From: Candidatus Poribacteria bacterium
Lineage (GTDB): Bacteria; Poribacteria; WGA-4E; WGA-3G
DNA length: 43,043 bases
Direction of reading: 5' to 3'
Assembly (NCBI GenBank): GCA_022825665.1
Contig: JAJDWI010000109.1
Coordinates: 1-43,043, forward strand
Shown here: positions 1-43,043 of the stretch, in pieces
Layout: every line of letters starts with the position of its first letter
Numbering within the stretch: the stretch's first letter is position 1
The notes under the pieces: model-generated
Databases searched by the model: none
What the model was told of the DNA's origin: nothing
The model's input: the letters and a program-made list of their open reading frames with translations, nothing else
Translations under genes and position numbers: made by a program

Positions 1-250
1 TATCCTGAAAATCCTTGTTCAGACATAATACATGTTGGAGGTCGCTTTGCTCGTTCCGACCTACGGACTGTATGTGAGCATGCGGGTGAGGAAACCCTAC
101 CCACCGGTGAATGTCCGAGGCGCAATGAATTGCGCGACTACGAACGCGTTTTCTATAAATGGGAAGTTATTAATTAGAAATGGTATTAGGTTTCACTATA
201 AATCCTTGTTCAGACAAAGATGGGCATAGGAATCTCGCCCTACAATCTTA
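1..250. repeat. Intergenic repeat mosaic at left edge
   Basis: No convincing gene is present. The stretch is built from short modules that recur elsewhere in the window. A 'cctgaaaatccttgttcagaca' type module lies at the very start, and part of it recurs near 200-217; relatives occur near 26400 and 32150. A GC-rich hairpin module (gaggaaacc / ggtg) lies near 88-112. At about 119-152 is a copy of the 'gcgcaatgaattgcgcgac' repeat, in the form without the 35-nt palindrome seen in other copies. The small ORF across this region reads through the repeats and is not supported. Confidence 0.6.
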
Positions 251-263
251 ATCAAAGATTGGT

Positions 264-1247
264 TTAGTCAGGCACGCTAATTCGCTGTCCAGTATGTGCA
301 GATTCATGCAATGCATCAATGACACGCATATTCCCAAGCGTATCTGATATTGGGAGTAAGAGTGAGATGCCGTCTTCTACTGCTTTACAGAGATTTAATA
401 GTTCAGCGGTATAAGGATTCACACCATTAACACTAACAGTTTCTCCGTTGACAGTAAAATGTACCTCACCTTCTCTGTTTCCCCATGCCGACTGGACAAA
501 GATAGTGCCTTTGGTGCCAGTTACTTCATAGTTTTCTCGCCAAGTCCATCCGAAACTGCAATCAAATTGACCTGTGACACCATCACCAAAGTCCATTGTT
601 CCGATGAGTGTTTCCCACACATTGTTAATCGGTTCAAACTTCCCTGTTGCCCAGGCATACTGCGGTTCTCGTCCAATGAGGTGACGGATGATATTGATGC
701 AATAACATCCTAAATCCATCACCGCACCACCACCGAGATCCCCTCTTAACCGCCAATTTGTTCTGTCGGTGAGTCCCGTTGAAAAAGTGGAGCGCGCATA
801 TCGAACCTCTCCAATTGCACCCTCCTCAACTTTTTGCTTTACCGCCAACGTCAGTGGGTGATGCCGATACATAAACGCTTCCATCAAAAGGATGTTTGCA
901 TTTTCTGTAACTTGAATCATCTGTTCAAGTTGCGAAGTATTGACAGCAATTGGCTTTTCAACGAGGATTCCCTTAACACCACACCGCACTGCCTCCAGCA
1001 CATTTATGAGATGACTTGAGGGCCACGTAGCAACGACGAGGATGTCCGGATTCTGTTTTTCCAACATCTGCCGAAGGTCGTTGTAGGTGTTTTCAACTTC
1101 AAACTCAGTAGCAAATCGGGAGAGCGACTCAAATTTCTCATCACATGCCCCGACAATCTCAACTTCAGGAACGTTCCGCCAAGCGTTGCCGTGTGCGTAA
1201 GAAATACCACCACACCCAACGATTGCCACGCGATATTTTGTTGCCAT
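264..1247 (-). CDS. Gfo/Idh/MocA family oxidoreductase
   Basis: NAD(P)-dependent sugar or polyol dehydrogenase family protein of 327 residues, probably cytoplasmic; the substrate cannot be told. The N-terminal Rossmann fold shows VAIVGCGGISYAHG, with the usual acidic residue after strand 2 (VGACDE). The family EKP motif (GILVEKPIAVN) carries the expected catalytic lysine at about residue 98. The C-terminal half has the family's alpha/beta substrate domain (GGGAVMDLGCYCIN). An upstream in-frame GTG at 1256 would add three residues, but the ATG at 1247 has an AGGTG ribosome site 8 nt ahead and is preferred. The gap to the upstream dehydrogenase gene is about 12 nt, so the two are very likely co-transcribed. 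Confidence 0.9.
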   Translation of the reverse strand: MATKYRVAIVGCGGISYAHGNAWRNVPEVEIVGACDEKFESLSRFATEFEVENTYNDLRQMLEKQNPDILVVATWPSSHLINVLEAVRCGVKGILVEKPIAVNTSQLEQMIQVTENANILLMEAFMYRHHPLTLAVKQKVEEGAIGEVRYARSTFSTGLTDRTNWRLRGDLGGGAVMDLGCYCINIIRHLIGREPQYAWATGKFEPINNVWETLIGTMDFGDGVTGQFDCSFGWTWRENYEVTGTKGTIFVQSAWGNREGEVHFTVNGETVSVNGVNPYTAELLNLCKAVEDGISLLLPISDTLGNMRVIDALHESAHTGQRISVPD

Positions 1248-1259
1248 AGTTCTCACACC

Positions 1260-2231
1260 TTATAGTGAAGATACCTCTACAGGTCTATTCTCTTGTGCAG
1301 AAAGATTTGCAGCAAGTGATATTTCAAGCGTTTTGACAGCATCCGCATAAGGACTTAAAATCTGAGATGCATCACCACTACGAACAGCATTCACAAAAAC
1401 TTCATCAATTGTGGGACCGGGTTCAGTTTTTTCTACCCATTCACCATCTTCTTTAAAATGGACTCTTGCGGGATTCCAATTCAGCAGGTCACCTTCATAT
1501 AGAATGTCTAAAACATTAGCATTGTCCCAACCACCGCCGTATGCCCATGCTGATGTCATAGAACCGACGGCACCGCTACTAAATTGTAGTGACACAATAT
1601 AGCTATCTGGACAATCAATCTGTTTCAGGACGCGATTTGCTTGGTGCGAATAAACCGAATCCACATCTCCAAGTAAGTTCCGCATCATATCAAAAGTGTG
1701 TGTGGCTTGTTCAACCAATTGACCACCAGACTTATCCATTTGCCGCAACCAACCATCTGGATTACCTCTTCCGGTTCCGCACCAATACTTACCAACAACC
1801 ATGTTAATCGTCTTTCCTGCAAGGATTTCTTGGGTTATTTTTGTTGAACCGAGATAACGCAGTTGATAACCGACACAAGTAATTAAACCTGCTTTTGTAA
1901 CTGCAGCTTCTACCTCACGGGCAATATCCATGTTGATCGCAACCGGTTTCTCAACAAAGAACGGTAACCCGCGTTCAATCACATCTAACTCAGGTTGTCC
2001 ATGCACAAAGACAGGGAGACTTAGATAGATAGCATCTAAATCATCTCGTTCCAACATTGCGCGATGTTCTGTATACGGATCCGCATTGTGTTTTTCCGCT
2101 GCATTTTGTGCCTTTTGTGGAACAATATCACAAATCGCAACGACGTTTGCACCTTCCATTTCTGATAAACGATTCATGTGTCCATTCGCATTGCCACCAG
2201 AACCAATAAAACCAATTTTTATTTCTTTCAT
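1260..2231 (-). CDS. Gfo/Idh/MocA family oxidoreductase
   Basis: Second dehydrogenase of the same superfamily, 323 residues. The Rossmann glycine motif is at the N-terminus (IGFIGSGGNANGHM, residues 5-18), VVAICD follows strand 2, and the catalytic EKP motif is at residues 94-96 (FFVEKPVAIN). The central part (GGQLVEQATHTFDMMRNLLGD) carries the conserved histidine region of the family. It shares only the fold with the two flanking dehydrogenases, so it probably acts on a different but related sugar, inositol or uronate intermediate. It is the middle gene of a three-dehydrogenase minus-strand run and likely part of one operon. The exact substrate is unknown. Confidence 0.9.
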   Translation of the reverse strand: MKEIKIGFIGSGGNANGHMNRLSEMEGANVVAICDIVPQKAQNAAEKHNADPYTEHRAMLERDDLDAIYLSLPVFVHGQPELDVIERGLPFFVEKPVAINMDIAREVEAAVTKAGLITCVGYQLRYLGSTKITQEILAGKTINMVVGKYWCGTGRGNPDGWLRQMDKSGGQLVEQATHTFDMMRNLLGDVDSVYSHQANRVLKQIDCPDSYIVSLQFSSGAVGSMTSAWAYGGGWDNANVLDILYEGDLLNWNPARVHFKEDGEWVEKTEPGPTIDEVFVNAVRSGDASQILSPYADAVKTLEISLAANLSAQENRPVEVSSL

Positions 2232-2302
2232 ATTTTCCCTTTCTGTTAATAGAAATCTATAGCTGCTTATTATCCTAATTCTTGGATAATAAGCAGCTTT
2301 AA

Positions 2303-3517
2303 CTAACGCGCCTTGAAATTAACTTGTAACGCCTTTTCAATATCGTCACGCGGATGAATTCCATACTGTTCCTCAAAATTACGGTCAAATGCAGCTTCTT
2401 CGTCTGGATCAGATTTTAGTGGGAGTTGAATCGGTTGTCGCTTCATCTGAACAGAACGACGTGCTGCAATAACCATCTCCTGATCAGCCCTACCCATTTC
2501 TCCTGTCCAGATCGGTTGTGTATCTTCTCTCACCGCACGTCCAATTCCATCAAGCATTGTCGCAAGTGAAATACCTCCCTCTGAGATTTTGTCATGTCGG
2601 TAGGGGTTTAGCCATTCAACTGTCCCTCCAAGAGATTTTGGTAGTTCAACAAAGATACGCTGTAGAACCTTATCCTCACCATATTCTCTCTGAAATTCGT
2701 AAGTTTGTGCTCTTCCTGCGTTTTGGGTAATATCCTCATCTGTACAGACGTTGACAGTCTCACCACCAGATGCACCTTGATTGCCGTTTGTGATAATCGT
2801 ACCGCGTTCACCACACGTCTCAAAACCGACCAGTTTGTTCCGTCCGAGACACCCGTTCTTATTACCTACCATCGCGATACCGAGCCCACCGTTATCAAAA
2901 TCAACAGCGTAAAATTCCAGACCTTCTCGGTTGAAATCGCGCTTTGCCCTGTCAACATAAGGAGAAACAGGCATTGAATGCCCAATACTACTGACTGATG
3001 TAGGTGCAGCATTCATCCGACACCGTATCGCGGCAAGTCCGTGATAACCAGTCGTGGAAAATAGTCTGTAGCACTTATGCACCTTACCGATTACATCTTC
3101 CTGAATAAGTTTGCAAACAAACTGTTCAACAGGAACAAAGGGAAAGTTCTCTGAGGTTTGAAGTTTTACTCCGTTTTCAGCAGCATCCGTTATCATCATA
3201 TCCATCAAGCCGAGTGTAGGTGCAAGAGGGGTTTCCACATTATGTGAGATACCACACCGAGACAGATAACACGAGACGATATGATGTAATGGTGCAGGCA
3301 CGACAACATCACAAACATCGGGTGACATTTCCTGAACGAGTTTTCGGACATCGGTATATGCCTTAACACCGAGTCTCGCAGCACCCGCTTCTGCTGATTC
3401 CTGATGTGCATCACATACCGCGACGACTTCATAGGTATCCTTTAGGGCAGCAGCTGTTGACAAATGTGCTGAACCCCGTCGACCGTGACCGATTAATGCG
3501 TATTTTAGTCGTGACAT
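2303..3517 (-). CDS. Gfo/Idh/MocA family protein lacking the EKP lysine
   Basis: Longer member (404 residues) of the Gfo/Idh/MocA superfamily, first gene of the three-dehydrogenase run. The Rossmann motif ALIGHGRRGSAHL is at residues 7-19 and VVAVCDAH follows. At the position where active members have EKP it reads NVETPLAPT (about residues 93-101), so the usual catalytic lysine is replaced by threonine. The C-terminal half is also longer than in its neighbours and has a charged end. It may be a non-classical or non-catalytic member, or use another residue. The ATG has a GGAG box about 11 nt upstream. The gap to the next gene is about 70 nt. Confidence 0.85.
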   Translation of the reverse strand: MSRLKYALIGHGRRGSAHLSTAAALKDTYEVVAVCDAHQESAEAGAARLGVKAYTDVRKLVQEMSPDVCDVVVPAPLHHIVSCYLSRCGISHNVETPLAPTLGLMDMMITDAAENGVKLQTSENFPFVPVEQFVCKLIQEDVIGKVHKCYRLFSTTGYHGLAAIRCRMNAAPTSVSSIGHSMPVSPYVDRAKRDFNREGLEFYAVDFDNGGLGIAMVGNKNGCLGRNKLVGFETCGERGTIITNGNQGASGGETVNVCTDEDITQNAGRAQTYEFQREYGEDKVLQRIFVELPKSLGGTVEWLNPYRHDKISEGGISLATMLDGIGRAVREDTQPIWTGEMGRADQEMVIAARRSVQMKRQPIQLPLKSDPDEEAAFDRNFEEQYGIHPRDDIEKALQVNFKAR

Positions 3518-3550
3518 TTTTCAGTTACTCCGTTCAATATTCTCTTTTGG

Positions 3551-3665
3551 TGTTCTGTAGGATCGATTTCCGAATCTCGACTAATACATGATATTCGGGA
3601 ATCGGGGTCACCTCTCACAATATTTCTCATGCTGTAGGAGCGATCTCCGAATCGCGACTACTACA
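3551..3665. repeat. Two copies of a hairpin repeat (ctgtagga-cga-tccga-tcg)
   Basis: Two copies of an approximately 27-nt unit read 'ctgtaggatcgatttccg' onward at about 3551 and 'ctgtaggagcgatctccg' onward at about 3634, each with a self-complementary core (cgattTCCGAATcg type). A further copy sits near 35089 and a diverged one near 32115. This is a dispersed intergenic palindrome. Nothing else is seen in the gap between the dehydrogenase and WD40 genes. Confidence 0.6.
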
Positions 3666-3697
3666 TGAAACTTAACAGAACCATAAGTTAAATACAT

Positions 3698-5575
3698 TTA
3701 ATTGTCAAAATCAAGATCCCACAACAGCACGGTACCATCCGCACTCCCACTCACCAATGTCTTACCATCAGGACTAAACGCTAAACTATAGACTGTATAC
3801 CTATGTCCATGCAATGTTTTTATATGTGTACCTGTATCCACATTCCAAAGCCATATAGTTTTACCCCAATTTATACCACATGCCAACGTCTTACCATCAG
3901 GACTAAAGGCAACACACCTCACTCCATCCGGATACCCATCCAGCACATCAATAGTTTCACCGGATTTTGAATTCCACAATCGGACGGTTTTGTCATCGCT
4001 TGCACTGGCAATCATATTTCCATCAGGACTATAAGCGACACCTCTCACAGCAGCCGCATGTCCTTCCAACGTCAAGAGTAAAGTACGCGTTTGTGCATTC
4101 CAAGTTCGGACGGTGTTATCCGCACACCCGCTTGCAAACATAGATCCATCTGGACTGAATACTACACTATTGACAGGTTCCCTATTCACAGAAATCGTCC
4201 TGAACTTCTCACCTGTTGGCACTTTCCACAGTCGAATGTTACCATCTTGACCACTACTCATCAATATTTTTCCATTCGGACTGAGCGCGACACTATGTAC
4301 CCAATAGGTTTCGCCAACCATTGATGGCTGTGTTGCGTTTGTCGGTATATCCCACAAACACACAGTACTATCACGACTACCACTTGCCAATGTCTTTCCA
4401 TCTGTGCTGAACACGACGCTTATTACTTCCGATGTATGTGCTTTTATCTCTCTAATAAATTCCAAGGTCTGTGGATTCCAAAACTGAATGTAATGGTCAT
4501 GTTTCCCAATTGCCAACATTTTACCATCCGGACTAAACGCGGTACTATAGGCAATCCTGGGATGTCCTCTGATGATCCGAAGCTGTTCCGCGGTTTCTAC
4601 ATCCGACAAACGCACCGTGCCATCCCGACTCGCGCTAAACAATGTTTTGCCATCAGGACTAAACAAGACGCTATACGCCCAAGAATTATGCTCTGGAAAG
4701 TCTCGAAGATGTGTGCCAGTTTGCACATGCCATAGACTAATTTTTCTGTCTCGGCTACAACTTGCCAGTAACTGTCCATTTGGACTGAATGCCACGCTCA
4801 ACGCATTAGACCTAAATCCTACCAATGTTTGTAAGCGTTCACCTGTCTGCACATTCCATAGACACACGGTTTCGTCCGCAGCACCACTTGCCAACTTTTT
4901 CCCATCAGGACTGAACGCAACATCACAAACATATTTCGTATGCTCAGCAAACGTCTGTATGGATTCACCGGTTTGCACATCCCACAAGCGCAAAGTTGTG
5001 TCCTCACTTGAACTCGCCAATGTTGTACCATCCGGACTGAAATCTACACTTGTGACATCATCCGTATGTCCTGTTAACGTCCGAAGGTGTGCACTTGTCC
5101 GCACATCCCATAGACGGATGGTCTTATCTTTACTTGCACTCGCGAGTATAGTCCCATCTGGATTGAATGCAACGCCTCTTATCTCCCCTTCATGTCCTAC
5201 CATCGTGTGAAGCAGTGCACCGGTTTGCACATCCCACAAGCGCACGGTTTCATCTCTACTTCCGCTTGCTAAAAGAACCTCATCTGAACTAAACATAACG
5301 CTCAATACCTCATCGTTATGTTCTGTCAGCAAGGAAAGTGCTTCGTCAGTGTGTGCATCGTAAATCCAAATCCCGGTGCTACACGCTACAGCTAATAGAT
5401 TACCATCATCGGAAAGTGCAATGTTGCCCGTTATCCCACCTTTCCCGATCCGTACTTTTGTGCCTTCAGGTAAGTGCTGTAGATGCGAATCGGTTGCTTC
5501 TTGTGCGGTGGTGTTTAGAGGAATGGTGTATATTATTAACCAAATTGCTAATGTCAGAAGAAGTGTTTTTTGCAT
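3698..5575 (-). CDS. Secreted WD40 repeat protein (two-propeller)
   Basis: 625-residue protein with a Sec-type signal peptide (about residues 1-24: hydrophobic LLLTLAIWLIIYTIPL, then TTAQ cleavage region). The rest is an unbroken series of 14 WD40 repeats of about 41 residues, each with a V-x-FSPDG-K-LASGS-D-x-TVRLWD core. Fourteen blades fit two seven-bladed propellers. No catalytic domain is visible, so the likely role is a protein- or ligand-binding scaffold outside the cytoplasm. It lies directly downstream of a diverged tandem paralogue and is probably co-transcribed with it. The last 130 bp or so are almost identical to the paralogue while the rest is clearly diverged. Confidence 0.92.
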   Translation of the reverse strand: MQKTLLLTLAIWLIIYTIPLNTTAQEATDSHLQHLPEGTKVRIGKGGITGNIALSDDGNLLAVACSTGIWIYDAHTDEALSLLTEHNDEVLSVMFSSDEVLLASGSRDETVRLWDVQTGALLHTMVGHEGEIRGVAFNPDGTILASASKDKTIRLWDVRTSAHLRTLTGHTDDVTSVDFSPDGTTLASSSEDTTLRLWDVQTGESIQTFAEHTKYVCDVAFSPDGKKLASGAADETVCLWNVQTGERLQTLVGFRSNALSVAFSPNGQLLASCSRDRKISLWHVQTGTHLRDFPEHNSWAYSVLFSPDGKTLFSASRDGTVRLSDVETAEQLRIIRGHPRIAYSTAFSPDGKMLAIGKHDHYIQFWNPQTLEFIREIKAHTSEVISVVFSTDGKTLASGSRDSTVCLWDIPTNATQPSMVGETYWVHSVALSPNGKILMSSGQDGNIRLWKVPTGEKFRTISVNREPVNSVVFSPDGSMFASGCADNTVRTWNAQTRTLLLTLEGHAAAVRGVAYSPDGNMIASASDDKTVRLWNSKSGETIDVLDGYPDGVRCVAFSPDGKTLACGINWGKTIWLWNVDTGTHIKTLHGHRYTVYSLAFSPDGKTLVSGSADGTVLLWDLDFDN

Positions 5576-5637
5576 AAGTTGTTGTTATTTGTTAGTTATG
5601 GTGCGGTTTCCCAACTGTACCATAAGTGTCAATTTAA

Positions 5638-5752
5638 GGAGGAAACGCGTTCGTAGTCGCGCAATTTATTGCGCCTCTTACATTCACCGGTGGCGAGGTT
5701 TCCTAACCTCGCTTGTTATTTAAGGTCTAAGTAATTCTAAAATCCACTATGA
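5638..5752. repeat. Dispersed repeat copy without the 35-nt insert
   Basis: Contains the 'aaacgcgttcgtagtcgcgc' repeat, here with the uninterrupted junction 'attgcgcctcttac' at about 5668-5681, then a 'gaggtttcctaacctcgc' hairpin (about 5695-5712) and a 'gtctaagtaattctaaaat' module that overlaps the 3' end of the downstream WD40 reading frame. The same chain of modules recurs near 10120-10225 and 30240-30420. Confidence 0.6.
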
Positions 5753-5925
5753 TTATCAAGATCCCAAAACAGCACGGTACCATCCGCACTCCCACTCACC
5801 AATGTCTTACCATCAGGACTAAACGCTAAACTATAGACTGTATACCTATGTCCATACAATGTTTTTATATGTGTACCTGTATCCACATTCCATAGCCAAA
5901 TGGTATTACCAAAAGCATGCCACAT
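5737..5925 (-). pseudogene. Frameshifted 3' end of the second WD40 gene
   Basis: This reading frame carries the last one and a half WD40 repeats (NTIWLWNVDTGTHIK, then LAFSPDGKTLVSGSADGTVL and the end WDLDNHSGF). It continues the preceding WD40 gene after a one-base shift. Compared with the neighbouring paralogue, a base is missing at about 5909-5914 (TTTTGG where TTTTGGGG-type spacing is expected on the coding strand). It is either a real inactivating or truncating mutation or an assembly error. It should be read together with the main frame ending at 5865. Confidence 0.7.
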
Positions 5926-7619
5926 GCTAACGTCTTACCATCAGGACTAAACGCAACACTCTCCGCGCCATCCGGATGCCCTTTCAACACACGAATAGTT
6001 TCACCGGATTTTGAATTCCACAGGCGCACGGTTTTATCTTCACTTCCACTGGCTATCATCTTTCCATCAGGACTATAAGCCACAACTTTTACGTAATGCG
6101 TATGTCCTTCCAACGTCAAATGTAAAGTACCGGTCTGTACATCCCATATACGTACGATTTTATCCTCACTCCCACTTGCAAACATTGTCCCATCTGGACT
6201 GAACACTACACTGTGGACAGCATCCTTATTCACAGAAATCGTGTTGAGATTCTCTCCTGTCGGCACTTTCCACAGATTGATGTTACCATATTGATTCCCA
6301 CACGCTACTATTTTCCCATTCGGACTGAGTGCAACATTATGTATCCAATCACTTTCTCTAACCAGAGTTGGTTGTGTAGCGTTTGTTGGTATATCCCACA
6401 AACATACGGTATCATCATTACTCCCACTTGCCAATGTCTTTCCATCTGTGCTGAACACGACACTTACAACACTGAACCTATGTGCCTTTATCTCCCTAAT
6501 CAATTCAAATGTCTGTGTATCCCACAACTGGATAATAGGATCGTTTCTCCCAACTGCCAACATTTTGCCATCTGGACTAAATGCTACGCTATATACCTCC
6601 TGCGTGTGATTACCAAACATCCGTATCTGTTTTCCGGTTTGCACATCCCATAAACGAAAGGATCCATCCCGACTTGAACTCCAAAATGTCTTACCATCAG
6701 CATTAAACACAACATTATATCCCCAAGAACGGTGTCCTTCTAAGTCTTGAAGTTGCGTTCCTGTTGCCACATGCCACATTCGGATTGTTCCATCGCCGTT
6801 ACAACTTACCAATAACTGTCCATCCGGACTGAATGTAACGCTTAATGCAGTAGACTTAAATCCTCCCATCTGATGGAGTTCAATACCTGACTGTACATCC
6901 CATAGTCGTACGGTTTTGTCGTCACCAGCACTTGCCAGTTTTTTTCCATCGGAGGAGAACGCAACATCTATAACATATCGTGTATGTCCGGTAAACCTCT
7001 GGATCGATTCGCTGGTCTGCACATCCCATATACGTAAGGTCGTATCATCACTTGAGCTTGCCAGTGTATTACCATCTGGACTGAATTCCACACTTGTAAC
7101 ATCATTCGTATGTCCTGTTAACGTCTGAAGGTGTACACCTATTTCCACATCCCACAAACGGATGGTCGTGTCCTCACTCCCACTTGCTAATGTCTTTCCA
7201 TCAGGATTGAATGCAACACCTCCTGTATTCCCTTCATGTCCTGCCATTGTGTGAAGTAGTGAGCCAGTTTGAACATCCCACAGACGCACGGATTTATCAT
7301 TGCTTCCGCTTGCTATCATTGAACTGTCGGGACTGAAAGCCACACAACTAACCGAATCGGTATGTTCTGCAAGCATGTGGAGTGCCTTTTCTGTGTTTAC
7401 GTCGTAGATCCAAATCCCAGTATTGCACGCTACTGCTAATAGATTACCATCATCGGAAAGTGCGATGTTGCCTGTTATTCCGCCTTTTCCTAAACGTGCT
7501 TTCGCACTTTCGGGTAAGTGCTGTAGATGCCAATCGGTTGCTTCTTGTGCAATGGTGTTTAGAGGAATGGTGTGTATTATTAACCAAATTGATAATGTCA
7601 GAATAAGTCTTTTTTGCAT
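5865..7619 (-). CDS. Secreted WD40 repeat protein, 3' frameshift
   Basis: Tandem paralogue of the neighbouring WD40 gene. The start at 7619 is chosen because it gives the same signal peptide as the paralogue (MQKRLILTLSIWLIIHTIPL); the longer upstream extension would run into the DHDPS-family gene. It encodes the same WD40 repeat series, but near the thirteenth repeat the frame shifts and ends in an unrelated tail (GMLLVIPFGYGMWIQVHI). The true end of the gene is at 5737 in another frame. The truncated product would lack the closing blade of the second propeller. The gene probably encodes an extracytoplasmic scaffold, as for its neighbour. Confidence 0.85.
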   Translation of the reverse strand: MQKRLILTLSIWLIIHTIPLNTIAQEATDWHLQHLPESAKARLGKGGITGNIALSDDGNLLAVACNTGIWIYDVNTEKALHMLAEHTDSVSCVAFSPDSSMIASGSNDKSVRLWDVQTGSLLHTMAGHEGNTGGVAFNPDGKTLASGSEDTTIRLWDVEIGVHLQTLTGHTNDVTSVEFSPDGNTLASSSDDTTLRIWDVQTSESIQRFTGHTRYVIDVAFSSDGKKLASAGDDKTVRLWDVQSGIELHQMGGFKSTALSVTFSPDGQLLVSCNGDGTIRMWHVATGTQLQDLEGHRSWGYNVVFNADGKTFWSSSRDGSFRLWDVQTGKQIRMFGNHTQEVYSVAFSPDGKMLAVGRNDPIIQLWDTQTFELIREIKAHRFSVVSVVFSTDGKTLASGSNDDTVCLWDIPTNATQPTLVRESDWIHNVALSPNGKIVACGNQYGNINLWKVPTGENLNTISVNKDAVHSVVFSPDGTMFASGSEDKIVRIWDVQTGTLHLTLEGHTHYVKVVAYSPDGKMIASGSEDKTVRLWNSKSGETIRVLKGHPDGAESVAFSPDGKTLACGMLLVIPFGYGMWIQVHI

Positions 7620-7701
7620 AAAAGTGTTGTATTTTTTAGTATGGTAGTCTGTAGGTAGGGTGAAACGTCCCCCACCTACTTTTGGCGACATCCCGTTATC
7701 G

Positions 7702-8673
7702 TCAGTTGACGCAATTGTATCCAACCGACTCAAGTTCACTCCGAATTTTGTCAATCTCAGCAGAAGACAATTGACGTAGTGGTCGCCGCATCGTCATGGA
7801 TGGAAATCTACCCATCAACCATCTGGCACACTTCATCCGTTGGTGTGCGTCACTACTCGGTTCTCCGAAGTTATAAACAATCCGCGCCAACGTATCCACC
7901 TGATTACGCGCTTTACGCGCACCAATCAGATCATTATTGAGTGCTGCGTGGACTACTGCCACCATTAATTCGGGAACAAATCCTGCAAATCCGATGAGTG
8001 CACCATCACTACCTTCCAAAAGCGAAGCAAGTAGATATTCATCATGACAGGTTAAAATTGGCACATCGGGAGCAGCTTCCTTTAGTTGTTCATAGTCCCA
8101 TCGCCAACGCGCCATATCGCGGGTACCCATTTTTATACAGACAACTTGTGGGATTTTCACCATCTCCAACATCTCTTCAAGGGTATATCCAGCCTTCGTC
8201 CAAGCAGGATATTGATGCACAATGATAGGTATATCAGCACCTTCAGCGACATCTTGAAAATAGCCAACGGCAGTTTCAGGTGTTCTACCGAAACGTAACC
8301 AGTGATGTGCAGGCATCAATAGAATCGCATCTGCGCCTGCTTCCTTCGCTGCGAGCGCATCGTCAATTGCAGGCAAACTCCCTTCTGCGCTAACACCTGA
8401 AACGACTTTAACCTTATCACCAACTGCATCTGCAGTGATTTGAGTGACACGTTGCCGTTCAGGGAAACGGAGTGCCATAATTTCACCAGTATGTCCATTA
8501 CACACAACGCCTTTTATGCCGTCAACACTGGCAAGTTCCTGCATATATTCACGCAAACCTTCTTCATCTATCGATTCATCAGGGTGGAAAGGGCAGAGTG
8601 TTGCAGGAAATACACCTGCCCACGGATGGTGTTGCCACTTAAGATTCATGAGTTTATATATACCTCTCTTCAT
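7702..8673 (-). CDS. DHDPS/N-acetylneuraminate lyase family aldolase
   Basis: 323-residue class I aldolase/lyase of the dihydrodipicolinate synthase superfamily, a cytoplasmic TIM barrel acting through a Schiff base. The Schiff-base lysine is K181 in VVCIKMGTRD and the conserved tyrosine is Y155 in IIVHQYPAW. The carboxylate-binding loop is GHTGE (residues 60-64) rather than the usual G-T/S-TGE, which argues against a plain DapA and for a pyruvate- or keto-acid-using sugar-acid lyase. Its neighbourhood of Gfo/Idh/MocA dehydrogenases fits sugar or uronate catabolism. A later ATG at 8649 is an alternative start. A TATAAT-like box (minus strand, 8694-8699) lies just upstream, without a clear -35. 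Confidence 0.88.
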   Translation of the reverse strand: MKRGIYKLMNLKWQHHPWAGVFPATLCPFHPDESIDEEGLREYMQELASVDGIKGVVCNGHTGEIMALRFPERQRVTQITADAVGDKVKVVSGVSAEGSLPAIDDALAAKEAGADAILLMPAHHWLRFGRTPETAVGYFQDVAEGADIPIIVHQYPAWTKAGYTLEEMLEMVKIPQVVCIKMGTRDMARWRWDYEQLKEAAPDVPILTCHDEYLLASLLEGSDGALIGFAGFVPELMVAVVHAALNNDLIGARKARNQVDTLARIVYNFGEPSSDAHQRMKCARWLMGRFPSMTMRRPLRQLSSAEIDKIRSELESVGYNCVN

Positions 8674-8859
8674 TTACAAACGGGTGAAAATGCATTATAC
8701 ACTAATTTCCTCACACGCAATAAAAGGATTAACACGAAATTCCGTAATAAAAAATGAGTATTACTGATAGTTTAGAATGTAAGTTGGGTTTCTTGTGACA
8801 TCTATTGCTATCAATTAAGTATGTCTTCTTCCGTGTTGGAAAACTTCAAACCTGATTTA

Positions 8860-8980
8860 TGCTATACACCTTTTGTACCACTTGCACTGATGCTATGCTA
8901 CAGTCTCGGAGAGACGAAAGGTGTATAGCAAGTGTGGATCCCATTAATAGCAAGCCCCAGAGGGGCGAAAGGTGTGTCCG
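8860..8980. repeat. REP-like palindromes with a 'gaaaggtgtatagca' tail
   Basis: Two same-direction units: about 8901-8930 (cagtctcggagagacgaaag, then gtgtatagca) and about 8952-8979 (aagccccagaggggcgaaag, then gtgtg). Each has a short palindrome followed by the same tail. An inverted tail (tgctatacaccttttg) lies at about 8860-8877. The rest of the gap from 8674 to 9037 holds nothing else I can identify. Three further copies lie at 35125-35358. Confidence 0.7.
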
Positions 8981-9037
8981 TAAATTGACCTATAGGTTTC
9001 CGTTGTTATACCAAACCAAATCATTTGTAGGCTAACA

Positions 9038-9859
9038 TTACCTCCCCTTCAAATCACCCCAGGTAGTCGCCAACTTCCCAGCAGCATCCACAGCAAAGAC
9101 ATCTTTAAAGTTACTCACATCCACAACCTCTTCCTCTGTCAATGCACGATCATAGACCAACAACTCATCCATCAAACCCTTGTAAGCATTTTCACCAGTA
9201 CCACGACCACCGAATTCAAGAGGATTATCGTTCCAAATCATCACAGGACCGTGTGCAGGCACAGGTTTTTGACCCGCAAGTTCACCATCAAGGTAAATCC
9301 GAATCTCCTTACCGTCAAATGTCCCCACAACGTGATACCAGTTATTCTTCTTTAAACCCAAGTTAGGCAACGAAAGTGTCGTATCAACATCAGCACCATC
9401 AAATGGTCCCATACCATCTTGACCGGAATTGATATACCAATATAATCCCTGTCCGCTACCAAGTCCAAATTCCACATTATCATCACTCGCACCAGACTTA
9501 TGAAAAAAGATATTCCCATAGACATGTCCATTCGCGAGTACTTCTTCCGAAATTTCAAAAGGATATATCCAAACAGCAACCGTCAAATGTTCTGTCCAAA
9601 GATCACTCTTCCCGCCAGGTTCAGGAATCTTAGCGGAACCAGCAAAGAATTCTATCGCACCACCCAACTTACCATCATCAACAAATTTAGCAGTCGCGTG
9701 CAGAGTCGCTTCAAACCCCTTTGGACCAATATCCTTCGCAATATTACCATCATCTTCATCAAAAGGCATGTAAATATGTAGACCATCCGTAAGTTTAGCC
9801 GTAGCAGTAAAAGACAGAATACAAAATGCAAAAATTACAAGAGTACCAATATATCTCAT
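9038..9859 (-). CDS. Secreted LamG domain protein
   Basis: 273 residues: a Sec signal peptide (residues 1-22, ending SFTATA), then one concanavalin A-like LamG/LamGL jelly-roll domain (LHIYMPFDEDDGNIAKDIGP ... MDELLVYDRALTEEEV), which usually binds glycans. The characteristic ends are present: xGLMDELLVYDRALT near residue 225-245 and WYHVVGTFDGKEIRIYLDGE in the middle. The C-terminus reads AAGKLATTWGDLKGR, a tail shared with two other secreted proteins in this window. A good ribosome site (aaggaag) precedes the ATG. No neighbouring gene in the same unit is evident. Confidence 0.9.
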   Translation of the reverse strand: MRYIGTLVIFAFCILSFTATAKLTDGLHIYMPFDEDDGNIAKDIGPKGFEATLHATAKFVDDGKLGGAIEFFAGSAKIPEPGGKSDLWTEHLTVAVWIYPFEISEEVLANGHVYGNIFFHKSGASDDNVEFGLGSGQGLYWYINSGQDGMGPFDGADVDTTLSLPNLGLKKNNWYHVVGTFDGKEIRIYLDGELAGQKPVPAHGPVMIWNDNPLEFGGRGTGENAYKGLMDELLVYDRALTEEEVVDVSNFKDVFAVDAAGKLATTWGDLKGR

Positions 9860-10094
9860 TTTTTCTTCCTTGTTTTACTTCGCAGCAGGAACATTACCAA
9901 CACTATAATATCAACAAAAAGACTTACACAAAAGCGGTAAGCGCGCTGGGAACTCAGAATTCCGCTCAAAAACACACTGTTTTAGCCATAATTATTGAAA
10001 AATCCTGAATAGTGCGTAAGTCCTATCAATATATAACCCATTATACGACTTGTCCCTCTATCAAGCAAGAAAAATAGTATAGGTCGGAGCGACC

Positions 10095-10225
10095 CATAGG
10101 TGTCAACTTAAGGAAGTGATGCGTTTGTAGTCGTGCAATTCATTGCCAAATCAACGCCAAATGCGCTTATGGCATTTGGCACCTCTTACATTCAACGGTA
10201 GGCGAGGTTTCCTAACCTCGCCAGT
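10095..10225. repeat. Dispersed repeat copy carrying the 35-nt palindrome
   Basis: Same repeat as at 5638, but between 'cattgc' and 'cctcttac' it contains an extra 35 nt (10147-10181) whose core 'gccaaatgcgcttatggc' is palindromic. It is followed by the 'gaggtttcctaacctcgcc' hairpin. The rest of 9860-10350 is AT-rich; no 16S rRNA and no credible ORF is present there. Confidence 0.6.
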
Positions 10226-10354
10226 CCAGAAGATTCAATCACTTCAAAATTTGCCATAATTGAGAAAATCTACCGAAAAAATGGAACAACCACACATTTT
10301 CACCCGTTTTAATTAAACTTTCCTACATTTTTAAGGAATTATTGTAAAATTTAT

Positions 10355-10383
10355 TTGACATACAACACGTAATATGATATACT
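10355..10383 (+). promoter_or_regulatory. rRNA promoter P1 (TTGACA-17-TATACT)
   Basis: A perfect -35 (TTGACA, 10355-10360), a 17-nt spacer and a near-perfect -10 (TATACT, 10378-10383) lie upstream of the tRNA-Ala/23S/5S unit. It is the first of two tandem sigma70-type promoters. Confidence 0.75.
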
Positions 10384-10437
10384 TTAAATCTGCTAAAGGA
10401 TTTAAGTTTTATTTAATCTTGTTCCTTGAAAATAAAT

Positions 10438-10466
10438 TTGACTTAGTTCAGATTCTGTAGTATAAT
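10438..10466 (+). promoter_or_regulatory. rRNA promoter P2 (TTGACT-17-TATAAT)
   Basis: TTGACT at 10438-10443, a 17-nt spacer and a consensus TATAAT at 10461-10466. It is second in tandem, about 70 nt before the tRNA gene. Tandem strong promoters are usual for rRNA units and show that this unit starts here rather than continuing from a 16S gene. Confidence 0.8.
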
Positions 10467-10538
10467 ACTATTTCCATTTGACAGAATTTGGTTTTGGTAA
10501 ATGTCAAATTTACGGGTATCAAAAGATACCAGACGTAC

Positions 10539-10611
10539 GGGGGTGTAGCTCAGCTGGGAGAGCAACTGCTTTGCACGCAGTAGGTCAGCGGTTCAACTCC
10601 GCTCATCTCCA
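10539..10611 (+). tRNA. tRNA-Ala (anticodon UGC)
   Basis: A 73-nt cloverleaf. The acceptor stem GGGGGTG pairs with CATCTCC (two G-U pairs), the discriminator is A, and the anticodon loop TTTGCAC has TGC at positions 34-36. A T-arm AGCGG-TTCAACT-CCGCT is present. CCA is not encoded. In many bacteria this tRNA lies in the 16S-23S spacer; here it leads the unit without a 16S gene. Confidence 0.95.
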
Positions 10612-10612
10612 T

Positions 10613-10673
10613 CGTCTATCAGAAGTAATTGCACTTCTGGATAAATAGACGGCGTTCTTTGACAACTGAATAG
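10613..10673 (+). promoter_or_regulatory. tRNA-23S spacer: hairpin, boxA-like site, processing-stem 5' arm
   Basis: A long hairpin (CGTCTAT 10613-10619 with ATAGACG 10645-10651, inner CAGAAGT/ACTTCTG) follows the tRNA. Next comes a boxA-like GTTCTTTGACAAC (about 10654-10666). The 16-nt segment 10658-10673 is perfectly complementary to 13735-13750 on the far side of the 23S gene. The latter is the expected RNase III-type pre-23S processing stem. Confidence 0.75.
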
Positions 10674-10708
10674 AGAGGGTAAATCGGTAGAATAGAAAAA
10701 TATCACCT

Positions 10709-13708
<3,000 letters not shown>

Positions 13709-13734
13709 TATTTTTCTCTACCGTTCCTCAATAT

Positions 13735-13750
13735 CTATTCAGTTGTCAAA
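13735..13750 (+). other. Pre-23S processing stem, 3' arm
   Basis: ctattcagttgtcaaa is the exact reverse complement of 10658-10673. The neighbouring bases (tttttctctacc against ggtagaatagaaaaa) extend the pairing imperfectly towards the mature ends. This brackets the 23S gene and separates it from 5S. Confidence 0.8.
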
Positions 13751-13765
13751 CATTATTATACACCT

Positions 13766-13883
<118 letters not shown>

Positions 13884-13893
13884 TTCCTAAAAC

Positions 13894-13922
13894 AAGGGTA
13901 GGCATTATGTCTGCCCTTTTCT
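13894..13922 (+). terminator. Terminator of the rRNA unit
   Basis: A 10-bp stem (aagggtaggc / gtctgccctt, two G-U pairs) with an attat loop and a TTTT run, 11 nt after 5S. Confidence 0.8.
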
Positions 13923-13923
13923 C

Positions 13924-13952
13924 TTGACGATATATCTCTTGTGTGCTACTAT
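13924..13952 (+). promoter_or_regulatory. Possible promoter (TTGACG-17-TACTAT)
   Basis: TTGACG at 13924-13929, a 17-nt spacer and TACTAT at 13947-13952. It could drive the plus-strand gene at 14198, but the leader would be about 240 nt and contains repeats, so the assignment is tentative. Confidence 0.35.
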
Positions 13953-14018
13953 TGATTATATTCAACATAGACTATATCTTGAGAAATGCGACTCGGTAAT
14001 ATTAATGTCCTCCAAACC

Positions 14019-14130
14019 TGTAGGCGCGCTTTGTAAGCGCGCTGGACTTGAATAATAACTTACCGCATCTGTTTCCTTATCTTCATCTAACCGCACTATT
14101 TACATAGTTCGGTTAGGAAACCGAACATAC
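14019..14130. repeat. Palindromic intergenic repeats
   Basis: A perfect short palindrome 'gcgcgctttgtaagcgcgc' at about 14027-14045 and a 'gttcggttaggaaaccgaac' hairpin at about 14107-14126. The second belongs to the ggtt-aggaaacc family repeated near 20270, 26570, 26890, 26935, 27010 and 30190. Confidence 0.6.
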
Positions 14131-14197
14131 CAAAGTTTCCAAGGAATCACAAATTTTACTATAAGTGTAATTCTATACAATCATGTGAAATAATAAG

Positions 14198-14851
14198 ATG
14201 TACAGAAATAACATAATTTGGATTAATCAGTTTTACACGTGTATATTCACAGTCATATTGCTATTCGGATTAACCACGTTTACACATTCAGAAAAACTGC
14301 CAGAAAACATCCTCAAAAACGGGGATTTTGATGATCTACTTAATGAGTGGCACCACTGGACACACGAAAGTGCCGATGCACTTTTCACTACCGAAGGCAA
14401 TAGAGCAGAACCAATTGTTGGGAAAAATGCAGCCTATATCAAAATCAATAAAGAAGGTAACGCATTAGGACACATACAACTCTATCAGCAACCCTTCACC
14501 TTAGAGAAAGGTACTACCTATACTTTCAGTTTGTGGGCAAAAAGCAAAAAACCGAGAAACGTTACGATGCGTATTATGCATCAAGGTGTACCGTGGACGG
14601 TATACGCCCCAAAATCAATTAACCTTACAGAAGAATGGAAAGAGTTTTTCATCACCTTTGAAATGCCTGTCGATGATGTCAATTCGCGCGCAGGTATAAT
14701 CATGGGAACACAAAAAATTGATGTATGGATTGACCATGTTCGTCTATATGAAGGTGAGTTTGTGCAAGATATTGAAGGTGCTGAACCGCATCTTGTTAAA
14801 CCTATCGGCAAATTAGCAACAACTTGGGCTGCTCTAAAAAACCACGACTAA
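14198..14851 (+). CDS. Secreted carbohydrate-binding (CenC-like) protein
   Basis: 217 residues with an N-terminal hydrophobic signal segment (FTVILLFGLTTFTHS, about residues 16-31). A single beta-sandwich domain of the CBM4/9 (CenC) type follows, from ENILKNGDFDDLLNEWHHW to IDVWIDHVRLYEGEF (family hallmarks: NGDFE-like start, TYTFSLWAKS, W-x-x-F-x-x-x-F, DHVRLYEG end). The C-terminus (PIGKLATTWAALKNHD) repeats the tail found on the LamG proteins at 9038 and 31124. It is likely exported and binds a glycan. The PPOX-family gene begins 36 nt downstream in the same direction. No enzyme domain is present. Confidence 0.82.
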   Translation: MYRNNIIWINQFYTCIFTVILLFGLTTFTHSEKLPENILKNGDFDDLLNEWHHWTHESADALFTTEGNRAEPIVGKNAAYIKINKEGNALGHIQLYQQPFTLEKGTTYTFSLWAKSKKPRNVTMRIMHQGVPWTVYAPKSINLTEEWKEFFITFEMPVDDVNSRAGIIMGTQKIDVWIDHVRLYEGEFVQDIEGAEPHLVKPIGKLATTWAALKNHD

Positions 14852-14887
14852 ACCGCATATACTTATATTGTTAGGATTGGCAGAGAG

Positions 14888-15427
14888 ATGTCTAAACTAT
14901 ACAAACGTATCACACCAAAACTGCAGCAGTTTATTGAAGACCAGAAAATCTTCTTCGTAGCAACAGCAACCGCCGACAGCAGAATCAATCTCTCTCCCAA
15001 GGGCATGGATTCTCTACGTGTTGTCAACAAGAACAGAGTGATTTGGTTAAATGTTACAGGGAGCGGGAATGAAACCGCTGCACATGTTCAAGAAAACCCT
15101 CGCATGACACTAATGTTCACCGCATTTGAAGATAACCCCATGATCCTTCGGCTCTACGGAGAAGCAAAGGCTATCCACAACGACGACACAGACTGGCAGC
15201 TGTTATCCCCTCTATTTCCGTTAATCCCCGGTGCAAGGCAAATCTTTGACCTGAAAGTTGATCTTGTTCAAACTTCATGCGGTATGGCAGTACCTCTTTA
15301 CGATTACGTCGGCGAGAGGGAACATTTAAATACGTGGGCAGCAAAGAAAGGTCAAGAAGGCTTAAGGGAATATTGGGAAGAAAAGAACAGCATCAGTCTT
15401 GATGGAAAACCTACCCATTTCGCATAA
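14888..15427 (+). CDS. Pyridoxamine 5'-phosphate oxidase family protein
   Basis: 179-residue split-barrel flavoprotein of the PPOX superfamily, cytoplasmic. The N-terminal part (FFVATATADSRINLSPKG, about residues 22-39) is the FMN-binding strand-loop of this family, followed by VIWLNVTGSGNETAAHVQENPRMTLMF. It is not a biosynthetic PdxH: that family's C-terminal substrate residues are not seen and the proteins resemble general FMN-binding stress oxidoreductases. It may be co-transcribed with the carbohydrate-binding protein gene 36 nt upstream. Confidence 0.85.
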   Translation: MSKLYKRITPKLQQFIEDQKIFFVATATADSRINLSPKGMDSLRVVNKNRVIWLNVTGSGNETAAHVQENPRMTLMFTAFEDNPMILRLYGEAKAIHNDDTDWQLLSPLFPLIPGARQIFDLKVDLVQTSCGMAVPLYDYVGEREHLNTWAAKKGQEGLREYWEEKNSISLDGKPTHFA

Positions 15428-15457
15428 CCTATCTACCATAAACCTATCCTATTCTCC

Positions 15458-15486
15458 TTGAAAAACCATCAGGTTGATTGTATAAT
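15458..15486 (+). promoter_or_regulatory. Promoter (TTGAAA-17-TATAAT)
   Basis: TTGAAA at 15458-15463, a 17-nt spacer and a consensus TATAAT at 15481-15486, about 60 nt before the start of the large secreted metalloprotease-like gene, which has no other nearby promoter. Confidence 0.7.
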
Positions 15487-15545
15487 AATTACACTCACAT
15501 TTAACATCTATACCATAAGAATTTAAACACACTACAAACCTCAAA

Positions 15546-18149
15546 ATGAAATCATACCTTATCTACACCATTGTCCTTTTTACTGTCTTCTTACCTGTTA
15601 CACAAGCCCTTCCACCTGATCCTGAACTTCATAGTGCAATCGAAACCGCGCGAAGTTTCACACGTCTTAAACCGAGATATACCCCTAACGAGATAGTGGA
15701 ATGTGCTACTGACACCTTTGTCACAATAGCAAAGAATTGGCAGAACCTTCCATCAGCATATCGCAATGAACTGAAACCTATTTTCCTCCGTCCCGGACTT
15801 CCCGGTAGTTTCTTCGGAGATATCGAATTATCAGAACAATTTGATACACCACACTTCAGACTTCATTATATACGAGTCGGACCGCATGCACCACCACTTG
15901 AGGATTTCCACCCACGCAACGGTGTTCCCGATTATGTTGATCTCTGTGCGGATGCTATGGAACGCTCATATCGCCTTCAAATTGATCTAATGAAATTCAA
16001 GAAACCTTATATAGATTTCTGGGCGGCACAAAACGGTGGTAACCATAAAATAGATGTTTACCTATTCACTTTTCCGGCACTCGGTATCACAACAGCAGAT
16101 TGGTTTGAAGGTCGCGTATTGTCCACTTCGTTGACGGTAGCCCCCTATTTCATGATCAATTCACGTATATACGATTATGTTGGAAAAGCAGAAGGTATCC
16201 GCTATCTTGAGACCACCTGTGCACACGAATTCCTACACGGAATTCAGTTCGCATACAATGCCTATATGCCAACTTGGTTCATGGAAGCATCAGCGACGTG
16301 GATAGAAGTAATGACCTACGATGGTGGCGTAATTGACGATGGAGACACGCTTCCCGATCCAGACGAAATCAATGAAACTAATTCCTATAATTACTACATA
16401 CACCAACTACGACGTTGGTTTATGATTCCAGATATATCCCTTGAAAGTCGTATCGGCGACCACGAATACGGTTCCGTAATATGGGCACTATATATGTCGG
16501 AAAGGTTCGGCTACGACATCATACGGCAGTTCTTTAACAACGCTACTGATGGTAGTTACCGAGAGTTTGGGAACTTCTATGAAGTCTTTATTGATAACGG
16601 AACAACCCTCGCTGAAGCATTCAAGACATTCACCGTATGGAATTATTTTACACATACTCGCGCTAATACCGGTACCGATATTAAGGGATATAGAAATGCA
16701 GAACGGTTTCCACCCGTTTCAATTCATCCCAACGATTACCATTCTGCTTACCCTATCCATACTAATTTCGACTCAGAATCTATGCCAGAGCACTTTTCGT
16801 CGCGCTATTTTGTCTTCCGTCCGTCTGGAATTATGCCAGAATTTGCTATCAAAATAGACGGTGCAGACCTCGCACAGATTGATATGAGTCAACTAACAAA
16901 CGCTGATCGGATAAGCATTGACAGAGAACTCAGAAGGCACACCAATACTGGTTTACGCGGATGGGCTGCAAAATTCATTGTCAAGAAAAGCAATGGCACG
17001 ACAGAGGTAAGAGAAGCATTCACTTATCAACGGTCACAAGAAGCACAAATGACATTCACAGACTTTGGTGGAGAAATACGCGAGATAATCCTAATCCTCA
17101 TTAACATGCATCCCGATGTTGAACAGGTTATTATTCCCGGTGGTACTTTTGGTGGTTCTGTAAGTGTCATGGCTGGGGCACCACCGACAGGTCAACTTTC
17201 AAATGCTCAAGTCTCACAAGGCACCAGAGGACCGATTATTAGATGGTCGCTTGACGACCCGACTGGCATTCAGGAAGTTGTAATTGTGAGAAAACGTTAC
17301 GAGTTGCTAAGTGAAACGGATATGCCCCAACCCTTCCAAAACGCAGATGAAGTTCGCGCTGCTGTTGACAGCAATGGAGACGGTATCGCTGAAGATACTA
17401 TCAACATCGTTGGACGCGTGAGTGTTTCGCAAACCCAGTTTGAGGACACTTCGGTTTTCCAAGATATAGATGTTGCATTTACGGAACCGAACGATGTCCA
17501 TTACTACTATGCAGTTGTTCCAGTTGACGCTTTAGGTATTATGGGAACACCAGATATTGTGCCAGAAAGCATCAAACCCAGTGTAGGTATTGCAAACGGT
17601 GCGCCAGCATTCTTTATTAACACGCAACCGCATCGTACAGGTGAGTGGCATGTGGAAGTCCAGAGTACACATCCACTGCAAAGGGCACCACAACTAACAG
17701 TAGAAAGTCCAATCAGAGAGAATTACACGATCTTTCTGACGCAAGAATCTGCAACAAAATGGAAAGGTACACTCCGCACAAACGGATTTCCACAGACAGG
17801 TATCTATCTCTATAAGATTACTGGACAAACACCTTCTGGAGTCATCGGAAATAAAATATGGCAAGGACGCATCTTCAACTATGTTGCAAATAACATCAAT
17901 AAAACCGTTTTAGTATCTCCGAATCCCATTCGGGCAGGACAAGGTGACCAACATCTAACCTTCTACCCAAACGGCTTAACCGTTGAAATTTACGATGTTA
18001 CGGGAAATCGTATCAAAGTCATTGAAAATGCATCCAATTGGGATTGCACAAACCAAAACGGAGAAAAGGTCTGCACAGGACTATACTTTTTCCGAGCTAC
18101 CGACGGTAACGGTTACCAAAGTACCGGCAAGTTTTCTGTGGTGAAATAA
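15546..18149 (+). CDS. Secreted HExxH metalloprotease-like protein with sorting-type C-terminus
   Basis: 867 residues with a signal peptide (1-21, ...LPVTQA). A peptidase-like N-terminal region has the zinc motif HEFLH at residues 227-231 (TTCAHEFLHGIQFAYN), and E248 in WFMEASATWIE, 17 residues later, could be the third ligand as in gluzincins. The middle is beta-rich (fibronectin/FlgD-like), and the last 80 residues (SPNPIRAG ... VEIYDVTGNRI ... GLYFFRATDGNGYQSTGKFSV) resemble the secretion/sorting domain of type IX-type cargo and FlgD-like folds. It probably acts outside the cell. Its substrate is unknown. Its stop codon overlaps the start of the next gene, which argues for translational coupling. 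Confidence 0.85.
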   Translation: MKSYLIYTIVLFTVFLPVTQALPPDPELHSAIETARSFTRLKPRYTPNEIVECATDTFVTIAKNWQNLPSAYRNELKPIFLRPGLPGSFFGDIELSEQFDTPHFRLHYIRVGPHAPPLEDFHPRNGVPDYVDLCADAMERSYRLQIDLMKFKKPYIDFWAAQNGGNHKIDVYLFTFPALGITTADWFEGRVLSTSLTVAPYFMINSRIYDYVGKAEGIRYLETTCAHEFLHGIQFAYNAYMPTWFMEASATWIEVMTYDGGVIDDGDTLPDPDEINETNSYNYYIHQLRRWFMIPDISLESRIGDHEYGSVIWALYMSERFGYDIIRQFFNNATDGSYREFGNFYEVFIDNGTTLAEAFKTFTVWNYFTHTRANTGTDIKGYRNAERFPPVSIHPNDYHSAYPIHTNFDSESMPEHFSSRYFVFRPSGIMPEFAIKIDGADLAQIDMSQLTNADRISIDRELRRHTNTGLRGWAAKFIVKKSNGTTEVREAFTYQRSQEAQMTFTDFGGEIREIILILINMHPDVEQVIIPGGTFGGSVSVMAGAPPTGQLSNAQVSQGTRGPIIRWSLDDPTGIQEVVIVRKRYELLSETDMPQPFQNADEVRAAVDSNGDGIAEDTINIVGRVSVSQTQFEDTSVFQDIDVAFTEPNDVHYYYAVVPVDALGIMGTPDIVPESIKPSVGIANGAPAFFINTQPHRTGEWHVEVQSTHPLQRAPQLTVESPIRENYTIFLTQESATKWKGTLRTNGFPQTGIYLYKITGQTPSGVIGNKIWQGRIFNYVANNINKTVLVSPNPIRAGQGDQHLTFYPNGLTVEIYDVTGNRIKVIENASNWDCTNQNGEKVCTGLYFFRATDGNGYQSTGKFSVVK

Positions 18150-19018
18150 TGTATAGCAAACAGCAGTTAGCAATCAGCGACCAGCAATCAGTTTCACAAT
18201 CATTGATGCGTTATCTGAGTATACTTTTCTTCCTGCTTATTGTGAGTTGTGGTGATGAAGGACTTATTGATCCGCACGGAGAAACTAACTTAGTGCCTCC
18301 CGATACCTCGGGGACTCTACAGGCAATTGATTTTCCTACAGATACAGGATCTGCATGGACATACATCAATCTTGACACGGAGAAGGAACATACGGTACGC
18401 ATTGGTGGAACTCGTGACATAAGCGGAACAACACATCGCCAAATGACCGTCAGTACTATCAGTCCTGTTGAACCCGACGAACCTAATCTTTTAGCGGTTG
18501 ACCATCTCGTAGCGAATGCCTACTATTTCCGTATAAACACCGACTTTTTTAGCGGATTCCCGTTTCCAATTTTGGCAACCTACATCAATAAAACACCACA
18601 AGCATTAGTAGAATCAGCGTTTGATATTTTCCTACCGTTGGATAACCCGGTATTCCATCAGAAACACTTTCCACCGCGTCGTCTATGGGATTTTCCACTG
18701 GAAGTTGGTAAAGAATGGGTTGTGTTTGAAAAGGATATTGGGATACCTGTTTCCGCGTCGCGCTTCGTTGCAGAGAAAGATGTTGTAGTTACCGTTCCTG
18801 CAGGAACTTACAGCACCTATGTCGTTTACGAAGAGGTTGTATATGGGGACAGCGAAAACCCATCAATCCGTCTAATTAGTCCTCCTGCAGTATATTGGGT
18901 TGCACATTCAGTGGGGGTTGTCCAGTATAGATACAGCCAATACCGTGCTACCGATACATTCAACACACAAACCTATGCGCTAAAAAGTGTTCACCTACCC
19001 GGACCCCATACAGATTAG
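18149..19018 (+). CDS. Putative lipoprotein of unknown function
   Basis: 289 residues if started at the ATG that overlaps the previous stop codon by one base. The first 19 residues are encoded by a repetitive 'cagcaatcag' stretch; a start at 18206 (MRYLSILFFLLIVSC) would put a classic lipobox (IVSC) at the right distance for a lipoprotein signal. The mature part is beta-rich (WDFPLEVGKEWVVF, VTVPAGTYSTYVVYEEV), like other uncharacterised bacterial lipoproteins that follow secreted proteases. No enzymatic motif is visible. The tight coupling to the metalloprotease-like gene suggests that they work together. Confidence 0.75.
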   Translation: MYSKQQLAISDQQSVSQSLMRYLSILFFLLIVSCGDEGLIDPHGETNLVPPDTSGTLQAIDFPTDTGSAWTYINLDTEKEHTVRIGGTRDISGTTHRQMTVSTISPVEPDEPNLLAVDHLVANAYYFRINTDFFSGFPFPILATYINKTPQALVESAFDIFLPLDNPVFHQKHFPPRRLWDFPLEVGKEWVVFEKDIGIPVSASRFVAEKDVVVTVPAGTYSTYVVYEEVVYGDSENPSIRLISPPAVYWVAHSVGVVQYRYSQYRATDTFNTQTYALKSVHLPGPHTD

Positions 19019-19033
19019 GTTTTCAGACTGAAT

Positions 19034-20278
19034 ATGAAAACGCTTGCTCATCGGAACATTCCTATTACCATAATCGGAGGAGGCATTCACGGAATCTCTA
19101 TAGCACTCCGACTGCTGCGCGAGATGCCTTCAGCAGCACGACATATCGCAATCGTAGATCGATATCCAGAACCACTCACGCAATGGCAACAGAAGACTGA
19201 ACGTCAAGGAATGACATTTTTACGATCACCAGCGGTGCATCATATTACCTCGGATCCTTTAGGTATCGTTGAGTATGCGGAAAATCACAACCGACAGCAT
19301 GAATTAGCACCACCATATTCACAGCCATCCACCAAACTCTTTTGGGATTATTGCAACGATGCACTTACTGAACTAACACAACACCCCATCTACTATCAAT
19401 TTGAAGTGGCTAAATTGCGGTGGGACAAAGGTGCGGGGAAATATCCTTTCCGTCTCATCTCGACCGACAAAATAGGTTTTCGCAGTAGTTGTGTTATTCT
19501 TGCAATTGGTTCTGATGATTGTGCCTACATACCACCTGAGTTCAGTTCTTGGCAACATCAATATCCAAACAGGATTGTCCATTCATCCAAATTTTCGGTA
19601 GATAGTCAACAGTTGTCAGAACATACCGGCAAAATCGTGATCGTCGGTGGTGGATTGACAGCAGGAACACTCACAAAAAGTCTATGCGAAAAAGGACACC
19701 AAGTAGCACTAATCACACGCAAGCAGCTGAAAACAGAACAGTTCGATTTTCCACCTATCTGGTTGGGACCGAAAGCACTTACCGAATTTGCAAACGAGGA
19801 CGATTTTCAACAGCGTTACAATATTATCCAAGAGAATAGAGGGGAGGGCAGCATTACTCCTGAAGTAATGGAAGCACTCCAGAACATCACAAACCTTGAT
19901 ATCTATCCTGCCACATATATATTGTCTATTACATCCGCAAAACATCTCTTACAAATTGATACACCTCGCGGTATGATTGCAGATGTGTCTCGTATTATCC
20001 TTGCAACAGGTTATAGATTTAATCTGCGTCGGTACGGTTTTATGAGGGAGTTAATTGGACAGTATCCGATTCCACTTGTCTGTGGCTTTCCAAAACTTGA
20101 CTCGAATTTACAACTCTATCCAATTGAAAATTTGTTTGGTACAGGTACAATAGCACAGCTCCAAATTGGTCCTGCTTCAGGTAATATTGCGGGAGTAATT
20201 CTTGCTTATGAACGTATCCGAGAGAAAATGTTTGCACACTTGCCACAGACGCCCATGCCTGTAAAAAGGAGCGGTTAG
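19034..20278 (+). CDS. FAD/NAD(P)-binding oxidoreductase
   Basis: 414 residues with two dinucleotide-binding motifs: GGGIHG at residues 15-20 for FAD and a second GGGLTAG from about 205 for NAD(P). Conserved ATG-like segments (VILAIGSDD near 154-162; IILATGYRFN near 320) are typical of flavin monooxygenase/ornithine-hydroxylase-like and nitroreductase-like flavoproteins. The family cannot be narrowed further: it lacks an obvious disulfide centre. It follows the lipoprotein gene by 15 nt. Its stop codon lies inside a copy of the ggttaggaaacc hairpin repeat (20266-20296). Confidence 0.8.
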   Translation: MKTLAHRNIPITIIGGGIHGISIALRLLREMPSAARHIAIVDRYPEPLTQWQQKTERQGMTFLRSPAVHHITSDPLGIVEYAENHNRQHELAPPYSQPSTKLFWDYCNDALTELTQHPIYYQFEVAKLRWDKGAGKYPFRLISTDKIGFRSSCVILAIGSDDCAYIPPEFSSWQHQYPNRIVHSSKFSVDSQQLSEHTGKIVIVGGGLTAGTLTKSLCEKGHQVALITRKQLKTEQFDFPPIWLGPKALTEFANEDDFQQRYNIIQENRGEGSITPEVMEALQNITNLDIYPATYILSITSAKHLLQIDTPRGMIADVSRIILATGYRFNLRRYGFMRELIGQYPIPLVCGFPKLDSNLQLYPIENLFGTGTIAQLQIGPASGNIAGVILAYERIREKMFAHLPQTPMPVKRSG

Positions 20279-20296
20279 AAAACCGCTTCTACCATG
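20266..20296. repeat. Palindrome at the convergent gene junction
   Basis: agcggtt (20270-20276) and aaccgct (20281-20287) form a stem with a short loop, followed by 'tctacc'. It matches the 'gcggttaggaaaccgcatct' repeat at about 26935. It supplies the last codons and stop of the plus-strand FAD gene and separates it from the convergent DUF4159 gene. It could act as a bidirectional terminator. Confidence 0.55.
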
Positions 20297-20314
20297 GTTG
20301 TGTTCTACCTTAGT

Positions 20315-21193
20315 TTATAGAGTAAGGGCGTACGCCACGATATTCATTCCTTGTTCAAATGCCCATCTCCGCTGTTCCTCGCCACCCGGTTCACAGATTC
20401 TTCCTTCCCAAGCGCAATTGAGATCGCTGGGACAGAAATAGACCATTATTTTTTCACCATCTATAATAGCCTGATCATATTTATATCCAGGTACAAGTTT
20501 ATCCCCACCAAGATATTCATCGTGATTATAGAGTGTACGATAAACCGGATGGGATATATCAAGTGGTTCAAATTTTTTGTCTGGATAAATCCGTCGCATC
20601 ATTGCTTTTATTTGAGGCCAAAATCGTTCGTATCGTATGTCACAGTCCTCAGCTAAAAGGAACCCACCTCGTTCAAAGTATTCTCTCAACTTGCGTATAT
20701 GTGCATCTGTTAAACGCATTCCGCCACGAGTTCTGCCATGTCCTGTCATGTAGAGAAACGGATACGAAAACAACCAATCATCCTCAATATCAACGTATTG
20801 TGGATAATTTCTGAGGTTAACGTCAATTGAAGAATTCTTTGCAAGAACCTGTGAGAACTTTAAGTCTGACTGCCATCGGTAATAGTTGGCGATATTTGTC
20901 CACCAATCACCGCCAGGATATTTTAACCTAACGAAAGTGAATTTTTCTCCTGTGGGATCCATACCCGGATGGTTGTGTTCAATAATATCCATGTTGCCGT
21001 AACGTGAAGAATAGTGTATATCACGTTTTAGGTCGTAAGGGATATATTCACTAAACTGAGACTGTGCCTCAGCTGAATGGAGCAACCCACCTGATGCAAC
21101 CGCGGAGGTGGCAAGTCCAACTGAACTCTTAAGGAAGGTGCGACGTGAAAAACGACGTTTGGGTTTGTCTGTTTGGTTTATGTTGATTGACAT
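20315..21193 (-). CDS. Tat-exported DUF4159 domain protein
   Basis: 292 residues from the ATG at 21193 (a start at 21199 is possible but sits too close to the AGGAGG box). A twin-arginine signal is clear: SRRTFLKSSVGLA, then an alanine-rich run to HSAEAQ. The mature part matches the DUF4159 type (FTFVRLKYPGGDWWTN, YPFLYMTGHGRT, LREYFERGGFLLAEDCD, PVYRTLYN), which often accompanies VWA and other envelope proteins. Its role is unknown. It lies 67 nt behind the PBP/OmpA genes in the same direction, so it may be the last gene of that unit. Confidence 0.85.
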   Translation of the reverse strand: MSININQTDKPKRRFSRRTFLKSSVGLATSAVASGGLLHSAEAQSQFSEYIPYDLKRDIHYSSRYGNMDIIEHNHPGMDPTGEKFTFVRLKYPGGDWWTNIANYYRWQSDLKFSQVLAKNSSIDVNLRNYPQYVDIEDDWLFSYPFLYMTGHGRTRGGMRLTDAHIRKLREYFERGGFLLAEDCDIRYERFWPQIKAMMRRIYPDKKFEPLDISHPVYRTLYNHDEYLGGDKLVPGYKYDQAIIDGEKIMVYFCPSDLNCAWEGRICEPGGEEQRRWAFEQGMNIVAYALTL

Positions 21194-21266
21194 GTCCATA
21201 TCCTCCTTAGGTCTGAATATTAGATTGAGTTTCTATTGTCTGTAAAGTTAAGATTATCCTATGATT

Positions 21267-22874
21267 TTAATAAGGCTTTCCAAGTAGTTCAAACGTGACA
21301 CTTTGTGCTGCACCACCCTGCATTTTCGTTGAGGAGCGAGTGCTTGCAATTGCCCGAATTCGGTGGCTCTTGATGCCGTGTTGTTTCAGGGCATTTGCTG
21401 CTGCTTCAGCACGTTGTGTCGCGAGTACCTTGTTTGCCGCGGGGTCTCCCTCTTTTCGCGTGTGTCCAACAACCCTGAGATAATACTGAGGAAACGACTT
21501 TAAGTTTGATGCAATATCAGCAAGGGCACGTTTGCTACCGGGCAGTATTCGTGCATTTCCCCTACCGAATTGGATCGGTTCTATTTTCATTGCTGCGACA
21601 GGGGCAAGTGTATTCCAGTTATCGTCAGTCAGAGGATTCAGGGTAACATCTTCACGAACCTTTTCCTCTACCACAGGTGCTGTATCAACGAAGATATCTT
21701 CTAACCCCGCAGAGTCACCTGCATTCAACATACCGGGATGAAATTTATCATGATGGAGTGAACGTAATATTCCTTCAAAGAATAGATTTCCATAGTTCCC
21801 TGCCAACGGGTCTGCAGGTAGGGATTTGGTTTTAACGAGTACTTGCATAATCTTGCCAATCATCGTTTCAAGTTTCTCAGAATCTTTTGCTTCCGCGCCA
21901 GAAATCACCCCAAAGTGTGCGTAATTCTCAACGGTGTTTCGCCATTCAATACCTTTAACAAGTTGGTTAGCTTCATTTCGACTGAGTGAATCTCCGTATT
22001 GCTTTGCGTCCATTTCAATTAAGGACAGCAAACCTTCGGTCTGATTTGTGTAGTCATAGTTCGCTCGAAGATAAGCCTGTACAACATGGGTAACAAGTTC
22101 ACGTTGCGAATCTAAGAATTCGCGCTGAACGACTAAGACATCAACGATATAACCTTTGAGTTTTGAACTGTCTAACAATAGATGTACGCCATCAATTGCA
22201 AGTGCTTTTGTAACATAGGGTTCCCACAAAACATAGGCAGTAGGTTTATCCGGGTCAGCAGATTTTAGTTTTTTGTAGACATCTTCGGAACCGTTTGCGT
22301 CTGATGACCAATCAGCGGGTAGACTGGGCAAACTCATCGTGTTAATCATAATGCGTGCAAGCGTTTCACTCGGTGAATCCGGTGTAAGAACAATCCGTGC
22401 ATTTGGATTGCTCAAATTTGGAATATTTGGCACACCCCGCTTGTGTGCTACAATAGCATCTGCGCCTTTGGACTCGTCTATGACGAGAACAATTGAACCG
22501 GGATAATCACCGATAGTATTTCCCGCCTTTAGGTATGCATCAATGGTAAAGACAGCCATCTGCACCTTACCGCTTTTTAGGTCGCGGGCTCTACGGACAT
22601 AATCTGCCTTGTCGTCAACAAAGGTGAGCTTAATTGCTTGCCGATCAAGCAAATTCCTCACAGCGTCGGAACGTAAAATAGCATATCCTGGAAAGGAGTC
22701 GTGTGCAACTTTAATCTCGTGGTCGTATCGCTGCGTACTTGTCTTTTCAACGAGTTTATCACGTCTACCACCAATACGTGGTTCAACGACAAACTTATAA
22801 ACGAGTCCGATTATACCGATGATAATCATCCAACTCGCTACCATGATAATTCTGCTTCGTGTTTTGCTTTCCAT
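21267..22874 (-). CDS. Membrane-anchored substrate-binding/OmpA fusion
   Basis: 535 residues. An N-terminal transmembrane anchor (about 9-30) leads into a periplasmic type II substrate-binding-like fold (HDSFPGYAILRSDAVRNLLD, LKSGKVQMAVFTIDAYLKAG, CV-free), with a C-terminal OmpA-like peptidoglycan-binding domain (about 435-535: ARILPGSKRALADIASNL, YLRVVGHTRKEGDPAAN, ATQRAEAAANALKQHGI). It would tie a solute-sensing domain to the cell wall. It is the third gene of a minus-strand cluster with a VWA protein and a second PBP/OmpA fusion, with gaps of 21 and 58 nt. No ABC permease or ATPase gene is nearby, so it is more likely a sensor or scaffold than a transporter component. Confidence 0.85.
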   Translation of the reverse strand: MESKTRSRIIMVASWMIIIGIIGLVYKFVVEPRIGGRRDKLVEKTSTQRYDHEIKVAHDSFPGYAILRSDAVRNLLDRQAIKLTFVDDKADYVRRARDLKSGKVQMAVFTIDAYLKAGNTIGDYPGSIVLVIDESKGADAIVAHKRGVPNIPNLSNPNARIVLTPDSPSETLARIMINTMSLPSLPADWSSDANGSEDVYKKLKSADPDKPTAYVLWEPYVTKALAIDGVHLLLDSSKLKGYIVDVLVVQREFLDSQRELVTHVVQAYLRANYDYTNQTEGLLSLIEMDAKQYGDSLSRNEANQLVKGIEWRNTVENYAHFGVISGAEAKDSEKLETMIGKIMQVLVKTKSLPADPLAGNYGNLFFEGILRSLHHDKFHPGMLNAGDSAGLEDIFVDTAPVVEEKVREDVTLNPLTDDNWNTLAPVAAMKIEPIQFGRGNARILPGSKRALADIASNLKSFPQYYLRVVGHTRKEGDPAANKVLATQRAEAAANALKQHGIKSHRIRAIASTRSSTKMQGGAAQSVTFELLGKPY

Positions 22875-22932
22875 ATCTTTGTCCCAATTTGATGACTTTA
22901 TCTATTAAGAACTGAGTGCTGATCACTAACCG

Positions 22933-23865
22933 CTATCTTCCAGCACGTCTAAACAGAATAATACCAAGAACGACAACAACAATTCCAATAATGAGCCATA
23001 CACTGATACCACCGCCACTATCTTGGACAGGTTGTCGTATCGGTTGTTGCTGTTGCGGTTGTTGTGATGGTGTTTGCCTTTGTTGTGTTGTGGTGTTTAC
23101 CTGTGTCGTCGTAGCAATTGCAGTGTTACTCGGTGGTTTTGTAATCCGTTGAATTAGGTCTACAGCGATCGCTTCTGTAAGCGGTGCAATATCTTCAAAT
23201 GCATCTTCTCCATCTATGTCAGTTCCAGTTCCACCAGTTTCTGCGAGGATTTGTGATACCGCTGCCACAAGTTCACCCGGATTGTCTGCCTTACGATAAC
23301 TATCCGCATCTTTCGCCAAATTATGATCGGTTTTCATGTCAACACCGATGACATCCACACGTATTTGTCGGTTGAGGATTTCAGGGGTATACCGAGCGAC
23401 TTTGGCTTTATCTGTTGCTTCTCCATCCGTAACAATCAATAATCGATAGTTTCCGTAGTTATATTGCTTTTCTCGCTGTTCCAGCAACCGATTAGCCCCG
23501 ACACGCATATATCTTCCGAGCGGAGTTCCACCACCGGGTTGTGGTACATCAATTGCAGCCATCAACCTATCTGTATCCTTCGGTCCCAACGGATATACCC
23601 ATTCATCTGCAATGTTTTCACCACTGAATACCAGCAAACCGATATGAGTATCCTCTGGCACTTTTGTAAGGACCTCCCTTAAAGCCTCTTTAGCCGCATC
23701 CATCTTTGACTTTGTTTGGTCTGCGCGAAACTTGTCTCTCATCGATCCTGAGGCATCAAGAATAACGACAATATTGTCTGTATGAAGTTCACTCTCTGCA
23801 AAACTTGTCTGGACTGAAGCAAATAATAAGATAAGGAAAAGACACGATGCAATTACATGTTTCAC
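22933..23865 (-). CDS. Membrane-anchored VWA domain protein
   Basis: 310 residues with a signal peptide (1-23) and a von Willebrand A domain whose metal site is intact: DASGS at residues 37-41, with the threonine in GGTPLGRY and the aspartate in IVTDGEATD. A Q/T-rich linker (TTTQVNTTTQQRQ, QQPQQQQPIRQ) is followed by a C-terminal membrane helix (VWLIIGIVVVVLGIILF). The VWA domain therefore faces the periplasm and is anchored in the inner membrane. The start is GTG with an AGGAG box 6 nt upstream. It lies between the two PBP/OmpA fusion genes and is likely the partner that assembles with them. Confidence 0.9.
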   Translation of the reverse strand: MKHVIASCLFLILLFASVQTSFAESELHTDNIVVILDASGSMRDKFRADQTKSKMDAAKEALREVLTKVPEDTHIGLLVFSGENIADEWVYPLGPKDTDRLMAAIDVPQPGGGTPLGRYMRVGANRLLEQREKQYNYGNYRLLIVTDGEATDKAKVARYTPEILNRQIRVDVIGVDMKTDHNLAKDADSYRKADNPGELVAAVSQILAETGGTGTDIDGEDAFEDIAPLTEAIAVDLIQRITKPPSNTAIATTTQVNTTTQQRQTPSQQPQQQQPIRQPVQDSGGGISVWLIIGIVVVVLGIILFRRAGR

Positions 23866-23886
23866 AACATACTCCTATTTACCTGA

Positions 23887-25800
23887 CTAAAAGTCAAAAT
23901 CGGAGGCAGCGACAGCTTCCGCTGATACCTTGATGAGAGCGAATTCAACACGTCGGTTTTCTGCAGCTTCTGCTGGACTTGTCGGTTTGGGTATAATAGG
24001 TTCCTTAATACCGACACCGACGGGTACAATCTGGTCTGCATCAATGCGTGCATTTTTACTCCGAGCATAGTCAATAATTGACTGTTTAACTGCTTCCCCG
24101 CGTTGTTCTGAGAGTTTTAGCGCAGCACGCATTACTTGATATGGGTTTTCAACCCCATTTCCATCTTCAAACTTTCTTTGGTCAATGAGACGAATCAGTT
24201 CTCCGGTATTTTCAAGATTAAAAGGTTTGCCATTCAGAAAATATCTATAATTTCCGCGTGTTCCTGTACGCTTCAAGAATCCTTTAGAGAGTCCAGTTCT
24301 TACTAAGATGCTTAACGTCCGTGATGGATCACTATGTCCTTTAATTGCTATAGCAGCATTTCCATATTTAGATGCAAGTTCAACAACTCTGTCAAATTCA
24401 GAACTATATTGCGTTGCACTAAATGTATCCTGATTTGCATCAAATTGGATAGTAAAGGAGATAAGTGTTTTCTCATCTAGTACTGCATCTTCATTGAAAG
24501 ATTCAATTTCTGCTCGTACAGTTTCCTTTTTGAAACGCGTCTTTTTGAGTTGGGTCGGAGCATCTACAGTGGTAGCAAGTATGTCCTTGAAGGCTTTTGA
24601 GTTGAAATTTAGGTCTGAGGGAAGTAGCGCGTATCGCTGACTCGCAAACCCCCAATTGACTGCCATATCCAACCCCGCCTTGTTAAAACCTTCAAAGCCA
24701 GTAATCGTATTACTTGGGTCATTGAAAAATGCAACATTACCGGGTTGTCCAACAAAAGTGCAATCAGCGATTAATCCGTGTGCATCCTCCTCAAGTGTTG
24801 GTAGGACATCTTTTCCATAGATACTCTGCATCATTGTCAACAATGCGTTGTATTGTGCTGAACCGCTTCTTTCATAAACTTTTTTCAGTGCTACCACCTC
24901 TTCAGCACCTTTTAAATAACCCGCGAAAAATCGCTCAATAAAAGGCTTGTACTTATCGTAAAAATCCTTTCTGCATGCGTAGACATCTGCAATAGAACGT
25001 GAAAGAGTCGCTGTGCTGACGACGACATGTGCCCCTTTCACGGTGCCTTCTGCTCCTGTGCCAGTATTGTCGGGACCCCCTGTTAATCCGATCATATCAG
25101 GTGTAATAACGAAACAGCCTGCAATGGTTGCGTCATTACGGAATTTTTCTGCTGGTCCTTTTGCTCCTGTTAGTTCATCTACCCACGCGATTTGCACGTT
25201 TGCTTTTGAGAGTCGGGCAGTTTTCAACATATCGTATAACATCCCGACATGAGGTCCGCCCTTCTGTATAGCGATCTTTTTCCCGCTGAGATCGGATATT
25301 TTTCGTATATTTGCACGACCGACAAAATGGTCCCCTGCTGACCACGTTAGTTGTCCAAAGACAACAGGTTTAGTGCGGGGATCTTTCCCGATAACTTCAC
25401 TCGCCTGTGCAATCATCCTGAATGTACCGCGTAGAATAGGAGTTTTACCCGATAGATAGTCGCGGACTTGTTGCTGAAAATTATCTCCTGCTACCAATTT
25501 GAGATTTAGTCCTTGTTTCTCCATGATTGTACCAGCCTTGGTTGACAATCCACCGTTGGCATGGAACAAAGCAGATTCACCACCCCAAGTAATATATGGA
25601 ACAACTAAAGGTGAAATTGATGTAACTTCACTAATAGCAACGGTACCGACTTCATCTGCAAAACGTTCTTGTGCATTCGCTGAAAACACAAGACATAAAA
25701 GTATTAAACAAAGTAGGTTGTATTTGAACAAACGGTGAAGGACTTTATACGGGTTTCCTCTGGATATGTTACAACAGCGTAAAATGGATTTTCTTATCAT
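23887..25800 (-). CDS. Secreted substrate-binding/OmpA fusion protein
   Basis: 637 residues. A signal peptide follows an unusually long basic N-region (cleavage near VFSANA). A phosphonate/nitrate-type substrate-binding fold covers about residues 55-410 (VVPYITWGGESAL, LVAGDNFQQQVRDYLSG, IAIQKGGPHVGMLYDML). The C-terminal OmpA-like domain (about 440-625: FTIQFDANQDTFSATQYSSE, IAIKGHSDPS, AEAAENRRVEFALIKV) contains a roughly 55-residue insertion between its two halves. It heads the minus-strand cluster with the VWA and second PBP/OmpA genes. Its function is inferred to be envelope sensing or wall anchoring. Confidence 0.85.
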   Translation of the reverse strand: MIRKSILRCCNISRGNPYKVLHRLFKYNLLCLILLCLVFSANAQERFADEVGTVAISEVTSISPLVVPYITWGGESALFHANGGLSTKAGTIMEKQGLNLKLVAGDNFQQQVRDYLSGKTPILRGTFRMIAQASEVIGKDPRTKPVVFGQLTWSAGDHFVGRANIRKISDLSGKKIAIQKGGPHVGMLYDMLKTARLSKANVQIAWVDELTGAKGPAEKFRNDATIAGCFVITPDMIGLTGGPDNTGTGAEGTVKGAHVVVSTATLSRSIADVYACRKDFYDKYKPFIERFFAGYLKGAEEVVALKKVYERSGSAQYNALLTMMQSIYGKDVLPTLEEDAHGLIADCTFVGQPGNVAFFNDPSNTITGFEGFNKAGLDMAVNWGFASQRYALLPSDLNFNSKAFKDILATTVDAPTQLKKTRFKKETVRAEIESFNEDAVLDEKTLISFTIQFDANQDTFSATQYSSEFDRVVELASKYGNAAIAIKGHSDPSRTLSILVRTGLSKGFLKRTGTRGNYRYFLNGKPFNLENTGELIRLIDQRKFEDGNGVENPYQVMRAALKLSEQRGEAVKQSIIDYARSKNARIDADQIVPVGVGIKEPIIPKPTSPAEAAENRRVEFALIKVSAEAVAASDFDF

Positions 25801-26035
25801 GTCTTTTTCCTCTTGTTGAGATGCTCTTTTTCTGATTTACTTGCTTCAGAAGTATTGTAGCATATATATATTAAAAATATCCACACAATTTCTATCCTAT
25901 CCAGAGGAATTCAATTGTTGATTTTTCTGTCTGAATTGCTGTAGGCGCGGAAGGAAGAGTTCTTTTCCGTGTCTTCAGTGTTTTCAGTGATTCTGACAAA
26001 ATAGCGGATATAAATTTATCGGTTTTTCTCCTTTA

Positions 26036-26292
26036 AAAAAGATACAAAACTGTGTTGTTTTGCAACATTTTTGTATCTTTTTCGTGTTGTTGGTCTGAAG
26101 TTAGTGTCTGACTGGGTTTGTGGGTTGTTGAAGTCGGTTTTTTTGCGGTTTTTCGGGGTGAAAAAAAATTGTTTTTTGTATCTTTTTTATCTACTGGGTT
26201 ATGGTCGGTTTTTGGGTGGATGTTTTTTGGGTGACGGGTGACGAATTTTGTTGAGAATATGGATTGTATGCAGTTTTTGTTTTTCATAGTGG
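26036..26292 (-). ncRNA. Candidate structured RNA element 1 (GATACA type)
   Basis: On the minus strand an extended -10 promoter (TGTTATAAT; TATAAT at 26297-26302) is followed by a conserved module of about 110 nt, then a divergent part ending in a strong hairpin. The hairpin has 14-bp arms (26036-26049 and 26069-26082, AAAAAGATACAAAA) with an inner GTTG/CAAC stem and a T-run. The same GATACAAAA motif occurs a third time just after the conserved module (about 26172-26189). An 84-codon ORF starts only about 10 nt after the -10 box with no ribosome site, so a non-coding transcript is more likely. It is matched by element 2 at 32283. Confidence 0.55.
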
Positions 26293-26600
26293 TAGTATTA
26301 TAACAGGTGTTAAGAGGGAATGGAAGGGATTGTGAGGTTGGGAACCATAAGTTTCATGTGTGTTTCATGTATGTTTCGGTTTTTTGGTTTAGTTTTCGGT
26401 ATTGTCTGAACCAGGATTTTCAGGATTATAGGATGGACAGGATTAGGAGTTGGTGAGTATAAATTCCGTTGTCCAGGATGAAGACTACCTTTTGCAAAGG
26501 AACATTGGCATATATAGTGAACTTTAGAATTATAGTAAAATTCGTAATTACTTGGACACTTTGGTAGGTTCGGTTTCCTAATCAAACCATAGGCATCAAT
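26293..26600. repeat. Upstream flank of element 1 (repeat similar to 32140-32282)
   Basis: Read on the minus strand, this flank resembles the flank of element 2: a 'cctgaaaatcctggttcaga' module, then a 'acatgaaac' stretch and a 'cccttccatt' run leading into the promoter. The similarity between the two elements therefore extends well outside the transcribed part. A 'ttatagtaaaattcgtaatt' module lies near 26532. The earlier gap, 25801-26030, holds nothing recognisable apart from the AT-rich region upstream of the PBP/OmpA gene. Confidence 0.5.
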
Positions 26601-26639
26601 TTAGTGCTTAACGTTAGGGCATCTGATACACCTGTTGCT

Positions 26640-27020
26640 GTTCTGGGACTTTAGGACTGTATGTGGGCAAGTGGGCGAGGAGACCTCGCCCCTACGAGGC
26701 TGTTATCAGGGTCTGGGCACGTCCCGTTCGTAGGGGCGGGTTTCCCCGCCCGATATTCATGTCCTGCGGGCGAGGGGACCTCGCCCCTACGATAATGTCC
26801 GAAGCGACAAATGCCAAACGCGCATTTGGCGTTGATTTGGCAATGAATTGCGCGACTACAAACGCGTTTTCTCCTTAAATTGACGCTAATGGTTCGGTTT
26901 CCTAACCGAACCGGTGTTTATTCAGCATCATAGATGCGGTTAGGAAACCGCATCTACCGCGGAGTGTGTACTTACTTTATAGGTTTCACTATAATTTGAC
27001 GCTTATGGTGTGATTAGGAA
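26640..27020. repeat. Array of mixed palindromic repeats
   Basis: Three GC-rich palindromes (gggcgaggagacctcgccc-type at about 26670, 26730 and 26768), then a reverse copy of the 'gcgcaatgaattgcgcgac' repeat with the 35-nt palindrome inserted (26805-26839). Then come several ggttcggtttcctaaccgaa / gcggttaggaaaccgc hairpins (about 26890, 26935 and 27010). No gene is seen. It is the densest repeat cluster of the window. Confidence 0.65.
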
Positions 27021-27048
27021 ACCATACCTACCGAATAGTAACTAAACC

Positions 27049-28581
27049 TTAGTTTGATGTAGTGGCACTACGAGGATATATTAAGATAGCATCAGAGATT
27101 GAACGTCCCTGATACTGCGGCATAGGTCGTATCCTACGGTTGCCGCGAGCAGTTCTCGTGTTTCTTTGAGGAGCTGCTTGAGTGGGTTGCGCTTTGTCTG
27201 CTGTCGCAGTAACTTTATTATCTATCTTAAGTTGTTTGTCAGGTTCGGTAGATTGACCATCTTTCTCAGTTTGCGTTTCAGGTTCAGTAGGTTTAACGTT
27301 TTCTTTAGGTTGCTTGTCTGGTTCTGTAGTTTTAACCTTCTTCTCAGGTGGTTTGTCTTGTGAGGTAGGTTTGGATTCCTCTTTGGATGAAGGACGTCGA
27401 CGTTGTTCCCACTTAACACTTACAACCTGATCGCGAATCACCATCATTGATGAACCCCCACCATCCAAATTAGCAGCGTCTGTTGCTCCCCACTCCTGAA
27501 AAAGTTTAGCAAGTTTTGACAGCGTGACACCACGACGAACCCGAGGATCAGCACCAGTTATCGTAACAAAGAGTAGTGTGCCATCTTCTTTTTTGCCTAT
27601 TGCAGTACGAGGATGCCAAAAACTATGAAATGAAGATTTGAATCCCTCCTGTTCAAAGGATTTTTTCGTAGACTCAACGCTATTCCTTAGTAATAAGGGA
27701 CCACCACCGATAATATGTGTGATACTTGCCCACAAATTGCTGTCTCCCACTCGTTCAGGAACTACCTGCTCACGGATTTTGACAGAATCGCCAATAGCGA
27801 CATTTTTCAACAGCAACCCTCTTTTCCTGCCATGTGCAGACAGGATATACCCATCATCTGGAATACGTGTGCTTCCCTGACCATCGTGTATGTCAACTAC
27901 TTTGTCGTTGCGTACAACAACTTCAACACCATCGTGCATCGTCAAGGTCACCTTGTGAAATATCGGACGGTAAATCACCAATTCGTTGTAAATACGTCCG
28001 CGATTTATACCGTCAATATTCAATGTTGTTCCATTTGGTAAAATGATGTCGTGTTGCAGTGAAATCCGATCAATGTAAGTTTCTATTTTCTCATTGACGG
28101 TTCTAAACCCAACAACCACTCTCCCCTGTTCAGGTTCACTCACCCATTCCCCATCTATTTTCAACGCGCCGACAGATTCTCCGCGATAAGTTCCTGACAT
28201 TTCATAGAACCCACCATTTATTGCAATTAGGGCTTTGTGTCGTTTCGCGATTGAGGGTAAACTCTCAGTGCCAATTGCAGCGTTAAGTGCGCTAAACAGA
28301 CGGATGTCAACTGCATCTGGCTTTATGGAAAGGATGTTCGTCAATACACCATCATCAAATATCTGTCTATGCACAATACCGGGTAACACCTGTTTTGTTT
28401 CGTCAGTCTTTATAGGATCTGTATAGGATTTAAAGTAATTTGGTATCTTTTCAAAGGGCACTTCTCTGCCAACCCAGATACCAATGGAGAAGATAATGAC
28501 GAAGCCAATAATGGTGAATGTTCGCGGATAACGTCCTATAAAACGGAATAATCTCTTTCCTAAATAGACAATATCAAACAT
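27049..28581 (-). CDS. Phosphodiester glycosidase (NAGPA/DUF2233) family protein
   Basis: 510 residues. An N-terminal membrane anchor (FTIIGFVIIFSIGIWVG, about 22-38) exposes a domain of the NAGPA/DUF2233 family: LIAINGGFYEMSG, GALKIDGEWVSEPE, RTAIGKKEDGTLLFVTITG, and the signature AANLDGGGSSMMVI. Related enzymes act on phosphodiester-linked sugars, and several bacterial members work on wall glycans. A low-complexity charged tail (repeated EPDKQ / KPTEPE) of about 110 residues follows and may tether or bind the wall. It lies on its own, with repeats on the upstream side of the window and the purB-like gene beyond its start. Confidence 0.82.
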   Translation of the reverse strand: MFDIVYLGKRLFRFIGRYPRTFTIIGFVIIFSIGIWVGREVPFEKIPNYFKSYTDPIKTDETKQVLPGIVHRQIFDDGVLTNILSIKPDAVDIRLFSALNAAIGTESLPSIAKRHKALIAINGGFYEMSGTYRGESVGALKIDGEWVSEPEQGRVVVGFRTVNEKIETYIDRISLQHDIILPNGTTLNIDGINRGRIYNELVIYRPIFHKVTLTMHDGVEVVVRNDKVVDIHDGQGSTRIPDDGYILSAHGRKRGLLLKNVAIGDSVKIREQVVPERVGDSNLWASITHIIGGGPLLLRNSVESTKKSFEQEGFKSSFHSFWHPRTAIGKKEDGTLLFVTITGADPRVRRGVTLSKLAKLFQEWGATDAANLDGGGSSMMVIRDQVVSVKWEQRRRPSSKEESKPTSQDKPPEKKVKTTEPDKQPKENVKPTEPETQTEKDGQSTEPDKQLKIDNKVTATADKAQPTQAAPQRNTRTARGNRRIRPMPQYQGRSISDAILIYPRSATTSN

Positions 28582-28656
28582 ATTCTGTCAAACGAGACAT
28601 TTCTTAGTTCTATTGACTAAGTTCCATACCCGCTACATAATTACTATTTACTAAAA

Positions 28657-30081
28657 TCAAGGCACATCAAGACTTGATGCAAGATTCTCCATCCTACTTT
28701 CCCATTCATCACAAGTCGCGTGCGTGCGTCTAACTGAAGCACCGATATAATTCGTTGGTGCGCTGAGCGCCTCATGTTGCGGTTCTGTCAACTTATCCAA
28801 GAACGGTTTAAAGGTCTCATCCTCCCATAGTAAAGTTGTCAGACTTTTTCCAGTTTCATGAACTTGTGCTATCAACTTACGGGTATGGTCATACGCATCA
28901 GGGAACCCGTAATACGCCATCAACAGATAGATCGGTTCAGCGATAGTGTCCTCTGCGCTCATATCAAGATTGCGTTGCATATTTTCCACTTTGACATCCA
29001 TCTCATCTAAGGCACGTCGCAACCGATAGATTGAATAATCAAACGCAGTAATCAATTCTGTCAAGAAACGACTCGATGCGGAATTGGTCAAATCACGTTG
29101 GTGTTCTAATATACTATCCATAAAGACGGTCTGCATACGTGGTACAAATGCTTTCCACAGACTCTTGATGTTCTCGTACGCCTCTGGATTGACTTTGTGC
29201 GGCATCGTAGAAGACCCAACCAGTTGTGGATTATATTTCCTACCAACTTCAGCGATTTCTGTTCGGTAGAGGTGACGCATATCATCAGCAAAATTAGCCA
29301 ATACTGTATATGCAGCAGTAACTTGATACGCTAAATCCGAGATAAATTCTGGCTCAACACACTGCGTTGAGGTATGTGTATCCGATGGCTTTAGATCAAG
29401 CAATTCCAGAAAATCTCTTTCAATTTGCTCTGGATTATCATGTATCAGTGAAAGTCCGTTAAACGCTCCCACCGCACCAGAAAATTGTCCGCGTAGATTT
29501 TGTCCTGCTTCGTGTATCTTCTCAGTTCGTGTGCCGAGCCGACTGACATAGAGTGCCAACGCGTACCCAAACGTTATCGGTTCTGCGTGTTGTCCGTGTG
29601 TCCTACCTATTTGCGGAGTCTCTGCATGCTCTCGTGCTATTGCTATCAGCTGCTTTTCAAGTGCAATTAGGTCTGGCACAATAACGTTTTCAATGAGTGC
29701 CTTGAACCGCATTGATGTCGCAGTATCCAAAATATCAGCAGAGGTAGCGAACAGATGGACATAAGGTCGTGCTTCTGGACTAATTTTGCTGCGAATCACG
29801 TTGACGAGGGATCGGATGTTATGACGGATGCGTTTCTGTTCCTCATATACCGCTTCTGCAGTTACCTGTTCTACTGACTGTTCCACTTCATCTGCAATTT
29901 TTGATGAACAGACTCCATAGTTTGCCAGTGTGCGTGTCAACGCTGCCTCTACCTTTGCCTGATAGGTAACATATCCTGCCTCAGAAACATAAGGTAGGAG
30001 GCGTTTCATAAAAGTTTCATCGCCGCCATAATATCTAAAGTCTAATGGACTGACGGCTTCATATAGCTGCATAGAACACAT
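28657..30081 (-). CDS. purB: Adenylosuccinate lyase family protein
   Basis: 474 residues of the fumarase/aspartase superfamily. Its motifs are those of adenylosuccinate lyase: the signature GSSTMPHKVNP at about 289-299 (catalytic loop), GRTHGQHAEP near 159-168, and FATSADILDTA near 111-121. The likely reaction is release of fumarate from adenylosuccinate (and SAICAR) in purine synthesis, in the cytoplasm. It could be a related lyase: the length and YGGDE-type N-terminus are within the purB range, but no purine genes lie nearby. A start at 30072 is equally possible; the GGAG box is too near the first ATG. Confidence 0.78.
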   Translation of the reverse strand: MCSMQLYEAVSPLDFRYYGGDETFMKRLLPYVSEAGYVTYQAKVEAALTRTLANYGVCSSKIADEVEQSVEQVTAEAVYEEQKRIRHNIRSLVNVIRSKISPEARPYVHLFATSADILDTATSMRFKALIENVIVPDLIALEKQLIAIAREHAETPQIGRTHGQHAEPITFGYALALYVSRLGTRTEKIHEAGQNLRGQFSGAVGAFNGLSLIHDNPEQIERDFLELLDLKPSDTHTSTQCVEPEFISDLAYQVTAAYTVLANFADDMRHLYRTEIAEVGRKYNPQLVGSSTMPHKVNPEAYENIKSLWKAFVPRMQTVFMDSILEHQRDLTNSASSRFLTELITAFDYSIYRLRRALDEMDVKVENMQRNLDMSAEDTIAEPIYLLMAYYGFPDAYDHTRKLIAQVHETGKSLTTLLWEDETFKPFLDKLTEPQHEALSAPTNYIGASVRRTHATCDEWESRMENLASSLDVP

Positions 30082-30159
30082 TTCTCCAATTTTTTGGGGT
30101 TAATTGTATATTAAGCTATTAAGAATGTAAAGGGATTTTGTTGTTTTTGGCAGGGTTAT

Positions 30160-30425
30160 TTAGTTTATAGTAGAATCCATAATTATTGACACACTACGGT
30201 AGGTTCAGTTTCCTAACCGAACCATGAGCGTCAATTTTAAGAGGAGATGCGTTTATAGTCGCGCAATTCATTGCCAAATCAACGTCAAATGCGCGTATGG
30301 CATTTGTCGCCTCTTACACTCATAGGTAGGCAGGGGATGCTAAATAGCATTCATACCGTTGATTTGGAGGTTTCCTAACTTCGCTTGTTAATAGTATCTA
30401 AGTAATTCTAAAATTCGCTATAAAT
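30160..30425. repeat. Repeat mosaic with an inserted 35-nt palindrome
   Basis: A 'ggttcagtttcctaaccgaa' hairpin near 30200, the 'gcgtttatagtcgcgcaatt' repeat with the 35-nt insert at 30275-30309, then 'ggtttcctaacttcgc' and 'taagtaattctaaaattcgc' modules near 30395. This is the same order as at 5638-5750 and 10095-10225. No gene is seen. Confidence 0.6.
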
Positions 30426-30453
30426 AACCCTTGTTTTGGAGTAACGATAACTT

Positions 30454-30482
30454 TTGATTTTACAACAATTTTGTGATATACT
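30454..30482 (+). promoter_or_regulatory. Promoter (TTGATT-17-TATACT)
   Basis: TTGATT at 30454-30459, a 17-nt spacer and TATACT at 30477-30482, with a shared 'tgtgatatact' end. The same hexamers and spacing occur ahead of the TonB receptor gene at 32611-32639. It precedes the DUF4258/YgiT pair. Confidence 0.65.
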
Positions 30483-30556
30483 TAGCATTAACTTAAATAA
30501 TATTTTAAAATTAAATGCAAACAGAATGTAATTATTAAGATAAGGTAGAAATAGAT

Positions 30557-30862
30557 TTGAGACTAAGTCGTGTGATTGAAACAATACGGCAAAAAGTTGT
30601 TAGGAATTTCTTTCAGGTAACTGAACACGCTTTTGATGAAATGCGAAATGACTCATTATCATTGGCAGATGTGAAAAATGCACTTCGGAGAGGTAAGATT
30701 GTCCAGAGATTTACACGGGATCCAAGAGGTATCCGGTATAGAATTAATGGTCCCGCTCGCGATAGGAGAGAAATCAATGTGATCTGCCGTATTCTGGATT
30801 CAGGTGAATTGCGTATTATCACAGTTTATGCAAAAGAGGAGAACAATAATGAAGGCTCATGA
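30557..30862 (+). CDS. DUF4258 domain protein (possible toxin)
   Basis: 101 residues starting at TTG, with an 'aagg' box about 11 nt upstream. The sequence (FQVTEHAFDEMRNDSLSLAD, RGKIVQRFTRDPRGIRYRI, LRIITVYAKEE) matches the DUF4258 family, which is RelE-like in fold and usually found as the toxin half of a toxin-antitoxin pair. The next gene overlaps it by 14 nt, as expected for such a pair. Activity is not proven by the sequence. Confidence 0.75.
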   Translation: MRLSRVIETIRQKVVRNFFQVTEHAFDEMRNDSLSLADVKNALRRGKIVQRFTRDPRGIRYRINGPARDRREINVICRILDSGELRIITVYAKEENNNEGS

Positions 30863-31085
30863 ATGCGAATATTGTAGTGGAGACATTCAGCCAAAGAAGG
30901 TCACTGTCAACCATTCTTATCAAGGTAAATTAGTCATTATTAAGGATGTACCGGTAGGTGTTTGTCAAGAATGTGGACAACGCTATTATGCAGCGGACAC
31001 ACTGGAAAAACTTGATACTTTGGCACAAAACAGTGACGCTGCGACTGAAAAAATATCCGTTCCAGTCATGGTGATGAATATCTAA
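30849..31085 (+). CDS. YgiT-type zinc finger protein (possible antitoxin)
   Basis: 78 residues. The N-terminus has two CxxC pairs (CEYC and CQEC, spaced by about 32 residues) forming a zinc ribbon like that of MqsA/YgiT antitoxins. Typical MqsA also has a C-terminal DNA-binding helix-turn-helix, which is not present in this short form. The start at 30849 overlaps the DUF4258 gene, and the toxin-then-antitoxin order is common for this family. It is therefore a good candidate for a DUF4258-YgiT pair. Confidence 0.78.
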   Translation: MKAHECEYCSGDIQPKKVTVNHSYQGKLVIIKDVPVGVCQECGQRYYAADTLEKLDTLAQNSDAATEKISVPVMVMNI

Positions 31086-31123
31086 TTTATTAGCAACGGA
31101 GGAATGTAATACGCCAAGATGAC

Positions 31124-31972
31124 TTACCTATACGCCTCTTTCACATTCCCCCAAGTCGTAGTAACTTTCCCTTCCGGCTCAACGTTAAGCGGATTCATCA
31201 GTCTCGTTAGGTCTGCTTCACTTAATGCCCTATTATAGATAACGATTTCATCAATCAACCCTTCAAACCAGTCAACATCTCTACCTCTACCGGTATCATC
31301 ATGATATTTTGTATGCTGGCTAACGTGCGCGATACCTATATCCTGTCCGTGTGCTTGAAGGTATGCCCCTTTCGTTTTATCAATAAGTCTTCCGTCCATC
31401 CACATTTCAAACTTGTCAGATTGAACTTTATTCGTGGCACTGCGGATAACCAACGCAACATAGTACCATCTTTTTGACTTTATGGTTGAAAAGATATAGG
31501 CTCCGTTCCAGTTGATACCTGGAACATTCCAAGCACCAACATACACCCTATTTTTATGAACATATATGGCTAAACCCTTCGTAATACCACCTGCTTCAAA
31601 AATAACTTGTTTCGATGATTGACCAGCATTTTCACAATAAAACAACGCGCCAACGGTGCGGTTAGAAAATGTCCCACCCGTGTTAATGCCGCGCGAATCC
31701 GGGATTTTAATACCTTGTCCGCCAACAAACTTCAACGCATTCCCACTAATACCCTTAACCATGGTAGGTTTTCCGATAAATGTACCATGTAATCTCCTGT
31801 TGGAACTATCCCTGGCAGAGCCATCGTTAAAATTCCAATATGCATCCGGTCTTGATGGAACAGCATATACATCCAAAGTAATCAAAGTTAAGAACATAGA
31901 CAAAACACCAATATGGCATAACGATAAAATGGAACACCAACGAGTTTTACTCGTGAATAATCTATACAACAC
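31124..31972 (-). CDS. Secreted LamG domain protein
   Basis: 282 residues starting at GTG with a strong AGGAGGAG box. The N-terminus is an export signal (hydrophobic HIGVLSMFLTLITLDVYA, about 20-37), then one LamG/concanavalin A-like domain (DAYWNFNDGSARDSSNRRLH, IVIYNRALSEADLTRLMN). The C-terminus (PEGKVTTTWGNVKEAYR) carries the tail shared with the proteins at 9038 and 14198. It likely binds an extracellular glycan. It is convergent with the DUF4258/YgiT pair. Confidence 0.88.
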   Translation of the reverse strand: MLYRLFTSKTRWCSILSLCHIGVLSMFLTLITLDVYAVPSRPDAYWNFNDGSARDSSNRRLHGTFIGKPTMVKGISGNALKFVGGQGIKIPDSRGINTGGTFSNRTVGALFYCENAGQSSKQVIFEAGGITKGLAIYVHKNRVYVGAWNVPGINWNGAYIFSTIKSKRWYYVALVIRSATNKVQSDKFEMWMDGRLIDKTKGAYLQAHGQDIGIAHVSQHTKYHDDTGRGRDVDWFEGLIDEIVIYNRALSEADLTRLMNPLNVEPEGKVTTTWGNVKEAYR

Positions 31973-32139
31973 AATTTTCTCCTCCTGTTAATCTCATCAT
32001 CAAACTAATAAATCATAGCAATCATCCAAATTATTAGCAACATAAATATATGATAAGGGCAGAGCCATTCAGTTTTTCAAATCCTATCATTTTCAATATT
32101 AAGCCTTCCTTTGTAGAAACACTCTCCGAAACGCGACCT

Positions 32140-32282
32140 CTTATCCTGTAAATCCTGAAATCTTGTCCATCTTGGTTCAGACAAACCAAAAAACTGAAAA
32201 CTACATAAAAGATACATGAAACCTATTGTTCCAAACCTCAGAACCCCTTCCATCCCTTCTTAACATCTGTTATAATACTACC
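32140..32282. repeat. Upstream flank of element 2
   Basis: Same modules, in the same order, as upstream of element 1: cctgaaatc / ggttcagacaa (near 32150-32187), acatgaaacc, ccttccatccc, then the extended -10 (TGTTATAAT; TATAAT at 32271-32276). The part before 32140 has a diverged 'ctgtaggagcg' type repeat near 32115. Confidence 0.5.
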
Positions 32283-32512
32283 ACTATGAAAAACAAAAAA
32301 CGCACACAATCCATATTCTCAACAAAATTCGTCACCCGTCACCCCAAAAATATCCACCCAAAAACCGACCATAACCAAGCAAATAAAAACGTACCAAACA
32401 GAAAATTTCAGAAAGTATCGTACACACTGATAAACCCAGTTCCAGACTGGCAAAACCCCAAAAACCAAAACGTACACAGAAACGAAAAACAGCCTTTTTG
32501 TGTACGTTTTTA
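32283..32512 (+). ncRNA. Candidate structured RNA element 2 (CGTACAC type)
   Basis: Counterpart of element 1 on the other strand. After the extended -10 box comes a conserved module of about 110 nt (start near the ATG at 32286, with the same 'atccatattctcaacaaaat' core). The following part is different and ends in a hairpin with perfect 12-bp arms (32467-32478 AAAACGTACACA and 32499-32510) and a short T-run. The motif ACGTAC recurs just after the conserved module (about 32388-32395) and TCGTACAC at 32418. The 75-codon ORF starting at 32286 has no ribosome site. Confidence 0.55.
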
Positions 32513-32529
32513 GAAGGAGCAAATAACCG

Positions 32530-32583
32530 ATGTCCTTACAAGAAAAGCACAAACAATTCTCCATCAGAAAAATCGGCAATTGA
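32530..32583 (+). CDS. Possible 17-residue ORF
   Basis: ATG at 32530 with GGAG 10 nt upstream; it encodes MSLQEKHKQFSIRKIGN and stops. It lies between the end of element 2 and the TonB receptor promoter. There is no support beyond the ribosome site; it may be a remnant. Confidence 0.2.
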   Translation: MSLQEKHKQFSIRKIGN

Positions 32584-32610
32584 ATGATGCTGAGTGGTAT
32601 CAAGGTGATT

Positions 32611-32639
32611 TTGATTATAGAATTAATATGTGATATACT
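32611..32639 (+). promoter_or_regulatory. Promoter (TTGATT-17-TATACT) of the TonB receptor gene
   Basis: TTGATT at 32611-32616, a 17-nt spacer and TATACT at 32634-32639, about 100 nt before the receptor start. Identical in both hexamers and spacing to the promoter at 30454. Confidence 0.7.
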
Positions 32640-32740
32640 AAGAAAGAATTCACCTCGTATTCACAGAAGTGTATGATATATCAAAATACTACCTTGACAT
32701 AATTAAGCAACACCTTAATTTCTATGACAAAGGGGAAAAT

Positions 32741-34975
32741 ATGAACATAGGTAAACAGATATGTATTTTAGTTGTTGCAGTTTTACTCGCTATATCTTTT
32801 ACAGTATTTGCAGAAGAAGAAACTGACGATGTATATATGTTAGAAGAGATAGTGGTCACTGCCCGAAAACGTGAGCAGTTATCTTTTGAAGTACCACTCT
32901 CCGTTTCAACTATTAGCGGTGACAAATCTGATGCAATACGATCATCTGGCATGGATCTACGATTTCTGTCTAACCGCACACCGAGCCTACAGATGGAATC
33001 ATCATTTGGTCGGGTGTTTCCACGATTTTATATACGTGGACTTGGCAATACAGACTTTGACCTGAATGCTTCTCAACCCGTATCAGTTCTCTACGATGGG
33101 GTTGTGTTGGAAAATGCACTCTTAAAAGGATTTCCCGCTTTTGACCTTCAACGGATAGAGGTACTGCGTGGACCTCAAGGCACACTGTTTGGTCGTAATA
33201 CACCTGCAGGTGCAGTGAAGTTTGAATCCGCGCGTCCAACACAGACATTAGATGGATATGGACGTATAAGTTATGGACGGTTTAATAGTGTCAATTTTGA
33301 AGGGGCAGTATCCGGACCGATTGTACCATCCGTGCTCTCAGCAAGATTTTCATTGCTTGCACAACACCGAGGAGATTGGATAGACAACGAACATACTAAT
33401 GAAGAGAATGTTCTCGGTGGACATCGTGACTTTGCGGCACGGTTACAGGTACTGTGGACACCTATACAGCAGTTGAAGACGTGGGTAAAAGTCCATGCAC
33501 GTGATCTTGATGGCACCGCGCGCATGTTTCGCGCAAACATCTTAGTACCAGGCGAGGGAGATCTGGCGGAAGATTTCGCACGTGACAACGTTTCACACGA
33601 CGGACAAAATGAACAAACGCTAAGGTCAGGTGGATTAACCGCAGAAATAAATTACGATATAGGGAACTTCCAACTTATATTGCTAACTGGGATGGAAAGT
33701 CTTACAACATTTTCGCGAGGAGATATTGACGGTGGATACGGTGCTGCGTTTCTTCCCTCAAGCGGTCCTGGCGTGATACCTTTTCCTTCTGAAACTGCTT
33801 CAGGTATTCCTTTGCTAAATCAGTTTAGTCAAGAAGTCCGATTGATGAGTACAGGAGAGAGTCGTCTCGCATATCAGATTGGATTGTACTACTTTTATGA
33901 ATTCGTGGAAATGGAGGATTACAATTACGATACTTTGGCTGGTGGTGCTCAAGATGGTTTGGCTCTACAAGAGCAGAAAGCAACAGCACAAGCAGCGTAT
34001 GCATCAACAACTTATCAATTGCTTGAAGATTTGGAGTTAGGTGCTGGTGTGCGTTTGTCTCATGATTCCAAAGACTATACTGCTTGGAGAGAGGAAGCAC
34101 CCGCTGTTACAGAAGCAGGCATACTTGATCCTATCCATCAAAATCCAGAAGATACGGTGTGGAGCGGTGATTTGAGTCTGCGTTATCAGGTTGCACCCAG
34201 CATACAGACTTATCTGCGTGCAGCAAGAGGATTCCGCGCACCCAGTATTCAGGGACGTTTGCTGTTTGGCAACGATGTGACGGTCGCGGATACGGAGACG
34301 ATTCTATCTGTTGAAGTCGGCACAAAGTTACGTCTGTTGGAACAACGATTACATCTGAATCTGGCAGCATTCAACTACAATATGCAAGATCAACAACTTA
34401 CAGCAGTGGGTGGAGAGACCAATTTCAATCGTTTGGTAAATGCTGATAATACCGTAGGACGCGGTCTTGAAGCAGAATTGCTATTTGCCCCAGTCAACGC
34501 GCTGCAACTTTCAGCAGGGTTAAGCTACAACTATACAAACATTGATGATCCGAATTTGGCAGTAGCAGGTTGCGGTGCACCGTGTAAAGTGCTGAATCCT
34601 CCCGGTTCCGTTGAGGGCACATTTTCTATAAACGGCAATAGACTCCCCCAAGCACCTACTTGGATCGCAGATGTGACATTGCGTTACATGCTTGAACTTT
34701 CAGGAGGTATCCGAATTGTCGCATCTACAGACTGGGCATATCGCAGTCGAGTGCAGTTTTTCCTCTACGATTCTGCGGAATACAGCGATGATTGGCTCTT
34801 AGAGGGTGGTGTTCGACTGGCATGCCAATTACCTGACAGAGACACAGAAATAGCACTTATAGGACGGAACATCCTAAACGATACCTCACCAACAGGTGGA
34901 ATTGATTTCAACAACCTAACAGGTTTTGTCAACGAACCTCGTTTTTGGAGCTTAGAATTGTTACGTCGTTTTTGA
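32741..34975 (+). CDS. TonB-dependent outer membrane receptor
   Basis: 744 residues from the ATG at 32741, chosen because an AGGGG ribosome site lies 5-9 nt ahead and a signal peptide follows (ICILVVAVLLAISFTVFA). A TonB box-like region (EEIVVTAR) comes next, then the plug (LRGPQGTLFGRNTPAGAV, FPRFYIRGLGN) and a 22-strand-type barrel whose C-terminus ends in the usual aromatic residue (LELLRRF). It imports a chelated metal, vitamin or glycan using TonB energy; the substrate is not evident. No SusD-like or transporter neighbour is present. Confidence 0.93.
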   Translation: MNIGKQICILVVAVLLAISFTVFAEEETDDVYMLEEIVVTARKREQLSFEVPLSVSTISGDKSDAIRSSGMDLRFLSNRTPSLQMESSFGRVFPRFYIRGLGNTDFDLNASQPVSVLYDGVVLENALLKGFPAFDLQRIEVLRGPQGTLFGRNTPAGAVKFESARPTQTLDGYGRISYGRFNSVNFEGAVSGPIVPSVLSARFSLLAQHRGDWIDNEHTNEENVLGGHRDFAARLQVLWTPIQQLKTWVKVHARDLDGTARMFRANILVPGEGDLAEDFARDNVSHDGQNEQTLRSGGLTAEINYDIGNFQLILLTGMESLTTFSRGDIDGGYGAAFLPSSGPGVIPFPSETASGIPLLNQFSQEVRLMSTGESRLAYQIGLYYFYEFVEMEDYNYDTLAGGAQDGLALQEQKATAQAAYASTTYQLLEDLELGAGVRLSHDSKDYTAWREEAPAVTEAGILDPIHQNPEDTVWSGDLSLRYQVAPSIQTYLRAARGFRAPSIQGRLLFGNDVTVADTETILSVEVGTKLRLLEQRLHLNLAAFNYNMQDQQLTAVGGETNFNRLVNADNTVGRGLEAELLFAPVNALQLSAGLSYNYTNIDDPNLAVAGCGAPCKVLNPPGSVEGTFSINGNRLPQAPTWIADVTLRYMLELSGGIRIVASTDWAYRSRVQFFLYDSAEYSDDWLLEGGVRLACQLPDRDTEIALIGRNILNDTSPTGGIDFNNLTGFVNEPRFWSLELLRRF

Positions 34976-35032
34976 GAATATCAAAGCAACCAATGTAATA
35001 CCATCTCAAAATAATAACTTTACACTAACAAA

Positions 35033-35358
35033 AAACGCGTTCGTAGTCGCGCAATTCATTGCGCATCTTACATTACATTCTGTAGGAGCGATTTCCGAAT
35101 CGCGACCCTACCACATGGACACTAAAGCCTCAGAGAGGCGACAGGTGTATAGCAAACAATGATACTAATACCGTTTCTAACATATAATGTCTCTGGTTTG
35201 TAGCACAGACTTTTAGTTTGTGTCCTAAAGGATTACGACCATAATAACCGTAAATGAGACAATAATTTATAGAAATGGTATAAGAAGCCCCAGAGGGGCG
35301 GAATGTGTATAGAATATGAAACTCCCAAACACAAAGCCCCAGCGGGGCGACAGGTAGA
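35033..35358. repeat. Intergenic repeats and three REP-like palindromes
   Basis: A copy of the 'gcgcaattcattgcgc' repeat without the insert (35033-35073), a 'ctgtaggagcgatttccgaa' repeat near 35089, and three same-orientation palindromes with tails: about 35125-35154, 35284-35312 and 35334-35358 (aagccccagaggggcg and variants, tail ga-aggtgtatag). These match those at 8901-8979. No gene is seen from 34976 to 35464. Confidence 0.65.
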
Positions 35359-35464
35359 ATAAACAGTCCTGATAGCAATCATTATGCTTCATTGAAACTA
35401 TTTTAGGTCTTCTAATACTCAATTCACGAGATTTATCTTGTTTTTTCACGGTAGGTAATGATAT

Positions 35465-37327
35465 TTACTTTTCAATTTCCGGATCTAATTCCTTCGCTTT
35501 AGCAAAATCCGCTTCTGCTGCTTCTTGCTGTCCGAGTTTCTCTTTTGCTTTACCCCGGTTGTTGTATGCTTCCACATCTTCAGGATTTAGTTTTATAGCC
35601 ATATCATAGTCTTCAATAGCACCTTCTAAATCACCGAGTGCTTTCTTGGCATTACCACGATTGTTATATGCACCCCAGTGTTTTGGGTTTAGTTTGATAG
35701 CGTTATCATAATCGTCTATGGCACTTTCTATATTATCAAGTGATTTCTTCACAAGTCCACGATTAAAGTATGCGTTTGCATATTCAGGATTTAGTTGTAT
35801 AGTATTAGTAAAGTCTTCAATAGCACCTTCTAAATCACCGAGTGCTTTCTTGCAAAGTCCACTATTATTGGACACAATCGCATTTTTTGAATCAAGTTGT
35901 CTTGAGTTATTGTAATCGTCTATTGCGCCTTCATAATCACCGAGTTTGTGCCTCAAATATCCGCGAGTATAGTATGCTTCGTTATTCTTCGGACTCATTT
36001 GTATAATCTTGCCATAGTCTGTAATCGCTTCCTCAAGGTCTCCAAGTGCCTCTTTTGCCTCTGCCCGAGTGTTATAGCATGCCAGTTGAAACTTGTCTCC
36101 TTCCGATTTCAGCCGGAGTGCTTCATTAATATCTTTCACTGTTTGTTCATATAGTCTTTTTGCCTTAGTTGTGTTCTCTTGTGTCGTTTCAAATTGTCCG
36201 AAGATATGTCTTGACCGTCCCCGTTCATAATAGGTCTTTGCACGCTTCGGTCCATGATGAATAGATTCAGTAAAATGGTTAATTCCCCGTATGTAATGCT
36301 TCCGTGCTTCTGACACATTTCCTTGATCAATTCTCGTTTTACCGACGAGAAACTCCATTTTCCCTTGAATTGCCAACCAATTCCCTTTATCCAAAAAGAA
36401 CCTAATTAATATGTGAATTATACGTTTGGTATACGTCTTTATAAATCTAAGTCTCCAGGATAAGAAAATCCCAAATGCTGAAAAACTGAACCTCTCCCGA
36501 TTGAGTCGGAGAGAAGTGAGAAAATCTGCAAATGCTGCATCGGACTTACCTAAGGCACTATTAACTATACCTCTATCTCTGTAGACATCTGCCCTATCAG
36601 GATTAAGTTCGAGGGCAGTGTCATAATGTGTTACTGCCTTTTTATATTCACCTTGCAACCTATAATCGGTACCTATATAGGATTCAATATAGGCACGTAT
36701 TCGTGAACGCTTTTGCCATACATCAAGCTGTTCAACCTCTTTGGTTTCCTCAAGTAGAAGTTTGAGAACACTTGTGGATACAGCTCGTCCTGAAATCGAT
36801 TCACTGTCCTCTACAGGTAGGTCTCCAGATTGTATCACGCCAATGACTTCACCTTTAGCATTCAGAATAGCACTCCCGCTATATCCTGGACCCGCGGAAT
36901 GCTTAAATTTTAACCATAAGTGCTTACCGCTATTTCGGATGTCATCTACAGTACCTTCAACATAGTCTACTTTTCCATCAGGGCAACCTATGAGACAAAC
37001 TCGGTCACCTTTCCGAACCTTATTGCTATCGCCAATTGGAAATGGTGTTCCATCTTCAGCAATCTTCAGGATAACCAAATCATTTATGTCATCAAAAGCT
37101 GTAATACCTTCAACGGTGTAAATTGCTTCTGTATCAACGTTTTTCGGAGTAACCGATGTAGCACCAGCGAGGACGTGAATGTTGGTGACAATTTTGTCAG
37201 GTTCAATGAAAAATCCAGTACCAATAGTTGTTATATTTTCATTTTCATATTTCGATTCCATAAGAACCGTTGTGCCTACGATTTCAACTAAGTTTTGCTG
37301 GGATAGATTATCTCTTTTTTGTTCCAT
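35465..37327 (-). CDS. Trypsin-like serine protease with TPR repeats
   Basis: 620 residues and no signal peptide, so probably cytoplasmic. Residues about 10-195 form a trypsin-like (S1C/HtrA-like) domain with an intact triad: H51 (TNIHVLAG), D83 (INDLVIL) and S150 (GYSGSA). A hydrophobic/basic segment (about 285-312) is followed by TPR repeats, with six clear ones at the C-terminus (pattern AIDDYNNSRQLD, NAYFNRGLVKK, ALGDLEGAIEDY). TPRs usually bind partner proteins, so this is a recognition arm on a protease. It lies next to a related protease-TPR gene and both end in the same tail (GQQEAAEADFAKAKE-DP). Confidence 0.85.
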   Translation of the reverse strand: MEQKRDNLSQQNLVEIVGTTVLMESKYENENITTIGTGFFIEPDKIVTNIHVLAGATSVTPKNVDTEAIYTVEGITAFDDINDLVILKIAEDGTPFPIGDSNKVRKGDRVCLIGCPDGKVDYVEGTVDDIRNSGKHLWLKFKHSAGPGYSGSAILNAKGEVIGVIQSGDLPVEDSESISGRAVSTSVLKLLLEETKEVEQLDVWQKRSRIRAYIESYIGTDYRLQGEYKKAVTHYDTALELNPDRADVYRDRGIVNSALGKSDAAFADFLTSLRLNRERFSFSAFGIFLSWRLRFIKTYTKRIIHILIRFFLDKGNWLAIQGKMEFLVGKTRIDQGNVSEARKHYIRGINHFTESIHHGPKRAKTYYERGRSRHIFGQFETTQENTTKAKRLYEQTVKDINEALRLKSEGDKFQLACYNTRAEAKEALGDLEEAITDYGKIIQMSPKNNEAYYTRGYLRHKLGDYEGAIDDYNNSRQLDSKNAIVSNNSGLCKKALGDLEGAIEDFTNTIQLNPEYANAYFNRGLVKKSLDNIESAIDDYDNAIKLNPKHWGAYNNRGNAKKALGDLEGAIEDYDMAIKLNPEDVEAYNNRGKAKEKLGQQEAAEADFAKAKELDPEIEK

Positions 37328-37348
37328 TAGTGTTTCTCTTACTTTCGT

Positions 37349-38086
37349 TTATTCGTTTGTAGACTTATTTTCAAATTTTGGGTCTATTTCCTTCGCTTTA
37401 GCAAAATCCGCTTCTGCTGCTTCTTGCTGTCCGAGTGCCTGTTTTGATAGTCCACGGTCATGGTAGTATAATGCCTTCTTTGAACTCAGACGTATGCATT
37501 CACTAAAATCAGCAATCGCGCCGTCGTGATCACCGAGTCCAGCCTTGGCAGCACCACGAGTATGATAGTATGCAGCTTTAGATTTGGAATCCTTTGTCAC
37601 CAACTCAAGTGCTGACTCTGCGTCAGATATTGTTTCTTGATATAGTTTTTGTGCTTCTACTTGATTTCCGTGTTCAGTTTCAAATTTACCCAACAGATAC
37701 TTTGTCCATCCACGACTATTATAGGTTCCAGCCACTTTCGGTTTTAAAGTAATACCCTCTGTAAAATCAGATATTGACTCCTGATATATCATTTTAGCTT
37801 TAGTTTTGTCACCTTTTTTCGCTTCTGAATTTGCAATACCAATCTTTGCATGTCCCTTAGATCTATACCAACCATATTTACCGAAAATTGTCCTTAGAAA
37901 CAGGATAAGAAGAAAACCACCCCAAATCCAAATACCTCTCCGCTTCCATGAAATATACTTCCGGAAATTGGACAGACTGAATGAAACGGGATCAAGTCGA
38001 CGTAAAGTGATCAAGTCTACTAATCCTCTGCCGAATGCCCAAAGTTCCATCCTTGCATCTGCGCGTCCTACATACGCTTTTATCAA
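37349..38086 (-). pseudogene. TPR part of a frameshifted protease-TPR gene
   Basis: The frame holds a membrane-spanning segment (WIWGGFLLILFLRTIFG) and TPR repeats ending GQQEAAEADFAKAKEIDP. Alone it has no natural start. Adding one G to the poly-G run (plus-strand CCCC at 38140-38143) joins it to the protease frame upstream and gives GDKLRKQGEFRKAIAHYDSA, a proper TPR start. It is therefore the 3' half of one gene of about 510 residues, broken by a one-base deletion or a homopolymer error. Confidence 0.75.
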
Positions 38087-38886
38087 TTCTGGGTTAAGTC
38101 CAATTGCAGAATCATAATGCGCGATTGCCTTTCTGAATTCCCCTGTTTTCGCAATTTATCACCTTCTTGGGTTTCGGTAAATGTGCGTATGTGTGGTAAT
38201 TTCTGCCACTCCTTTAACGGTATTGATTCCCCAGTGTTTTTGATTAATTTCTTTAGGGTGTTTGAAGGGATCGCATAACTATATACTTCATCACCGGAGG
38301 CATCTACTCCTATGGTCTCTCCACGACGATTAAAAATAGGACTCCCACTACTACCCCCAGTAGTGCCGATTTTCATGCGAATTCGCTGGTCTCTTCTCCG
38401 AGTAACATCAATAGCTCCGTGTATTATTTCAGCATTTCCATTGGGATAACCAACAGCACATATAACGTCTTCATCCATAATCTCAGCACTATCACCAAGC
38501 GTAAGCGGAATACCTTCACCAGCAACCTTTAACAGAATCAGGTCATTTTCAATGTCGTATGCCTCAACACTTTCTATCTGAAATCCTTCTTGTTTTCCAC
38601 CAAATTTCGCGATAATGGAAGATCTCCCCTGTACAACGTGAAAATTAGTGACTATCAGGTGCTTATCAACGAAAAAACCACTTGCATAACTTATATGCTC
38701 TTCAATAATTTGAGCAGATGAAACTTCATCAATTACTTCCTGTTGATATTTTGTAGGGTTATCCACCTCAAAAGATACAACATAATCACTATATGATGCT
38801 GGTTTCCATAACTCTAAACGAACAACAGAATTAGCTAAGGCATTTTCAGCAATCTGTTGTAAAGTTAGATCTTTATTTCGTTCCAT
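38083..38886 (-). CDS. Trypsin-like serine protease part (frameshifted)
   Basis: Starts at 38886 (M16 of the longest frame), where an AAGGAC box lies ahead and the N-terminus aligns with the paralogue (MERNKDLTLQQ against MEQKRDNLSQQ). The triad is intact: H98 (TNFHVV), D130 (ENDLILL) and S195 (GGSSGSP), numbered from the first ATG of the frame. After 'EGDKLRKQGNSE' the frame runs into unrelated residues and stops at 38083; the TPR part continues in another frame. The upstream promoter and ileS leader face away from it. Confidence 0.8.
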   Translation of the reverse strand: MERNKDLTLQQIAENALANSVVRLELWKPASYSDYVVSFEVDNPTKYQQEVIDEVSSAQIIEEHISYASGFFVDKHLIVTNFHVVQGRSSIIAKFGGKQEGFQIESVEAYDIENDLILLKVAGEGIPLTLGDSAEIMDEDVICAVGYPNGNAEIIHGAIDVTRRRDQRIRMKIGTTGGSSGSPIFNRRGETIGVDASGDEVYSYAIPSNTLKKLIKNTGESIPLKEWQKLPHIRTFTETQEGDKLRKQGNSERQSRIMILQLDLTQN

Positions 38887-38948
38887 AACGTTGTCCTTTT
38901 TACTATGTCCATTATACACCAAATCACTCAAGGTTTATACAAAAAGAT

Positions 38949-38978
38949 TTGACATGATACCATCCCGTATAGTATCAT
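38949..38978 (+). promoter_or_regulatory. ileS promoter (TTGACA-18-TATCAT)
   Basis: TTGACA at 38949-38954 and TATCAT at 38973-38978. Transcription would start near 38985, about 30 nt before the leader ORF and 240 nt before ileS. Confidence 0.7.
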
Positions 38979-39015
38979 ATAAGCGTAGAAACGCAATTTC
39001 ACTTAGGATTATCAG

Positions 39016-39129
39016 ATGTTTTTTCAATCGCTTACCACACAGACATTGCAGCCCAATACTACCCCACATCAAGACTCCCTTCGCGCCATACGAATTATTA
39101 CTGCTATTCGTCGTGCTGTGGTGGGCTAA
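39016..39129 (+). CDS. ileS leader peptide (attenuator ORF)
   Basis: A 37-codon ORF with a ribosome site AGGA 7 nt before the ATG. The C-terminal end reads RAIRIITAIRRAVVG: four isoleucine codons (residues 25, 27, 28 and 31) and two valine codons just before the stop, the usual build of a leader peptide that senses a charged tRNA. The bases of its last three codons (GTGGTGGGC, 39118-39126) can pair with the 5' arm of the terminator at 39160-39168 (nine pairs, one G-U). A ribosome stalled at the Ile codons would leave that region free; one at the stop codon would cover it. Confidence 0.7.
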   Translation: MFFQSLTTQTLQPNTTPHQDSLRAIRIITAIRRAVVG

Positions 39130-39156
39130 TCGCAAGCAGATAAGAAGTATTATTGT

Positions 39157-39203
39157 AACGCCCATCACTGAAACAGACATTTCGGTGGGGCGTTTTGTTT
39201 TTT
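39157..39203 (+). terminator. Attenuator terminator before ileS
   Basis: AACGCCC (39157-39163) plus CAC pair with GTG plus GGGCGTT (39185-39194), with a 2-nt bulge and a 16-nt loop, followed by TTGTTTTTT. It lies between the ileS promoter and the ileS start and has no complete gene in front of it on this strand other than the leader ORF. The 5' arm can alternatively pair with 39118-39126. Confidence 0.78.
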
Positions 39204-39227
39204 AAAGACTACATAAGGAAATATCGC

Positions 39228-42200
39228 ATGTTTGAAGATGTATCACCACAATTTACCTTTGCTGAAAAAGAGAAACAGACCCTTGAATACTGGCGGGAGA
39301 ACGACATATTCCAGAAAAGCATGGACATGCACAAAGACGCGCCGCCTTTTGTTTTTCTTGAAGGTCCTCCATTTGCAAATGCACCTCCCGGTGTGCATCA
39401 CGTCCTCGCGCGCATCATGAAAGATGCTGTCTGCAGATATAAGACGATGACGGGACATTACGTCCACAGAAAAGCAGGTTGGGACACACACGGACTTCCC
39501 GTCGAATATCAGGTTGAAAAGCAACTAAATATCACGAATAAAGCCGAATTAGAGGCTTACGGTGTTCAGAATTTTATTGAGAAGTGCAAAGAAAACGTCT
39601 TTCAATACGAACAGGATTGGCGGGAGATGACAGAACGCATCGGGTTCTGGGTCAACTTAGACGAGGCATACATCACGTTGTCAAACGATTACATTGAAAG
39701 CGTCTGGTGGGTTCTTCGGCAAGCATGGGATAAAAAACTGCTATATCAAGGACATAAGGTGCAACCGTATTGCTATCGGTGTGGCACAACATTAGCAAGC
39801 CACGAAGTTGCACTCGGTTATCAAGAAGTGGCAGACCCATCCATCTTTGTTCGCTTTCCATTAAAGAATAAGGAAAATACCTATCTGCTTGTATGGACAA
39901 CGACCCCGTGGACATTACCATCTAACCTTGCAGTAGCAGTCGGTGAAGAATACGATTATGTCGCTGTTGAAGACAACGGACGAAAACTTATCCTTGCAAA
40001 GGAATGTATATCAAGTTTATTTGATGATACACCTCCAAAAATCATTGAAAGCTACAAAGGCACTGATCTCCGCAATTGGGAATACGAACCGCTGTTTGAC
40101 AGTGGACAACATGATAAGAAGTCCCACTACATAGTCACCGCTAATTTCGTAACGACCACAGAAGGCAGCGGATTAGTCCACATCGCTCCCGCGTTCGGAC
40201 AAGATGACTACGATATTGGACAGGAACACAATCTGCCGTTTGTGCAATTAGTTGGAGATGACGGTAAATTTGTCCCAGAAGTTAAAGATGAATGGATGGG
40301 TGATTATGTCAAAGATGCTGACCCAAAAATCATTGAAAACTTGGACAGTCGAGGCTTATTGTTCAATGCAACTGAGTATACTCACCAATACCCGTTCTGT
40401 TGGCGATGCGATAATCCACTACTCTATTATGCTCGCGAATCGTGGTTTATCCGCACAACTGCCATCCGAGACCAGATGCGACAACACAATCAGGAAATCA
40501 ACTGGTATCCCGAACACATCAAAGATGGCAGATTCGGTAATTGGTTAGAAAACAACATTGATTGGGGATTGAGTCGTGAACGCTACTGGGGAACACCGCT
40601 ACCTGTCTGGATATGTGATGATTGTGGACATCAACACTGTGTTGGTAGTATCACAGAATTGAAAGAACTCGGCAATGATGTCCCTGATGACATTGAACTA
40701 CACCGACCTTATGTTGATGATGTAGTGCTGACCTGTGAGAAATGCAGCGGTACAATGCATCGTGTGCAGGATGTGATTGACTGTTGGTTCGACTCAGGGT
40801 GTGCACACACCGCACAATGGCACTATCCATTTGAAAACAAAGAACTATTTGAACGTGCCTATCCGGTAGATTTCATCTCAGAGGCAATTGACCAAACCCG
40901 TGGATGGTTCTATAGCCTATTAGCAACAGGCACACTCTTATACGACAAACCTGCATACAAAAATTGTCTCTGCCTTGAACTGATCCTCGCTTCTGATGGA
41001 TCAAAAATGAGTAAAAGTCGAGGCAATACAGTTGATCCCTGGACTATATTGAACGAGCAGGGGGCAGATGCGGTACGCTGGTATCTGTTCACAGCATCAC
41101 CACCATGGACACAGCTTACTTTCCAGATTGAAGGCGTTGACGAAGCATTGAAAAAGTTTATGGGAACACTTCAAAATGTATACAGTTTTTTCGTGATGTA
41201 TGCCAATTTGGAAAAAGTAGATGTCATGGGAGATGCGCCACCTATTTCAGGACGTGCTACCATAGACAGATGGATTCTGTCACGTCTGCATACCTTAATA
41301 GACAAAGTGCGTGATGACATGGAGAATTACCACCTCACGAATGCCCCTCGTGCTATTGAGTCGTTTGTAGATGACCTTAGCAACTGGTATGTACGCCGTT
41401 CTCGTGACCGATTCTGGGGTGCGGAGTCAGGACCCGATAAGCAAGCTGCTTACGCTACTTTGTATGAAGTGCTTGTTACCTTAGCAAAACTCTCTGCACC
41501 GTTCATTCCGTTCTTAGCGGATGAACTCTACCGAAACTTAGTCGGTTCGCTTGATTCCGATGCACCAATCAGCGTTCACCTTGTGGAATACCCAGTCGCA
41601 GATTCAGAATTCATAGATACAACATTAGAAAAGGATATGGCATTCACACGTGAGGTAATCAGTATGGGACACGCGGCTCGAAATCGTTCTGGTATTAAGA
41701 CGCGCCAACCCCTTGCTGAAATCACACTCGGTGGATTATCAGATAAAGAAAAGGAAACCATCAATCGCATGGCATCCTTTGTTCACGATGAATTGAATGT
41801 TAAGGATATCGTCTTTACTGAGGAATTGCATACTTATGCACAAGTTACCCTCAAACCGAACTTCAAGGTGTTGGGACCGAAATATGGCAAAGGCGTACAG
41901 GCAATTGCAAAAGCACTCACAACCGCAGATGCAATGCAGCTAAAAGCCGAATTGGAAGCAAATGGGAGTCTGCAGATTGATGCATCAGGGGAAACATATA
42001 CACTTGAGTCAACTGAAATAGACGTGCAAACACAGAATCGGGAAGGCTTTTTTGTTGAGGTGGATGCAAGAAAATTTGTGGCACTTTCAACGGAATTGAC
42101 GCACGAGTTAGTGCTTGAAGGGATGGCACGTGAACTTGTCAACAAAATCCAGAATATGCGGAAGGATGCCGATTTTAACGTGTCTGATAGGATTAAGCTC

Positions 42201-42371
42201 AGTGTGAAAACATCATCAGAACTTGTATCGGAAGCATTTGATACACATCGGGATTATATCCTCACAGAAACCTTGACGACAGAAGTCGTTGAATCTGTTG
42301 GTGAAAATGCCTTCAGTCTTGAGCAGAAACTCAACGGTGAACCGGCGATGCTGAGTGTCGAGCAGGTATAG
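39228..42371 (+). CDS. ileS: Isoleucyl-tRNA synthetase with GXHH signature
   Basis: 1047 residues from the ATG at 39228; the longer frame would begin inside the terminator, and an AAGG box lies about 9 nt ahead of this start. Class I synthetase charging tRNA-Ile. The KMSKS motif is canonical (residues 593-597, DGSKMSKSRGN). The first signature reads FANAPPGVHHVLAR: GVHH (residues 55-58) where most IleRS have HIGH, the swapped GXHH arrangement. The editing domain, cysteine-rich region (CYRCG; CEKCSG, CRW-type CDDCGH) and anticodon-binding C-terminus are all present, typical of the long IleRS form. Controlled by the leader peptide and terminator upstream. Confidence 0.95.
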   Translation: MFEDVSPQFTFAEKEKQTLEYWRENDIFQKSMDMHKDAPPFVFLEGPPFANAPPGVHHVLARIMKDAVCRYKTMTGHYVHRKAGWDTHGLPVEYQVEKQLNITNKAELEAYGVQNFIEKCKENVFQYEQDWREMTERIGFWVNLDEAYITLSNDYIESVWWVLRQAWDKKLLYQGHKVQPYCYRCGTTLASHEVALGYQEVADPSIFVRFPLKNKENTYLLVWTTTPWTLPSNLAVAVGEEYDYVAVEDNGRKLILAKECISSLFDDTPPKIIESYKGTDLRNWEYEPLFDSGQHDKKSHYIVTANFVTTTEGSGLVHIAPAFGQDDYDIGQEHNLPFVQLVGDDGKFVPEVKDEWMGDYVKDADPKIIENLDSRGLLFNATEYTHQYPFCWRCDNPLLYYARESWFIRTTAIRDQMRQHNQEINWYPEHIKDGRFGNWLENNIDWGLSRERYWGTPLPVWICDDCGHQHCVGSITELKELGNDVPDDIELHRPYVDDVVLTCEKCSGTMHRVQDVIDCWFDSGCAHTAQWHYPFENKELFERAYPVDFISEAIDQTRGWFYSLLATGTLLYDKPAYKNCLCLELILASDGSKMSKSRGNTVDPWTILNEQGADAVRWYLFTASPPWTQLTFQIEGVDEALKKFMGTLQNVYSFFVMYANLEKVDVMGDAPPISGRATIDRWILSRLHTLIDKVRDDMENYHLTNAPRAIESFVDDLSNWYVRRSRDRFWGAESGPDKQAAYATLYEVLVTLAKLSAPFIPFLADELYRNLVGSLDSDAPISVHLVEYPVADSEFIDTTLEKDMAFTREVISMGHAARNRSGIKTRQPLAEITLGGLSDKEKETINRMASFVHDELNVKDIVFTEELHTYAQVTLKPNFKVLGPKYGKGVQAIAKALTTADAMQLKAELEANGSLQIDASGETYTLESTEIDVQTQNREGFFVEVDARKFVALSTELTHELVLEGMARELVNKIQNMRKDADFNVSDRIKLSVKTSSELVSEAFDTHRDYILTETLTTEVVESVGENAFSLEQKLNGEPAMLSVEQV

Positions 42372-42379
42372 AATCATAA

Positions 42380-42800
42380 TTGACATACTCACCGTGCTAA
42401 AGCACTGGTGATTCTTTCGAACCACACTGGTAATCGTGGGATCAACGACCTTTGCTTTCGAAGAAAGTCTTACAAAGCCTACTCCAACAGTTGATGCCCC
42501 AACTGCACCTCCAAAGGAGGTCTTAAGAACAATGAGTACACGTGATTTAGACAGGATGAGCTATTATGCTTCTTTCCCTGAACGTGCAATAGATGTTACG
42601 AAGTAACTTTAGCAGTCTTGAATCGCAAGGCTTTTACGTGATTGTTTCACTGCTTAGTTGTCTACCACAGCATCAATCACAACCGATGCCGATTGCTAAA
42701 GAGCAGTATATCAAAATGATGTTCTTGAGTCAAGTTTTTTTGGGACAACAAGAAACTTAGCGGTGTCTACATCCCCGAGCTAAAGCAACGGGGTCTTGAC
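42380..42800. mobile_element. IS200/IS605-like end hairpins, remnant
   Basis: Hairpin 1: 42390-42410 (CACCGTGC/GCAC-T-GGTG, loop taaa) preceded by tgacatact. Hairpin 2: 42773-42793 (CCCCG/CGGGG, with gctaaagc inside) preceded by gtctaca. Both resemble the imperfect palindromes at IS200/IS605-family ends ('ctccc..gctaaagc..gggattctt'). The 360 bp between carry only fragments of frames. I take this as a decayed or non-autonomous element, not an intact transposon. Confidence 0.45.
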
Positions 42801-42818
42801 ACCGAAGATTGATAAAAG

Positions 42819-42855
42819 AACAAGCAGGCACCGCTAAGGTCCCTGCTTGTTTTCA
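42819..42855 (+). terminator. Hairpin with T-run
   Basis: AACAAGCAGG (42819-42828) and CCTGCTTGTT (42842-42851), a perfect 10-bp stem with a 13-nt loop and a following T-rich run. It could end transcripts from ileS or from the element-like region; no gene directly precedes it. Confidence 0.6.
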
Positions 42856-42904
42856 TTATATCCAGAGAAATTTACTCACACGCATCACAGACATTAGCAC
42901 CAGC

Positions 42905-43043
42905 TGACATACTCCCAAGCCTAAAGACTTGGGGTTCTTCGTTCTTACATTAGAGTTTGCCTCTAACTGACGTTTCCTGCTTCATCTAACACTGCTACAA
43001 AGTGTAGTCTAACACGTTATCCACAGGCGTTTAGCCTCTCGGC
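42905..43043 (-). pseudogene. Possible tnpB C-terminus with IS605-type right end
   Basis: Read on the minus strand from the window edge, the frame gives AERLNACG, then a stop, then RVRLHFVAVLDEAGNVS and a second stop at 42963-42965. This resembles the extreme C-terminus of IS200/IS605 TnpB proteins (NACG-x-x-VRL), with one sense codon changed to TAA. It is followed, as expected for such an element's right end, by a CCCAAG...CTTGGG hairpin (about 42913-42934, loop ctaaa). The main part of the gene lies outside the window, so the call is tentative. Confidence 0.4.

Follow-up and report, generated by a model that had tools for sequence, protein, structure and literature searches.

The Locus and Its Genome

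The window, by which we mean the whole stretch of 43,043 nucleotides that was analyzed, makes up the whole of contig G000:C25, one of 170 in a 4.53-Mb genome (G000) from Candidatus Poribacteria, a sponge bacterium. Its only Rfam matches are to 23S rRNA, 5S rRNA and one tRNA (10539-13883); 16S rRNA is without an Rfam match anywhere in the window, and the 16S gene may be unlinked to the 23S and 5S genes that lie here. Two adjoining WD40-repeat-like paralogues (3698-5575 and 5865-7754, minus strand) share stretches that are 82-96% identical, and an abundant intergenic repeat other than the one treated below recurs around TAGTCGCGCAATTCATTGC at 122-154, 5643-5684, 10117-10158, 26840-26872, 30245-30286 and 35033-35074.

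Our subject is a non-coding unit, element 2, which occupies the gap between two divergent genes, one with a LamG domain and one for a TonB-dependent receptor, together with a related unit, element 1, whose downstream neighbor encodes an NMT1-like domain. Their parts are given below, with the bounds of element 2 taken from its 226-nt match to element 1 and from the identity to a sister species, which drops about 100-150 nt before the ATG at 32286 and recovers at about +250 to +300.

32183..32535, plus strand: element 2 as a whole, a non-coding promoter-leader repeat unit (ends approximate)
32268..32276, plus strand: extended -10 promoter-like TGTTATAAT, read from the sequence
32286..32388, plus strand: A/C-rich conserved module, non-coding, starting with the ATG at 32286
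32389..32395, plus strand: motif site 1, ACGTACC (CGTACC at 32390-32395)
32419..32427, plus strand: middle motif site CGTACACAC, present mainly in CGTAC types
32436..32450, plus strand: conserved core CCAGTTCCAGACTGG, from the leader alignment
32467..32479, plus strand: closing inverted repeat, 5' arm AAAACGTACACAG, including CGTACACAG at 32471-32479
32500..32511, plus strand: closing inverted repeat, 3' arm GTGTACGTTTTT, including GTGTACG at 32500-32506
32512..32519, plus strand: ribosome-binding-like AGAAGGAG of a lost gene, at the same place in intact genes
32530..32583, plus strand: remnant of the parent gene's start, MSLQEKHKQFSIRKIGN and then a stop (the intact homologue begins MELQEKHKEFAVKSFAQF)
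32567..32590, plus strand: trailing motif GAAAAATCGGCAATTGAATGATGC, a possible 3' end of the unit
26033..26390, minus strand: element 1, a GATACA-type copy
26182-26177, 26077-26072 and, inverted, 26046-26041, minus strand: motif sites of element 1

The two elements, which lie on opposite strands, match at 87% identity over those 226 nt, and an earlier note on this DNA was right that they have a promoter, a conserved module and a flank in common. The extended -10 of element 2 was not listed by a simple sigma-70 scan, and a -35 hexamer is not evident there. Could the ATG that opens the module be the start of a gene? We rejected it as one: the synonymous fraction is 0.207 against 0.200 expected, change is similar at all codon positions, and the frame is broken in 38 of 95 copies. 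The note had also placed one motif after the module and in both arms of the closing hairpin. CGTAC does stand at all three places, and once more at the middle place, beyond those three positions; the full motif does not, as site 1 reads CGTACC and the arms read CGTACA.

A Dispersed Family and Its Three-Site Motif

Elements 1 and 2 are members of a family of non-coding repeats of about 350 bp, of which we collected 57 distinct copies in this genome from a pattern search, BLAST matches and retrieved stretches. The family and its common architecture emerge directly from computation, and the promoter pattern CTGTTATAATACTANNACTATG, allowed up to 3 mismatches, finds 56 places in the genome against 0 for its reversed control. 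The motif was scored at site 1 and both arms in 53 of the 57 copies, with four left out, including one (L014) whose sites read CGTACC, CGTACA and CGTACA. Sorted by 3' arm, the 53 comprise CGTACA (23), CGAACC (10), GATACA (7), CGTACC (6) and CGCAC(T/A/C) (7).

Within a copy, the two arms carry the same 6-nt motif in 46 of 53 cases against 13.8 expected by shuffling, and site 1 agrees with the 5' arm in 33 against 8.6 (p <= 5e-5 for each); exact agreement of all three sites is found in 31. The idea of a family with an interchangeable recognition sequence, which the note had put forward, is borne out by motif types that vary between copies and mostly agree inside a copy. When the genome's copies are compared at the three positions, as the note had proposed, matching is far above shuffling, and yet 22 of the 53 copies break it; a requirement that the three positions match is unsupported in view of so many violations, and the concerted change of the motif is explained instead by the exchange of blocks between copies that we describe below. 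In other words, the three sites tend to match but need not.

The trailing motif, at up to 6 substitutions and within about 500 nt of the element, accompanies 26 of the 57 copies (reversed, 0 of 57), and genome-wide it occurs at 26 places at up to 3 mismatches, some of them without a known element. One such sequence, GAAAAATCNACAATTGAATGYCTC, lies in the window at 25904-25927 (minus strand) and is possibly the end of a larger composite repeat. We also saw a divergent copy (L092, on the reverse strand of G000:C33) that has the same promoter and, in place of the usual motif, a AACAACTAAAAA-like unit repeated several times; it is among the copies left unscored.

Block Exchange at Fixed Loci

How can several sites within one copy come to change together? 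In a close sister genome (G014), 32 locus pairs with our genome were recognized from 38 copies, a pair being defined by flanks of at least 88% identity over at least 200 nt, and one G000 copy standing in two pairs with its flanks on two G014 contigs. Averages over all 32 are blurred by pairs with a single orthologous flank, and we used the 19 pairs with two. In these, the element is 87.3% identical and the flanks 94.2% (Wilcoxon p = 2e-4), and the element falls more than 3 points below its flanks in 13 of the 19. Along the locus, a median identity of 97.6% gives way to one of 88.6% some 100-150 nt ahead of the ATG, and by about +300 the median is back to at least 94%.

The motif type differs at 15 of the 29 pairs in which both 3' arms were read, and in 13 of these 15 all three sites differ. 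At the locus of element 2 itself, the sister has CGTACC in both arms where our genome has CGTACA, and site 1 is CGTACC in both; at another locus (L064/L136), one species has GATACA and the other CGTAC inside matching flanks. That is, whole blocks have been replaced at loci that stayed where they were. From these alignments, the simplest explanation would be non-allelic gene conversion, which in our reading would also be why some copies have mixed motifs.

Element 1 has no counterpart in the corresponding syntenic gap of the sister genome, a gap that is poorly aligned and from which a clean empty site was not obtained, and genome G002 has no alignable element 2. A separate MITE-like element was met at a further locus, where an insertion of about 400 bp is present in our genome (L030, G000:C94) and absent in the sister (L142, G014:C15); its ends are like CAGGGTTATTTAGTTTT...AACTAAATAACCCTG, with an apparent GGGTA duplication.

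The Parent Gene and Its Protein

In almost all copies, the hairpin is followed by AGAAGGAG or a near variant and, in many, by a truncated ORF start after it; a full ORF of the gene family was found behind none of the 57. A search with the truncated start located one intact gene in this genome (L105, G000:C98:35132-35836, 235 aa), and its leader has the same plan, with site 1, an AAACCC...ACTGG block, direct and inverted CGTACC sites and a ribosome-binding site. The block, of which the conserved core of element 2 is a part, is common to the leaders of intact genes. In genome G010, a full ORF stands behind the promoter and module of the window family and a GATACA-type hairpin (L150), and from this locus the window's elements can be recognized as leaders that have lost their gene.

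The repeat, then, is the promoter-leader of a Poribacteria-specific gene, the product of which is 155-280 aa long. Homologues turned up in 26 of 59 relatives by search and, by profile search, in 42 of 58 family genomes belonging to 2 of 3 genera; a scan of genome contigs gave 40 homologue loci, all of them in Poribacteria, and none was found in viral contigs, phages or plasmids. A more distant homologue of about 250 aa (L168, L169, L170), with a similar downstream neighbor in each case, occurs in several genomes of the second genus and is perhaps a vertically inherited relative. Tandem arrangements occur at L151 and L166, where a family gene is accompanied by another one, or by an additional leader, with a different motif.

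The protein has a DUF2280-like N-terminal helix-turn-helix and a long predicted coiled coil. A match to DUF2280 (PF10045) at E <= 0.01 was obtained for 16 of 24 family proteins, the best at 2.4e-6, and the gathering cut-off of 24 bits is passed by L175 (25.9 bits) and not by L105 (20 bits). The predicted model of L105 (pLDDT 82, pTM 0.51) is all-helical, with helices at 5-16, 21-31 and 55-144 and then three further ones, and it has no structural match at E <= 0.001 in the PDB or among viral models. Pfam detects no transposase or nuclease domain in the 24 proteins.

Protein and Motif Change Together

What would such a protein recognize? In intact genes, the motif is typically an A-tract and then NNTAC(C/A), with about three occurrences per leader in both orientations. 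Over 33 genes, the 200 nt upstream hold a mean of 3.4 occurrences of the gene's own motif against 0.14 of another gene's, and three or more own sites stand before 26 of the 33 genes, as against 1 of the 462 pairings with a foreign motif. To these counts the arms, as the source of the motif reading, contribute two own sites by construction, and each palindromic motif is counted twice. The sites come back at similar places relative to the gene start, around -25 to -60 and around -137 to -152; the farther of these places, which is comparable to site 1 of element 2, is occupied in many intact genes. Neighboring motifs often begin 10-12 bp from each other, as they might if they were to lie on the same face of the DNA.

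One residue of the protein follows one base of the motif. In all 14 tree rows that have Arg at position 21, the motif ends in C (NNTACC), and in all 19 rows that have a different residue there, it ends in A. The motifs were assigned by hand after the pattern had been seen, and two assignments fit NNTAC poorly: GTTTTC of L159, taken as a C motif, and that of the GTTATA group, taken as an A motif, with GTTACG in its other arm. With the first 42 residues excluded from the tree, residue 21 and motif base 6 each change four times, making four concordant independent pairs (sign test p = 0.125), and random placement of four changes reproduced the pattern in 0 of 200000 trials. Because the pattern was first noticed by eye, we scanned all columns, and residue 21 was the sole perfect match of 721 partitions (as Arg, with the identical set "basic"), the next best reaching 94%. 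Automatic motif calls for 57 genes assigned a final C to none of the 34 non-Arg genes and to 16 of the 23 Arg genes; of the seven Arg genes left, L153-L155 show CTTACC on inspection by eye, L280 is without a clear operator and three are without a call. For bases 1-2 of the motif, no protein residue stands out as a correlate.

Because residue 21 and motif base 6 covary, we predict that the motif is a binding site, most likely that of the very protein encoded behind it. The motif-specific partner that the note had imagined very probably exists, although we would look for it in the protein of the parent gene and not in a pairing RNA. The Arg-C rule does not carry over to leader-only copies: 20 of their gene remnants divide into Arg/C 1, Arg/A 2, non-Arg/C 5, non-Arg/A 9 and non-Arg/T 3, a mixture to be expected if leaders were exchanged without the dead gene.

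A Probable Detached Control Region and Its Rivals

We think it probable that element 2 is the detached control region of a family of DUF2280-like helix-turn-helix and coiled-coil genes, with a protein that binds its own leader and with block conversion among the copies. Such a region would be made up of a promoter, an operator-like motif array and a ribosome-binding site. The encoded protein, we infer, would bind the motif sites of its leader as DNA, not RNA, and so would regulate its own expression; the last base of the motif would be read by residue 21, located where the second predicted helix begins, Arg calling for C (G on the other strand) and other residues for A. Gene-less leader copies would then have accumulated in intergenic regions, where non-allelic gene conversion could replace whole blocks, such that all sites switch motif type together and chromosomal position is kept.

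Might the copies be no more than debris? They could be MITE-like relics: the motif would once have been bound by the transposase of a transposon, unknown or extinct, of which the copies are the ends, and it would now be without function, the agreement inside copies reflecting only subfamily ancestry. We regard this as possible and somewhat doubtful. There are dozens of gene-less copies against one intact gene, the motif types act as block subfamilies, the Arg-C rule is lost in gene remnants, and the trailing motif resembles a fixed end, all as relics would have it. However, the 24 family proteins lack the domains of a transposase or nuclease, the covariation of protein and motif is kept in intact genes, and no clean target-site duplication was seen. 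Positions are, moreover, mostly kept between the sister species (the 32 locus pairs from 38 copies), and the copies have therefore moved little in recent times. As for the ends of the unit, inspection by eye showed no terminal repeats in common among the copies, and the trailing motif accompanies 26 of the 57.

The note spoke of an RNA-like element, and a family of structured regulatory RNAs, attenuators or small RNAs, would make the hairpin a terminator before the ribosome-binding site, with any protein binding RNA. An inverted repeat with a T-run, an extended -10 immediately upstream, a fold of element 2 RNA better than its shuffles (z = -2.87) and covarying hairpin pairs across 26 leaders are what one would hope to see. 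The hairpin covariation, however, is equally expected of a DNA palindrome, and the T-runs, which are missing from the leaders L148, L175 and L196, are readable as the complement of the A-tract that belongs to the motif. The consensus of the 26 leaders is a hairpin of only 6 pairs at -0.41 kcal/mol, loop length varies widely, site 1 is a direct and not a complementary copy, a scan gave no terminator-like site, and Rfam has no match to the element in the window or in six loci with intact genes. We find the RNA reading unlikely on this showing and the note's description hard to keep; in our judgment, DNA sites read by a helix-turn-helix are the likelier reading.

A unit like the type III toxin-antitoxin systems, with a repeat RNA, a terminator and a toxin gene, is very improbable despite a similar order of promoter, repeated motif, hairpin, ribosome-binding site and ORF: the family proteins match DUF2280 and not a type III toxin family, their predicted fold is all-helical with a 90-residue helix, and PADLOC has no match in more than 1 of the 24 members. 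The hallmark of such systems is a downstream endoribonuclease of the ToxN/CptN/TenpN type, and Pfam, NCBIfam and PADLOC find none in the 24 family proteins. Reverse transcriptase is likewise absent from the family proteins and from the four flanking genes scanned in the window, and the retron-like or toxin-like role that the note entertained finds no such domain in either set. A role in defense was rejected too, the same proteins and genes showing no domain that would support it.

Comparison with Known Systems

Preferring the detached control region as we do, we can ask what it resembles. In REPIN/TnpAREP (RAYT) systems (PMC8266576), a gene product recognizes a repeated palindromic motif, and protein and repeat co-evolve. 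Here too, a palindromic repeat has many gene-less dispersed copies and one recognition gene in the genome (57 copies, one intact gene). Unlike in those systems, the Poribacteria protein has no HUH/Y1 transposase domain (Pfam, 24 proteins), and its repeats, which are about 350 bp long with a promoter and a ribosome-binding site, stay in place while their sequence is exchanged. The Correia repeat enclosed elements of Neisseria, as summarized in PMC2649163, number more than 100, are small and intergenic, have promoter potential and are mostly conserved in position between close strains. The Poribacteria repeats are likewise intergenic, promoter-bearing and mostly conserved in position; unlike the elements as summarized there, they have a parent gene with a covarying motif and exchange blocks of motif types.

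Non-allelic gene conversion between transposable elements has been put forward, in review and theory, as a rewiring mechanism that spreads binding-site variants (PMC6598467), and beside that proposal, the Poribacteria family is a candidate natural case in bacteria, with a matching change in the protein. As for the domain, a passage of PMC7760358 places a DUF2280 gene beside a phage terminase large subunit. The Poribacteria proteins have, like prophage DUF2280 proteins (PF10045), an N-terminal region resembling a helix-turn-helix; unlike the gene of that passage, they have no phage, plasmid or viral-contig relative among those we found.

Our literature search found no published account of these Poribacteria repeats, which does not establish their absence from print. 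Repeat-gene pairs, promoter-bearing elements and conversion as a means of rewiring are each familiar from the sources cited above, and their combination in Poribacteria, with a testable recognition rule, may be new.

Neighbors and Possible Reach

Why might this matter beyond one group of sponge bacteria? The family could serve as a bacterial test case for how a DNA-binding protein and dozens of its dispersed sites change specificity together, for in intact genes, one residue position tracks one motif base, and block exchange has swapped arrays of sites within the divergence of sister species. The recognition rule, Arg21 for TACC, is checkable by a simple binding assay, and the family hints at a possible role for the DUF2280-like domain outside phages.

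Where the copies lie also bears on what they may do. ORFs flank 48 of the copies on either side. Divergent regions hold 32 of these and convergent regions 0; in tandem regions, 14 point the way the genes do and 2 point against them. Such a mostly divergent or same-direction placement fits promoter regions. Overall, 52 of 54 copies are oriented toward the downstream gene, a count that is uninformative because divergent regions give it for either orientation; the informative part is the 14 against 2 in tandem regions, for which control repeats in the same regions were too few or too palindromic. Several downstream genes have, by eye, apparent promoter-like sequences of their own behind the element.

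One could go further and suppose that the leader copies are live operators of some fifty genes under self-recognizing DNA-binding proteins, with gene conversion re-assigning the regulator's specificity, which would make of them a self-rewiring regulon. We think this reading unlikely, and any effect on downstream genes we put forward as a conjecture. The ORFs that adjoin the copies include, judged from their sequences, GroEL-, GAPDH-, SRP54- and TonB-receptor-like ones.

Follow-up and report, generated by a model that had tools for sequence, protein, structure and literature searches.

We find that ileS of a Candidatus Poribacteria bacterium is very probably governed by a ribosome-mediated transcription attenuator that senses charged tRNA-Ile, a reading drawn from comparative sequence analysis. 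The window (the whole stretch of 43,043 nucleotides analysed; G000:C25 in our genome set) belongs to Candidatus Poribacteria, and the nearest named record (L032) has an IleRS protein that is 98% identical. The original prediction had placed a leader-peptide attenuator ahead of ileS, and this reading is now supported by a conserved ORF with Ile codons, by pairing of segments 2 and 3, and by codon-matched leaders at other genes.

The promoter, ribosome site, 37-codon ORF, terminator and ileS start all lie where they had been predicted, on the plus strand. The sigma-70-type promoter (38949–38978) comprises TTGACA at 38949–38954, an 18-nt spacer and TATCAT at 38973–38978; a promoter-like TTGACA...TGTAGTATNAT arrangement is also found ahead of the leader in same-family loci L007, L009, L018 and L034. 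A Shine-Dalgarno AGGA (39005–39008; GGA or GAG at this position in most relatives) stands 7 nt 5' of the ATG of the leader peptide ORF, MFFQSLTTQTLQPNTTPHQDSLRAIRIITAIRRAVVG, which ends in TAA (39016–39129). Its regulatory Ile codons, 25 (ATA), 27, 28 and 31 (ATT), occupy 39088–39108 and are the most conserved part of the leader. The terminal codons V V G form segment 2, GTGGTGGGC (39118–39126), the 5' strand of a putative antiterminator. Segment 3, GCCCATCAC (39160–39168), is predicted from pairing analysis to take part in both the 2:3 antiterminator and the 3:4 terminator. The intrinsic terminator hairpin with its U-rich tail (39158–39203) is conserved between ORF and ileS in relatives. The proposed regulated gene, ileS, encodes isoleucyl-tRNA synthetase (39228–42371, ATG at 39228; NCBIfam TIGR00392, E = 6.6e-291, with Pfam in agreement). 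Because the upstream neighbour of the leader (38083–38931, minus strand) is divergent, the terminator ahead of ileS does not mark the end of a preceding gene.

We propose that, when Ile-tRNA is ample, the leading ribosome would reach the TAA at 39127–39129 and cover segment 2, whereupon the 3:4 terminator would form and transcription would stop near 39203. When Ile-tRNA is scarce, the ribosome would stall at Ile codons 25–28, which lie 21–30 nt upstream of segment 2. Segment 2 would then be left free to pair with segment 3 ahead of the synthesis of segment 4, and RNA polymerase would read on into ileS. If the leader is untranslated, segment 1 (39030–39039) may sequester segment 2, which would promote termination; this is the least certain step. 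The outcome would be set by the order of synthesis, as in classical attenuators.

The last leader codons had been predicted to be complementary to the 5' arm of the terminator. In the window, segments 2 and 3 form 9 contiguous pairs (−17.6 kcal/mol; z = −4.8), a pairing equalled by none of 300 dinucleotide shuffles. We took ileS upstream regions from relatives across the phylum and tested 47 distinct terminator-bearing loci, spread over six families. All 47 had 2:3 complementarity that excludes the 3:4 terminator, with segment 2 near the stop codon. The pairing was mostly matched by at most 1% of dinucleotide shuffles, the weakest loci being G042 (7%), L027 (3.7%), and L013 and L121 (2.7% each). 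Segments 2 and 3 lie an almost constant distance apart within a clade (~32 nt for most members of the window's family), and the gap between terminator and ileS varies from ~20 to more than 300 nt. Many relatives (L003, L012, L021, L022, L024, L025 and L113) carry 100–300 nt of repeat-like sequence between terminator and ileS, of the TTATCAGTT type or, in L003, TGTAGGGGCGGGG, as if small mobile elements insert there.

Compensatory change was evident between families, where pairing is kept while the segments themselves change: segment 2/3 partners include GTGGTGGGC/GCCCATCAC, GCGATGGTGGGC/GCCCATCATCG, TTAGGGTGGTGGGC/GCCCATCATCCTGA, GGGCTGAGGATGGGG/GCCCATCATCAGCC and GGCGGCGAGCGGGC/GCCCATCGCCGC, and 3:4 in other families has three pairs with changes on both sides. 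Within the window's family, the outermost 2:3 pair is altered on both sides in L017 and L034 (GTGGTGGGT with ACCCATCAC), but formal covariation is weak there (score reached in 35 of 500 shuffles) because the paired segments vary little.

Predicted folding gives −19.4 kcal/mol for the terminator hairpin and −16.4 kcal/mol for the antiterminator hairpin. At equilibrium, the terminator was favoured nearly always across ten loci, even with segment 2 free; the switch must therefore be kinetic, as in classical attenuators. We did not retain equilibrium folding as proof of the switch, as it is silent on kinetics.

For segment 1, the CCCAC at 39063–39067 that had been suggested as a weak 1:2 partner was rejected, since relatives do not keep it. 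GCTTACCACA at 39030–39039 is a plausible, better candidate: it could form 10 pairs with 39117–39126 in ribosome-free RNA, and this segment near the ORF start is kept in most of the window's family. GCTCACC-type segments occur at roughly the same position in the leaders of other families, and the 1:2 pairing of the G055 citramalate synthase leader reaches 17 pairs. Because the G-rich segment 2 finds partners readily, segment 1 pairing within the window's family was not significant against shuffles (mean z = −0.7). Note that a 1:2 hairpin guarding against read-through without translation is classical, although not all leader-peptide attenuators have one.

The reading frame is open and kept in all 32 same-family leaders, with ORF lengths of 28 to 49 codons, and the spacer after the leader stop shows single-base variation among them. 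Only the Ile block is strongly conserved among these ORFs (pN/pS in the window's family 0.32, versus 0.85 for the remainder of the leader ORF), and synonymous changes are seen at leader Ile (ATT/ATC/ATA) and Ala (GCT/GCA/GCC) codons. From this conservation of frame and mode of evolution, we infer that the leader ORF is translated. RNA constraint could be partly responsible for how slowly the Ile block changes, so conservation of the block alone is no proof of translation. The ORF end had been described as rich in Ile and Val; Ile stands as the sensed residue, and the VVG codons at the very end supply the antiterminator strand. Val was accordingly rejected as a co-sensed residue, the terminal VV being replaced by DGG in other families. 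With its own promoter, ribosome site and terminator, and a conserved position, the ORF might instead encode a small functional protein, the terminator being its own. We consider this highly improbable, as little constraint acts on the peptide beyond the Ile block, the conserved ORF end is the antiterminator strand, and between families just the codon class survives, tracking the downstream gene.

A conserved short ORF with Ile codons, expected in related genomes if ileS is controlled by a leader peptide, is present across the phylum. Beyond the six families, leaders built alike were read in G052, of a seventh family, and in G061, of the other class in the phylum, and Ile-rich leaders are retained in diverged families, including that other class (IIIIRLLQTMVG). 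Some outgroup ileS leaders (G051 and G055) are rich in aromatic codons and contain few for Ile. In families f2, f4 and f7 (for example L125–L130 and L171), the attenuator is retained ahead of an ileS only ~37–45% identical to that of the window, and a different ileS may have taken the place of the original gene while the leader stayed. Individual genomes showed further peculiarities. In G012, the leader half (L157, G012:C215:25-124) and the terminator with ileS (L014, G012:C131) lie on separate contigs, suggesting an insertion or an assembly break inside the attenuator. G015 has two ileS copies, each with its own attenuator (L015 and L112, on contigs G015:C84 and G015:C74), possibly reflecting a strain mixture in the bin. 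In G040 (L118, G040:C320), reading from the start codon that the related leader of G037 uses would miss the Ile frame, apparently owing to an insertion of 2 nt that reflects either sequencing error or decay.

The strongest test of the leader-peptide model, one that the original prediction had not anticipated, is the match between codons and genes elsewhere. This model predicts cognate codons at other genes and its rivals do not. When the ileS-leader model was run on 36 genomes, strong matches fell ahead of ileS and weaker ones elsewhere, where their contexts revealed the same kind of core ahead of other genes. This conserved switching core consists of a segment 2 coding VVG or DGG, segment 3 GCCCATCA and the terminator. 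We searched 85 genomes with the core pattern TGGTGGGC-N-GCCCATCA, which represents segments 2 and 3 alone and is ignorant of sensor codons, and obtained 61 matches, against 3 when the pattern was reversed; with a terminator pattern, the counts were 19 and, in the control, 0. One core match (G026:C328), with no gene found downstream, was set aside as probably due to chance.

The cognate codons follow the gene: Leu at leuS, Tyr at tyrS and DAHP synthases, and Ile at ileS and citramalate synthase. Leaders were found at leuS in G053 (ALALRLRLLGLLRLKSVVG), G043 (VRLRLALAVLSVVG), G048, G039 and G036, and at tyrS in G039 (FLYLFYWCYSDG), G036 (RYWYPSDG) and G049 (YLYYY...YLHGDGG). Two kinds of DAHP synthase have them (G036, G038, G041, G042, G048 and G049; for example TTLYFFYLYLFLLYLRCDGG), as does citramalate synthase in G055 (LISIISIRIARPGGVG) and G051 (VIAIIIIIRIAAPCVVGGG). 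For these biosynthetic synthases the list is a lower bound, because the start-motif search missed most starts. Example genes of each kind were confirmed against NCBIfam; L179 is a partial leuS that falls under the full-length NCBIfam cut-off, which the whole gene passes. Cognate residues made up a fraction of 0.198 of the last 24 codons versus 0.103 ± 0.018 with gene labels shuffled, an approximate figure because representatives and ORF starts were picked by eye. None of 20,000 label shuffles was as high. This comparison took in the ileS, leuS, tyrS and DAHP synthase leaders only, with about one representative per genus and gene, related genera being not fully independent.

These leaders bear on two further explanations. 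One is that IleRS binds its own leader and uses the terminator and antiterminator as its switch. Synthetase autoregulation is established for E. coli thrS, and alternative hairpins would fit it. We nevertheless give it very little weight, because the same core stands at leuS, tyrS, and citramalate and DAHP synthases, whose products are unrelated or distant proteins, and because the codons change with the gene but the core does not. The other is that a constitutive partial terminator sits beside a chance ORF without any amino-acid response, with which the loss of the ileS leader in a few relatives agrees (absent in G019, decayed in G044). The excess of core matches over the control, the cognate codons in every gene class and the 2:3 pairing at every locus tested make this most unlikely.

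The core of the proposed attenuator extends beyond ileS. It is somewhat more probable than not, in our judgement, that these are a homologous family in which one conserved core was copied between genes and re-specified by exchange of the sensor codons; the cores at different genes may share a common ancestor or may have converged. We found no core attenuator before leuS or tyrS of the window's family in the upstream stretches read, the start motif having missed several loci, and valS lies ~116 nt after another gene. Outside the phylum, the ileS-leader model R1 gave weak matches only on 76 ileS loci (best E = 0.0045). Genus g2 (G018 L148, G021 L149 and G062 L190; also G023, G026, G029 and G079) carries the ileS attenuator a second time, in a drifted form, with the leader ...VLIGIAMYRAVVGE in G021. 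Where it was read (G018, G021 and G062), the gene after this copy encodes ~717 aa without an NCBIfam match, and the copy looks like a transposed regulator.

In many Gram-positives ileS is instead under T-box control, as the original prediction had remarked, and we detected a T-box upstream of ileS at 5 of 16 loci from other phyla. Most genomes of this lineage have one or two T-boxes. A T-box or another direct RNA sensor (a tRNA or Ile riboswitch) could in principle run ileS, the short ORF being incidental. However, no Rfam family reached threshold over the ileS leader and RF00230 had no match in the window, so we rejected a T-box on ileS; this genome has its two T-boxes ahead of ilvB and pheS (pheST) instead (L136, G000:C152, and L137, G000:C96). 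Moreover, the ORF frame and Ile codons are kept while the remainder of the leader drifts. We regard direct RNA sensing at this gene as very improbable. T-boxes are part of this lineage's repertoire, but on ilvB and pheST, not on ileS.

The mechanism proposed is classical ribosome-mediated attenuation, which is of a known kind. The target gene, the lineage and phylum-wide conservation, and the codon-swapped family appear to be new to the literature searched. The open-access literature (subscription papers were mostly uncovered) yielded no leader-peptide attenuator of ileS, no relevant Poribacteria paper and no leader-peptide regulation described for the phylum; the main text of one attenuator survey leaves ileS unmentioned. 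If our reading holds, an uncultured phylum uses the ribosome to control a gene, ileS, that several other phyla put under a T-box. If the core was indeed copied between genes, the family would be modular in the way that T-boxes are through their specifier codon, with the ribosome as the reader. The leaders, in which a single core is combined with Ile, Leu or Tyr codons, also form a natural series for comparing directly what codons and core each contribute to attenuation.

Enterobacteria control ilvB and pheST by leader peptides, pheM being that of the E. coli pheST attenuator. We know of no sequence relation between that attenuator and the Poribacteria ileS leader. Poribacteria have T-boxes on ilvB and pheST and a leader peptide on ileS. 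The pheST attenuator of gamma-proteobacteria (mentioned in PMC1262725) is alike in being ribosome-mediated synthetase attenuation by cognate codons, but it uses Phe instead of Ile, and the Poribacteria window genome has a pheST T-box. The ileS T-box leaders (RF00230) control the same gene in other phyla and share uncharged tRNA-Ile as the signal; there, however, the RNA binds the tRNA directly, and the Poribacteria leader has no Rfam match. In several Actinobacteria, ileS has a translational T-box (PMC1262725). Leader peptides of leuS, trpS, thrS and alaS are known in Streptomyces (PMC1262725, PMC8079986). They too are short cognate-codon ORFs before synthetase genes, but they belong to another lineage, have shorter ORFs and are mostly leaderless, and ileS is not among them. 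Among ilvB leader attenuators, the reporter-tested one of Mycobacterium tuberculosis ilvB1, with LVVI codons (PMC13236596), resembles the Poribacteria leader in its branched-chain codons, its mutually exclusive terminator and antiterminator, and the masking of the antiterminator by a ribosome at the stop codon. It differs in serving a biosynthetic operon with mixed branched-chain codons, whereas the Poribacteria leader is essentially Ile and stands before ileS.
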